NCBI GenBank assembly: GCA_016647705.1
Contig: CM028329.1
Span: 12,673,910 to 12,737,909 of the forward strand
Direction: 5' to 3'
From: Eucommia ulmoides
Taxonomy: Eukaryota; Streptophyta; Magnoliopsida; Garryales; Eucommiaceae
DNA: 64,000 bases
Shown one piece after another: positions 1-64,000 of this stretch (positions within the stretch are counted from its first letter, which is position 1; each line of letters opens with the position of its first letter). Below the pieces are notes generated by a model, which worked only from the letters and a program-made list of their open reading frames with translations, did not search any database and had not been told where the DNA came from. The position numbers and the translations under genes were made by a program.

Positions 1-118
1 TGCATCGTCTATGCCATGTTAGCCCTAGTTAACTGGTTGCCGTTTCAATCCTGGTTCACCAGTTTTTTTGTCTGTTTCAACACTTTTTGGACCAATTCTT
101 GATTCTTGATGTTTGGAC

Positions 119-375
119 CGGGTCCTAGCTAATTTCGACGTTTTTATTCCATTGATGGCCTCCGTTTTTCCAAATTTGGATAAAATAGTATACTTTTTTT
201 TTAGATTGTTGATCTGGTTCACCACTTTTCTTTTACCGGCTCAAGGGGTTATTTATCGGTTATTGACTACCTAAGATCGGTTCTTGGATAATTTCGACCT
301 CCGAATTACATGGCTTCCATTTTTCTAGATTCTTATAAGAAAATATACTTTCTTTTTTGTTGCCGATCTGGTTTG
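119..375. repeat. Diverged direct duplication of about 100 bp
   Basis: Segments 119-221 and 279-375 share the order of the words 'taatttcgac', 'atggc(c/t)tcc', 'tttttc' and 'gatctggtt', so they look like two old copies of one unit about 158 bp apart. No gene is recognised in 1-450; the short ORFs there have no family signature. Confidence 0.4.
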
Positions 376-483
376 AATACGATGTCCAAGCTTTGTTCTT
401 CACTTGCCAAAACTTATTTTAGACCTTGTATTTGTTGGGTAACTCTGTGAATTGAGACTTGTAGTCATATTTTTTAATATTGC

Positions 484-1560
484 TTGTCATATGCAAGATC
501 TTCAGATGAGAAAAATTGTTGTAAAATCGAAACGTCTGTTTAAGCTCAGTAGTTTCCACCGTCCAAATCAATCTCCCCCATCACCTCCCCCCTGTCCCTT
601 CATCAACTTTTGCAGCCCCACCATCATTATCATTACCATCATCCTCATGACCTTATTCATCTTCTCTCAGTCTGACACTCTTTGTTAGGTTATGAATTCA
701 TTGGACGTATTCATACTTTAGTCTCTACTGGGAAATTGGGATTTATCTCTACCAAGCATCTCGTTTGCTTTCCATGTCAGCAAGCCAAGTAACACGCCTT
801 AGCTTTTCCCATTAATGAGTCAATCTCTACTACACCCTTTGACCTAATCCACTTTGATTTTTGGGGACCCTCACCTTTTGTCACAATGGGGGGATCAAGA
901 TACTTTGTCATATTTGTTGACGATTACTCTCATTACATATGAGAGTAATCCACTATGATTTTCCTATTAGTGACTCAATCTCTACTGCACCCTTTGACCT
1001 ATTCCACTCTAATTTTTGGAGACCCTCACCTTCTGTCACAATGGGGGGATCAAGATACTTTGTCATATTTGTCGACGATTACTCTTATTACATATGGTTA
1101 TACCTTATGATTAAGCGTTCATAATTACCTCAAATCTACAAAGACTTTGTTGCCATGGTTCAAACTCATTTTTCTCGTAATATCAAAATATTTAGATTTT
1201 GAAATGTCATGGAATACAAGGACTAGTCTTTCATTGCCATCCTTCAAAAGCATGGTTCACTTCCCCATAGTTCTTGCCCTAGTGCTTCTACCCAAAATGG
1301 TCGAGCTGAACATAAACTTTGACATATCCTAGATACTGTCTGTGCATAACTCATTTCATCTTCTTGTCCGGAGCATTTCTGGGGAGAAGTTGCTCTAACC
1401 GCTTTCTATATCATTAATTGGGTTCCTTCAGCTACCATTGGAAAATTTTCTTCTATGAGAACTTGCATGGAGTCTCTCTTAATTACATCCCCTCAAAAGT
1501 TTTTGGGTGTGTTTGTTTTGTCCTTTTACAACCTCATGAGTATACCAAAGTTGAACCTCA
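484..1560 (+). pseudogene. Copia element 1 GAG-pre-integrase and integrase remnant
   Basis: The left part reads CHMQDLQMRKIV, matching the GAG-pre-integrase domain of copia polyproteins. Integrase follows with GPSPFVTMGGSRYFVIFVDD, which carries the core strand and a catalytic Asp region, and further on a QNGRAEHK-like motif near 1297 and HFWGE near 1375. The frame breaks repeatedly and part of the integrase core is duplicated (807-1096). It would have encoded the enzyme that inserts cDNA into the host genome; it is not functional. Confidence 0.8.
807..1096 (+). repeat. Tandem duplication inside the integrase remnant
   Basis: The block at 807-942 (from 'ttcccattaatgagtcaatc' to 'cattacatatg') recurs at 960-1096 with a few substitutions, at an offset of about 153 bp. 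Both copies encode the GPSP...VTMGGSRYFVIFVDDYS stretch. It is a duplication within the dead copia element, not a second element. Confidence 0.85.
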
Positions 1561-2008
1561 GGCTCGATTGCGTTGTTTTTAGGATATGGAATTGAATACA
1601 AAGGATATTGGTTTTGAAATCCAATTTCTTATTGTCTCTGTATTTCCCACCATGTCATCTTTTCGGAACACAAGATGTTCTCCTCCATGTTCAAGTTTCA
1701 TTTGACATCTACGACTAACCATCTATATGTCACTAATCCATCTATAGACTTTTTTCTTGATCACCCGAGTACAAGTGTCGTTGAGCCTTAAATAGATCCT
1801 CCAACAACTACATTGACCCCCACTAACATTCTCGCTTTGTCGGCAGATCCTAATCATGACTCCCATGAGTCTGTTCTAATGACATTAGATGTTGCACCAA
1901 CTGAGCCTAGACACCATCTTATTGAGTTAAAGAATCTACATCGTTCTAGCAAGGTCACACAACTTCCCTTCGATATTCATGATTTCTTTTGCACTATTAT
2001 TTCTCAGC

Positions 2009-2243
2009 AGGGTTAATTACACTTTACCCCCCTGTGGTTTGGCCAATTTGCACTTTACCCCCTGTAGTTTAGAAATCGCCATTTATCCCCCTGTGGTTAG
2101 ATTTTCAAACTACTTACCCCCTTGATGTAGGGGGGTAAGTGCACCAAATATTTGACCACAAGGGGGGTAAGTGGCGATTTTCAAATCACAGGGGGGTAAG
2201 TGCAAATTGACCAAACCACAGGAGGTAAAGTGTAATTAACCCT
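2009..2243. mobile_element. Foldback MITE inserted in copia element 1
   Basis: The 235-bp segment starts AGGGTTAATTACACTTTACC and its end is the reverse complement of this with small differences (GGTAAAGTGTAATTAACCCT), so nearly the whole element can fold into a hairpin. Inside, a unit containing 'cccctgtggttt' or its complement recurs. The flanks TTCTCAGC (2001-2008) and TTCTCAGT (2244-2251) look like an 8-bp target duplication with one change; a 9-bp reading is also possible, so the superfamily (hAT or Mutator) is open. It codes for nothing. Confidence 0.85.
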
Positions 2244-2251
2244 TTCTCAGT

Positions 2252-3264
2252 ATGAGCCTTAATCTTATCATGAGGATAGTTCTCCTCTCTTTGGTTGCAA
2301 GCAATAATAGATGAATTATTGGCTTTGGAAAAACAACATACATGCGACTTAGTGGAACTTCTGCCAGGAACGCGTGCTATGGGATGCAAGTGGGTCTACA
2401 AAAATCAAAAACCACTTAAGTGCTACAAGGCATGCTTGGTTGTAAGATTCACTCAAGAGTACAAAATTAATTATAAGGAGATTTTTGGCCCAGTCGCTAG
2501 ATTTACCTTTGTTCGCACTCTACTTGCCTTTGTTGCCATTCACAAGTGGTCTCTTTTAGATGGATGTAAAAAATGTCTTTATCAGTGTTAATCTTCTTGA
2601 GGAGATAAATATAAAACCTCCCCTTTGGCTAAATCGTCGATCGAACATAGTCTGTCTCTTTCATCGTGCGTTATACGGGCTAAAGCAAGCCCCTCGTGCA
2701 TGGTTTGCCAAATTCACTGCCATGATACTTTAGTTTAGCTTCACTTTTAGCTCCCATGATTTTGCTCTCTTCATCTGCCTAACTAAGAAAGGTATTACCC
2801 TCATACTGTTCTATGTCGATGATATGATCATTACTGACGATGATCTTCAGGGCATCTCAGTTCTTAAGATAATTTTCAACAATCAATTTGAGATGAGAAA
2901 TCTCGGCCTTCTAACTTATTTCCTTGGTCTGGAGATCTCTCATGACATAGATGGTGACTTCCTTTCTCAATCAAAGTATGCTTCCAATCTATTGTCTAAA
3001 GCTAGTATTACTGATCCGAAGACTGTTATTACTCCTATCGAGCCGAACACTCGACTTACTCCATTGGACGAGGCTCTTCTTCCCGATGCTATTTTATACC
3101 GTTGGTTGGTTGGTGGCCTCGTATGCCTCACAGTGACATGCCCAAACATTGGTTATGCATTTAATCAAGTCACCCAATCCTTATCCGCACCGCGCATTGT
3201 TCATTACACAATAGTTCTGTGTATTGCGATGCATCAAGGGGACACTCTTCTATTGTCTTCACTT
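2252..3264 (+). pseudogene. Copia element 1 reverse transcriptase remnant
   Basis: At 2283-2591 the translation contains GCKWVYKNQK and EIFGPVARFTFVRTLLAF, hallmarks of the N-terminal part of copia reverse transcriptase. At about 2670 LYGLKQAPRAW follows, and at 2807-2835 the catalytic FYVDDMIIT. The next stretch (2836-3264) reads LLTYFLGLEI and YRWLVGGLVCLT, the connection toward RNase H. Frameshifts near 2590 and 2750 break it. The right end is cut by the insertion at 3273. Confidence 0.85.
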
Positions 3265-3272
3265 CTCGTCAC

Positions 3273-3826
3273 CAGGTTCTAAGTATCGGCCGATACGTAA
3301 CGAAAAATCGGCCCACCGTTACGGTTACGGGCCGATATTTCATACTTGGGCCGATTCACACCGAATAGGCCCGTAACGGTGTCTTTTCCCGTTACGGTGA
3401 ACCGTTATGACCGATACAGGTTGTATTCAGCCTTGTGCAGACCCTCTCCCATAAAAAACACCCCTCCCATCAGCAAGCTGTAATTTCAGCCTTGTGCAGA
3501 GGCCATGTGATGACTGAAAATTCATCATTTCTTCAGATTTCAGCCTTTCTTCAACCTTTCTTTAGCCTTAATGAAGAATTCGTCATTTTTCATATCTTTA
3601 TTGTGTTGTATATGTACTTAAATGTTATAATATTTATTAGAATGTGTTTATTAAGAGTTTAATGAGTAAAACAATTACTATTACTAAAATTTTTAGGATA
3701 TTCTGGTGATTTTAAAAAATTCACGACCGTTACGACTGATTCCCTTACGGATAGACCGATACTCTTGATACCGTTACACCGCGACCGTTACCGTTACGTA
3801 ACCCGATACCGCGATTTAGAACCTTG
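3273..3826. mobile_element. hAT-like non-autonomous element inserted in copia element 1
   Basis: The 554-bp segment starts CAGGTTCTAAGTATCGG and ends with the reverse complement of CAAGGTTCTAAATCGCGG. It is bounded by CTCGTCAC (3265-3272) and CTCCTCAC (3827-3834), an 8-bp target duplication with one mismatch, as expected for hAT transposons. Both ends are rich in 'cgttacgg' and 'taccgttac' subterminal repeats. Removing it restores the RNase H reading of the host element. No transposase is visible. Confidence 0.88.
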
Positions 3827-3834
3827 CTCCTCAC

Positions 3835-4240
3835 ATTCCTTTCCAATTTTACATGCCTACACAATTGCTGATTGGGCCGTAGATCTCATCGATTGGTGCT
3901 CTACTGCAGGATATTATTTTTTTTTTGGAGACACTCTCATTTTGTTGTGTGGTAAAAAGCAAGCTGTCATCACTTGATCTGGCACAGAAGTACCTTGCTC
4001 TTGCTGATCGCACTCAAGAATTACTTTGACTTTGATGATTACTTGATGATATGGGAGTTCCTTCTTCTAATAAGACGACTATTTATTGTGATTACAAGAG
4101 TGCCATCCAAATCGCCCGCAATGAGTTTTCCATGACCACACCAAATACATTGAGACTGATTACCATTTCATCTGTCATCACATTCTCCAGAATACTGTTC
4201 GTCTCCACTCAGTCAACTCTGCCGATCAAATAACAAATAT
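3835..4240 (+). pseudogene. Copia element 1 RNase H remnant
   Basis: The translation after the hAT-like insertion reads ADWAVDLIDWCSTAGYYFFF and LILLCGKKQAV, which match the copia RNase H block usually seen as SDADWAGD...RSTTGYCFFLG...SWRSKKQ. Further on, IYCDYKSAIQIARN is the conserved C-terminal motif. Stops interrupt at about 3976 and 4028. It belongs with the reverse transcriptase remnant upstream. Confidence 0.85.
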
Positions 4241-4330
4241 TTTTACTGAGACCCATCCACCTGGACGCTTTCACTCTTTACTTTTCAAACTCAAGTTGAG
4301 ATTGACTTTACCACCTTGAGTTTAAGGGGA

Positions 4331-4548
4331 TGTTAATATATGTATATGGGCCTCGGCCTGTTAGGTCACTTGGAGTCCAATACTCCAAACCTAATCATTG
4401 ACTATATATAGGCACCTTTGTACATCCTAGTATTCTGTAGGCTTCACACATATCAGCATATTATCATCAATATTCTCTCATAATATTCTGCCTCTCAATT
4501 ATTCTAATAAGGTACAGTGTTCGTGCTCCTAATTAAATTAATGTAACA
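4331..4548 (+). mobile_element. 3' LTR of copia element 1, with polypurine tract
   Basis: A purine-rich tract ending 'gagtttaagggga' (4318-4330) is followed directly by TGTTAATATATG, and the segment closes with TAATGTAACA, giving TG...CA ends and a short TGTTA/TAACA inverted repeat. 'tatatata' near 4403 may be the LTR TATA box. The matching 5' LTR was not found. Confidence 0.75.
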
Positions 4549-4849
4549 TTAACTAGACCACAGAATGTGTGGGTACATAGAACAAGGAACACGATTTTTC
4601 TATATAACCTATATTGAATGTGGAGGGTAAAATTTTAATTCGAGAAGCAAATAATGGCACTAATAAGAGAGCATATTTTGACACACTAACTTCCAATTTA
4701 TCAATGAAATTTTTAAAGTTAATAGTGTTCGAACAAAATATTTTGGATTGCCAATATAGCATTTTGGAAAGTTAGCGTATTATGTACCATTTCTTAAAAT
4801 AACCATATCGATTTTCCATTTGCTGTTGTTTTTGTGAATGTTTTAAATG

Positions 4850-6445
4850 AATGTTATGGTAAAGATTATGCAGTCTATCAAGAAATGACATGTTATGAAG
4901 ATTGAAACTTGACTGAATTATGACAATTAACATGTGGCTGCCAATGTTGGTTGACATGTGACATTATGCTGGGGGCTGTTAGAGGGCGGAGCCACCCCTC
5001 TACCGGGAGGAGTAGAAGCCCCCACCTCAAGTTTTTTATACTTCTATTACAACCCTATGTTTTATTAATATATTCAATAGCATCCTTGATAGTTTGTTAT
5101 TTATATTAAATTTCTTAATCCAGATGTTACAGTTTTAGACTTTTAACCCAATTATTTCGTCAATATGACATAAAATTATGAAAATATACATGTTTAAAGT
5201 CCTAAAAGTATTTTTTCCATTTCGATATTGAACAGTAATTAATTTTTCATGGATTCTTGGTTATTTTTTTTGGATATAGGTCTATGTTTGTTATATAGAA
5301 TGGGGATTTTTTATTCTAAAATCTTCAAAAAGATTAGATTAGCTAATTAGTGTTTGATGGTAAAATTGTTACTTTGATGGTATTGTTTGATTTGCTTTTG
5401 GATAAAAAGTAAAAACCATGTATAGTTTTTATTTATTTTTGTTCATTGTCTAGAAGTACTGTTTCCTATATCTTAGGCTATTTCTAAAAATAGTATATGA
5501 TATTTTCTTTTTAAATGATAGTATGCTATGCGAATTCATAATGGCTAATTATTCTTTCCAACATGTGTTCTTTTATGCTGTTTTATGTGTTATCCTGAGC
5601 ATTTTTCTTAGGCATTTTCATTGTAGTATGCTTGCCAACTCATTGATTTAGACTATTCAGTTTCAAAAGTGTCTTCTTTGAGTTTAAAGGGAAAAAGAAA
5701 ATGGGCCTAACAATTCATTACGTGCCACTTGTACCTCAGGCTTCTGGAGTCACCTTTATACTGGAACATATGCAGAAGTGAACACTCATGTTATTTCTAA
5801 TAGGAATGTTTTTCTACCTCAAGATGATAGATAATATAGTAATTGTGACAGTCGGAAATAGTTCTGGTTCACAATTTGATAGATGATATAGACAATATGG
5901 CAGTCTTTTAAGTTCGTGACCTTCTCTGAGAACAAGTAATTTATTCTATCAGAAATTGACATGTTATGGAAATGGAAACTTAACGAAATTATGACAATTA
6001 ACGTGTGGCAGCTATTTTTAGATGACGTGTGTGATTTGTGGTGATCTCTTAGATGAACTTCCAGTTTCATGTACTAGCATATGGTAAGCATATGATAAGA
6101 TATAATTTGTCAGTAATTTATGTGAATTGATGATGACTAATTATTCTCTCTAATACGTCTAATACTCTTATTAACTGCTCTCTTTATATCATTGTCAGAG
6201 AGTATTTTTCTTAATCCATGTAGTTGTAGTTTGGCTGCCAACTCATTGACATGGGTACTCAGTTTTACGAGTTTCATCTTCAAGGTTAAATTGACCCCTT
6301 CCCAAAAAAGTCTTCAAGGTTAAAGGAAAACATTTGTCTGACAATTCTTTGCCTGCCTTTTACGCCTCATGGTTCTAGACTCACACTTTTAATTGCTGGA
6401 AAATATGCAAAGAGAACATCGTTTGTGAGTTATTAATATGAAGTT
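4850..6445. repeat. Diverged tandem segmental duplication upstream of the ALIS gene
   Basis: Block A (about 4850-5820) and block B (about 5920-6445) share several collinear islands. One contains 'gacatgttatg' and 'aattatgacaattaac' (4886-4931 and 5958-6002). Another contains 'ctaattattct' and 'gccaactcattga' (5545-5647 and 6137-6250). A third is the 'acaattc' to 'atatgcaaa' block (5711-5775 and 6340-6411). Block A holds about 500 bp absent from B, beginning near 4981 with a GGCGGAGCC motif often seen at the ends of plant DNA elements. No coding potential was recognised. Confidence 0.55.
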
Positions 6446-7431
6446 TGTTCTATCATTAACATATTTCTGGTTGACAATTTTGCTGGAAATATTTCTGGGC
6501 AAAACCAATGAACAATCGAATTTCGGACAGAGCATGTAGAAAATTACAAGGACCTCAGTTCTCATGCCTGTTTTTCTTCACCAAGAATTCCTGTACAATC
6601 ATTTCTTTTCCCCGCTATTTTAATTTCTTCCTTAATGTGTCAATGCCTTTGCGCTGATGTATCAAACACTATTTCAGTGATCTGAAACTTCACTCACAAT
6701 GACCTTCTCCATTTCTATTTTATTGTTCAACCCACTTCTTGCACTTGAATTCCCATGTCAACATATTCCACTTCAAGATTATTGTTGTCCTTCGGTGTCC
6801 TTTTTTCTATTCTGCCATATATATATATACACACACGGTAGCAAGTGCCCATGCCTAAAGCCAAGCTTTAATATTGGTGGTCGGTCGTGGAGATCTGACG
6901 GTCGCTGGTAGCAGTTCAATGGCCGACGGGGGTCTGATATTGACTGTGACAGCAGTCTGGCGGTCGTCGTCAGTGGTCCGGTGGTGACAGTGGCAGAGTT
7001 CCAGTGGTCCATTAGCCGGCGGCAGAGGTTGTCTAGCAGTGGGTGACACTTAAAGAACAATTTCCTTTTTATTTTTTTGTGTTTAACTTAATTTCTTTAA
7101 TGATCTATAAAGCAAGGACAAAAATATCCCTTAATAATATAAATGAGGTTAACACAAAAATCACTATTAAAGAACAATTTCTTAACTTAGAAATTAATTG
7201 GGTTACAAATAAGTTAACAAATGTATCGATTTTATATAGATTTCCTTTTTATTTTTTTGTGCAGAGAATCTTTACTTTAATTATGAACCATTGGATATGC
7301 ATATGGAGTTGTAAATTCAAAATCTTAGTCATTCTATTGATGAAATATTTTAAGCCCTTAGACCGAATGCAAATAAAATCTTAACCACTCTATCTAAGAC
7401 TCATTTTTTGCTGGCCCCACACCTTCTTCCC
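6446..7431. other. No gene recognised; GC-rich patch at 6880-7040
   Basis: This stretch lies directly upstream of the first recognisable ALIS exon, so it may contain the ALIS promoter, 5' UTR and a missing first exon, but none could be fixed from sequence. The GC-rich patch is full of 'ggtcg' and 'gtggtc' words and reads as low-complexity in all frames. A 'tttcctttttatttttttgtg' word occurs twice, near 7060 and 7240, hinting at a further local duplication. Confidence 0.4.

Positions 7432-7500
<69 letters not shown>
7432..7500. repeat. (TA)n microsatellite just upstream of ALIS
   Basis: About 60 bp of uninterrupted AT dinucleotides end only about 55 bp before the first recognisable ALIS exon. 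Arrays of this length are expected to be length-polymorphic. Confidence 0.95.
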
Positions 7501-7555
7501 AAATTATGTGTGTATATTTATTCTTTGTCAACTTCAAGAATACTGACTACTGTAG

Positions 7556-7656
7556 TTGCTGATAAAAGCGAATCTCTTGATGGTGGTTTTGCAGCTATAG
7601 ATCAGTTCACTCAACAAAGTCTCCCAGCTTGTAAACCTGTTCTAACACCAGCGTGG
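7556..7656 (+). CDS. ALIS: ALIS exon 1 as recognised (N-terminal cytosolic part)
   Basis: Translates to ADKSESLDGGFAAIDQ and then FTQQSLPACKPVLTPAW, the conserved segment before TM1. The donor is 'tggGTGAGT' at 7657. The left limit is the acceptor-like TAG at 7553-7555. The frame stays open upstream through the TA repeat but lacks an ATG, so a further 5' exon is expected if the gene is intact. Confidence 0.8.
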
Positions 7657-10600
7657 GTGAGTAAAGAAATTACACTTCATATCCGACTCTTGGAGGGCCA
7701 TCATAAGTAATTGATTATTTTTTATTTAATGTCTGACAGGTCATTACAACATTTTTTCTGATGGGTGTGATCTTTATTCCTGTTGGTTTTATTTTGCTCC
7801 ATGTTTCGCAAAGTGTAAGTTCCCTCACGAATTGTTAGTCACTGAGAAATTAAAAATTTATATTAGTTGTGCCTCATAAAGCAGTCATGGTTTGGTTTTG
7901 ACAAATGATTTAATTGACATTTCATTTGCAGGTAGTGGAAATTGTGGATAGATATGAAAATGAATGTGTACCAGACCCATTTAAAAGCAATAAGGTGGCT
8001 TATATCAAGGATTTCTCAATCTCCAAAAATTGTACTCGATTCCTGAAGGTGACGTATTAGTTTTGATCTTAACACTATCTTAATTAAGGTTGTGATCATG
8101 CTTAGTCAAGAAGTATTGATGGATCTCAATATCTAATTCTTAAAATTTTATTGTGACATAACACCTTTGTATTAAGTAAAGTCCATGGACCTAGCCCAAT
8201 CAATAAGAAACCGAATAATATTTTTTTTCTTATTAAAAAATCCGCCTTTTGCAATTATTAAGCAAAACCCCATTATCTTTTTACCAAAAATTCCTTTTTT
8301 CTCTTTCTCCATAAAATAGAGATAATCTCATTATTTATCTCCTTAAGAAAATATGAGATTATCTCTTTCACCATGAGTCGCTCTATCCTTCCATAAATCT
8401 CTCTTGCATCATTCTCTCTCAAGTATCTCATCTCTCTCTCTCTCTCAAGTGTCTATCTTTTCTTTTCTTTTTCTTTGTAAATTTCATCGTTTCTCTGTTT
8501 ACTTACTATTTTTCTCTTCCCTTCACCAATTACAATTTTTTCGTATCTCCATTAAGGATTTGTTTTTCCCTCTATCTCCATTAACAATTCATCTCCCCCA
8601 TTTTTATTAACGATTAGTATCTCTCTCTCTCTTTGCATAGGATTATATACACTTGACCATCTCGTCGCCTAGGTTGACTATCCATTACGAAGATTTAAAA
8701 TTCGATCACCATTCACAAGTATTTGTAGAAAATTTTAATTATTCTATTCTCACAATTATTTATAGTAATGTTTAGTTATTCTCTGTCCATATTCACGTAA
8801 TGGATTTTAACTGTAAAAAGTATCATGTCAATAATATTTTTCTGTAAATATTGATTATTTGTAACTATTCTTAATCCAATTTTGAAGTTCACACTATTAA
8901 GTTTTTTAGTGAATATTGATTGTTCTTAGCTATTCTCTTTCCAATTTGGATGTTCACACAATTAATTTTAACTATGAAATTCTATTATATATAGAATATT
9001 GTTATAGCAAATATGTATTGTTTTTAACTATTTTTTTTTTTTCAATTTTGAAATTCATGTAGTTAATTTTATCTATGAAATTGTAAGCTATAAAGAATAT
9101 TTTTCCAATTTTAGTATTTTGTATAATGGTTTATCTTTCTTTCTTTTTTTATTAGAAAAATAATATTAGTACCATATTTATGCTTTTTATTTATTTTTGG
9201 TGAAGATCTATTTGTTATGATTTTTAAAAATGATAGGTTATATTGTCGTTAAATTTTGAATCTCCTACTTGTTGGCCTCATTAATTTTGAATCTTTAGTG
9301 TTTTACTTTTTATGGAGATATGGAGAGAGAATAGTAGGATTGTTTGAGGGGCGTTTTAGTCTCACAGTTGAACTTCGAATAAGTTTATTATTATGATGGT
9401 TTAAAAAATTCTAGTAATATGCTATTGGGGTCCATACCAAAAAACCCTTCTTAAATTTAGCTAATTTTCATCTCTCACAGATATGCTTAACCTATTTGTT
9501 CAAATTTTATGATACTTAAACCTTATTTATATATGATTATATAATTTAAGGATATTCTATAGGGATAATAGGTGGGAGGTCCTACATTTAGACTCTAATT
9601 GGTCAAAACTCCTAAAGGCATTAAAAACTTTTGATTTAGTCCCATATGTTTTAAAAAGGTGGAAGCCTTGCACATATAATAGTTATGCGCCAATTACATG
9701 TAACTATTTTGTATGTAATATTACTGTATTAGTTGCAAGTAATTTATTTTTTTTATTTTTTTTTTATTTTTTTTTACATGTAACAATTTTGTGTGTAAAA
9801 AATTTGTTTGATGTCACAAAATATATATAATTAGTTAAAGGTAACTAATTATATATAACTTTTTAGTTACATGTCTCTGATATATAATTAAAAAATTTGA
9901 TATTTTTCAATTACATGTGCCAACAATATGTAATTTTTTAGTTACATGTCTCTAATATGTAACTAAAAAGTTTAATTTTTTCAGTTACATATTCCAATAA
10001 TATGTAACTTTTTTAGTTACATGTCTTTGATATGTAACTAAAAAGTTTGATATTTTTTCAGTTATGTTACAAAATATTACACATATATATGTGATTGTAA
10101 CATGTAACTAAAGTACATGTAACCAAAAATACCTAAATATGTGGGAAAAATAACAATTATGAAATTATAACTAACATTAGTTACATGTAACAGAATTCAC
10201 TATAAAAATCCAATGTACTCACTAAGGGTTCCCTACAATTCTTACAATTTTCCTATAATTCTTGCAATGCGGGACTAAATCACAAGTGAAATCTAATTTA
10301 AAGGATTAAATCAAAACCTAATAATACAAAAAGAGTTTTCACCAATTAGACTTTAAAAATAGGACTTTTCACCAATTTTCCCTATTCTATATGGCCCTAA
10401 AGTTAGGGTTATTTTATTTTAAACTCTATATGTATATGCATGTTTAAGTGTTTTTTGGGTTCAAATTGGTTGTAAACTTGGACACGATTTAGTCAAATAG
10501 GTTCTTTGTCTAGGCATTTTAAACAAATCATTTTTTTTATCAAAATCTTGCTCCAATCTGACCTAGCTGTCGAGCGATCCCAGTTCGCGACAGAGAACAT

Positions 10601-13600
10601 AACATCAAGCGAGCGTCATCTTAACATTTTCATAAAATTATATTTTTGTTATAATTTTGGGAAAATGACTGGAGGGTCTCATTGGGAGAATCATTCTACC
10701 AAATTATCCCACAACTTTCTAACTGAAGCAATTAATCCTCAATTTCACAATTAAATTACCAGTTAATCCCAAATTCAAATCTGAAGAGAAGATAGTGATG
10801 ACATTGTCCTTCCATAATTCAATCAAAGCCCTATAATTATGGAACATAATTATAGGATTATATAAGAGTTTCCATTTCGGTCGGATTCAGAATAATTGGT
10901 AGAATGCAATCCATATATATTGTTTATTTAGGATTCAAATTCACAAGTTACCATAACAACATTTCACGAACAAGTTTGCTGGAGAATCAAAAATCTTTTG
11001 TCAAGCTTCATTCTGAGATCGATTTCATGCAACATTTCACGAACAAGTTTGCTGGGGAATCAAAAATCTTTTGTCAAGTTTCATTCTTGGGATCGATTTC
11101 ATATTTTCATGTAAGTAATATAAATCTTATAATTACATTTAGAGAGGAAATTTCTTCATCAGATGACATGTGGAAGGGATTCTTTTTTTTGTTTAACTGT
11201 CAGTAAAGTTTTCCATCTTCGAGTACCTCACTCATTTAGAAATGTCAAATTCCCGTGTCTATTTCATTAAATTCACATCAGTGGAATATAAACAAACTTG
11301 AAAAGGCAGGTGTTGTATCTAGTCCCTTCAGAAATGGATAACAATCCACGTGACACTCTAGAAATTTGACCTTTGGCTTGCTTTCCTGTGAATCCCGTCA
11401 CATCGGCGGAGTCTTGCTTTCCCGTCACATCGGCAGTCATATGTGGTGTTTATGGTCATCCATTGAGGTGATACATGGGTTTTGATGTTGTAATTGTCCC
11501 AAATTCAAATGCTCGGCAGTCATATGTGGTGTTTATGGTCATCCATTGAGGTGATAACATGGGTTTTGATGTTGTAATCGTCCCAAATTCAAATGCTTTG
11601 GTGCTTAAGGATTGGATAGTAAAACACCTCAGGAAAATTTGAATAGTTTCTGTTCACCCTTTCTCTAAGGGCCGCACGCGAAGTGGAGGTCAGTCATTTC
11701 AATGTATAGTTGATTCTTTTGCTACGTCAGTGAGGAGGGAGAATAAAATTCGTGACCTCCCTCCTAGTGAGTGTTTTAGACAACACAGTTAGCCTCGGTT
11801 TGAACATGTTTTTGATTGATCACATGATTTGGTTTCATGGCGTTGTACTGGAAGATGGTTTGAACACAGTTAGCTCTTGCAAGTTAACACAAAGCGTATT
11901 CAGATATTAATTGTACGTTTCTTTGCCTCCGTTCAAACAACAAATAAAAGTCAGCAGATTAAATGAATGTCAAAAAAGAATCGAAGTTTGGTTGAGCCAA
12001 TACTTATTCTGGAATGTTGACACACATATAGATGGAAAAATAACTTCACTACAATATCATCAGAAACATTGGGAACAATGCTAGAAAAGCTTCCTTTCTA
12101 TAATGAATAAACGATATATGCTCAAATTCATTCACTATTTCGATTAAATTGTTAGAATTTTTGTTGACAACCTGGCTGCAGGTAAACAAACGCATGAAGG
12201 CTCCAATTTCTATTTACTATCAGCTTGATAACTACTACCAGAACCATAGGAGGTCAGTTCCATTTTTGCTACTGAAATATTGTACAGTTTGTAAGTTACA
12301 ATATCAATGCTTGACTCATTTCTAAGTAATTATTCGATGAAATGGATCATGTCACGACTGTTCTTTAGTTTCACACTCCACCGTTTTGATTCTTAACTGT
12401 CATGCTGATTTATTTCTCCCCCCCCCCCGGGCCAAGTTGCTAAGCGTGGTCATCCACAAATATTGCTTCATCTAAATCTTTTACCCAGGTACGTTAAGAG
12501 TAGAAGTGATCAGCAACTCTTACATGGACTGACGTATAGTGACACTAGTTCCTGTAAACCCGAAGAGTGGAACAACGGTCTCCCAATTGTCCCTTGTGGG
12601 CTAATTGCATGGAGCTTGTTTAATGATACATATTCATTTTTCCATGGAACGGAAGAGTTAAAGGTCAACAGGAAGAACATCGCATGGAAGAGTGACCGTG
12701 AGCACAAATTTGGGAAGCATGTTTATCCCTTCAACTTCCAGAATGGGTCCTTGATTGGTGGTGGAAAGCTAGACCCGCATGTTCCTGTAAGTCTCTATCG
12801 TTTTATTTCTTTGGAGCTTCTGTATCATATATTCTCGAGTACACTATTATCTACACTATAGTAGGTTAAAAATGTACAGCATGCTAATGTGATGGGCTGG
12901 CACCACGAGCCTTTACCTTGTTTTTAATTTTTTCCTATCACGATTCCCTTCTCTTCCTTTCTAAATTCTTTGAAAGCTGTGCTTGATTTTTTCATATTAA
13001 GTGGGTCCCATAGGATATGGTAAGGTTCAGATTATTGGGATTCTGTTAAGCATCACATTTGGCAGGAGCGTCCCTTGTTTTTTCTAGCTTTACCGTTTTA
13101 TTGGCCTAGTCTATTAACATTTTTGTGCTTTTTCATTTGTACGAACATAACATTGCTTATATGAAAAGGATATGAGTGCCTGTGCTTTGTATGAAATTCT
13201 GTGTTTATATATGTACAAATTCGGAAATATATTTTGGTTGAATAGAATTTAATATTCAACAATAGATTCGGTATTACACTAAATGCATATTCGCATTTGT
13301 TTAGAATTCCACATCGCTTTTGTGAGGCTTTCCAAACTAAGGTATATTATTACAATATCCTTTTAGGTTGAACCTCATAACTCGTAAGATGGTATCTGGG
13401 TTTTTGGAAGTCGCCCCCTCTCTTCCCCTAGTCAACAGTGAAGGAACTAGATATTAAAAACACTAGATTTGCGTAGCAGAAAATAAAAAAAATTTAAATT
13501 ACATTTAATATCATATTCCTTGAAGCCGGACCTATTCGTAGCAACATAGAACAAATAAAACGTCAAATGATTAAATCTAATTTAAACGATATACCTCTTT

Positions 13601-16600
13601 TGGTGCTTCAGCTTTAAAGTTAGTAGTTCCCGATGCGTGATTTGAGTAAGATCTTCGAATAGTGGCTAGATCTGATCTTGTTCTGGCAGCAGAGAAAAGT
13701 TCTATGAGAAGCAATACAAATGTCTTACCTCTAATAGTATCCACCCGATTCATTGTCTCCTAGGTCATCCCTGCCTTGCCAACCTCAAGTTACTTGATCG
13801 TGATTTATATCATTTGTTTATCTTAGACTACGAGTCTTGTCAGTTGGGAAAATATCATCGTAGTTCATTTACTTCACAAGCTCATGTTCGAACATTAAGT
13901 CTTTTTAGTTTAGTTCGTTAAGATATTTGGGGTCCTTCTTGTGTTGCTTTTACATTGGGTTTTCATTACTTTGTGACTTTTGCGGATGATTTACATGACT
14001 TTATTTAATGAAAGACCGTTTTGAATTATTCTCTATTTTTCGTGATTTATGTGCTGAAATTAAAACTCAATTTAATGTGTCAGTACGTATACTTCGAAGT
14101 GATAATACTTAAGAATATTTTTGTCAGCCCTTTACTCTTTATGTCGCACTCTAGTATTTTGCATCAGTCTTTTTGTCTTCACGTACTGCCGCAAAATGGA
14201 GTTGCTGAGCGTAAGAATCAACATCTCCTAGAAATGACTTATACTCATCTTTTTGAGATGAATGTTCCTAAACACTTCTGGGATGATGCGGTTCTTACAA
14301 CTTGCTTTTTGATCAATAGGATTTTGTCTTCTACCTTAACTGACAAGGTTTCCCATTCCATTATTTTTCCTTGTACTCCCTTGTTTGGTTTACCTCCTCG
14401 TATATTTGAGTGTGCCTGTTTTGTTCATCAATTGACTCTCGGTAGAGATAAGTTAGATCCCTATATTTTAAAATGTGTCTTTATCGGCTATTCTTGCACA
14501 TAAAATGGCTCGTTATAGTCGACCGTTACGTTGCTCATTTGTATGTGTAGATGTTACCTTCTTTGAGTTCACTCTTTACTTTTTTGCCCCATCTTCTCAG
14601 GATGATTTGGATGTTACACTTCCTTTCCCAAGCCTCCTAAACCTTACACTGTCTCCCTTCGCTCCAGAACCTATCTCGCGTAGTCGTTCCTCACCTCCTT
14701 TGCAAGTATACTCGTGTCGCCAAAGTTAGCTTCCGCCATTGCGCCTATCGTGTCTTTGTCTTTAGATTCTTCACCAGATCATCCATTCATATTTGACTTG
14801 GACATGCTCATTGCCATCTGGAAGGGCAAGCGCACATGTACTGACCATCCTATTTGTAACTTTGTCTCATATGCAAATGTATCTTCTTCATACTCTTCTT
14901 TTGTTGCTTCTCTATCATTTGTTGTTGTTCTTAAGTTTGTCTCGGAGGCTTTCACTCACCTTAGTTGGATGATCACAATGGAAGAGGAAATGCTATCCTT
15001 ACATCAGAATGATACTTGGGATCTCGTCTTACTTTCGCCTGATAAAACAATAGTTGGATGTAAATGGGTGTACACAGTCAAAATTCATTCTGATGGCACC
15101 AATGATCGACTCAAGGCTCGCTTAGTTGCCAAGGTTGCTTTTGTTCGTTTGTTCATCTCTTTAGCTCCGACCTTTCAACTCAATATAGACGGTTAGTTGG
15201 GAAGTTGAACTACCTGATAGTTACTAGATTATATATCTGCTGATTATTAGTGTTATCAGTTGCTAGATCGTCTCACGATTTGTCACTGGGTTGCAGTGAT
15301 TTGTATTCTTCAATATCTAAAAGGCGCTCCTGGTTGTGGTGTGCAAAATTAGAACTTCGGTCACACTCAAATAAAGGGTTATACAGATGCAGACTGAGGT
15401 GGATCACCCTCAGTTAGGAAGTCTACTACATGGTATTGTGTGTTTGTTGGAGTCTAGAGGTAATCTTGTCTCTTGGAAGAGTAAAAAACAGACGGTAGTG
15501 GCCCGGTCAAGTGCAAAATCAAAATACAAGGCGATAGACCATACCACTTGTGAGTTAACTTGGCTGAAATATTTGTTGGAAGAATTTGGATTTGAACACT
15601 GTACACCGATGGACCTGATATGTGATAATGAAGCAACACTTCGTATTGCATCCAACTGAGTCTTCCATGAGAAAACAAAAGACATTAAACTTGATTGTCA
15701 TTTCATTCGAGAAAAAGTATTGTAGAAGTTGATTGAGATTAGACATGTAAATTTAGTTGATCAGTTAACTTATTTATTTACTAAACCGTTAGGGGGCTCA
15801 AGGATAAAATATATATGTAATAAGTTAGGAGTATGCAATATATATATACTCCAGCTTGAGGGAGAGTGTTAAAATCTTAAAGGGTATTTATGTCATTCCT
15901 GTATTATTTGGGATTTCCTGTAATGTTTAGGGTTTCTATATTGTTTCCTAATTTCAATTATAAATAGAGGGAGAGGTTAATACAATTGTTAAGTCTTCTC
16001 ATTCTTCTTGCATTCTCATTTTAGTTTATCAATAACTCAGTAAGAATCAAAACAGTAGTAAAAAAGAAGAAAGAAGGAATCAATTGGAAAACAGAGCTCA
16101 GACTGAATTGCAATAATTCTTGCTTGGGATACAGTGATGGCCAAATTTTTTGGTCTAGGGGGAGGCCACAATTTCTCCCCTTATTTATAAATGTTGTCCA
16201 AGGTTCAAAACCTTGACCCCTCTTTTCCTTAATTGCACTTTAGCGCCCGAACTTCTAACTAGTTCAACATTACTACCAATTCCTTTTAAAAGGACATTCC
16301 CAACTTCTGTTTTCTATTATGTGTGACTCATTTGGTTGATAATGTAATTCTTTGTAACACCAATTGAAATCTCATCCCAATCGTCACACTACTCTAGCTA
16401 GAGACTTGGCCGCTTGGGTGAATTATATTAAATTGAATTATAGAGGACACATCTCTCTTTACTGAGAGTGATAGATCCGTGATAGATCCTATCTTGCATA
16501 TTTTTATATTTACATGTATGTCCCACTATACCTAATGAAAACTTTTTGAGGTTTCATGACTGGAATACAACGCTTAGTATTATCAAATTATAGCAACCCA

Positions 16601-18408
16601 TACATGTAATTACACAATATCTCAAGTCAAAAGATTATAAATAAAATCATATCTCAAACATCCTATTTAGACATTGAACAAAACTATCATGTAGGATATC
16701 AAAGATGAATACATTTTTACTACACTAGTAAGTGCCCTTATGGTTGTTTCTAGTATCTCTTTGAGACTCACCATTCACATAAGAGAAAAACGCCCTAACA
16801 AGCTAGCATAGATCTTTGAAGACCAGTTTCAACAATTCAATACCGACTAGTAACAGTTTAGAATACAAGTTACCAAATGTCTTTGGTCTCTTCCTTTTAA
16901 CCACATTGAAGAGTTAAGACAATTTAACTTTATATTAAGGGTCTACAACAATTAATTCAAGAATAATATCAAAGATTATTACTAGAAACAAGCCCACCTA
17001 GATTTGCTTATAAGGCTTATCCCCAACAACTAGGCCCATCACTCTCCCCTCCCACACTCTTGTAATCTCTGTTTATCGCTACACGTGCAAGGCATGTGAG
17101 GGTGTGTTAACCCCCTGCCGTTTCCTTTAAACTTTCCAAACTAGCATATCAAGCAAAGAACTACTCCACCTATCACCATTTAGTTTTATGTTGGATCCTC
17201 CTAATAATATGTAATTATTTTCTTTGAATTTCATTATATTTCCTTTACTATCTAAAGATTTTGGTTGAGTAGAATTCTATATTCAAATGTATTTTGTATG
17301 TACTAAATGCATATTCATATGTAATTATCATCGTTGAATTTAAATGTCTATTTTTTCTTTCTTAAAGCGAACATTAAGGCAATACTGTAAATATATCGGC
17401 TACGTAGAAATTTATTCAAAATTTTCCATTGCCGCGAGTAAACAAGTCTAAAATGCACCCTCATCGAATCCCAGATGTCTAGTAGATGATCACATTGCTA
17501 GCGTGTTGAATCTCGCCCTATGCATCCATAAACACTCCCGCCTAAGTGTGCACCTGGTATGGATTATTGGGGCATTTAAATATTCTATTCTCCTTTTCCT
17601 CTATAACGTCATTGAAACTCAAGAAACCCCAACATAGTATCCTTGTCCTCCCAATCCATTTTCTCTTCCATGTATTAGGTTCTCTTTAGATGTTCTGAGA
17701 TATTTCTATTCATTTTTTGGTCCCAATAGATCACCGTGGCACCAAGTTAGAAGTTTCTAGTGCATTGCAATTGAAGATTGACAAGAGAAAGGGATGAGAG
17801 ATGCTCTAAAATGTAAATAGTTACATCTAAGCCCTAAAATTTTACTTGTATCGGCATGCGTCGGCAAATTGCAAACCTACACTCAAATAATAGGAGTCTG
17901 AACTCAACATCTAACTGTTTATTTTGAAAAATGGGCTTATCTTCCTCATTAGTTTGGGAAAAAGACTGTCGCATCAATTACTCTTTCTTGGAATGGAAGG
18001 AGACTAATCCTCAATGTAGGCTGACCCATTTCCTCTCATATTTTGGCTTCTCTATGTGCTTGTAATTTCTAGAATACATCATGAAAAATAAATAACCTAC
18101 TTTCCAGCGGTTGTATGAGAAAATCTATAAAATTATATTTTCTGCAATGTTCTGCTTCCTGTTTCATTCTTCCAATTTCAGATTTGTTTAAGCAGATCAC
18201 TATTTATTGCACATACTTCCAAATTTAGTATAGTTCTGTTTTACTTCTACCTATTGTTATAAAGTGAAAAGCTATAATCTCCTGTGTTATAATTTAGTAC
18301 TGTGCTTACAGGCACAGTACTAAATTATGTTTTACGTCGGCTCTTCAAAACTCATTGGGTATCTGAAATTTCTCAATTGTTGATGGATATTCAATGAACA
18401 AACACTTG

Positions 18409-18449
<41 letters not shown>

Positions 18450-21400
18450 AAATGTTCTTCATTATCTTATTATTTCCTTAAATCTTTTCACTTTGAGCAT
18501 TTTCTCTTACTCATCGTTCCGCATGACTGTTTGGAATTCTTGTGTTTCACTAGTATCTTCTGGGCTGTGCCCTGTTTCTTGTTCTTCTTTCTTCTCATCG
18601 TCATTCTTATTCTTATTGCTTATCTTTGTTATTTCTGGTTTTTATGCATCACGTCAATCAATAAGCTAAGTGATCAAGAAGATCTTATCATATGGATGCG
18701 TACTGCTGCCCTCCCTAGCTTCAGGAAATTGTACGGGAGAATTGAAGAGGATTTAGAGGTGGATGATGTTTTAGAAGTAAAAATCTGGAACAACTACAAT
18801 ACTTACAGTTTCGGAGGAAAGAAAAACTTGGTTCTTTCAACATCTAGCTGGTTGGGAGGAAGGAATAACTTCCTTGGGATGGCCTACATCTTTATTGGCT
18901 CGTCTTCTCTCTTCATTGCCTTCATCTTCATGTTGATGCATTTGAAAAATCCAAGGTAGACCTCCATATGTGTCAACATACTTACTTTTTTGACATTTGT
19001 GCATAAAAATTCAGTCATTCATGAACATTTTCTTCTGGTGATACTTATTTACTTCCTTGATATAAGTTTGTAACCTTTTCATAACAACTGTTTTCATTAT
19101 AGCTTTAGTAATCTATACTCATGAAAAAGCATAAATGAACGTAAAGATGCAAGTTGAGGGGGAACGAGGACGGAACTTGTCTGACAGTTAAAGAGGTGAA
19201 TTATGAGATACAATTGAATTTTCAGTAAGGTCTCCTCCACTCAAGCTTAGCCTGTAAACCGAAAAGATTTATGGGTAATGTACAAGCTCATCCTGTCAAC
19301 CGAAAATAATAGAAGGAACTGCTTTGTTTCTAGGTAAAGCGCATGTTAAGGAAAGGGATAAGAAGGCCTTTTTTGGGTTAGAGTTGGACGAAATAGTTAG
19401 TCAGGAGCAATTCCATCCCTTATGGACACAAACAATTGGGACTTGAGAAGTCTGTTCTTTCTCATCTAGCACATAAGGTTCAGGGAGAAAGGCTGCTATT
19501 GGTTATATTGGGAAGTTCACAAGCTGGAGTTTTCTATATCTTAATAATTCTTTTTGATGTTATTATTGGCCAATATATGTTCCATGATTGGTGATTTAGG
19601 GATTGATATGCAATACATAGTGCTTTTTTAGGGTTGCATGTTCATTGGCATTGTTTTTCCTAGTCGTATATTTGATATTGGGTATGCATCACTATGTTGT
19701 TGTCTTTCATAATGAATTTCATTTTTCAAACCCATACAGAGGGCTTAATTAACCATGCTTTTGAATTCTGTTGTGTTTATATTTTATAATGGTGAGATGA
19801 TCACATACATAATGGTGATAGAATGTCAATTTTCATTCGGCCACCAGAACTAGGAAACAATGGAAATATTCTCTCACTTGCAAAATAAATCGCTCCAAAA
19901 TAAATGCATCACTTGCAAATACAATGGAACTATTAGACAGACCACAATTTTGAGGTAGAAGTTTGTCAAACTGGCTTGTTGCTCATTTCCTTAGTGCTCC
20001 TGTTTCTAATTTTTTTAATCTCTATTTCCATTTTTTAGGTTAATGGACAAATTGTTTTTTAATGATTCTGTTCCTTCTCCAATAGAAGTATAGAACTATT
20101 TCAGATCACAATTCTCGTGGGAGAAGTTTGTTAAACTAGCCTGTGGCCAAAATTTCACTAACCTAGGCGGCCACCTAGTGGCCTTTCTTATATAGACAAT
20201 GTCTAAGGTTCCAAACCTTGGACTCTTTCTTTTCTTAATTGCATTTTGGTCTCCGAATTTGTAAACAATTCAACATTACTACCCATTCCTTTTAAAGTAT
20301 TATCCATACTTTCATTTCTTATCCTGTGTGACCCGTTAGACTCATCAAAAGTTAGATGGTGGAATTAATTAATTAATTAATTAAAAATGGAATACTTTCA
20401 ATTTTGTCCTTTTAGAGAAACAATTTCTTCAAAACATCTTTTCCAACTGTGAGTCACGTCTACTCAAACCCTGGACTCTTTCTTTTCTTAATTGCATTTT
20501 GGTCTCCGAATTTGTAAACAATTCAACATTACTACCCATTCCTTTTAAAGTATTATCCATACTTTCATTTCTTATCCTGTGTGACCCGTTAGACTCATCA
20601 AAAGTTAGATGGTGGAATTAATTAATTAATTAATTAAAAATGGAATACTTTCAATTTTGTCCTTTTAGAGAAACAATTTCTTCAAAACATCTTCTCCAAC
20701 TGTGAGTCACGTCTACTCACATATCATAGTCATATCCAGTTGATATGAATTTCACCAAGAAAACCCCCACAACTACAACTATGATTTCTATAGTATATGA
20801 TCTTTCTATCCCTTGCTTCCAAAAGGACCAACATGTTCTTGGAAAATTATAACATGCTAACTAGATTAACGAGGGTGCTAGAAAAACACACACACATACT
20901 TTTTAACGTGGTTCACCCAATTTAGGATGCTGCATATCTTTACTAAGCGAAAGAAAATTGTAGAAGTTCTTACAACACTCAACTCATCAACCCACAACCC
21001 AATTTTACACGCAAGAATTTTTCCACTGAAATTCTCTCTCTCTCGAAAGCTTATCTCTCAAACGTTTTCTCTCTCAAAATTGGGAATACATGAAGCATTG
21101 GGTTGTTGCTCTATTTATAGGGCTAAAAAGCTCCTTCACGCCAAAGACAACTTGCAAACTATAAGTTGATAATTATTTCTATGGTTGACAAATGATAAGT
21201 TTATCCATTAAGAAATAATGCTTATCCACCCAAGAGTTCAAATCCATATCAAATACCTCTTATCCACCCAAGAGTTCAAATCCAAATCAACTACCTATCA
21301 TCCACCCAAGAGTTCAAATCTAAATCAAATACCTCTTCGACCACTTTGATTTCATCAAATTTCTAGGGATTTCTTTCCTTTCTTTTTGAGAGAAATTTTT

Positions 21401-22832
21401 TAACAGGTATGGATAAAGTAAAAAATCCCTAGTCCAATTATATATATATTGATTGATAATAAACCTTTGCGACACCAAGTGGAATCTCATTCCACTTGTC
21501 ACACTGAGCCATAGGTTTGGTTGAACATTATTATATCTAGTCATATAAGACACATCTCGCTTTACTGAGAGTGATAGATCCTATCTTGTATACTCGTATA
21601 TTCACATGTATGTTTCACTATACCTAATGACTACCTTTGAAATTTCATAGGTAGAATACAACACTCAGTATTATTAAAAGTATAGCAATCCATACATGTA
21701 ATACATAGTTCCTCAAGTCTAAAGATCACAAGTACAATCATAAACGAATATCCCATTTTGACGTTGAACAAAGTTACCATGTGAGATATCTTGGGTGATC
21801 ACGTTTAGGCCCTTACTAGACTTTTGTCCCCTTGTGGTTGTTCACCATTCTCATAAGAAAAAACACCTCGCAAGCTAACTTAGATTGTTAAAGACCCGTT
21901 TTAAAAAATACAACACTGACTAGGAACAATTAGGATATAAGTTACCAAATGCCTATGGTCTCCAACTTTTAGGATTTACCTCCTGTTGAGTTACACGCAT
22001 CCCACAGGATCAACTTCTTGTCGGGTCACAAACTATGTTGTAGTAGGATAATAACAAATTCCACTTCCACATTTGAAGTTTTACTTGATTCATTTAATAT
22101 TAAAAATACCAATTATTTCAATAAATTCTAAACATTTGTCACGTGCAAATAAGATTTTCACAATTTATGTAGACGACAATACACTCACCACAACTGGACA
22201 TGCTTACTGCTGACGAGAAATCGACGTCGATGGGGTTGCGTTGAAACCTAATACACGACATGGTCTAAGTGTCTAACATAAACGTTTATCTTATGAATTG
22301 CATATTTGGTGACTTTATTTGTTGTCTAGAACTAATTTGAAAATGGTGTTTTAATCTTTTATTATTTATGTAAAATCAAAAAATCATTTGGGGATTGGAA
22401 AATAATGCATTTATTAAATTACCATGCATTTTATTTCATATTTAATTTATTATACAGAAATGGGGGATGTTAGGGGCCATGTCCTATTCCTCCCTAGTCG
22501 AGGAAGGATATAAATGATGTTTTATAATTCCGTATCCCCGCCATATTGGTATCTAGATTTCAAAGATATCGCCATGTCGTTGTGTCCGTGTCCATGTTTC
22601 ATAGTTGATTCCACTGGGGCAAATATTATGTGTGGTGTATATATATTTGTTTCCGTTAGTAGCACTAATATGCGTTCAGAACATGTTCAATTGGCAGTGT
22701 TGTGTGTGCCTGTGATGCTAAACTGTCCCCAACTAGTTGTGGAAGCTTTAATGCTTTTATGTTTTTGGTTTCTCTGTTTGCAGGCCTTATGGAGATGCAA
22801 ATTCTTGGAACATAAAAGGAATTTCTGGTTGA
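7556..22832 (+). CDS. ALIS: ALA-interacting subunit (CDC50/LEM3 family), seven exons
   Basis: Encodes the beta subunit of P4-ATPase phospholipid flippases, a two-pass membrane protein needed for ER exit and activity of the ALA pumps (family knowledge). Exons: 7556-7656, 7740-7814, 7932-8048, 12182-12252, 12489-12786, 18666-18955, 22784-22832. All six introns are GT-AG, phases match, and about 333 codons join without a stop. Landmarks are FTQQSLPACKPVLTPAWV before TM1, TM1 in exon 2, VVEIVDRYEN, YYQLDNYYQNHRRYVKSR, IVPCGLIAWSLFNDTY, the LSDQEDLIIWMRTAALPSFR segment, NYNTYSFGGKK, and TM2 near the end of exon 6. The start is unresolved: 7556 is a possible acceptor (TAG), and the open frame upstream has no ATG before a stop at 7435. 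The C-terminus (RPYGDANSWNIKG) is slightly shorter than the usual GDAAYLSWNR ending. Very likely a real gene with its first exon missing or unseen. Confidence 0.9.
7740..7814 (+). CDS. ALIS: ALIS exon 2 (first membrane segment)
   Basis: Twenty-five codons, VITTFFLMGVIFIPVGFILL and then HVSQS, form TM1. The exon is bounded by 'gacAG' and 'GTAAGT', phase 0 on both sides. Confidence 0.92.
7932..8048 (+). CDS. ALIS: ALIS exon 3
   Basis: Thirty-nine codons starting VVEIVDRYENECVP and ending SKNCTRFLK. This is the start of the exoplasmic/lumenal domain; the Cys residues match family positions. The acceptor is 'ttgcAG', the donor GTGACG, phase 0. Confidence 0.93.
9561..10382. mobile_element. Inverted-repeat (MITE-like) element in ALIS intron 3
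   Basis: The left end (AGGGATAATAGGTGGGAGG...) and the reverse complement of the right end (GGGAAAATTGGTGAAAAG...) stay similar over about 60 bp, both containing 'agtctaattggt' or a near match. Flanks TATTCTAT (9553-9560) and TATTCTAT (10383-10390) form a perfect 8-bp target duplication. The interior (about 9685-10195) is an array of GTTACAT/ATGTAAC words, often as 'gttacatgtctctaatatgtaac'. No ORF is present. The TSD length suggests hAT, which is inference. Confidence 0.8.
10958..11102. repeat. Tandem duplication, 73-bp unit, ALIS intron 3
   Basis: Two copies start 'aacatttcacgaacaag' at 10958 and 11031 and run through 'gatcgatttcat' with about five differences. The location is deep in the intron, with no coding meaning. 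Confidence 0.9.
11431..11597. repeat. Tandem duplication, 83-bp unit, ALIS intron 3
   Basis: Two copies start 'cggcagtcatatgtggtg' at 11431 and 11514 and end 'caaattcaaatgct'. Only two differences were seen (one inserted base, one transition), so the duplication is recent. Confidence 0.92.
12182..12252 (+). CDS. ALIS: ALIS exon 4
   Basis: Encodes VNKRMKAPISIYYQLDNYYQ and then NHRR, the very conserved YYQL-N-YQNHRR block of the CDC50 domain. The acceptor is 'ctgcAG' (12179-12181) and the donor GTCAGT. It ends in phase 2; the split Arg codon AG|G completes in exon 5. Confidence 0.93.
12489..12786 (+). CDS. ALIS: ALIS exon 5 (core of the lumenal domain)
   Basis: Ninety-nine codons after the split Arg. 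They include YVKSRSDQQLLHG, SSCKPEEWNNGLPIVPCGL, IAWSLFNDTYSF, IAWKSDREHKFGKHVYPFNF and GGGKLDPHVP. NDT is a conserved N-glycosylation sequon and the CKP and PCG cysteines are conserved family positions. The acceptor is 'acccAG', the donor GTAAGT, phase 0. Confidence 0.95.
13725..14503 (+). pseudogene. Copia element 2 pre-integrase and integrase remnant
   Basis: The reading starts with IHCLLGHPCLANLKLLDRD and YESCQLGKYHRSSF, the His/Cys zinc-binding region of copia integrase. It then gives DIWGPSCVAFTLGFHYFV, and QNGVAERKNQHLLEMTYTHL at about 14196-14255, ending LDPYILKCVFIGYS (14454-14497). Stops at 13920 and 14008 and a shift near 14030 break it. Confidence 0.85.
14940..15196 (+). pseudogene. 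Copia element 2 reverse transcriptase fragment
   Basis: Contains MEEEMLSLHQNDTWDLVLLS and VGCKWVYTVKIHSDG...RLKARLVAK, the N-terminal copia RT signature, then jumps to VAFVRLFISLAPTF. The polymerase core that should follow is absent, so this is an internal deletion derivative. Confidence 0.85.
15384..15790 (+). pseudogene. Copia element 2 RNase H fragment
   Basis: Reads GNLVSWKSKKQTVVARSSAK, then SKYKAIDHTTCELTWLKYLL, then LICDNEATLRIASN, the C-terminal RNase H block of copia pol in good frame from 15450 to 15657. It continues in another frame as HFIREKV and VDQLTYLFTKPLGG, the usual end of the polyprotein. Confidence 0.9.
15867..16040 (+). mobile_element. 3' LTR (partial limits) of copia element 2
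   Basis: A purine-rich 'cttgagggagag' is followed by TGTTAAAATCTTAAAGGG. 'tataaatagag' near 15959 is a good TATA box. The right limit is uncertain; candidates end at a CA between 16030 and 16055. Confidence 0.6.
16140..16980 (-). repeat. LTR-like dispersed repeat, copy 1 (ALIS intron 5)
   Basis: Shares long collinear words with 20100-20330 ('caacattactacc', 'attcctttta') and with 21460-21980 ('tactgagagtgatagatc', 'acatgtatgt', 'cactatacctaatga', 'agcaa(c/t)ccatacatgtaat', 'gttaccaaatg'). A TATA-like motif on the minus strand near 16180 suggests an LTR in antisense to ALIS. The retroelement family was not identified. Confidence 0.6.
18413..18447. repeat. (TA)n microsatellite in ALIS intron 5
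   Basis: About 17 TA dinucleotides lie 220 bp upstream of exon 6. Confidence 0.95.
18666..18955 (+). CDS. ALIS: ALIS exon 6 (C-terminal lumenal domain and second membrane segment)
   Basis: Begins LSDQEDLIIWMRTAALPSFR, then KLYGRIEEDLEVDDVLEVKI, NNYNTYSFGGKK, LVLSTSSWLGGRNNFLG, and a hydrophobic TM2 from about MAYIFIGSSSLFIAFIF to HLKNP. The acceptor is 'caataAG' (18664-18665) and the donor GTAGAC at 18956. Phase 2 at the end: AG|G rebuilds the Arg of PRPYGD. Confidence 0.95.
20220..20719. repeat. Near-identical 253-bp tandem duplication, ALIS intron 6
   Basis: The segment starting 'ggactctttcttttc' at 20220 repeats from 20473 with only one substitution seen (ctttt/cttct near 20447 and 20700). 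Both copies include a (TTAA)n-like run. The near identity means a very recent duplication, or an assembly artefact. Confidence 0.95.
20860..22000 (-). repeat. LTR-like dispersed repeat, copy 2 (ALIS intron 6)
   Basis: On the minus strand the segment has a TATA box (CTATAAATAG, complement of 21111-21120) and, further along, 'gggtgaaccacgtt' (complement near 20910), a common R/U5 motif of plant copia LTRs. The part 21460-21980 is collinear with 16350-16920. Limits are approximate and the parent element is not in the window. Confidence 0.5.
21222..21336. repeat. Three tandem copies of a 38-bp unit
   Basis: The unit 'tatccacccaagagttcaaa' plus 18 bp recurs from 21222, 21260 and 21298 with few differences, inside LTR-like repeat copy 2. 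Confidence 0.9.
22784..22832 (+). CDS. ALIS: ALIS exon 7 (last codons and stop)
   Basis: After 'tttgcAG' the reading is (R)PYGDANSWNIKGISG followed by TGA. PYGD matches the conserved C-terminal tail of plant ALIS proteins. Sequence just downstream to about 22980 is probably the 3' UTR. Confidence 0.88.
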
Positions 22833-22989
22833 ATGGTACAAAAGCTTTTACATTCCAGTTGCCACTAGGGTTTCAACCCAAATGGCATTTTCTTGTTGCA
22901 CATTAAAATGTAGTGGTATTATGTTACATGGACTCCTCAAAATCCACCAGGAATGGTCTAATAGTTCTTATTATACAAGAACCCTCTTA

Positions 22990-23850
22990 TGTTATGTTTG
23001 GTACGTTAGAATGGTATGCAATGGCATGACAGTAGAATTGAAATTACTACGGTATTGTAATGGATGTTTGGTGACAAAAGAAATTAGATGTGCTATTAGA
23101 ATGACCATTCTCATTCCAATGTTTGGTTAGTGTTGAAAAAAAAAAAGGAATGTTATGCATATATACAATAAAGTCTACTTGAAAAACATAATTTGTTTTT
23201 TAAATATAGAATGTTTGAACATAAATCAAATGAAGTCTCAGATAACGAGTAAATATGGATACTATCTCAATATATTGTATATATGTTTTTTTAAAGTTTT
23301 GATTAAGGTGAAGTCGTGTTTTGCTAAAGCGTTTTTTTTTTGGGGGGCTACTTTTTAGTTCACATTCTTTGTTTTAAATAAATGGTTTGCAATTATTTTT
23401 TCACAAAAATGTGATTTCAGAAAACCTATTTTCTAATTGCAAATTAAACAACATCAAAGCTTTTTGCAAGGAAAATCCTTGTTTTGTTTAATCTTCGTCT
23501 TCTCCATAAATTATTTCTACACTCGATCTCTATCTCCCTCTCTCACATGAACGCACAGAGACACATCTTTCTTCTCACTCTCTATCCCATCTCTCTCCCT
23601 CTTTACGGTGGGAGTTGACAACGATAGCTCAAGGTCTGTCCATGGAGACGTGGAAGTAAAGGATTCTCTTGTTTTTTGTTGTGTTTTTGGCCTATGGTGG
23701 ATGTAATCTTATGTAATTAGGATTAATTAATACTAAATTTATTTTGGAATTGGTTAATTCTATATTTTGTGAGATTAGAAAATCTTTGGTAAGGAGAATA
23801 AAATTTAATTTTATGTACCAAACAGAAGAATAAAATGGTCATTTTCATTA
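22990..23850. mobile_element. Possible inverted-repeat element with TTTGGTAC ends
   Basis: The left side holds 'atgtttggtac' and 'aatgaccattctcattccaatgtttgg', and the right side holds the inverted counterpart 'gtaccaaacagaagaataaaatggtcatt'. The inverted similarity suggests a small DNA transposon, but its limits and target duplication could not be set. No ORF of note. Confidence 0.35.
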
Positions 23851-24204
23851 CTATTTAAATTGCTTGTCGAATTTTATATGCTAAACATTTTTGTACTATT
23901 TTGTTGATTAAAAATATGTAAATGTGAAATGCACATATTTTCAAATATGAGGTATTTCAGAAATAGAGGTTCAATCAACAATCAATTGTCTATTATGTGG
24001 CTATATCTAAAAGGGTGCATCTCTATATTCTAAAGGAGTGTAATTAGACAAAAGTGCCCGAAAGCAAATTTTCATGTTCATTATTTTTAAAACAAGGAAA
24101 ATTATTAACACGTAATTTTTTTGGGTCCTATGATTTGAAATGTAAAAAGGAAAATGGATCTAATATCCTCCTATGGGTTAGTATAGAATAAAAAGGAAAT
24201 AGTG

Positions 24205-24397
24205 TTGCTTGACTGGCTCAAGTGGTGGTTCGCTTGAGTTCAGCAGTTGAGGGATCTCTATAATGTCAGAGTTTCGAACTTGCAGAAAAATATTTGTTGG
24301 GAGAGACAATCCTGAATCTCGAACGAGATTAGTCTCACACCCAAAGGGTGTAGGGATACTCGTGGGAGAATCAAAAAAAGAAAAAGAAAAAGAAAAA
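24205..24397 (+). mobile_element. tRNA-derived SINE
   Basis: A box A (TGGCTCAAGTGG, 24214-24225) and a box B (GTTTCGAAC, 24271-24279) lie about 46 bp apart, as in the RNA polymerase III promoter of tRNA-derived SINEs. About 100 bp later comes an A-rich tail (24372-24397, (A)n G repeats). Flanks 'ggaaatagtg' (24195-24204) and 'ggaaatgagtg' (24400-24410) resemble a target-site duplication. It codes for nothing; mobility would depend on LINE enzymes in trans. Confidence 0.75.
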
Positions 24398-24478
24398 GGG
24401 GAAATGAGTGCTTTTAACGCTAATGTACACATCTTTTGCTAGTACTACACCTTTTAAAAATAAATAAATAAATATTAT

Positions 24479-25781
24479 TGGTGGCTGCAAATAAAGCATT
24501 GCCACTTTCACCGCAAGCGTACGGATCAAGTTTTAATATAGTGAACCTTTCGGTCGGGTATCGTATCTACAGGGATTGGTTGAGATTACTATCGATTATT
24601 GCGATTGTCATAACCTAATTTTATCTAGACGCTAAAAATGGAATTTAATTTAATACTAATACTAAACTAAAATACTAATTAAGTTAACTATACTATAAAT
24701 ACTAATTTGAGATTGTTTAGGGGAGTAGATTGCCTAGGGATTAACTTTATTCACTTAAATGCGTTTGATTTCGTTTTAATTAACATTAACGGCGTTCGGC
24801 ATATCCGACAATCTCGATTCGTAAACTCTCTCGCCACCTCTTCCGAGTGTAAGATGGGGGAATACGTGACTTCGTGTCAACGTCGAAATTCCTGTCAACG
24901 TCTTAACGACTCTAGGTCACATGAATCTCGCCCCAACGTCATCGATTGCACACTTTCTAACGCCCTTCCGGGTCGTTAGATTGTTGTGTTGTGTTAACCC
25001 TAGTCTGAATCCAAGGTTACCTCTCCCGAGTGTCAAACTCCATATTCTCAATATATCTAAATTAGCATATAATCATAGAAAACACGGCAACACAACCAAA
25101 ATTATAAGGAACAACCATAAACGAAACACAAATTGAACCAAAACTACATTTTCATAAATAATACGTTAATCCCTATTACAATCCATGTTTAACTCATGGC
25201 CTTAATCGTTTATACAATGTAAAACGTGCTAAACATGCTCAACACCTACCAAAATGAAGAAAACAAAGAGAAGAAACGAGCGACTTAGCTGATATCCGAA
25301 GATTTGCCGCTAGAAACATCGAATTCCGATTGAGGTGATTCAAAGACCTATGGAAATATAAGAAACATATCTACAACTTCCATGTTTTGAGTGTTTCCAA
25401 AATCGGATTGCATCGTAGTCCAAAATAGCCTTGAAGTTACAATACCTGTACCGATTTTGCAGGTTTGGTGACCGCCTAAGCGAAGAAATAGGCGGTGGAC
25501 TTGGAAATGTTCTCAGCATCTTTACAGCCTAGGCGGAGGTCTGGATGCCTAGGTGGTTGGCTTCTTTCACAATGTTGCCTCCTTGCTCATTTATCCACCG
25601 TAACTTCGTCCGCTTTGGTTCGATCACATCGTTTTCGCTCCGATTTCATACCTTTTCACCCCACGCACCTATTTTAATATAAAAAGAATAAAAACATATT
25701 AAAACATATAAAAATAACTATAAACATACTCGAAAACTAACAAATTCGGATTGAAAATACATAGGTAATTTACACCTATCA
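24479..25781 (-). mobile_element. Solo LTR, Athila-like family
   Basis: It is collinear with the two LTRs at 43621-45184 and 47093-48688 (shared words 'acagggattggtt', 'attgtcat', 'ctcccgagtgt', 'gactctaggtcac', 'tgtcaaac'). It has TG...CA ends and lies between two perfect ATTAT copies (24474-24478 and 25782-25786), the 5-bp duplication expected of LTR retrotransposons, with no internal region. It therefore arose by LTR-LTR recombination. The strand is inferred from the related element. The ~190-bp internal duplication of the other two LTRs is absent. Confidence 0.85.
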
Positions 25782-25789
25782 ATTATTTA

Positions 25790-25978
25790 ATTCAATTAGT
25801 ATTTTATATTATGTATTATTATGTAATTATTTTATATTAGTTACAAATATATATTTTAGATATTTACGAACAATTACAATTCATCTTCATTATTATTTAG
25901 GAACAGTTACAAACCATAACTCTTGTACAAATTGGATAATTCTCTATAATGAAAAAATATTGAATCTTGATTTCTTAC
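25790..25978 (+). mobile_element. 5' LTR of copia element 3
   Basis: Aligns end to end with 30753-30941, with shared words 'ttattatttaggaaca', 'attctctataatgaaaaaat' and 'tcttgatttcttac'. The two LTRs differ at roughly one position in six, so the insertion is old. The start is set by alignment; the TG terminus is not evident. Confidence 0.8.
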
Positions 25979-26647
25979 GTCGTATCAACCTAACCGACTT
26001 TAATCCTTAGAATTTGTTTCTTCATCTCTTCTCTTCACTGTTCAGTTCCTCTATTGTTCTATCGGCTGCCAGACCTTCTTCATTTCTTCTCATTTTTTTC
26101 CATCACTGCCGCATTTTCGCCGTCATTGCTTGGTAATTTGTCGTTGTTGTGCTCCTTCGCCGTCACCGTTCCATTCTCCGTGCTAGAACCAACCGCCAGG
26201 GAGAGTTTTTTTTCGGCAATTTGTTGTGCCGCTTCTCCTCCTTCAACTAGACATCGGCAACGCCGTTTCTTCGGCACCACCACCTCCCTGCACCGACGCG
26301 TTTGGCATACTTGTCGGCTTTGAGGAGTTTTGCGATACTGGTCCTTTTTTCGCAGATCCAGAGCCTAGGGTTTTGCCTCGTTCCTCCATTGAATTTAACG
26401 AGCAACAACTTCAATTCATTTGTCTTCAGTGTGTTGCCCTAGTTATCTTGAGCAATTCAAGGCCTTTTTATTCTCTAAATTTCATAAACTACCCTAGTAG
26501 TTTCTAAAACTCACTGGGTACCCCACAAATTACCAAACCAAAGCCACCTTTTTTAGAATTCACTAATTTATTCCCTCTAACTTTCTACCAGTTTCTATTT
26601 GCACCCCAAACTTTCCACAAATTTTCAATTCATCTGTCATACCAATC

Positions 26648-27352
26648 ATGTCTACTAATTCCAATAGTAGCTCCACCACCTCTACTGAACCCCAAAACCT
26701 TTTCATTCCCACTATCACAAATCTTGTCACTGTTAAACTTATAGATGGCAATTTTTTTTAGTTTTTTTTTTTTTAGTCCTACCAAATGGAAGCTTTTCTC
26801 TATGGCCAAAATCTTATTAGGTTTGTTAATGGATCCTTTACTTGCTCTAGTGATGAACCTCACCGCTCTATTTGGCTCCGCACTAACAAAACCCTCGTTA
26901 GTGTAATCTTCGCCACACTATCTGAACCTATATTAGCTTATGTGGTTGGATGCAGGTCTTCCGCTGCCATTTAGACGCTCATTCAAGGTTATTTCTATCA
27001 GAAATCCATTGCCAACTTCTCTCTTTACAGGAAACGATTCACCACTATCGAGCGTGGCACCCGATTTGTAACTAAATATATACAGGAAGCCAATTCTATT
27101 TCTAATGCCCTTGCTGTTATAGGCGAGCCTATTTCCAACAAAGATTTGGTTAATGTTGTTCTCAACAGACTTGGTTTTGAGTTCAACATGTTAGTTATCA
27201 TTATAGAGAGTTTTAACTTTCTACCAATATTCTCTAATCTGTGTGCTCGACTACTTAACTATGAGGCCTGACACAAAAACATTTTCTCTCTTTCACCTTT
27301 TGCCTTTCTAACATCTCATATCATTTTGGTGTCGTTCTGCGAAATAATTCTC
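26648..27352 (+). pseudogene. Copia element 3 gag
   Basis: ATG at 26648 starts MSTNSNSSSTTSTEPQNL and TITNLVTVKLIDGN, the usual N-terminus of plant copia gag, then a frameshift. From 26785 it reads MEAFLYGQNLIRFVNGSF and later IWLRTNKTLVSVIFATLSEP, KSIANFSLYRKRFTTIERGT and EPISNKDLVNVVLNRLG. It would form the virus-like particle. Part of it (about 26835-27352) is repeated immediately downstream. The 0.65 kb between LTR and ATG is a pyrimidine-rich leader with no recognised gene. Confidence 0.85.
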
Positions 27353-27881
27353 TCGAAATAATGCATTCTGGTGCCCTAGCGATGAACCTCACCGCTTTGT
27401 TTGGCGCTGCACTGACAAAACCCTCGTCAGTGTCAAATTCACCACACTATCTAAACCTATATTAACTTATGTGGTTGGATACAAGTCCTCCGCTGCCATT
27501 TGGATGCTCATTCAAGGGCATTTCTCTCAGAAATCTGTTGCCAACTCCTCTCTTTACAAGAAACGACTCACCACTATCGAGCTTGGCACCCGATCTGTAA
27601 CTGAATATATATAGGAAGCCAAATCTATTTCTAATGCCTTACTGTTATAGGCGAGCATGTTTCCAACAAATATTTGGTTAATGTCATTCTTAACGGACTT
27701 GGTTTTGAGTTCAACATGTCAGTCATCATTATAGAGAGTTTTAACTTTCTACCAATATTCTCTAATCTGCGTGCTCGACTACTTAACTATGAGGCCTGAC
27801 ACAAAATCGCTTTCTCTCTTTCACTTTCTGTCTCTCTTGCATCTCAGATTCATTCTAGTGCCGTTCCGCGAAATAATTCTC
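26835..27881 (+). repeat. 529-bp tandem duplication of the gag core
   Basis: 'gatgaacctcaccgct' occurs at 26852 and 27381, and 'gcgaaataattctc' at 27339 and 27868, both 529 bp apart. Copies run about 26835-27352 and 27364-27881 and differ at many positions. Each retains Trp/stop and other differences the other lacks, so the duplication is old. Confidence 0.9.
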
Positions 27882-28109
27882 GCTACAATGGCCGCAAAAA
27901 CAATGGTCATCCATACACAAACTGTGCCAATCCCCCGAGTATTCTTGGAATCTATGTCCTAATGTTAATTGTGTTTTGGTATTGGTCATTCTGCCACAAT
28001 TGCTATCGGCTCTATTCGTTTGCACAACCATCTATTCCTCCATCACTGAACTCAACCTTTACAGGCTTACATATTATTCTACTTCAGGTACATCAGAATA
28101 AACAAACTT

Positions 28110-28422
28110 CACAATGGTCACTCAATGATCCAGCTGGTATCTTGATGCTGGTGCATCCGCCCACATGATGGGCAACCCTACTCTTTTGCAGCAGTACATA
28201 CCATACAGTGGGCCTGACTCTGTTCAACTTGGCAATGGTGATCACCTACTAATAACTTATATGGGTAATATGACACTCCCACTTGACTTTTCTTCCTTTC
28301 ATCTTAATAATTTCTATGTTGTTGCGTCGATGCGTAAAAAATTACTCTCATTGCTCAATTTTGCATTAATAATCATGTTTTTTGTGCTTTTGATGTTTGC
28401 CACTTCTATATATTTGATCTAA
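28110..28422 (+). pseudogene. Copia element 3 aspartic protease
   Basis: The reading WYLDAGASAHMMGNPTLLQQ, then SGPDSVQLGNGDHLLIT, matches the copia retropepsin region. The catalytic triad D-T/S-G is D-A-G here, a change expected to damage activity. The frame runs into a stop at 28420 shortly after the start of the pre-integrase segment. Confidence 0.85.
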
Positions 28423-28439
28423 CCTTTGGATCTCACTTT

Positions 28440-28850
28440 TATAGGCTCTCTTATTCTCATACTCTTGAACAAAATGACCTTGCTGAACAGAAACACCGCC
28501 ATATTGCTGACATGGCTCATACATTCCTTCTCACAAGTCACGTTCCTCTCCATCACTAGTCTGAAGCAATCTCCAATCCTATTCACCTAATCAATCGTCT
28601 CCCTTCCTTTAAACTTCATTGGTTCTCACTATTCTTCCATCTTTATGGCCATACTCTTTCCTACTCTAAGTTACGCGTGTTTGGTTGTGCATGTTATCTG
28701 TATTTAGGTGTTTACTTAACTAATAAACTTTTGCTAAGAACTATTAAATGTGTGCTTTTAGGCTACAGCTTGTAGCGCAAGGGCTATCGTCGTTTGGACC
28801 ACACAACTGACATAGTGTATATTTTTCGGTATGTTCGTTTTAATATACAA
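28440..28850 (+). pseudogene. Copia element 3 integrase, C-terminal part only
   Basis: Only the end of the domain is seen: LAEQKHRHIADMAHTFLLTS, NPIHLINRLPSFK, KLRVFGCACYLYLGVYL and KCVLLGYSL. The zinc-binding domain and the part with the first two catalytic acidic residues are missing, pointing to a deletion near 28430. Confidence 0.8.
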
Positions 28851-29249
28851 CACTTCCCATTTGCATCCAACACTAGAAGCACTCCACCAAACCCATCATC
28901 ATGGGCCTTTGTTCCTTTACTACCACCAACTACTATTTTACCTCTATAATCGGCAACACAAAATAGTGCTCCGCCTTCTATTCATCAACCATTTTCGTAT
29001 CATTATCAGTGCCGAAAAATTCGACCCTCACAGACTAATCCTTCTGCTACTGCCCCTCTTTAGGCTCTTCCATCTCTAATTTCTTCGCAACTTTCGATGG
29101 TCACACGTCATCAGGATGACACACATCGTCCTCTTGTTCGAACAGATGGTACAATCTGATAACCTCTCCTACAGGCTCTACTTGCTCAGTTTTCATCTCC
29201 TACTAAGAATCCTACCTGTTATACTTAGGCTATTCGTATCCTTGAATAG

Positions 29250-30190
29250 TGTTAAGTCATAACCAATGAATTTAATGCCTTATTGAAGAACAAAACTTGG
29301 GTTCTTGTCCCTCATTACCTACATCAACATGTTGTGGGTTGTAAGAGGGTCTTCAAATTCAAGCTCAAATGAGACAGTTCCATTGAGCGATATAAATCTC
29401 ACCTAGTTACCAAGGGCTTCCATCAACAAGAGGGTGTCGACTTTGGTGAGATATTTAGTCCTTAATCAAACCTACCACTGTTCGCACTGTGCTCAACCTT
29501 GATGTATCCTTTGGTTGAACATTGTACCAACTTGATGTGAAAAATGCCTTTCTTCATGGCGTTATGGATGAAACTGTCTATATGTCAGAACCACTTGGTT
29601 TCATAGATATTGCTCGTTTTAATCATGTCTGTCATCTACAAAAGGCTATCTATGGCCTCAAACAAGTGCCTCGAGCTTGATTCCAACGTCTTAGCACGTT
29701 CTTCTTACGGTATGGTTTTAGTTAGAGTCAAGCTGCTCATTCCCTATTTATCTATCGCTCCAACGCAGTTGTGATGCTTCTTCTTTTATATGACGATGAC
29801 ATTATACTCACTAGCAATCAATTGTCTCTACTTTCATCGTTTATCACCACTCTTGGCAAAGAGTTTGAGCTTAGTGACCTTAGTTCCCTATCTTACTTTC
29901 TAGGCCTTGAAACAACTTCTTCTTCTGCTGGCTTACGTCTTTCTCAATTCAAGTATACTATCGATCTTCTTGCACTTTTTTCGATAACAGACTACAAACC
30001 TTGCAACACCCCTGTATGTGTTAAAACTCAGTTATTATCTCAAAGTCGGGGTCTCTTGTTATATGCCACTGAGTATCGCCAATTGGTTGGCTCTTTGTCG
30101 TATCTTACTTTCACCAAACCGGACATTGCCTATATTGTTCATCATGTTGCTCTATTCATGAGCCAACCTCGGTCACGCCATTTATAGCTG
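29250..30190 (+). pseudogene. Copia element 3 reverse transcriptase
   Basis: Landmarks are NKTWVLVPH and VGCKRVFKFKLK (about 29285-29370), YKSHLVTKGFHQQEGVDFGE, and then an open stretch from 29771 with LLLYDDDIILTSNQ. The catalytic YVDD is YDDD. SYFLGLETTSS, YRQLVGSLSYLTFTKPDIAY and VALFMSQPRSRHL follow. Several stops precede 29771. Confidence 0.88.
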
Positions 30191-30700
30191 CCAAACGAAT
30201 CCTTAAGTACCTCAAAGGGACTTTGAACTTTTGCCTTCTTTTTCAGCGTAGTCCTACTCCCTTGACCCTCAAGGTTTATTCTGATGTTGATTGGGTAAGT
30301 TTCCCTAACTTCCGTCGCTCTACCACTGGATTTTGTGTTTTCTTAGGCTTCAATCTGATCTCTTGGACCACCAAGAAATAATCTATAGTCTGTCAATCAA
30401 GCACTAAAGCTAAGTACTGATCCCTTATCCATGTTTGTGCTAAATCCACATGGGTACTTCATCTGCTCCAGGAGTTTTAAATTCCCATATCAACATCTAT
30501 TACCTTACTTTTTGATAATCTCAACACTACATATATGGCCTCAAATCTTGTGTTCCACGCTTGTATTAAGCATATTGAACTGGATTACACTTTAAACAGG
30601 AACACATTCTTACTGGTACATGATGAGTTCAATTTGTCCATTCTACTAATCAACTTGCCGACATATTTACCAAGAGATTGAGATTTCACAAGGCACACTT
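30190..30700 (+). pseudogene. Copia element 3 RNase H
   Basis: Fragments RILKYLKGTLNF, LKVYSDVDW, RRSTTGFCVFLGFNLISWTT and KSTWVLHLLQE follow the standard RNase H order, in two frames with stops. A polypurine-like tract (about 30734-30752) then leads into the 3' LTR. Confidence 0.85.
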
Positions 30701-30752
30701 TCATTTTCTACGAACCAACCTCGTTTCTCCAGGGTAGCCGAGTTTACGAGAG

Positions 30753-30941
30753 AATATTAAACCTCTTTTCATTATGTGTTATTAGGTAATCATTTCATAT
30801 CAGTTATAAATTTATATTTTAAGTATTTAGAAACAGTTACAAATCATCTTATTATTATTTAGGAACAATTACAAATCATATATCTTGTATAAATTAAATT
30901 ATTCTCTATAATGAAAAAATATTCAATCTTGATTTCTTACA
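30753..30941 (+). mobile_element. 3' LTR of copia element 3
   Basis: Collinear with 25790-25978 at a nearly constant offset of about 4963 bp. It ends 'gatttcttaCA'. No unambiguous target duplication was found. Confidence 0.8.
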
Positions 30942-31039
30942 TTATACTCTTTAAATTATAAACATATATACTCTTTATTTTTATTTTTGTTTTTACACGT
31001 TCCTACCTCTTGCCTTTTCTTCTCCAACGAGCAACTAGC

Positions 31040-31620
31040 ACAAGTGCTATTTAGTGACATAAAAAAAAATGTTACTAATTATACAAGTTAGTGTCAATTT
31101 TGCACTTAGTGTTATTTTTATAAAATATCCCTTATATTGATGTGACATTTCATAATGACACTAAACAATCTATAAAAAATCCATACATGAATACTCTCGT
31201 GACCTTTTTGTGCCACTCAAAACTATTTTCAAGTGACACTCGAAAGTATCATGAAGTATTGTGTCATTTCTAAGTGTCATGACATTAATATTTGCGTGTC
31301 AATTGCAAATGTCACAAAATTAAATATATTTTTTCTATATCATTTTCAAATGTTACTAAACATATTACTTTATATTCAAGACTTATAATCTAGTGAATAT
31401 CTTATTTATTGTTTTTTAGAAAGTTTAGAGTTCAATATACATATGTACAAAAAAAAAACATATTACTCTAGGTCACCTGCATTTTTTTATATTATTAAAC
31501 ACAGCTAGTATCATTTCAAAAAGACACTAAATATATTATTTTCTTGTACTTAAAATGTCATGAAAATTATTTCGGTGTCACTTGCAAGTGATTTTTTAAA
31601 ATATTTTTCTTTTCTACGAA
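31040..31620. repeat. Non-coding stretch dense in AGTGTCA/TGACACT words
   Basis: About ten variants of 'agtgtca', 'agtgacact' and 'tgacacta' in both orientations occur within 580 bp, resembling the subterminal repeats of CACTA- or Mutator-type transposons. No terminal inverted repeat or ORF could be assigned. Confidence 0.4.
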
Positions 31621-32510
31621 TTAAGCACATTGTTTTTTCATAATTATCCAAACACATATATACAAGGCAAAGCTTTATATACAAAGTAACAATTACAACA
31701 AAGAGAAATACATTATATCTTAAATGAGAAAATTGAAGAAATACGACCCAAGAATCAGTCTGGTTAAATACAAATTAAAAAGGTATCAAGTGTCCAACAA
31801 ATTTTGGTATAAAAAACCAACAATTGCCATCTAGACAAAATCTAAAAAAGTCATAATTAAAAAGAATTATTGTAACAGAGGGGTGAAGCATCAAAATTTT
31901 ACTCTTATTCACACATTCAAGCATTTGCCTCATTCAATTTTTGCATGAAGATATGATATTCACCAATATTAAAATAATCTTATATGCCTACTGTTCACAA
32001 TTTAAATTTGGATAAAAGAATTCAATTTGTTAAATAACATATCAATAAAGGGGAACACCATGCAACATGTGCTCCAATTGTTTGTTCTATTGTTATCATT
32101 TGTGCATAAGATTTAATTAGATGTTTATTGTATTTGATTGCAGTTTTGCACATATAACTCCCAAAATCGGTCCCAATATTTCTTCTTCTACTTCTTTTGA
32201 TGGATTTGTGCTAACGAGAGTTTCAATTGAAAAAATTTCTTTAGGTCTAATTATACATTTGAGGATACCATATCCCCAACCTTTAAAAAAATTAAAAATG
32301 TTAAACTAACAAAATAGCTATTTTTTTTTTATTAGAATAGAGATATGTTGATGAAACCCAAAAATGGTTAATCGGATACGTCACTTTAGGATCTGGAATA
32401 TTCAATCTTCCCTAACTTAGGTTGCTCATACAACTCAACTTTCTGTAAAATAATGCACCGCAGGTGGCCTACTGGCGTTGCACCTCCGATATGATAATAA
32501 GTCAAGAGTA
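31621..32510. other. AT-rich stretch, nothing recognised
   Basis: No ORF with family resemblance, no RNA gene and no clear element ends were seen here. Confidence 0.5.
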
Positions 32511-33065
32511 GGGATGTCAATGGTCCTATTTAATATAAAACCAAAATTGTTAGACATATATCAAACTAAAACCGTTGATTTTTTTTTTTTAAACAGTTTT
32601 AAAATCGAATCATTTAAATTTATATAAAACCAAAACCATGAAACAACGAAATCATTTAAGATTTTTCAATTTTATAAAAAATCAAAATAAAAACCAAAAC
32701 CGTGAAACCGCGGATCGTTAATTTTTAGGAAAATATTTTGTGGGCTCCCATTTGTTCAAAGAACAACTTTTTAAGGACCACCTTTTTTGGGCTCATCCCA
32801 AAAGTACCATCATATATATAATTCCTAAATTACCCTTCAATTGTTACAAAATTTACAGAAATGCCATTTTGACTTTTTTTTTTTCAAAACTCCTAAAATT
32901 AATATATATTTTAAATTTTTCTCAAATTTTACTTTCTAATAAAAATTTCAATTAATTTTTTTCTTAATTTTTTTTTTTAAAAATATCATAAATATCCTGA
33001 TTATACTTCACTTAATTTTATTTCAATTTTAGTTTATTTTTTAAAATATTCTATGAACATTTTAA

Positions 33066-33352
33066 AACGGATATCAACTAAATATAATTAAGTGGATATC
33101 TACTTAGATATCCTTTTTTTTTTTTTTTGGTAAGAGGATATTTACTTAGATATCCATTAAGTGGGATATCCACTTAATTAAGTAAAAATTCAGGAAAAAT
33201 AATATAAGTGGATATCTACTAAATATAATTAAGTGGATATCCACGTAATGCAAGCAATCAGAAAACCAAAATATCAATAAACAAGCCATTACATTATATA
33301 TAATTAAGTGGATATCCACTTACTAAATATAATCAAGTGGATATCCAATCAG
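33066..33352. repeat. Array of GTGGATATCCAC palindromes
   Basis: Variants of 'aagtggatatccacttaa' occur about nine times in 290 bp, several complete (near 33160, 33232, 33306), separated by 'aaatataatt'. Each is self-complementary, so the array can form multiple hairpins. Confidence 0.85.
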
Positions 33353-33479
33353 AAACCGAATCACCACCACATTCCCATGAAAATTGGAGACCTCAAATAC
33401 AAACGATCCAAAAAAAAAAAAAAAAAAAAACAGAGCAACACGAGCAAATCCACACACGAACAAAACCAAAAACAAACCA

Positions 33480-33930
33480 AATTGGAGACGACGGTGGTGG
33501 TGAAAGAGAGCGGTGGTGGTGGTGGTGAAAACTCTAGATCTACCAAGATTTGTCCATATCTGAGTAGATCTAAGCAATGAAATGACGAACGGCGTAGCAG
33601 TGACGAACGACAGCGGCGGTGACGGCTTAGCGGTGATGAACGCCAAATGACAGTGTGGCGGCGGCGACCACAAGCAGCAAAACAGAGGCAACGAACAGTG
33701 ACAATGAAAGACGAGCATCAGCGGCGACGAGGCAGCGACAACGACGAATGACACTTACGAACCACAACTGCGGCAGCAGGTAGCAACGGTGGCACCGACG
33801 ACGAGCATTAGCGGTGGTGTCAAGATTTGGCGAGGGCGGTAGAGAGAGCGAGAAAGTAATGGAGAGAGGGAGTGCCGACAGTGAGAATAAGAGAGATGAG
33901 AGAGAGTAATGAAAAGGATTTCCCAAAAAT
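33480..33930. other. GC-rich, GGTGG/GCGGCG-rich tract inside the hAT-like element
   Basis: Composition changes sharply from the AT-rich flanks. Long frames open on the minus strand (e.g. 33323-33754), but their peptides are low-complexity Leu/Val/Ser/Cys/His runs with no domain, so I do not call a gene. It could be a captured, decayed gene fragment or a leader of a nested element. Confidence 0.4.
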
Positions 33931-34510
33931 AGGGTTTCACTTGTAGGGGTATTTTTGTCATTACAAAATGTGAGTAGGAGTATGTGCCAATTGTTTTCTA
34001 AAATAAGAGTTAGAAAGTTGTTTTATACGTATAGGATTTAAAAAGTTAGGACTTTTGGAGAAAAAAACCTATTTTTTATATATAAATAAAAACATAACTA
34101 AAATATAAAATATGAATTCCACAACACAAACTCAAACCACAAAACTAAATAAATGGTTCCTAAACATACTTAAAATACAACCCTAATATATATATTAGAG
34201 GGATTAAAGTGTAAATAAATAAAAAACATATATACATATATTAAGGGTTAAACGGTATATATATATATGAAAAGTATGGGTATATATGTCATAAAAAATA
34301 TATCTAAAATATTGGTTACATGGTTTGATTACGCGGTCGGTTTTGTGGTACGGTTTCGCGATTTTACTATCCTAAAACCAAAATCAAAACCGCTTGGGTT
34401 GCTAATTTCACAATCAAAATAGCAACCAAACTATTTAGTTAGTTTGAAAACCAGACCATTCGGTTTAGTTTTGCCTTGTTACCTGTCGGTTTAGTTTTTA
34501 TTGCCATCCC

Positions 34511-34596
34511 TAGTCAAGAGTTCTCAGGAAAGTTTGGTGGAGTATCATACCTCTAGTCAAGAGTTCTCAGGAAAGTTTGGTAGAGTATCATATGGA
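34511..34596. repeat. 43-bp tandem duplication next to the hAT-like element
   Basis: 'tagtcaagagttctcagg' starts at 34511 and 34554, followed by 'aaagtttggt(g/a)gagtatcata' in both. It overlaps the right target duplication of the hAT-like element. Confidence 0.9.
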
Positions 34597-34599
34597 AAA

Positions 34600-35310
34600 T
34601 GATAGTGTGCCTGGTCAGCCCTCCTATATCAGTATTTATTGGAGTGGGAAGACTCGTTTGGTAAGTCTTTCTCGCATCTCTACCTATTACCATTAATATG
34701 GAAATAATCACGGAGTCAGAAGTTAAAGAGTCGTTACTTGGGGAGTTTAACGATTCTTTCTAGAATAAGTTGAGGATGTCACAATCGCTCCCGAGTAGAA
34801 GTAGCAGTGGCACCATGTCCTGGAGTCATAACCCTAGTCGGGGTGATGAGTTAAGGCTGAAAAGCCAATCTCCGTGGTCGGGTTGATGTTGTATTTGGCT
34901 TGTTTAGGCAAAGTGCTACTCGAGATGGTGGGCATTCTAGGGTCGGCATGTTGGTAAACTTGTAGTTCGTTGTAGCTTTTCATACCTGGCACATGTTTGT
35001 TTACACGTGGCGATGATTTTGGTCTTGCTTGTTTTCCTCATTAGATGCCCCCTATTCTCGGGCAGGTAGGGGTTGTGTCTTGGGAATATGAGGATGATTT
35101 TCTGGGGGCCTGACTTGGCATGAAGTCGAAATGGTACTTCCTCGATGGATGCGCCTAATGAGCGATTCGCAGTATGATGTCTTGGGCTTTGTGTCTTCAA
35201 CGTGTCGAGCATTTAATGCTCCATGATTGATTAAAGGCATACTACTTTGTTTCCCTAGGTGACGATAGGAGGGACTCTTACACGAACCTCCCTATAAAAG
35301 GAGTTTAAGG
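34600..35310. mobile_element. LTR-like or promoter region left of Tat-like element T1
   Basis: GC content rises and a strong TATA box (CCTATAAAAGG, about 35291-35301) reads on the + strand, toward the antisense ORFs of T1. Some words ('gagtttaacgattc', 'ccctagtc(g)ggg', 'aaaagcc') recall 53690-54080. This could be the left LTR of T1 or a promoter for its antisense gene; LTR ends were not found. Confidence 0.4.
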
Positions 35311-35780
35311 CCCCATTTGGTAACAGTTTCCATCCTAGAAATTCTCATCCCATTCCCAGATTTTTGGGATTTCTGTTTGGGAATAGCGTTTGGTAATTTT
35401 TGTTCTCGTTCCCATTCTATTTTCATTTAAAATTGTGTCAATTTTTTTCTTAAGAAATGAGAAATAAAGAAAAGTTATTTCTCATTATTCTCATCCCATT
35501 CTCAAAATCACTGTCACTGTTCATCCGTCTGCCGACCATCGTCCGCCGCAGTCCCCCCTTCCGGCCATCTCTGGCCACCGTTACCCACCTGCCGGTCACC
35601 GTTCGGCAACCGCCGCCGTCCAGCCAAAACAAAAAAAAAAAAAAAAAAATTAAATTAGTTTTAGGATAAAATCGTTACCAAACGCGATTCTGTTCCCAAA
35701 ACAAACAAAAAAAAAAAAAAATTATCGTTAGCAAACGCGATTCTACTTCCAAGAAGAAAAAAAAAATTCCCATCCCATCC
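35311..35780. mobile_element. Possible small inverted-repeat element (GGCCCCATTTGGTAAC end)
   Basis: The left side has 'ggccccatttggtaac' and 'gaatagcgtttggtaa'. The right side has 'gttaccaaacgcgattc' and 'tagcaaacgcgattc' in inverse orientation, with poly(A) runs between. It sits about 10 bp after the TATA box at 35291. Right limit and target duplication are uncertain. Confidence 0.45.
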
Positions 35781-36076
35781 CACTTCCCGACTTTGGTATT
35801 TCTGCAATCCTTTTACAATCAGGCTTTCGTTGGTGTTCTTTTGCAATTCTCTTGTAAGCATCAGTTACTCTCTTCTTTTTCATTTTCGGGACGTCTTCTT
35901 TCATTGTTTCTATTTAATTTCTTGGCTTCACCTCTCTTATTCGTTCTGTTCGTGTTGAGCGTGTTCTCTTCTCTTTCTCCATCTTTAGTCGGGTTGTCAC
36001 CGTGTCGTCCAGCGACCTTCAATCTCCCTTTTTTTCTTCGTCTTCCCTATCTTCATTCATACATATTTTTCCTATA

Positions 36077-38130
36077 ATGTAAAAGCGTCGTGGGTCCATT
36101 CCAACATCAGAGTGGTTCAGTCTCTCCACCGATGATAGTGCCGGCGAGGTTAGGCCCTCCGCGGCAACTCCCTCCACAAGTGATCGAGGTGCTAACCCTA
36201 GCATCGAGACTCCAAACGCTAAGGTTGGAACAAAGATTGGGCCTTCTGATGGGCCTGATTCTAATGTCGGTGGATCAGGGGTTGGGCCTTCAATTAGGCC
36301 TGACCTCGAGGCAGTGGCCAAGCTTACTGGGTAATAGTCGTAGGCTCCCATTTTCGTCGTTTTCGACCATCCCATCATACATAAACCCGATCTTGGGGTG
36401 GTCAGGGCCACAGGGAATATCGTTGTGGAGTCTTAACTCTTAGACATGTATGACGACCATTCCATTCCCGGCGAAGTAGTACTATCTCTTCCCTGGTCGG
36501 GGTTTCGAGCGTATGGCTATGTGTTTTGGTTTATCACCTTCTACACCAATGCCCTCTTCGACAGGGTGCGATTCCCTCTTTACTCTTTCAGTTGGGAGGT
36601 TCTCCATATAGTGAACCTCTCGCCTGCCCAGGTCATTCCTAATGGTTGGAGGATAATGGTCAGATTCATTATTCTCTGCCTTAAGAGGGACATTACCCCT
36701 ACGTTCTCCTTATTCGTCCACTTTTACATCATTGGGAAAAACACAAAATCCAACGACAGATGGTTTCTGTTTCTTACTTAGCAGGGGATGCAGAAACTTG
36801 TAGTCGGGATCCCTAAGAACAATAAATGATGGAAAAGCAAGTGGGTCCTTGTAAGTTAGAAATTGGGAACAATCCACTGTGAAGAAGGGGCCTTTTCCAA
36901 TCCCCGCTCGGTGGAAAAAAAAAAAAGAACTAAGTAACCCTGCTGTGCCCGATCTTTTCCTTTAATTCCCGGTCTTCTTTGTTGGTTTTTTTTTTTGGCA
37001 ACTGTTTCATCTAATTTCTTTTCTCCCATCTTTTGTAGAGATCCATAGTTAACCTCCGCAACTCAGTAGCGTTGAGGCAACTGACGTTGCTATTCTTAAG
37101 GAAATCTCCGAAACGGCGAGAGACTTCGATTACCTTAAAGACACCGATTTCGACTTCTTATTCATGAAGCCTAACCGACTAGCTCGAGTTTTGGAAGTTG
37201 ACCTCGAGATTGACCGATGAATTGATGAGTACACACCAAAGTTGGACCTGTCGAGTTCCGCCCAAAGGACCGTTATAATCCTCATCGTTCCATTATAATC
37301 CTCTTTCCCCCGTTATACTAAAGTGTTTGGTGAGCATATACGTCGAGTTGTAGCGTGAACAAAGAGGTTATGAAAGCATTGCGTTGTCGCCAGGCCGCAA
37401 AGATGACTATCGCCACTCTTGTCGCCATGGCCGATCCTGTTGGTATTCCTATTGTTTTCCCAGTTACTGTCACAATGGCCACTTCGGGTGAAGTCTCCTG
37501 CCAAGTGCCCTCGGCCAACATTGTGGCTAACTGTCCTACTATGTCGGCCAAGAAATTACGCTTGTCTGCTACTGTAGTGGCCATTCGGGAAGAGCCAGTG
37601 CTTAAGAGACCGTAGGGGACACCACTGACAACCTCTAGAAAAGAAAAAAAAGAAAGTGGGAGAGCCTTCCCGAGGTCGTGCATCCAAATCTCCAACTTAG
37701 GGAGAGCCCCGAGAATGGGCTCCTCGGGTTGATCGGCTCACCATGGAGTCGATGGTTATCTCTAATCCTAAAAACACAGCTCGATGGTCGCAACCTGCAA
37801 TTCTCTTATGGGACCCCGAGGCAGTGGTAGGTAGGCCTACCTTGGCAAGGAAAGGGATGCCAAGGAGAAGGCTGAGGCTAAGTTGGTTGAGAAAAGAGCC
37901 TAAGTAGAAGATGTGGTGGTGAGAGCTATCTAGGTTTGAAAGTTGATTGTTGATTTTCGCAAGCTGAGAGAGGACCTTAAGGAGAAATTCATGGAGGCTG
38001 GATTTGAAGATGCCAAGTACAGGGTGCTTGAGATGTATTCTGAGGTGAACATTTTCAGAAATCTACTTCTTGGGACTTCCCCTTCGACGGTGAAGCAGAG
38101 CAAGGTGACCTCAGTTAATTGGAGCCCCTA
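36077..38130 (+). pseudogene. T1 antisense ORF 1 ('putative gypsy type transposon'-like domain plus coiled coil)
   Basis: A frame from ATG 36077 reads KRRGSIPTSEWFSLSTDDSA and, from 36446, MYDDHSIPGEVV, YTNALFDRVRFPLYSFSWEV and NLSPAQVIPNGWRIMVRFII. The layout resembles the plant family annotated as 'putative gypsy type transposon' (Pfam Transposase_28). A coiled-coil segment at 37943-38045 (FRKLREDLKEKFMEAGFEDA) follows in another frame. Stops, including TAA as second codon, and frameshifts make it a pseudogene. It is opposite in strand to the integrase of the same element, as in T2. Family assignment is from recall of motif layout; role unknown. Confidence 0.65.
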
Positions 38131-38762
38131 ACCACTTAATTGGATGGCTTTCTGACCCTTCAGCAGATTGCCAATGATCTAGGGGTTGTGATCATGGTGC
38201 CTCTGCGCCTATGGTAGGTTTGACTAGGGCGTCATTCGGAGAATCACCTTTAGACCCGACCATTGACAAGTCGGCTCCAGCCTCGGCCATCAGCCAATAG
38301 TCCTCTTGCTCCTTTTTTTTTTGGGGGGGGGGGGGGTTGTCTATATTTTCCCTTGAATGCCACAGTTTGTAATGCCTCAGGACTCATTTGCTAATAGACA
38401 AGGTATTTTGCTTTTCCTCTCAACTCTTTTCTCTTGTTTGGTTGTGTTCTATTGTTTGTCCTCTACGTATGCCAAGTAGTTTAATCTTGTTTGGGGTGAT
38501 TCGGAGAGTCATTTTGGTATTCGTGTTCCAGATGCGATGGTTTGTGCCTTTTTGAAGGCGCCTTTGCTGCCCATATTTATTGCGGAAACCTTTTGAGATT
38601 CCCATACAATTAATCACTAGTCATTCAATACTCACGCCTCATGACCTTCCTTATTCGGAACTGCATATTATTATTTCTTTTCCTATTTTCTCTCACTTCT
38701 ATTTGCCAAACTTTTTCTCCTACTTTCTCTATGCTCATATCTGTGTTTTCTTTTGTCATCTT

Positions 38763-39215
38763 CAATCGTGGGCCTCCACGAGAACGTCAAAAAGTGTCGG
38801 TCCAAGCAAAATTAGGATGTGAGGAGCGTTAAGGTCCTCATCCAACAATTAAAGACGGATGAGAGGCTTCTATACCACTTCTACAAACTAGAGGAGCTTG
38901 GAGTCCTCTTCTTTAGCCTAGACGCCCATTATTACAACATAGCTGCAGAGATTCTGGATGTACTATCCAGACTGGAAGAGGAGGAGGAGGAGGAGAAAGC
39001 GACCAAACTTGGGTCGTACTGTATAAACAGCAGGCGACCAGGGTGGAGGTAGAGGCAAAAAGCATAGCTCAAAAGGTGAAGACTCAAGAGCTCACCTCTA
39101 TACTTTTGAACTACACCACGATGGGCGACTACCAATTCTCCAGTGAGGAAGTAGGCCCGACTGCCCAAGCCCCCTCCGACTCCCAGTGGGAGAAGAAGAT
39201 AAGAAGATATCTTCT
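38763..39215 (+). pseudogene. T1 antisense ORF 2 (short coiled-coil ORF)
   Basis: After a pyrimidine-rich leader (38650-38760) a frame reads (W)ASTRTSKSVGPSKIR, shifts, and continues VLIQQLKTDERLLYHFYKLE, ELGVLFFSLDAHYYN and LDVLSRLEEEEEEE. It occupies the same relative place as T2's second antisense ORF (60075-60422), also begins like M-A-S, and shares an F-x-SLD-x-(A)H pattern followed by a charged helix. The start codon seems lost (GTGG in place of ATGG). Confidence 0.45.
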
Positions 39216-39839
39216 ACATTTTATTTCAAAACATACTTTTTGGTCATTATTTATTTTTTATTGAAGATGTAAGGGACATCCCCTTTTTTCCCTGTAAGGG
39301 GGGTGATTTCTCCTCCATTTCATATAAAAAAAAAACTAATTTTTTGTAATTTAGTCTTTTCTTGCTTGTTCTTTCGTAGATTGAATGCATATTCGAATCT
39401 TAGGAGTAACATGATAGTAAGAAGGAACGCGGCAGTAAGATATAACAGGGAGTATCGTATCGGTTGTAGGAGACCAAGCAGGTCGTAGAAAATCAAGTCG
39501 AGTAGAGAGTTGTTTTAGATTTAAAGACCCTTTGAATCCCCAACAACCTCTTTTTCCTGGCCCCCTGGTTGGGTATGCCTGGATTGTCCGGTATTTCTCG
39601 AGTATGTTTGCAGTACCAAGAGGTTTTTTTTGGTTATCCCCGATCTAGCCACGTCAGATTACTGCGATTGGCTAATCGGTTGAGTTGTGTCCCAGAGTTT
39701 TCGTCGCAAACTCCTTCCTAGGTAGGGTTAGTCGATTAGTTGTCGCCAAATCATAGTATGTTGATACTTGCAATAGTTTGATCGAAATAGAAATTTTATT
39801 AAGGAAGATGCAAAGTATACCTTACATTTGGATTGTTTT

Positions 39840-40960
39840 CTATTGAAAATATTTTTTCAAGTGTTCCACATTCCACGGGTTTCGCAGCGGTCATCCTTCC
39901 AAGGTTTCGAGCTCGTAGGTGTGGGGGCCAATAACATTGGCAATTCGGTATGGACCTTTCTAGTTAGGACCCAATTTGCTTTCGTCTTGATCTCGTGTTG
40001 CAATACTAACTTTTCGTAGTACAAGGTCACCTTCCATGAATGCCCGTGATTTGACACGTTTGTTGGAGTATCGGGTCATTTGTTGTTTATAAGTTGTTTG
40101 TTGTACGTAGGACTCTCCCTTTTTTCTTCTATCAAATCAAGATTTAGCTCGAGTTCACTATGATTTCCATTGGGGTTGTAGTGTGCCACCTGGATCTTCT
40201 GTAGATCCAGTTCGATTGGAATTACTACCTTTGTGCTGAAGACCATTGCGAAAGGCGTCTCTCCCTTTGAAACCCTTGAAGTCATATTGTAAGCCCATAG
40301 GACTGAAAGGAGATCCTCGACCCACTTTGACTTAGATTTTTTCCAATCGAGTTTTTAGCTTATGCAGAATTGTTCGATTGGTTACCTCAACTTGATCTTT
40401 CGACTAAGTGTGATATCTAATGGACATATGGTGGCATATACTTACTCCCGAACAAGAGTCGTCAAACAAGTTACAATCAAATTGTGCCTTGTGATCACTA
40501 ATCATGGCTTGAAATACTCGGAATCGATAAACGATGTGTCTTTACTCAAAGTCTCTCATCTTGAAATTAGTGATTTTGTCCACAGTCTCAACCCATTTAG
40601 TAAAATAGTCGATTGCTACGATCAGGAATTTTTCTTAGGCGACAACTATTGGGAACGGGCCAATAATGTCCACCCCCAATTAACCAAATGGCCATGTCCT
40701 AGTCAGAGGGAGTTGTCCCGTGGGTGGAGTGTTGATGGTCAGATTAAATCGTTGACACTTGTCATACTTCTATACCAACTCTTATGCATCAACTTCGATT
40801 GTCGGCCAAAAATATCGCCGCAACACCTTCTTGGCTAGAGCCCGTGCCCCCCAAATGGTTGCTACAGATTTCTTTATGAATATATTAGAGTACGTAGTGG
40901 CCTTCGTTCAGATGTAAACATCGGAGCAAGGGTCCTATGAAGAATCGTTTATATTGCATT
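39840..40960 (-). pseudogene. T1 Ty3/gypsy integrase remnant
   Basis: Reading leftwards on the minus strand: LAKKVLRRYFWPTIEVDA, KYDKCQRFNLTINTPPTGQL (end of the zinc-binding domain), LGVDIIGPFP with the first catalytic Asp, VAIDYFTKWVE, then SRVSKGETPFAMVFSTKVVI (40226-40285) and, at 39857-40010, KTKANWVLTRKVHTELP and GRCETRGMWNT-like text, the C-terminal end. This matches Tat-lineage integrases. Stops and shifts break it. Reverse transcriptase and upstream genes are absent, as sequence from 41073 on is another element. Confidence 0.85.
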
Positions 40961-41072
40961 CCTCGTACTAGTACGTACTGGGATGCTTGGTACCTAACCC
41001 TCCTAGCTTTGTTTTTCTATTCGGAAAGGATTCCACTATTGAGATAATTGTAGATGGGGTCGATCAAACTAA

Positions 41073-42649
41073 TGTAGACACTGCATTTTGTCCCGCTTGT
41101 TTTTGCATAATAAAAAGTTTAGGGTCTAAAGTGAAAATTTGTACAAACTTTAAACTAACGTTTAAAGAGATGAATTTGCGCATTAGATTCCATGTTTATT
41201 TTTTGCATAATATTTTAATATAAGAAAAACAAAACAAAAAAAAAAAGGACAATTATGATGAATTCAGGTGTAAATTAAAGTTTCGGGTCAAAATTAAAAT
41301 TTATAAAAGTTATTTTGAGGCCAAATTAATTAAATTGAAACTTTCAAATGAATATCACTCTTAAGATTTCATGAGAAATTGGTTAAACTAAGAAAAAATA
41401 AAGTAGCATGGAAATTTATTTTTATTGATCAGTAAGAAACTAATTTCGGTTTCCACCCACCAATTTAAAGAAATTTCACCTTTTTCACATACTTTTTATT
41501 TTGACCCCAAAAACTATAGTTTTCGCCGATTTTGTCAAATTGACGACCAATTACACTTTATTTTTCGAAATTGAACATTCCAAACACTTGAGGAATGCTT
41601 TAATTTTATTATTTTAATTTTAATTTCATTAAAAAACCAAAAATTGCATTTATTTAATAAAGAGTGCCCAAAACATCAAGTTTTCCTTTGTGCACCCCTG
41701 CAGGAATTAGATGTATACCTTCTTGGGAGTTGCGATATCTATTGTTGAGCATTCCTAGGTCATTTCCATGAAAGGAAGGACTTAATTTGGTGGATTTTGA
41801 AGGTTAAACACGCAGTACCATTTATAGGGGGCGAAAATTCTTAAAAATTATTTTTAAAACTTGTTCGTAGTAAATGTTTTCTAAAATATTTTTTTAAGTT
41901 TAAACCAAAATTCCTTCATAATGAATTTTTTCTCAAAATTTAGTTTGTTTCTATTTTAACTAAGGAACAAAAATATTTTATATTTTACCCTTTTTTTTTT
42001 TTTTTTTAATACGCTTTGCATGCATATAAATATTTTTGACAATATAGCCTAAACTAAAAAAAAAAAATCACCCCCAATGCCAAACTTTTCGATTCTATCC
42101 ATAATTGATAGGCGGTCTAAAGGGAGACATTTCTCTTTTAAATATTTTCATATTTGCTTTAAGTTTTAAATGCATAGAAAATAAGGAGAATTATTATGAT
42201 AACCAAATCGAAAAATTTAGTTGGACTTGTTTTAATTAAATTTTTTATTTAAATTAAGGTACCGTTTTCGGACGGGTGTCTTGGGGTGCCTAACACATTC
42301 CCCGAGCATAACCAGCCCATGAACCTTAAAGAATTCTCTGGTTAAGACAAAAAATATTGTGAGTCAAATATTGGTCCATTTTGAAAGATAAAAATGATTT
42401 TCAAAAATCCCGGTGACCTAGCACACCATTTAACTCAATGCTAGGTGATAACTCTATTTTTTAATAAAACTTGGCCCAAAGAACTATTTTTCAAAACCAG
42501 TGCTTAGAAAAGACCCTGAACTGTTTTTAAAAGATTTAAAAAAAACAAAAAGCTTATCCAAAAGTATTTTAAAAAATGATGAAGTTCTTCTTTCCTTTCA
42601 AAGCAAATGGGAGCCAACAAAAGTTCTTTTCATCTGGGGTGTGTCAGTT
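41073..42649 (+). mobile_element. LTR of an Ogre/Tat-like retrotransposon
   Basis: Starts TGTAGACACTGCATTTTGTCCC and closes 'gggtgtgtCA', directly before a TTGGCGAC primer-binding motif. Inside, 'cgttttcggacgggtgtctt' with 'gtgcctaacacattcccc' is a block common in plant gypsy LTR/leader sequences. Length about 1.58 kb. There is no second copy in the window, so the end rests on the primer-binding site. Confidence 0.5.
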
Positions 42650-42668
42650 GGCGACTTTTAGAAGGTGA
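42650..42668 (+). other. Possible primer-binding site (tRNA-Arg type)
   Basis: 'gTTGGCGACTtttagaagg' follows the LTR end. TGGCGACT matches the start of the primer site used by Ogre-type elements, but the rest diverges from the expected sequence. Confidence 0.4.
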
Positions 42669-43620
42669 AGCCTAGTGGTGTTTAAATAAATCTTAAAATA
42701 AAATTAAGTTCAAGAAATATGTTGTCGTTTTTTTTTAATGATAGTTCCCCTTTGTTAAAAAAATGAAATTTTTATTATGTGTGTTTTCTTTTAAATCTAC
42801 TTTCTTTTTCTATAGTTGATAATGAGCTTGCATGTGAGGGTGTGTGAGTAAGTTTATTTCAAACTTTTACTTTATGCACTTTATTTTATTTATTTTATTT
42901 CTCGTCATTATTTACTGCTTTTATTATACTACATTTTTGAATTGTAACTCTCTCCAAGGCACAAACACAGAGCATACTTGCATTACACAACCCAAAGAAA
43001 ACCCTGTCGGATTAGAAAGAGGTCGATAATAGGTTCTAGGCCGCATAGTTCATTCACCGAGACTGGTTTCAAAACTCACCTTGCTTGGATCACCAACCAA
43101 CGATGGATTTTCTTTTGGGACGCCAGAGGTTTGAAGATTTAGGAACCGATCCTTTCTAGGATGGTTAGTAAAATCCATGAAGCCCATATAGTGAGCCTAG
43201 GGAAGAATGCTACCCAAACCCTTTATAGGACACTATTAAGAAATGTAGAGAGACCTCAATTGTTAAGTATATTATGTTTATCTACTTATGCCTTGGAATC
43301 AGACTAAATGAATTCCTAAGGGCCAACAAGGAACGAAATAGCCAACATAGGAATTTTTATTTTCTCTCACATTTTCACGAGCTTGTTCAAAGTGAAAAAA
43401 AAAAAAAAATTTTCAAAACATGACTAATAAACAAGCTATAACAGGTAAATAAAAATACCTATTTTGTCTATGCGACGCATTATCAAACCAAGAGATATTA
43501 TTTCATACGAATCCAAAACCTTGTTATTTAGTTTGAAGATGATAGTGTCAAAAAGATCAAATGAGATTTCTATTTAATCCTACAATGAAGTGTCATCGAG
43601 TTTGTGATTTTAAAGGACAC
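42669..43620 (+). mobile_element. 5' leader of the Ogre/Tat-like element
   Basis: Non-coding, with 'gcatacttgcattacacaaccc' near 42973. The leader is cut at 43620 by the Athila-like element. Gag-like sequence resumes after 48689, suggesting (inference) that the two halves belonged together. Confidence 0.4.
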
Positions 43621-45184
43621 TGTATGACGAGCATTTGATACGCACTCACGTATTGACTACTCGCAAGTGTACGAGGTCAAAGTTTTAGTATAGTGTGATC
43701 GTTAAGATCGAGTACCGTATTCACAGGGATTGGTTGTCGTTATTATCGAGTACCGTAATTGTCATGATCTAACTTTATCTAGGCTAAAAACAAATATATT
43801 TAATTAATTAAACTAAACTAATTAACTAAATTATCTATACTAATATAATGAGATGTTTTAGGGGAAATAATTGTCTGGGGATTAACTCAGTTTACAAATA
43901 CGTGTTCGATCTCGATTGACTTACGTTTACGGTGTTCGACATATTTGACAATCTCAATTCGTAAACTCTTTCGCTACCTTTCCTGAGTGTAAAACGAGGG
44001 ATATAACGGGACTTCGTGTCAACGAAGAAGTCCTCCGCAACGTCTTAATGACCCTAGATCACGTGAGTCTCGCCCCAACGTCATTGATTGCACATAATCC
44101 AACTCTCGACCAAGTTATTGGATCGTCGCGTTGTGTTTACCCTATCGATAATCTCAGTTCTAAAACTCTCCCGCCACCTCTCCCGAGTGTAAGACGAGGG
44201 AATACGTGACTTCGTGCCAACGGAGAAGTCCCCCTCAACGTCTTAACGACCCTAAGTCACGTGAGTCTTGCCCCAACGTCATCGATTGGCGTTATGTTTA
44301 CTTTGGTCCGAATCCGGGGTTACCTCTCCCGAGTGTCAAACCCCGTATTCTTCAAATATTATTCTAGGCATAATAAACATAACAATACGATAAACAAAAT
44401 CAAACTTCGAAGAACAAACATAAACGCAACACCGAAATAATTTGAAACACATATTTATAAATATATTGTCAATCCCTATACAATCCACATTTAACTAACG
44501 CTCATAACCGCATTTACAAATAAGAACAAGCTAAACATGCTCACAGAATCCTAAGTTAAAGAAATAAGGGAAGAAATCGAAGAACTTAGTCTCATCCGAA
44601 GTTTAGCTGCTAAGAACGTTCAACGATTGCTTCGCCGTCTTCCTCTACCTCGGAATGTGAGCTCCCCCTCTAAAACTTCTCTACCTACCTTTAGATATAT
44701 TATAAGGGGCTCAAATGGCTGGAGAGAGCAAGAGATAGGGAGAGGAAAGGGGTTTAAATAGGCAAAATATCTAAAAATATATCTTAAATCTGTGCAGAGG
44801 CCACCGCAACGGCGGTGAGTAGGTCGGTTGGTTGATCGCCTCGGCGGTGTGGATTAGGTTGACATCCTGCATTTCCAGCACCGCGGCGGTGGTCTCGTAC
44901 CGCGGATGTGGATGTTCAGTAAGGATAAATCATTCTTTGCATTTTCACCGCTGCAACGGTGGGCTTCTTTTAGAATATTGTCACCTTGCTCATTTTTCCA
45001 CCGTTCTTCGACCGTTTTAGGTTCGATCTCATCGTTTTTGTTCCAGTTTCCTATCTTTTTACCCCACACACTTGATTTATACAAAAAGTATAAAAACTAA
45101 TTAACATATAATAAAATAAATATAAAAATTACTCTAAAATTAACAAAATCGGTTTGAAAATATGTAGGTAGATCACACCTATCA
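43621..45184 (-). mobile_element. 3' LTR of Athila-like non-autonomous element
   Basis: Collinear with 47093-48688 over its full length. The + strand begins TGTATGACGAGC and ends CACACCTATCA, giving TG...CA. Just to the right, the minus strand reads 'aaatttggggatat' then TGATAGG, a polypurine tract, so this is the 3' LTR of a minus-strand element. The LTR holds an internal ~190-bp duplication of the 'ctctcccgagtgtaagacg' block. Confidence 0.85.
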
Positions 45185-47092
45185 AATATCCCCAAATTTA
45201 GAATTTTGCTAGTCCTCGAGCAAAACACACACACGAAAATGAAAAACACAACTAAATGAAATAACAAACAATCTAAACATAACGACATGCGAGTTTTACA
45301 TTCTTCTATCGACCAAGTCATTTTTCCCTTAACAACCGCCAATCATATCGAGTTTAGGCGGTAAAACACATCATGTGGTTCTAGAATTTTGACATGCAAC
45401 AATGGTGAACGCCATTCTAGATCCTGTAAACGTGTTAGTGGGAGACTCAATAATATAACTATCTAAGACTGGATTGGATCATCCACCAACGGAACTCAAG
45501 ACTTAGACCGTGAAGGACTAGGATTTCCATAAGCCTGATTGGGGTCCACTCTCCACTAATGTAGGCTTGGAAGTTCATAAAGTTCATTAGGGCTTGGTTC
45601 GATTTTGGAATATTTGTCCAAGGGTATTTTGGGATAGAAAAAGGGTTAACGTTGTTAACATAACGTTACCCAAGGCTCAACGCTTGGCACATTCACTCTT
45701 GAACCCCCATAGAAAAATTGTAAACAATTCTAAACATACATTTTAGACCGATGTACTCACTTGTCAATAGAAACATAATTTATTTTTTTATTTATTTTTT
45801 TATGCTAACCACACCCCTAAATTTATTCGATTAGTATGATTTCACGGGTGTGGTAAAAACGAACAACAAACGACAGGTGAGTACTCGAATACCGAACCAA
45901 TCCGAAGTTCGTCCTAAACCCAACCGCTCACATCAAGAAGTATTTGCAATTGCTAACTTGATTCACTCAAATGTACCTTTAAATTCAGCGATTAAGGTTT
46001 GGAAAAAGATCAACTGACTGGGGTATTTGTCTATGTGTTCAGACTTGAATTGCCTTTAAGGCTTCGACAGGGTAACGAGGGATAAACATGTTACAAGGTA
46101 GGTTTCAAAGGCTCAAGCAATAAAAAGAATGCCTAAATCACGTCTCTTGAACTACCTCACCTAGGATTTCGCCTCAAGCTTCCCCTTAATCAGGTTCTAG
46201 AATCCTTAATTTGTCATGAATTTGGCTAATCGATAATTTACCTCAAATCAATTGAATAGAAATACATTGAGTCTGTGTGCTTGTGCAAATTAAGATCTAC
46301 AATAATTTTTACCAAAAAGCATAGTCAAGCACATAGAACACACATGCATGGGTATTACCCTTGACTTCGAAAACAACCAGGGTAATTATCATCATCGGGT
46401 AACGGCCCAGATGAACGCAAAACTCAACATGCAACAACAAATACAAACAAACACAAACTAACCTAAACAAACATGCACACGGTAAAACAATAACACATTT
46501 AACATACTATATACTACATCTCACTTCCGAACTTCAAACGGATAGTGTTCTCAACGACCCAATCATCATTCTTCAACATATAGGAAATTAAAGCATGCTG
46601 ACGAAGGAGGTTTAGAACACGTACCTGGGAGGCGAGAGAATCTCGCCTCTGAATAATTTCGGCTGTGACAGATTTAATTTATTTGACCTTAGGTTGTCTC
46701 CCAAGAAGTGGATGGTTTAATGTCCTCGGCCCAACATTTTCAAAACACCCTCAAGCTTGGTGAGATTTTGCTTTGTTAGGCTTAATCTTTCAACGACATG
46801 CCTCATCGGCTTATGTGCGTGGCCACGCACAATAAAATAACTTGGAATCCTGTCAAAAGAAATGCATCAATACCCGTCGATATAACATCGGCAAGTACCC
46901 TACATAAGAAATAAAAACAAAACTACAAACAAAAATTATATACAAGAGAAATGCCTAAAGCAAAATCGGGTCATTTACTCACAATATCGATAATAACTCT
47001 ATCCAATCCCCGGTAATCGTTACCAAAAACTAGGTGGTGATCGCCGAAAACTAAATTCGACAAACCAATCCCTGGCAACGGCGCCAAAAACT
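45185..47092 (-). mobile_element. Internal region of the Athila-like element, non-coding
   Basis: Only about 1.9 kb lies between the two LTRs. No gag, protease, polymerase or integrase motif was found in any frame, so it could only move with enzymes from a relative. The right end has the primer-binding site (47069-47086), the left end the polypurine tract. Confidence 0.8.
47069..47086 (-). other. Primer-binding site, tRNA-Asp type
   Basis: The + strand reads TCCCTGGCAACGGCGCCA, matching the 3' end of plant tRNA-Asp (TCCCCGGCAACGGCGCCA) at 17 of 18 positions. Its complement is therefore the Athila-type primer-binding site. It lies 6 bp from the LTR at 47093 and fixes the element on the minus strand. 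Confidence 0.9.
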
Positions 47093-48688
47093 TGTACGGC
47101 GAGCGTTTGTTACGCGCTCGCGTATTGGCTACTCGCAAGTGTATGATGTCAAAGTTTTAGTATAGTGTGATCGTTAAGATCGGGTATCGTAAGCACAGGG
47201 ATTGGTTGTCGTTATTATCGAGTATCATAATTGTCATGACGTAACTTTATCTAGGCTAAAAACAAACATATTTAATTAATTAAACTAAACTAATTAACTA
47301 AATTATCTATACTAATATAATAAGATGTTTTAGGGAAAATAATTGTCTAGGGATTAATTCGGTTTACAAATACGTGTTCGATCTCGATTGACTTGCGTTT
47401 ACGATGTTCAACCTATTTGACAATCTCAATTTGTAAACTCCCCCGCCACCTCTCCCGAGTATAAGACGAGGGATATAACGCGACTTTGTGTCAACGAATA
47501 AGTCCCCCTCAATGTCTTAACGACCCTAGGTTACGTGAGTCTCGCCCCAACGTCATTGATTGCACACAATCCAACTCCTAACCGGGTTATTGGATCGTCG
47601 CGTTGTGTTTATCCTATCGGCAATCTCAGTTCTAAAACTTCCCCGCCACCTCTCCTGAGTGTAAGATGAAAGAATACGCGACTTCGTGTTAATGAAGAAG
47701 TCCCCCTCAACGTCTTAACGACCCTAGGTCACATGAGTCTTGCCCCAACATCATCAATTGACGTTATATTTACTTTAGTTCGAATCCGTGATTACCTCTT
47801 TCAAGTGTCAAACCCCGTATTCTCCGAATATCATTCTAAGCATAATAAACATAACAATACGATAAACACAATCATACTTCGAAGAACAAACATAAACGCA
47901 ACACTAAAATCATTCAAAACACATATTTATAATATATTGTTAATCCCTATACAATCCACGTTTAACTAACGGCCATAACCGCATTTACAAATAAAAACGA
48001 GCTAAACATGCTCACAAAATCCTAAGTTAAAGAAATAAGGGAAGAAATAGAAGAACTTAGCCTCGTCCGAAGTTTAGCTGCTAAGAACGTTTAACGATCG
48101 CTTCGCCGTCTTTCTCCACCTTGAGATGTGAGCTCCCCCTCTAAAACTTATCTACCTACCCTTAGATATATTATAAGGGGCTCAAATGGCCAGAGAAAGC
48201 AAGAAGAAGGGAGAAGAGAGGGGTTTAAATAGGCAAAATATATAAAAAAAAAATATCTTAAATCTGTGTAGAGGCCACCACCACGGCGGTGTGTAGGTCG
48301 GTTGGTTGATCGTCTCAACAGTGAAGAAGACGGTGGATTAGGTTGACATCCTGCATCTCCAGCGCCGCGACGGTGGTCTCGCACCGCGGTGGTGGATGTT
48401 CAACAAAGATAAGTCATTTTCTGTATTTTCACAACCGCGACGGAGGTCTAGATGCCGCGACGGTGGGCTTCTTTTAGAATATTACCGCCTTGCTCGTTTT
48501 TCCACTGTTCTTCGACCATTGGTGGTTTGATCTCATCGTTTTTGCTTCAGTTTTCTATCTTTTTGTCCCACACACTTGATTTATACGAAAAGCATACAAA
48601 CTAATTAAAATATAATAAAATAAATATAAAAACTACTCTAAAACTAACAAAACTGGTTTAGAAATATGTAGGTAGATCACACCTATTA
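47093..48688 (-). mobile_element. 5' LTR of Athila-like non-autonomous element
   Basis: Begins TGTACGGCGAGCG on the + strand and ends CACACCTATTA (the expected CA is TA). It shares the internal ~190-bp duplication with the LTR at 43621. Short GC-rich 'ccgcgacggtgg' runs near 48290-48470 match 'ccgcggcggtgg' in the other LTR. Right of it the text 'aatacccc' resembles the polypurine tract complement beside the other LTR ('aatatcccc'). Confidence 0.85.
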
Positions 48689-49159
48689 AATACCCCGCTT
48701 GCCAAGGTAGTCATGTCAAAATTTCAATATGCTTGTAATCGATACAAACTTAGGAAACATCGAAATCTCATACCACCTATGATCAATTCCAAACTCCGTT
48801 TGCAAACTGTAATACTAACACGATTTTTGCCATATAAGGAAAATTGTTCCACCCACAAAGGCTCTTGTCTTCTGTTCCCCAATTCGTACTCGTGCCCATG
48901 CGCGACAACCTGTCTTAATGGACAATATTGAGGAGAGATCGCACGGACCCACCGAGGTATTGCAACAAAAGGAAGAAAAGGTTTCGATGTCGTTCAAATG
49001 ACAGAATTACTATAACAACTCAGCCAGCCTTAGTAGAACCCAAAACGGATCCGATCGAACCAACAATACTGTATTAGCCCTCTAGTTCCCGAGGCCCTAG
49101 TTCGGTTGTTGGGGAATAAGTTCTCCATGCAGCATATCTAACATCAGTACCACAAACCA

Positions 49160-50360
49160 CCCTGACTGTGATTAACCTGAATCTGAGTTCACCCTCTGCT
49201 AGACCTGCTACCCATAGCCCAATCATCTCGGAAGTTACCGATAATATCGAAAATGAAGTAAAAGAGCAATTCGAAAAGACCTCATTGCTAATCGAAAAAC
49301 TACAACAGATAGAGCAAGAACTTAAAGATGTAAATAAAGTAGAGTCAACAATCGATGCTTAATACATTGGTTGTCTTGGATACCTCAGGTAAAATTCTCG
49401 GATGCTTTCACTATGCCGAATCTTACCAAATATGATGGATTAGAATACCCAGATTGACATATCTAGAGATACAAAAATGAGATAGGAGCTATATCCATAA
49501 CGAACCATTGGTTGTATAGCATTTCCAACAACCATTGGAAGGGTCAGTCTGATGGTACGGAACCATAGAGCAAGAAAAACTAAAGACATTCATTGACGTA
49601 GTCAGGGAGTTTTGTGATTAGCATGGATACAATTGGGAAATATCGTCCAAAAACTCTCAATCCTAACATTGGTTAGAAAGAGTGACGAGAACTTTCGAGA
49701 GTTTGTCGTCCATTAGAGGGATAGAGCTGCACAAGTAGTGTCGCCTATGAAAGAAGTCAAAATGGTCCAAATGTTCGTCTAGGCCCAGCCTCACCCGTAC
49801 TACGAACTCTTTCTCAACACTTTGAATGTATCATTTTTCGATGTAACACTCTGAGGATAATATGTGGAAGAAGGCATTAGAACGGACAGAATACAAAAAC
49901 AAGTTGATAGTGAGACCAAAAAGTCAGCGCCTTTGAGGAAAAAAGATCCTGAGGTAGCAATGTCATCCAAATCTAGGGAAACCAGCAAAATACCCAACCG
50001 TAGTATGATTATCAGCAACATAATCTCCAAGAACACTAGGCTTAGGCCCTACCAATTTAAGGACCACCCTAGTTTGAACCATTTCAAGCCCCAATATACA
50101 ACCCCTACCCATATAAAAATCCTTACAAAACTTCACCACCATCTGCCCCAATTCTTTTCAACTACAATTAAAGCCGACAAAATTTTGGGCCCAATCGCCC
50201 ATATAAAAAACAAAGTTCACCCATCTACCAATATGTCTTTCTCGAATATTCGAGGAGTACATCAAGAACAAAATGATTGTACCAATCCCTCAAAATCGCA
50301 CAAACCCACTACCAAACATGAAGACCTAGCCTCGACCGTCAACAAGATTGGGCGATAAGG
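49160..50360 (+). pseudogene. Tat/Ogre-type gypsy gag remnant
   Basis: A charged helix (NEVKEQFEKTSLLIEKLQQI, 49249-49308) is followed by FTMPNLTKYDGLEYPD near 49410. Then, in shifting frames, come SDENFREFVV, RDRAAQVVSPMKEVKMVQMF (near 49720-49780), NTLNVSFFDVTL and VEEGIRTDRIQKQVDSETKK, which follows the gag order of Tat/Ogre elements. The 49864-50358 stretch is open for 164 codons. It is downstream of the Ogre/Tat-like LTR and leader, with the Athila-like element in between. Confidence 0.75.
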
Positions 50361-51680
50361 GGAAAATGATCCCGAGGACAACGCAAGAATCTGGAGAACT
50401 GATACAAAACCACCTGAAGCAGTATGGGTAGAATCTAACAATTGCTCTAAATCCTACTAGGTAAACCTTTTGTTTTCCTCTTGGGCGGGGGCCAATCGAC
50501 CAATCACTCCCACTGGATAGGAAAGTGATTTCGAAGAAGAAGTACAAAAAAAAGAAGATAGCAAAGGAAAAGAACCAATAATTGATATAAACATGGATAA
50601 GGTATAAGATAAAAAGAAGAAATCCTAAGATCGGAAGGAATTAGAGTGTATAAGGGTAGAAATAAGCACCTTAGGTGAAAGTGTCACTAAAATGGTCGCC
50701 ATGTTTGGCAAAGTATTGGAAACATTCCATCCACCAAAAACCAAGAAACACATCATCGCTATCTGCTACCACTGCCACCAAAGAAAGCCTTCAGCAAGAT
50801 GGTAGATTTCAACCAACCGACAGTAGTCAACCCATCTCCTGGACCAAGGTGGGCTTTAGAAAAAACTCCTGATGAATTATGGGGGATTAATAATGCTACT
50901 CCAGCTAGGGATGTGGCTCTCGAAAGCCTCCAGTTTTACAATACAACCACAAGCCTCCCGAAAAGATATAGATATTAAACCCAAAACAGTACTAGTGTTT
51001 GATAGACCAAATCAAGAACCAGTTAAAACTTGAAAGATATACCCTGGAAATACTCCACCACCATAAAAACTGATATGTTAGCTAATGAGGGGAAAATTGG
51101 TCAGACTAGAAAGGGCGCCATGTCACAAACACGAGACTAGCCGGGGACTCTAAACTGGCCAGCTCGACCAGGCCCCATCTCTACACCTAGCAAGGCCTTA
51201 CTTTCTCGGGTGCGAGTGCGATGACATCCTTGCTAGAAAGCAGTCTGAGCTGCCTCCATCTAGTAAGAAAGTACAATTACTTTCTCTAGATAATGACTCC
51301 ATATTTTCTCTCACAATCATCGCCATCTCTATGGTAATGGAACCGAGATTAGTGCAATCACCATAATAACGCATCGAGAATTAGAGAGGACTTGCCAAAC
51401 GAGTCTCATTATCCTCCTATAAATATCAAAACACAAGATGTCTAAGGTATGTTTTTTTTTTAATACGCTGAACTATGTTTTTCAATGGGCAATATACGCT
51501 TTGAGATGCATTTGTTTTGCACTCAAGCGTATTCTTTATCCCAGCTACCACTCTGCTAAATTCTTATTCAGAGCTCTCGATTAATTCTCACACTAGATTG
51601 ACATCACTCTTGATGGAGATAATGAGATAAGTTAGAGATCTCTCCCAAACTGTCTGATACTTTATCGGACAAGCCGATCC
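50361..51680 (+). other. Decayed gypsy-derived sequence, no clear domain
   Basis: Lys-rich short frames (e.g. 50675-50872) could be the gag-protease linker, but nothing distinctive is visible. 51450-51680 has LTR-like text without clear ends. Confidence 0.35.
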
Positions 51681-52119
51681 AAGTCAACTCCCTCTGCCAC
51701 TGTCCGCCCTACAAGGATTTGCACCGTCCACCAGTGAGGCTTCATTCATTGTAGATGAGAGATGAAAGACCCTGTGTGAGCGGCACCAGGAAGAAGAACG
51801 GTACCACACGTAGTGCGATCTCCGACATAAATTGGAAAAAATCCGCACAAAGTAGGACAAACTGTGCCTGTGGACTCGAAACCGACAATGAAGCACCGAA
51901 CCCCCAAGGTCGAAACAGACCCTCAACATACACTCCTGGCTAGGCCCAAGGGTATCCATTGGAGAACAAATGGACGGAGCACATGAAGCTCCCCTACGAA
52001 AGAATGAGACACGTCACACCCGCGCGGGCAGAACTCACGGCACGCCTAAATGAACTCCATCGAGCTCGGTAGAAGCCTTCTCAAAGTCTCGTTTGAGGCC
52101 CTAGCTGTGTGACTTGAGT

Positions 52120-53375
52120 TGACAAACCAACAAAGACCTGCACGAGCAAGTCAAGGCCATCAACGAGAAACTGGGTCAGATTGGGAGGAAGGAGTCAAAC
52201 ATCTACAAGATAGTAAAGTGAAACGTTTCTCTCTTTACTACGCGTGTGCTGCGGGAGGCGATCCCATCCAACTTCAAGATGTCATCCTAGATCGAAACAT
52301 ATCAGGGAGACTTTGATTCCACAAAGCACCTTGACGCCTACCATGCGCATATAGATTTGCGAGGGTCATCAGACTCAACAAAGTGTCTAACCTTTTAGGT
52401 TACTCTTGCTAGGTTGAAGAAAAGGCAGAACGAGATGGAATGAGGTAATGCCGACAAGAAGTCGGGGAGAAATAGAACTCTCTGATGCTTCTCCAACTAC
52501 ACGCCGCTCAATACCCCGTTAGAACGATTCTACTGCAGATCGACAAGAAGAAGATGCTCAAATGTTCTCAACCAATAAAAGGCTGAGGAAAGCCGTCAAC
52601 ATGGACAAGTGGTGCGACTTCCACTAAAGTCATGGCCATACCATTGATGGTTGCTACGACCTTAAAAATGAGACCAAGTAGTTGATCCAAAGAAACTACC
52701 TCAAAAGATTCACCGTTGACGAAGGTTAGGGTGAATAACGCCTTCACGAAGAAAGAAGAAGACCTGAGGTTCGAGGGAACATCCACACGATCCACGATGT
52801 ATTTGCTTCTAGAGGACCCTTACAAACTGAGCACAAAGCTCATGCTCAGCGCAACAAGCGCCCGACGGAAGAATATGTGTTCTAAGTCTCTAAGAAGCCT
52901 CATGTTGAGAAAAAGGCAATTATTTTTATTGAAGAGGATCGCGCATGGTCCACATGCCCCATGATAACGATTTGTTGGTTAATCTACAAATTGCCAACTC
53001 TAACATGGGCGCATGCTAATCGACAGTGGAAACTCAGTAGAAATACTCTACTTGACTGTCTTCAACAGAATGTGGATCGACCACGACCAACTGAAGCTAA
53101 TGGTAACCCATTTGGTTAGTTTTGGAAGAGAAGTTGTGAAGTCCCTAAGCTGGATCATGCTTCAAATCACAGTAGGTAAGGAACCAAAGCATTCCATTGT
53201 CGACCGGCGGTTCATGGGAGTAGACTGTCTGTTGGCGTACAATGCGATCATCAAAAGGTTGTGCCTGAATGCCTTAAAATCTATTACATCAACGTACCAC
53301 CCGATGCTATGTGTACGCGTCAGGGCCAAATGTGTAGTACCACCTTCAAATTCATGTATATATCTCACATGAACT
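52120..53375 (+). pseudogene. Tat-type gag end and aspartic protease remnant
   Basis: Fragments near 52560-52960 read as a decayed gag C-terminus. Then MPHDNDLLVNLQIANSNMG leads into MLIDSGNSVEILYLTVFNRM (53013), FMGVDCLLAYNAIIKR and LNALKSITSTYHPMLCVRV. This is the Tat-lineage protease layout, with the active-site triad present as DSG. Many stops occur before 53013, and the protease ends at 53375 where unrelated AT-rich DNA begins; reverse transcriptase is missing. Confidence 0.8.
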
Positions 53376-53689
53376 CCAATTTTGCTATATAACTAGTAGT
53401 TAGAAAGCTTAGGAAGTCTATTTTCATAAGCAACTTCTTTCATCCTAAAATTCACCTTTATAATTATTTATAGCTGAAAGAGTAAATAGTAATTTTTGTT
53501 GTAGTGCCCGTAATGTTGTAGTGCCCGTAAACTACAACTTTTATATATGATTTTGGTAAAACACTTCAAATATGTGTAAATATGAAAAAATGAACTTATT
53601 AGAAGTATATACATACTCAATAAATTTGAAAAATAAATAAATATTTAGGGGATGATATTATTAAGAAATAGGGAACAATCACACATACC

Positions 53690-54080
53690 TTTGGGGGATG
53701 AGCAGCGGCGGAGGTAACTGCCTCTAATCAGCTTGTCTAGTTAAATATTGGACGTTTTAAGAAAGGTATCATATAAGAAGGCGAAGACTTGTTTAGCAAG
53801 TTTTGCCCGTCGTTATTAAGGCGGTGTCAATTTCAGCTCATCACCATTTAGGTGGTGTTTATCATGGGTGCAGATCGTGGAGCCCTTATTTAAGGGAGTT
53901 AACGACTCATTCCTTGTTAATCGGTGGCTGTTTTGTCTACTCCAGAGTAGGATTGACGTCAGCTACCCTGTCTGGGGCTTGACCTTGACCAGGGTTAGGG
54001 GAGAAAGCCTTAGTCAGGCTGACGCCTGTAATCGGTTAACTTAGGATGACGTGCTTCCTGAGGTAGCACCTGGCTGGGAT
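53690..54080. mobile_element. Possible Tat-type LTR fragment
   Basis: A GC-richer patch with 'ggagttaacgactcattc', 'ccagggttaggggagaaagcc' and 'gacgtcagctaccctg' recalls 34700-34900. No ends were identified. Confidence 0.35.
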
Positions 54081-54139
54081 ATATATATTTTAAAAATATT
54101 AATTTTATAAAAACTAAATCTAAAATAAAAGTTACATAA

Positions 54140-55690
54140 TTTTAAAAATGGTTTTATCATTTACCACCCCCTGTTATTTTGTTCTAAATCAGATACCTCA
54201 CTTGTCATTTTATAAATATCAGTCGCCTCCTTTATCATTTTGATCAAAGACCAATTAGTTCCCCTATAGGTAAAAAATTAATAATTTTTTTATTATAATG
54301 ACAATTTTACCCTTAGTTATTTAAAAATATTTCAATAAAACTAAAAATACGTAAAAAAAAAAAAAAAAAAAAAAAATCCTTAATTTTTTTTAATATATTT
54401 TCTTCTTTTATTACTTACACTAACATCACCCTATTACATATTTTTTTTAATTATTTTTAGATCTGGTTTTTTTTTTTTTTTCCCATTTCTACCCACCTTC
54501 TATCTTTCCCCTTTTTTACTCTCTCTCTTTCAACCCTCCATACCCACATCTAGCAAATCTCATACCCACAAGAAATCCCATATCCTCCATAACCAACGTG
54601 TATCTCTCTCTCTCTCACACACACACAGAGCCCATCCATACCTACTTCCCATAAACTAAGAACTTTTGCTAGCTCTCTTATTGTATTATCCTAAGATTCA
54701 AGGAATGCACCAACTATCCATGTGCAACTGTGACCATGTGCCCAGATCTTGCAATTTCCCTTTAAAGCTTTTTCCCATAGAACAGAAGCAAAGCTAGGGC
54801 AATCTAGAATCAATTTTCTAATGTTTCGGCTAGAATGGAATTTTTCAAGGAGATGTTTCTCTTTTGGTTCATCGGATTTAGGTTTCGATACAAGGGATGC
54901 TATTGCTTTGTGGAGCTCGTGGAGCTTTTCATTGAATGATTCCACCTGCACCCCCAAGTTGCTACCTCATCTCTCTTTAAACCCATCGATTACTCTCTCT
55001 CTAAACCCACCACCACATTGGTCGGAAAAACCTCCACCACCTTGGTTTGAAAACTCACTGCACCCCAACTCACTGCCTCCTTCCTTCTCCTCTCTCTTTC
55101 TCTCGATCGGATTTGTGCGCCGGTGCACAGATTCGGTGCCCGTGTCCAAGATAGTTCAACGCAACGACTATCTTCATCATTATTCTGGCGGTATTGATGG
55201 CGGTTGCTGGATTTCCTTTGCTAGAGCAGGGCGGCAGAGAGAGAGAGAGAGAGAGGGAGGAGGAAAGGAGGTGGAGGAAGACAAAAATAAAGGAGGTGTG
55301 GTAGATTTTCCGACGAGATTTTCGGCAATGGGCGGGGAGTTCTGGCGAGGTGGTGGTGCGGAGAGGGGGGAAGAAGAAAATATTGTTTTTATACATTTTG
55401 TTAAAAAAAAAAAAATTAAGAAAATAAAAGGTAAAAAATATAATTTTAAAACAACAAACAACGAAACAAAATACAAAGAATGAGTATTAGTGAATTTTTG
55501 TAAAAATAAATGAATAAAATTTTATTTTTCTGAAAAATAAGAAAAATCTATTTATGTTTTTTTTATAAAAAATAATTAGTCAAAGAGATGACTGATATTT
55601 TTAAACATTTTTAAGTTAAAAAAGGGATTTGTGATTTTATGTAAAATAAATGGGACAAAGAGATGAATGGTATAAACTTTTTTAAAAATA
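54140..55690. mobile_element. Inverted-repeat DNA element carrying unknown coding-like DNA
   Basis: The left side ('ggttttatcatttaccacc', then 'aaatatcagtcgcctcctt') and the reverse complement of the right side ('agtttataccattcatctc', then 'aaatatcagtcatctcttt') are collinear over about 110 bp. The interior contains a (CTCT)n/(GAGA)n tract, a GC-rich block and open frames on both strands. The target duplication is unclear. It ends about 200 bp upstream of the phosphatase start codon. Confidence 0.55.
54691..54957 (-). CDS. Unrecognised 88-codon ORF inside the inverted-repeat element
   Basis: The peptide MGVQVESFNEKLHELHKAIA, then KPKSDEPKEKHLLEKFHS and LILDCPSFASVLWEKALKG, has ordinary composition and an amphipathic helix, unlike the low-complexity shadows nearby. 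I do not recognise the family. The overlapping + strand frame (54749-55483, 244 codons) is longer but turns into Ser/Pro and Gly/Glu-rich runs. It may be a captured exon fragment of a host gene. Confidence 0.35.
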   Translation of the reverse strand: MGVQVESFNEKLHELHKAIASLVSKPKSDEPKEKHLLEKFHSSRNIRKLILDCPSFASVLWEKALKGNCKIWAHGHSCTWIVGAFLES

Positions 55691-55892
55691 GGTTTTTACA
55701 TATAAGAAGCGTTAAAACTACTGCACCCGACTGTACCGGTTCCCAAAACCACGGAAGCAGTTCCCGAACCTGCACACAGGACGACCACGATCGTCGACCA
55801 GTAGTCGTCAAACAACAACCCGGAACTGCATAAGAGGGTGGACCCTTGATCTCTGGAAAGCCTTAGCACGTGGAGCGATACATTTCTCAAAA

Positions 55893-55971
55893 ATGGCAAA
55901 TCCAACTGGCGGTGATTCAAAGAAAGGGCCGATCACTCACGTCATTTTTGACATGGACGGACTTTTACTCG
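55893..55971 (+). CDS. GPP: First coding exon of a HAD-family glycerol-3-phosphatase-like gene (partial)
   Basis: ATG 55893 opens MANPTGGDSKKGPITHVIFD, then MDGLLL, and the codon G| splits at a GTAATA donor (55972). HVIFDMDGLLLD is the HAD motif I (DxD nucleophile and acid) in the form seen in plant DL-glycerol-3-phosphatases (AtGPP1/GPP2), which hydrolyse glycerol-3-phosphate. The next expected text (DTEKFYTEVQE in relatives) is not found before the Tat element T2 starts at 56365, so the element lies in intron 1 and the remaining exons are beyond 64000. The context AAAATGGCA is a good plant start. Whether the gene still produces spliced mRNA cannot be judged. Confidence 0.85.
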
Positions 55972-56364
55972 GTAATAATTGATAATAGATAGATATGTGG
56001 GTTTATTCAAGCGATATTTATCTTAATTATTTCGCATTTCACGAATGAACCCTTGAACGTTCATTACTTCACTAACTCGTTTACGCCCACATTGTTCGTA
56101 GTGAGATATGGTTTATTTTTCCTTTTTAGAACCCAAGTGGTTTAGTGAAGGCTTACTTTGCTCCGTATAATCTTGAGTTTGATTCATAATGAATGGTTGA
56201 AGTTCGTAGTTTTTTGGACTCGGGTTTGGGAAAGAAATGAGCATTAATGTTATCCAAAAGGAAGGGTGAGTGGGCAAATTGATGGGTGTTCATAGAATTC
56301 TGCGTGAATATACCAATCTATATCTATATGTAAAACTTGGAAGTGGAAGACATGAATTGGGGAC

Positions 56365-56947
56365 TGATGTTGCCAACATTTACCCGGTACGTGTTTCACG
56401 GCCTCACGTGCTGGAAACCTCCGCAACTTGCAGTCTGACCTGCAAAACCAGTTAATTCTATAGGGAACACCGGTGTGGTGTCGGTCAAAGAACCTCCGGC
56501 GTGAGAATAATGTCAAATTGCTCTGAGAAGAGAATAATCAATTGACTGTGTATCAGAGTAATATTGAAAGAAATTGTCTTGATACTTTCTTCCTTGTCGT
56601 ATATATAGGCCATACCTCCGGTAACCATTCCCACCACGACTCTCTCCATGTTCCATAATCAACCGTCGTAAATGTAGCCTATGCTTCCATTATGGGAAGT
56701 TGCGTCAATCGTGTTAGTGCATGGGGAGGATTGTAGGTGAGGTAACGGTTACTGTTAACCTACTATCCTTAGATCCAATAATTGGGCCCTCCGTGGAAGG
56801 TTTTGTCCTTCACCGAATAGGCCCAGTGCGTTGCTGAGCTGTGCTTAGCAGGTCAGACGCTTCGTTTTTGGGCTGTTAGGGTAGTGGCCCATTGCTCGCT
56901 ACTGAGTTGCCTCTTTTGGGTTGGGCCCCGTGGGCAGGTTCGACCCA
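56365..56947 (-). mobile_element. 3' LTR of T2
   Basis: The + strand runs from TGATGTTGCC to GGTTCGACCCA. On the minus strand a TATATATA box (complement near 56608) is followed by an R region with 'cagagcaatttgacattatt' (about 56508-56527) and 'caccggtgttcc'. A purine-rich 'gagcagaggaagataaag' (complement of 56950-56967) precedes its start. The left limit is secured by the matching 5' LTR end at 63993; the right limit is inferred. Confidence 0.7.
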
Positions 56948-57145
56948 CTACTTTATCTTCCTCTGCTCCGGCTTGCATGTGAGAATTTTTCCCTCTTCAT
57001 TTGCCCTCCTGACCTTCGCGGTGGTTCCCTGAAGCAAAACGTAAGGTCACCCCGTTCCTGTAAGTTCTCTTATTTTCCTACTTTATTGCTTGATTTCTTT
57101 GCCGCATTGTGTTCTCGTGTTCGCCCTAAGTTCTTGATTCCGTTA

Positions 57146-59775
57146 ATGGCGTCTACTCCGCGCCTTAGCCTGGCCGAGGTCGGTTTCTCATTCACGCCTC
57201 TTTCCAAGAGGACGCTGGCGATCGTGCCTCGCGCATCCACCGATTCCCCAATAAACTGGGGTGACTATGGGGCGAGTGTTTTCCGAGAGGAATGGCTCGG
57301 ATCGTTTCGGGACACATTCGAAATTCCTCCCTCGATCAAAATTAGGGTTCCTTCGGAAAATGAACGCCCTTATTCCTGTAAGGAAGATGAAATATGTTTC
57401 TTTGTTTGGATGTTTGAATATGGTTTTTAGCTTCCCTTCACCCCGCTTCTTCGCAATTTGTTTCATCAACTGGAAATCACCCCAACCCAGTTGGTCCCTA
57501 ATGGATTTCGCCAAATTATGGGCACTCTTGCGCTATCCCGTTTAAACAAAGCACCCTTAACCGTAGAGATGATAAGGAGTGTGTGCTCTCTGACATTCCA
57601 TAATGACTTTGGGAGATTCTATTATTCTGCCACGAAACAGTATACCTTCCTTACTGACCTTCCGCAAGCTGTGAAGAATTGGAAGAATTGCTACGTGTTC
57701 TTCAAAGGGAGTTGGGAATTTTCCTCAGAGGAGGTTGGGCGGACCCCGGTTGTACTGCGACATTTCAATTACCCAAGTAATCTGTTTTTTTTTTCATCTT
57801 CGTGATTTCTGAGCTCCATTGCCTTTGCGAGGCCCTCACCTTTTTTGTAAATTGTGTTGTGCAGGCAGAAGCACCTGTCAAAGGTTCCGTTTGACGCATA
57901 AGGTCATTGGTCAATTGGAGAAGCTCTTGATACCAGAAGACCAATCTGGCCAAGAGCTCGTTTACAAGCCGTTTGTGCCCCAAAAAATGAGGATCGACAA
58001 AGCTCATGTCTCGCAATTGCACAACGTGGCCCTAGGATAGAGGAAGAGAGCGCCCAAGAAGGTTCCACCAGCTATTGCGTCTACCACCTACTGTGGTTCC
58101 TCCCAGATTTGTCTAGCCTCAAGAACCTCGGTTTGCTATCCCTATATCACCGGACTCTGACAATGACTCGCAGCCTCTGCGTATAAAGCGGCGCGGGGTG
58201 GTGTCTGTCCCTGTCCCTAGTTCTCGCGTCCCGGTTCCTACTGAAATTCGCGGGTTGGAATCGGCTACTAGAGCAGTTGGGGTTCCCATAGCCCATACTT
58301 CTGAGGCCACGGCAGTTTGTGCTCAGTCCATTCCATCTGTCCTTGTATCTGGGGCCGGTACCTCTGCAGCCCCAAGCCTGCTAGGGGTTTCTAAGGAGCA
58401 GATGCTTTAATTGCTGAAAGAGGTAGGCCTATCAGTTTTAGATCGTCAACAAATCTTTGAGAATGCCATCCGATTTCTCTATGAGCAGTCCTGTGAAAAA
58501 AGTCGTTCGAGGATTGACAAACATAGCCGAGTGGAGATTTTTCGATCTCTTATCTGCGCGCTTTTTCAGGTAATTTGAATTTGTCTTTGGTAATTCTTTT
58601 GATGTGCTTAGACAAAATTCTGAGTAGGTTCGGGTACCTTGCAGAGTATTCATCTGTCCTCTGCCTTGGCTGGGAGTTTCGACGACGCATCCGAACTGGA
58701 CACTCAGCTCATGCATCAACTGATTGAGTTTAGTCGGTTGGAGGACGATATCCGAATTCGGCTGGAGTTGGCATTGGAGAGGTCTTCAAAAGAATAAACT
58801 GAGACTAATTTGCAAACCGCTCGAGCTTAGTGTGAATTTTTTCAGAGCAGCAATGAGTCTCTACTTGATGAAAACTCCAGGCTCTTAGCTGACATTAAAA
58901 GATTGTCTGTTGAGAACTCCATATTGGGAGAGCAGCTCAACAAGCAGCAGTCTGAGCTTGATCTAAAGAGCAAAAAACTAGATGCCAAGATAGATGCTCT
59001 CCAGCAATCTCCAGCAATCAGAGAAAGGAAAAAACTAGTATCTGACGAATTGAGCTTTGAGAAGGTTAAGAGCTTAGCACTCGAGGTCAAATTAGCAGCC
59101 CTGGAGGCAAGGTCAGCGAAGCAGGCTAAAGCTTTAGTGGATTTGACTGCAATGGCAGAGCAGAAAAAGATTGAGCACGAGAAAGGAGTCAGAGAGCTGT
59201 TGGAACACTTTGACTCGCTTAAAGAAAGCATTTAGCTGGTTGGTTTTCGGTTCTGTCAAGTACAAGTGCAATAGGCACATCCTGAGCTGGATCTCGCCTT
59301 CTTTAACCAATTTATCCCTGAAGACGAGGAGGGTCTTAGCTCTACCTCGGTATAACCACCGAGTTCATAACCCCCAATCGTTGGTGCAACAAAATTGTCC
59401 CTGCCTCCAAGCTCGCCCTCCACTAGTCAAGCTTAGCCAGACATTAACCAAATCAAGCTTGGTTGCGAACAGGCTTAGCCCGCTTTTGATCAAGCTTGCC
59501 CTGCTCTCGAACCAGCTCAACTCGTTTCTGTCTAAGCTCAGTAGGCCGCAGATCCAGTTCAACTCAGCTCCAGTCAAGCCTCTTCCGTTCTCAATTTAGC
59601 ACAACCCGTTGTTGTCCAAGCTCAGCCCGTCCCCGAACCAGTTCAGCTCGGCTCCGATCTGGCTCTGGTCGCTTCTAACCAAGTCGAAACTCTGCCCAAC
59701 AAATTAACTCTGGTCGCTGCTAACACCCATGTTGTACCTCTGCCAGATAGTGGGGACCAATTAGGCGCTGTTTAA
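57146..59775 (+). pseudogene. T2 antisense ORF 1: 'putative gypsy type transposon'-like domain, coiled coil, Q/P/L-rich tail, spliced
   Basis: ATG 57146 starts MASTPRLSLAEVGFSFTPLS. Exon A (57146-57776) contains FREEWLGSFRDTFEIPPSIK, FHQLEITPTQLVPNGFRQIM and VYFFKG-like text, with one in-frame stop (57428). A GT-AG intron (57777-57864) joins exactly in phase to exon B (RSTCQRFRLTHKVIGQLEKL). After a frameshift near 58100 the frame runs to CAG at 58567-58569. A second GT-AG intron (58570-58644) joins in phase to exon C, a long coiled coil (ENSRLLADIKRLSVENSIL, EQLNKQQSELDLKSKKLDAK, EVKLAALEARSAKQAKALVD) and a tail with repeated QAQPVPEPVQL text up to TAA near 59775. Its strand is opposite to gag-protease. 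Such extra antisense ORFs are known in Tat-lineage elements; function unknown. Confidence 0.75.
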
Positions 59776-59981
59776 CTGATCAGCTGTCTTTTCGATTCTC
59801 GTTTCCATCAGTTTTGTAATGATGGTACTTTTGTTATTATGACTAGCTTTAATTGTTTGCCGTATTCAATCTTGGGAATCGTCGTCTTTTTCCTCAATTA
59901 TTGCCACCGTTTCGTATCTAATGTCTTAATGTTCTGGCATTTTGGTTTAGTTTTTTGTCATTTAGTGGACGTTGGTTTGGC

Positions 59982-59990
59982 TATTTAAAG
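59982..59990 (+). promoter_or_regulatory. TATA-like box before T2 antisense ORF 2
   Basis: TATTTAAAG lies 85 bp upstream of ATG 60075, followed by a pyrimidine-rich leader ('ttctttcttcttccttctttt'-like). The spacing fits a separate promoter for the second antisense ORF. Confidence 0.4.
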
Positions 59991-60074
59991 TCGAACCCTC
60001 TCGAGGTTTTTTCACGTTTTCTTCGAGTGTTCTTTCTTCTTCCTTCTTTTATTTTCTTCTATCTCATATTAACC

Positions 60075-60422
60075 ATGGCCTCATCATCATTCGCATCGAA
60101 CATCTTTGATGCCGTTCAGGCCAATAGGAAGAACGAGGTTGAGCTAGGGCAGCTGTTTCGAGAGCTTATGATGATGGCTAAGGTCCTTGACGAAGAACAT
60201 CCACGGCTTCGCGCCCTCGAAGGTGCCTGTGGTGCTTTCGCTTCCCTTGATGTCGCCCATTTTTGCGCGGTGTCTCAAATCCATTAACTTCGTGACTGCC
60301 TGAAGATGGCGGAAAAGGAAAACGATTCGCTGTAGGTCCAAGTTGATCTTCACAAATCCTACAACGACGTGCTGAAGATGAAAAGGGACAGGCTTTGGGA
60401 GAAAAATGAATTCGAGCATTGA
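60075..60422 (+). pseudogene. T2 antisense ORF 2 (short coiled-coil protein)
   Basis: ATG 60075 in a good context (accATGGCC) reads MASSSFASNIFDAVQANRKN, ELGQLFRELMMMAKVLDEEH and GACGAFASLDVAHFCA. After TAA (60285) it continues in the same frame as LRDCLKMAEKENDSL, a TAG, VQVDLHKSYNDVLKMKRDRL and WEKNEFEH, ending TGA. It is heptad-rich, about 115 codons. No family recognised. An equivalent lies at 38763-39215 in T1. Confidence 0.55.
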
Positions 60423-60967
60423 ATCGGTACAAAGAACACAACTTCTACCGTTTAAACTCAGATTCTGAGGGCTTAGGTCTTGTGTCTCTTCCCGGATCTG
60501 CTTCAGCCCTTTCCTTTCTCTATTCTTTGCCCTTTCTTTTTGTGTTTTCATTTCGCAAGAGTGTTTTTGAACAATATGGGCTTATTAGTCGCCAAATAGG
60601 CCCCTACGATGCTCTTGTCATGGCTCCATTAAGTATTGATAGGATTCCTGTGATGTTGAACGTAATGTACCTTTTGATTTCGCGGTAGGAAGTGATAGAT
60701 TCAAGATTTTCTTTCATATTTTCTTGTACTGATGCATTTGTTGTATATGGACAATCGTTGGGCATCGCATGTTGTGTGCTAAATTGTGTATTTAACTTCA
60801 CAAATTTTGCATTTAATTTTCCAAAAGTATCAAAGCTTTGTTTTGAAAAATGGCCGCCGTAGGCCCTCCTCCATAACAAGCTTAAGTAATTAACATGTTA
60901 TGGATTGCTTGAATCCTCGAGATTTATGGTCGAATAAATCTCAGCAGTTTGGTTTTACAAGCTAACT
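60423..60967. other. T2 spacer, nothing recognised
   Basis: AT-rich DNA between the antisense ORF 2 and the minisatellite. Frames on both strands are short and hydrophobic, without motifs. Confidence 0.4.
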
Positions 60968-61640
60968 GATCCAGGCAGTTCGGCTAAATTGAGCTAGGTC
61001 AGCATTAGTTGGGCTGAGTTAGGCAGCTCTGAACTGGGTAGCTCTGGTTCTGAACTGTGCTAGGCAGTTCAGTTTATGAGCAAACTGAGTTAGGCAGTTC
61101 TGTTGAGCTAAGCTAGGCAGCTATGGTTGTGAACTGTGCTTGGCAGTTTAATTTATGATCGAACTGAGCTAGGCAGTTCTGTTGATCTGGGCTAGGCAGC
61201 TTTGATTGTGAATTGTGCTAGGCAGTTCAGTTTGTGATCGAACTGAGCTAGTCGGTTTCGTTGAGCTAAGCTAGGCAACTTTGAGCTGAGCTAGACAACT
61301 CTAGTTGTGAATTATGTTGGCAGTTCAGTTTATGATCAAACTGAGCTAGGCAATTCTAGTGAGCTGGGCTAGGCAGCTTTTGATTGTGAACTGTGCTGGG
61401 CAGTTCAGTTTGTGATCAAATCGAGTTAGGCAGTTTTGTGGAGCTAGGCTAGGTAGCTTTGAGCTGAGCTAGGCAACTCTGGTTGTGAACTGTGCTGGTA
61501 GTACAATTTATGATCGAACTGAGCTAGGCAGTTTTGTTGAGTTGGGTTAGGCAGCTTTGGTTGTGAACTGTACTGGGTAGTTCAGTTTATGATTGAACTG
61601 AGCTAGGTAATCTGTTGAGTTGAGCTAGACAACTTTGATT
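60968..61640. repeat. Minisatellite of 79-98 bp units in T2
   Basis: About eight units of the form 'gaactgagctaggcagtt' ... 'gagctgggctaggcagctt' ... 'gttgtgaactgtgctgggca' ... 'gttcagtttatgatc'. Short units are about 79 bp; long ones (about 98 bp) have an extra 'gagctgagctaggcaact' insert. The 11-bp core 'gagctaggcag' recurs twice or three times per unit. The array is at the position of the variable 3' region where Tat/Ogre elements are known to carry tandem repeats. Confidence 0.92.
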
Positions 61641-61799
61641 TAAGCTTTGTTTATCGCTTCTGATTGTAAAATTGATACTTTTTTGTGAAGTAAATGGTTT
61701 TTATTGCATTTTAGAAAATAGCAAGGAATAATTTTTCTTCCAACTTAAAACGAAAACCACAAAGCAAAAAACAAAAACTCACAAAATAGAGTCTTTAAA

Positions 61800-62336
61800 T
61801 TAAATTAAATGAGCTGGGTTGTGGATTTTCGCTCCACATAGCTCTTGTCTTTGATCTGGGTTGCTGGCTTCACTCTTTCTTGCCTCTATGTTTGTCGTCA
61901 CTGTATGACTCTTTCCCTTCATGGCTATCGCAAAGCACTGTCTGGACGTGACTTGGTCTTCTCTGATTATGGACACTTTGCCATTCTTCACGTACTTGAT
62001 ACATTGATGGAAAGTCGACGCCATAGCTCCCATTGCATGGAGCCAGGGCCGTCTCAAGATAGCATTATTTGGAGACGTTGAGTCCATTACCATGAATTCG
62101 GTAGCTTTGGTTACTCCACCTTCATCTTTATTTGCAGTGATGGATAAAGTGATCTTCCTTTTAGGGGAGCTCAGGTCCTCGTTGAAGCCTATCATTACCG
62201 TTTGGGTGGACCTACTGTCTAAGCTAGGAATGCCCATCTGATTAAGCGTATTAACGAAAATTATGTTGGCTGAACTGCCGGTGTCGATCAAGACTCTTCT
62301 CATTTCAAAACTGGAGATCCAAAGGGTTATCACCAA
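61800..62336 (-). CDS. T2 gypsy aspartic protease
   Basis: An open frame of 178 codons contains MRRVLIDTGSSANIIFVNTL with the active-site DTG, then MVMDSTSPNNAILRRPWLHA and MGAMASTFHQCIKYVKNGKV, the standard Tat-lineage retropepsin layout that matures the gag-pol polyprotein. Its frame is intact, unlike most coding pieces in the window. After it the polymerase expected next is missing. Confidence 0.85.
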   Translation of the reverse strand: MVITLWISSFEMRRVLIDTGSSANIIFVNTLNQMGIPSLDSRSTQTVMIGFNEDLSSPKRKITLSITANKDEGGVTKATEFMVMDSTSPNNAILRRPWLHAMGAMASTFHQCIKYVKNGKVSIIREDQVTSRQCFAIAMKGKSHTVTTNIEARKSEASNPDQRQELCGAKIHNPAHLI

Positions 62337-62467
62337 GGCATCATCGTGAGGGTAAGCTACCCCTTATAATCTTCTTCATTGAAAGTGATCACTGGTCCTG
62401 CATTGCTGATCAGAGCCATTACCTCCCCGTAGCATCGTTCCTCTACTACCTCGCGGACTTTCCTTTT

Positions 62468-63923
62468 TCACTCGCGATTCGTCTTTCCAAGATGAGGACT
62501 AACTGTGTTTATCATATAGATCACCCCACGAGTGTTGCCCGGGTCGTCATTCTTCCTTTCATCGTCTCGGCTCTTTGAACGAACTTCGCTTCTTGGTCTC
62601 TTCTTTTCCCTTGTCTGCTCTTGTAGGTATCCGCGTGGTCGCCCCATGTCAATCAATCGCTTGATTTCCCTTTGAAGCTTCCGACAGTTGTTAGTGTCAT
62701 GTTCGCGATTTTTGTGGAATTCACAATACTTGTCTTTGCTCTTAGTGGACTTCATCGGGAGTTTAAGAGGCCACTGCATAACCTTGGATGACCTGATCTC
62801 ATGAACTATTCTGGAGATAGGCACACATAAGCTTGGGAGGTCTGGCTCCTATTGCACCCCAGCTCTCGTCGTTGAGCTCCTAGGATGCTCTTTCTGCCAA
62901 TCTGAGGTGTTGCTCTTAGCTTTCTGACGACTGGTCTCACCAGCTCTGGAACTGTCCTTCGTTGCTGATCTGCTCTCGCTCGCGTACTTTAACGTCTTCC
63001 AGTTTCATGTATGACTTTTTCTTCTCCATCAGCTCATTCATGGTCTTCGGAGTGTGCTTCGTTAATGAATCCTAGAACCGATTTGACCTCAGGAAGGCGT
63101 TTGTAATAAGGTTTGAATCACAGCCTTTGATGCATGTCAGTTCTTCATTGAAGTGATTCATGTATTGGTGTAAAGATTCGCCCTTTTCCTCCCGCAACGT
63201 TAACAGGTAGTCAACGCCTTTCATCAGCCTTTGGCACGTGATTAATTAGCCAATGAACTGCTTTCCAAAATCCATAAAGGACGAAATAGAGTTGGGTGGC
63301 AGCGAGTGCAACCACTCCAGGGCTGACCCTTTCAAGGTCATTGCAAAAGCCCTACAAAACGCAAAATTTCCCACTCCATAGATCGACATCAGATGTCTAA
63401 ATTGTTGGATGTGGTCCACTAGGTCTGTTTTCCCATCGTACTTCTCAAATTTGGTGGGGTCGAATTTATCGGACAGCGGTGCCTCCAAAATGTCCAAGGT
63501 GAATGGTATCTCAGTTCCCCTTAGCAGCGCGTCTAGCTTGTCAACCTGTAGATCTCTGCCCTTCAGTGCTCTGCATCGTTGGTGGGAGTCTACCGTCACG
63601 TTTCGAGTTAGCGTCCGTCCGCCACCCGGGTGGGTACTCATACCCCTCTGGTCTGTTCATCCTCCCTACGATAGATCCGGGGACTCCGGTGACTCAGCCT
63701 GTTTCCCGAGGCCGTTATTAACAGGAGGGGGGTGCTGAGTGTTCGCAGCAATCTGTTGGGCCATTCTTGTTAGCATCCCTTCCATTGCGGCGATCTTCGC
63801 TGCTAGCGTATCGACCGTCTGCACCTCAGGGTGAGGAACAGTGTGTCCTCCGCCCGAGGCCTCTATATGAGCTTCCGTGTTTGTTGGTGGTGGGATCTCA
63901 CTTCCCTGACTCAAACCAGTCAT
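62468..63923 (-). pseudogene. T2 gypsy gag, in several frames
   Basis: From right: MTGLSQGSEIPPPTNTEAHI with a short helix (TLAAKIAAMEGMLTRMAQQI, 63666-63923). Then RGTEIPFTLDILEAPLSDKF, KFEKYDGKTDLVDHIQQFRH and TLKGSALEWLHSLPPNSISS (63246-63641), the retrotransposon gag core. Next LREEKGESLHQYMNHFNEEL (near 63150-63200), and the C-terminal C-x2-H-x4-H-x4-C knuckle-like KYCEFHKNREHDTNNCRKLQ (62468-62824) with a basic tail. At least two frame breaks divide it. Confidence 0.88.
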
Positions 63924-63973
63924 TCTTGATCGTAAATGCCTTATCTAATCGGTGAACTTCTTTTTGTTTTGTT

Positions 63974-63992
63974 TCCCACAGACAGTGCCAAA
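63974..63992 (-). other. T2 primer-binding site
   Basis: The minus strand reads TTTGGCACTGTCTGTGGGA directly after the 5' LTR end '...CATCA'. It resembles the TTTGGCGCCGTCTGTGGG primer site common in plant Tat elements, with changes in the middle. Confidence 0.7.
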
Positions 63993-64000
63993 TGATGTTG
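63993..64000 (-). mobile_element. End of the T2 5' LTR (continues beyond the window)
   Basis: TGATGTTG here equals the first eight bases of the left LTR at 56365, in the expected position next to the primer-binding site. Confidence 0.7.

Follow-up and report, generated by a model that had tools for sequence, protein, structure and literature searches.

Introduction

The closest described counterparts of the locus analysed here are the antisense open reading frames (ORFs) of Retand elements that encode TRP28 (Transposase_28, PF04195), a domain predicted to bind DNA; the catalogue of Vicient (2025) comprises 63 clusters and 104 antisense ORFs (PMC11963269). As the text of that catalogue describes them, these ORFs lie antisense between pol and the 3′ LTR, with tandem repeats nearby, some clusters having no pol domains and some carrying TRP28 in ORFs shorter than 600 nt. 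About half of the Retand clusters are reported there to have tandem repeats in their 3′ internal region, LTRs measure 315-1194 bp and internal regions 7380-12869 bp. The same source documents that Retand elements have antisense TRP28 ORFs and that a cluster can carry more than one antisense ORF. One survey found TRP28 in 23% of Retand elements (PMC6317226).

Parts of this layout recur in other systems. In the account given by PMC7264820, gene23 of the maize element Grande is antisense, occupies the 3′ internal region, has its own promoter and encodes a nuclear product; the same article calls for the study of antisense and spliced transcripts. Deltaretroviruses (HTLV-2, -3, -4 and STLV) have antisense genes that are spliced and translated (PMC8622228), and HBZ and APH-2 are described as nuclear (PMC11963269). 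Plant LTR retrotransposons are said to be generally intronless, Ogre and EVADE being the exceptions (PMC12786077).

The present analysis concerns T2, an element in a 64,000-nucleotide stretch of Eucommia ulmoides DNA on contig C5 (hereafter the window, meaning the whole stretch analysed). Its antisense coding regions resemble the Retand TRP28 ORFs and gene23 in placement and orientation; however, the Retand catalogue counts ORFs (PMC11963269), whereas gene 1 of the T2 family has three exons, and the family differs from Grande, as far as gene23 is described in PMC7264820, in having two genes and introns. Ogre is likewise a Tat-clade element that carries an intron, but on the sense strand, between gag-pro and RT, where it is kept by partial splicing (PMC6317226). 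The likeness to deltaretroviruses, whose HBZ-type antisense gene is marked by a bZIP domain, is an analogy of layout only, gene 1 having two short plant-like introns. The literature searched, including PMC11963269, PMC6317226 and PMC12786077 and with thin coverage of subscription papers, contains no description of introns in antisense TRP28 ORFs; in the main text of PMC11963269 the term "intron" is absent, and "splic" and "exon" occur in its references only. Within the same literature, equally thin for subscription papers, no published description of a small second antisense gene was found. A second gene shorter than 600 nt would miss the ORF limit of PMC11963269 unless it carried TRP28.

Results

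Anatomy of the T2 element

T2 is an 8.3-kb element of Tat/Retand type on the minus strand (Table 1). Self-comparison by BLAST of the window and the next 18 kb paired two LTRs, at 56365-56999 and 63993-64638, that are 86.4% identical over 646 columns; the partner LTR lies almost entirely beyond the window end. The ends of T2 are TG...CA, and GGGAC at the outer flank of the 3′ LTR (56360-56364) pairs with AGGAC at the opposite end as a 5-bp target duplication that differs at one base. The divergence of the LTRs corresponds to roughly 5-6 million years if 1.3e-8 substitutions per site and year are assumed.

Table 1. Features of T2 and its antisense genes, in window coordinates.
Feature	Position	Strand	Remarks
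T2 3′ LTR	56365..56999	-	Self-BLAST pair; edges and flanks read
Gene 1, exon 1	57146..57776	+	Start ATG, TRP28 domain; in-frame TAG 57428 in T2
Predicted intron 1, phase 1	57777..57864	+	GT 19/19, AG 16/19 (T2 and 18 relatives)
Gene 1, exon 2	57865..58569	+	Basic stretch at about 58041-58065; net 11-nt loss in T2
Predicted intron 2, phase 0	58570..58644	+	GT 25/28, AG 23/28, both 21/28 distinct copies
Gene 1, exon 3	58645..59775	+	Coiled coil to 59232, Q/P-rich tail to TAA 59773-59775
TATTTAAA, candidate core promoter of gene 2	59982..59989	+	Exact in 27/30 copies
Gene 2	60075..60505	+	60503-60505 is the stop column of the relatives; in T2, stops 60285 and 60333, 28 nt missing after 60408
Tandem repeats, about 79/178 bp	61040..61638		Between antisense genes and protease
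T2 protease region	61800..62363	-	Motif DTGS by eye; Pfam Asp_protease_2 E=0.019, under cut-off
T2 gag region	63246..63656	-	Pfam Retrotrans_gag E=0.0012, under cut-off

The LTRs (about 635-646 bp) are inside the published Retand size range, and the internal region (57000-63992, 6993 bp) falls slightly under its lower limit of 7380 bp because pol is missing. Seven minus-strand frames of 88-145 residues in the 57191-60897 interval of T2 matched no Pfam family, RT, RNase H and integrase included, and the remaining T2 frames showed, by eye, nothing resembling any of the three. Elements of the Tat clade (Ogre and Retand) are marked by an additional RNase H between RH and INT. The Retand trait of tandem repeats in the 3′ internal region is present (61040-61638); that of an antisense TRP28 ORF between gag-pol and the 3′ LTR agrees in position and orientation, with a domain match that stays below the cut-off. 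T2 is quite probably a decayed copy from a non-autonomous Tat/Retand-type LTR retrotransposon family. The antisense genes, which a first-pass annotation of the window had set opposite gag and protease, lie beside these regions and not over them.

Antisense gene 1

Gene 1 occupies 57146-59775 in three exons antisense to T2 and encodes, in order, a region weakly matching TRP28, a stretch of basic residues, a coiled coil and a tail rich in Q and P. A DNA search of the 946.7-Mb genome with the segment 57146-59235 scored at least 40 places, T2 included, among 786 candidates, and 18 relatives were fetched. The start ATG is found in 18/19 aligned copies (counted by eye). Since the TAA at 59773 is retained in 13 of the 14 copies having letters there, the gene was taken to extend to 59775; it does not end with the open stretch at 59233, as had been proposed, but continues to this later stop.

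With an X placed at its internal stop, exon 1 of T2 matched PF04195 at E=2.5e-4 and 21.7 bits, not reaching the cut-off of 26.2; the unbroken exon 1 of one relative (L073) gave 15 bits and E=0.029 against the same cut-off. The product thus described by profile search is at best a divergent member of the TRP28 domain. Pfam searches with separate pieces of T2 did not find TRP28, because the stop splits the domain, and the coiled-coil piece matched no Pfam family at the curated cut-off. Structure prediction of the TRP28 piece (57431-57775), run on the single sequence and no alignment, yielded a mean pLDDT of 36.9 and no usable model. The basic stretch of exon 2 is KRKRAPKK-like in relatives (by eye).

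T2 is itself a pseudogene copy and not one open spliced frame. Stops interrupt exon 1 (TAG 57428), exon 2 (TAG 58038 and TAA 58408) and exon 3 (58795, 58828, 59233 and seven further sites before the final TAA), and exon 2 measures 705 nt compared with a mode of 716, the net loss of 11 nt shifting the frame. The relatives are decayed too: among the 19 gene 1 sequences, exon 1 contains stops in 18 and exons 2 and 3 in all 19, which makes whole proteins from those copies doubtful today.

The start of gene 1 stands about 147 nt inward of the 3′ LTR edge, and the sequence upstream of it shows no clear TATA box. A candidate 5′ UTR intron could begin with GTAAGT at 57060; GTAAG was seen in 4/9 upstream stretches (by eye; one, L085, could not be aligned).

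Predicted introns and reading frame

The two GT-AG introns predicted in the first-pass annotation have their borders exactly at 57777/57864 and 58570/58644, and these junctions are conserved among related copies (Table 1). Intron 1 is 79-95 nt long (mode 85) in the 19 sequences. For intron 2, loci fetched through gene 2 were added (47 loci in all, of which 12 had no match, 2 were partial and 6 pairs represented the same element); its length is 74 nt in 22/28 distinct copies, and within the 19 gene 1 sequences GT is present in 17 and AG in 16. Both introns are present in all 19 of these sequences, with no losses. In T2 they are U-rich, with 47% and 41% T against 24-29% in the exons. Scored with a donor-site matrix, donor 58570 was the best of 225 GT sites and donor 57777 the tenth.

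The modal lengths are 631 nt for exon 1, 85 for intron 1, 716 for exon 2, 74 for intron 2 and 606 for exon 3 up to 59235. With these values the reading frame carries through all three exons: 631 and 716 nt add up to a multiple of 3, so that exon 3 starts in phase after the modal exon 2 of T2 and 18 relatives, and neither intron length (85 or 74) is divisible by 3. The modal phase is held in 10/19 copies for exon 1, 10/19 for exon 2 and 9/19 for exon 3, the single-copy departures in length being those expected of decayed copies. The claim that the pieces of the frame connect across the introns therefore stands for the modal exons of the family, but not for T2, whose frame is broken by stops and by the 11-nt loss.

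Conservation of the two donors differs in weight. The GTAAT of intron 1 is identical in 18/18 relatives, a level equalled at 2 of 2084 five-base positions, itself included. The five donor bases of intron 2 are kept in 14/18 relatives, and 136 of the 2084 positions reach that level, so that conservation of intron 2 alone is weak. Introns vary like third codon positions: 0.806 and 0.808, compared with 0.797, 0.799 and 0.771 for third positions of exon 1, early exon 2 and exon 3, respectively.

Selection on gene 1

Pairwise Nei-Gojobori dN/dS was computed exon by exon for the 171 pairs of the 19 sequences, stops and gaps being excluded. Median values in the spliced frame were 0.29 for exon 1 (against 0.69 and 0.81 in the wrong frames), 0.36 for exon 2 (0.54 and 0.77) and 0.22 for exon 3 up to 59235 (0.57 and 1.08). 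Median dS was 0.5-0.8 in the comparisons of gene 1 and of gene 2. The tail past 59235 gave no clear frame signal, other frames reaching a dN/dS equal to or lower than the predicted frame; this test used 16 of 30 sequences, 10 being too short and 4 having no match.

The stops present in every gene 1 sequence examined could suggest that the functional product is RNA; plus-strand transcripts would then silence or adjust the element by pairing with its genomic RNA, and the coding signal would be a relic. For plant elements, regulatory antisense RNA has been raised as a possibility (PMC7264820). At a median dS of 0.5-0.8, however, the low dN/dS of both genes requires long selection on protein, and we consider this explanation unlikely. 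In the active lineages, purifying selection acted on both proteins.

Antisense gene 2

The first-pass annotation also recognised a separate small ORF downstream of gene 1, with a TATA-like box and a leader rich in pyrimidines ahead of it. The box and the leader are in place, and the ORF is present with its own TATA; the gene, however, is longer than was thought, the T2 ORF ending early at stops 60285 and 60333. The stop column at 60503-60505, about 80 nt beyond the end assigned previously, reads TAG in 25/30 and TAA in 2/30 sequences, and the 28 nt that T2 lacks after 60408 are present in 23/29 relatives. One copy (L044) is open across the gene, for 152 residues. The ATG is found in 25/30 (T2 and 29 relatives).

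Other members of the family carry the gene: a DNA search with 59960-60440 scored at least 40 places, T2 included, among 345 candidates, and a protein search, with a query that began one codon ahead of the ATG, scored at least 150 matches of 45-100% identity among 1809 candidates. In 435 pairs dN/dS was 0.31 in frame, compared with 0.63 and 1.01 in the other frames; low values in the predicted frames are thus common to both antisense ORFs. No Pfam family was matched by gene 2 at the cut-off, and the small protein that it would encode is probably helical.

The first T of TATTTAAA lies 92-95 nt ahead of the gene 2 ATG in 26/30 copies. This motif, which stands 206 nt past the gene 1 stop in T2, is the best kept 8-mer among 288 upstream positions (26/29 relatives). 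At four divergent gene 2 loci, GGCTATTTAAAGCC was present in two, at -95 and -98, and altered forms in the remaining two.

Arrangement in relatives and in divergent TRP28 families

Twenty-one of 39 gene 1 matches (the scored places excluding T2 and secondary pieces) are followed downstream on the same strand by a gene 2 match within 10 kb, at a distance of 491-1005 nt in 12 cases. No gene 2 match, among 39 DNA places and the best 150 of 1809 protein candidates, was found within 10 kb upstream of these gene 1 matches or on the strand opposite to them. The relatives therefore bear out what T2 first suggested, an antisense module of two genes, the first of them with introns. Past gene 2, the DNA of 15/29 relatives aligns to T2 within 1.5 kb up to or beyond the protease frame's end at 61800; at least these copies, then, lack pol as T2 does. 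Three of the copies (L043, L046 and L062) align past 62170, and L062 has the protease motif.

A genome search with PF04195 scored at least 150 places among 2444 candidates, and 30 were cut as divergent loci. A GTRAG donor occurs within one 30-nt window after the TRP28 domain in 13/30 of them, in phase 1 in 10 of the 13; across 268 other windows the mean was 1.66 and the maximum 8. The donor window was the fullest of those tried and is also, by position, the one that holds the donor of T2. Several other divergent loci showed, by eye, donors with single-base departures. A scan for the best donor at the 30 loci gave phase 1 in 15, the scores being noisy and overlapping those within the domain. 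Intron 1 is probably older than the split of these TRP28 families, as the recurrence of its donor suggests. A simple donor scan for intron 2 in the divergent families gave scattered sites and did not place the intron at the corresponding position, and scans of viral contigs found no relatives.

These comparisons bear on the origin of the genes. Introns and a promoter of its own make gene 1 with gene 2 resemble cellular genes, as if a host gene had been captured in reverse orientation, introns included, and were hitch-hiking in the element. Nevertheless, 97% of the Retand clusters from across the flowering plants are reported to carry TRP28 (PMC11963269), the donor is common to divergent families here, and selection persists; ancient capture of a host gene is possible, but passive hitch-hiking does not fit, and we regard a captured passenger as quite improbable. 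Still less probable is domestication, in which the genes would serve the host and the elements would be decayed relatives: one TRP28 subgroup does have long stop-free frames of about 346 residues, but first-look candidates are many (2444 for TRP28 and 1809 for gene 2, the best 150 of each scored) and the T2 setting is bounded by LTRs. That T-rich DNA has by chance produced the semblance of a spliced gene, from GT/AG pairs and unrelated open stretches, as the stops and frame change of T2 and the retention of 26 of 107 gene 1 GT pairs in at least 16/18 relatives (which makes GT conservation weak for intron 2) might suggest, is rejected as exceedingly improbable by the frame-specific dN/dS of three exons and gene 2 with their wrong-frame controls, by the fitting phases and by the donor recurring in the matching window of divergent families.

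Discussion

The related copies of the genome show that selection has kept both antisense genes and the introns. Together with the observed anatomy, conservation and intron retention, this makes it quite probable, in our estimate, that T2 descends from a non-autonomous Tat/Retand-type element, now decayed, with two selected antisense genes, the first of them spliced. Plus-strand transcription, splicing, translation and promoter use, to which the conservation points, would proceed as follows. On the opposite strand between protease and the 3′ LTR, two genes in tandem would be directed toward gag. Transcription of gene 1 probably begins in or beside the 3′ LTR, as the short distance of its start from the LTR edge suggests. 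Its pre-mRNA would be spliced at two short U-rich introns, giving an mRNA for a protein with TRP28, basic, coiled-coil and Q/P-rich parts, the basic stretch being nuclear-signal-like. Gene 2 would be transcribed from its own TATA box and encode a small protein.

Genomic RNA made from the other strand would contain the introns only as reverse complements, unreadable by the spliceosome, and for this reason the introns would survive each cycle of retrotransposition. The earlier view that introns can persist only if their strand is not the genomic template was too strong, as Ogre keeps a sense-strand intron (PMC6317226, PMC12786077); the milder statement that their persistence fits antisense expression was a fair one, such expression being predicted from conservation.

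Most likely, both proteins would be nuclear and would regulate transcription or integration by binding DNA of the element or of the host. This is the weakest step of the proposal and a tentative one, with the balance somewhat against it; it was guessed from the nuclear location of the gene23 product, the predicted DNA binding of TRP28 and the basic stretch of exon 2.

A broader reading, speculative and rather doubtful as a whole, is that Retand-type elements hold an ancient antisense second genome, made of a TRP28 gene with introns and a small gene under its own promoter. These introns might then serve as a strand tag, lost from antisense messages and not from genomic RNA, by which an antisense mRNA mistakenly copied into DNA could be recognised; host splicing and export would be available to the antisense genes while genomic RNA stays whole. 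A non-autonomous family that has lost pol but has gag, protease and both genes would imply a greater need in cis for these proteins than for reverse transcriptase.

A spliced antisense layout is overlooked when single ORFs are counted. If gene 1 is spliced, the catalogued TRP28 product would be cut short and its later exons missed, which may help explain both the share of Retand elements in which the survey found TRP28 and the short TRP28 ORFs of some clusters. The function of the antisense genes would then become testable, since the correct protein could be made from the spliced RNA and gene 2 offers a possible partner. The T2 family would also provide a natural case of intron survival in a retroelement.

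Sequences flanking gene 2 and other features of the window

In many relatives, that is, other genomic copies of the antisense genes of the retrotransposon T2, the TATA box of gene 2 is enclosed by an inverted repeat (TTTGGCT-ATTTAA-AGCCAAA), the right arm of which is damaged in T2. A strongly conserved non-coding block lies 3′ of gene 2 (mean column identity 0.88-0.91 in the alignment of 30 sequences) and is perhaps the 3′ UTR of this gene or a signal of the opposite-strand element.

The window contains another TRP28 domain, stop-free throughout and belonging to a family other than that of T2's gene 1. A GTAAC near the usual donor place after this domain is a possible splice donor. Two Ty1/copia reverse transcriptase-like fragments were recognized from translations judged by eye, and no frames longer than 99 residues were found in a tandem duplication (spacing about 3.5 kb, blocks 84-92% identical).

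Features of the window and examples of open TRP28 frames (C5, contig of the window)
Feature	Window	Contig	Strand	Value
Ty1/copia RT-like fragment	2734-3282		+
Ty1/copia RT-like fragment	14684-15196		+
TRP28 domain	36554-36733	C5:12710463-12710642	+	E=3.2e-9
Tandem duplication	43621-48696
Inverted repeat	59976-59995
Conserved block	60540-60660
G000 frame		C16:53865867		346 residues
G000 frame		C5:4534420		346 residues

Elsewhere in the genome, one subgroup among the TRP28 matches listed (G000) has equal, long frames of 346 residues without stops, and perhaps represents a younger or domesticated family.
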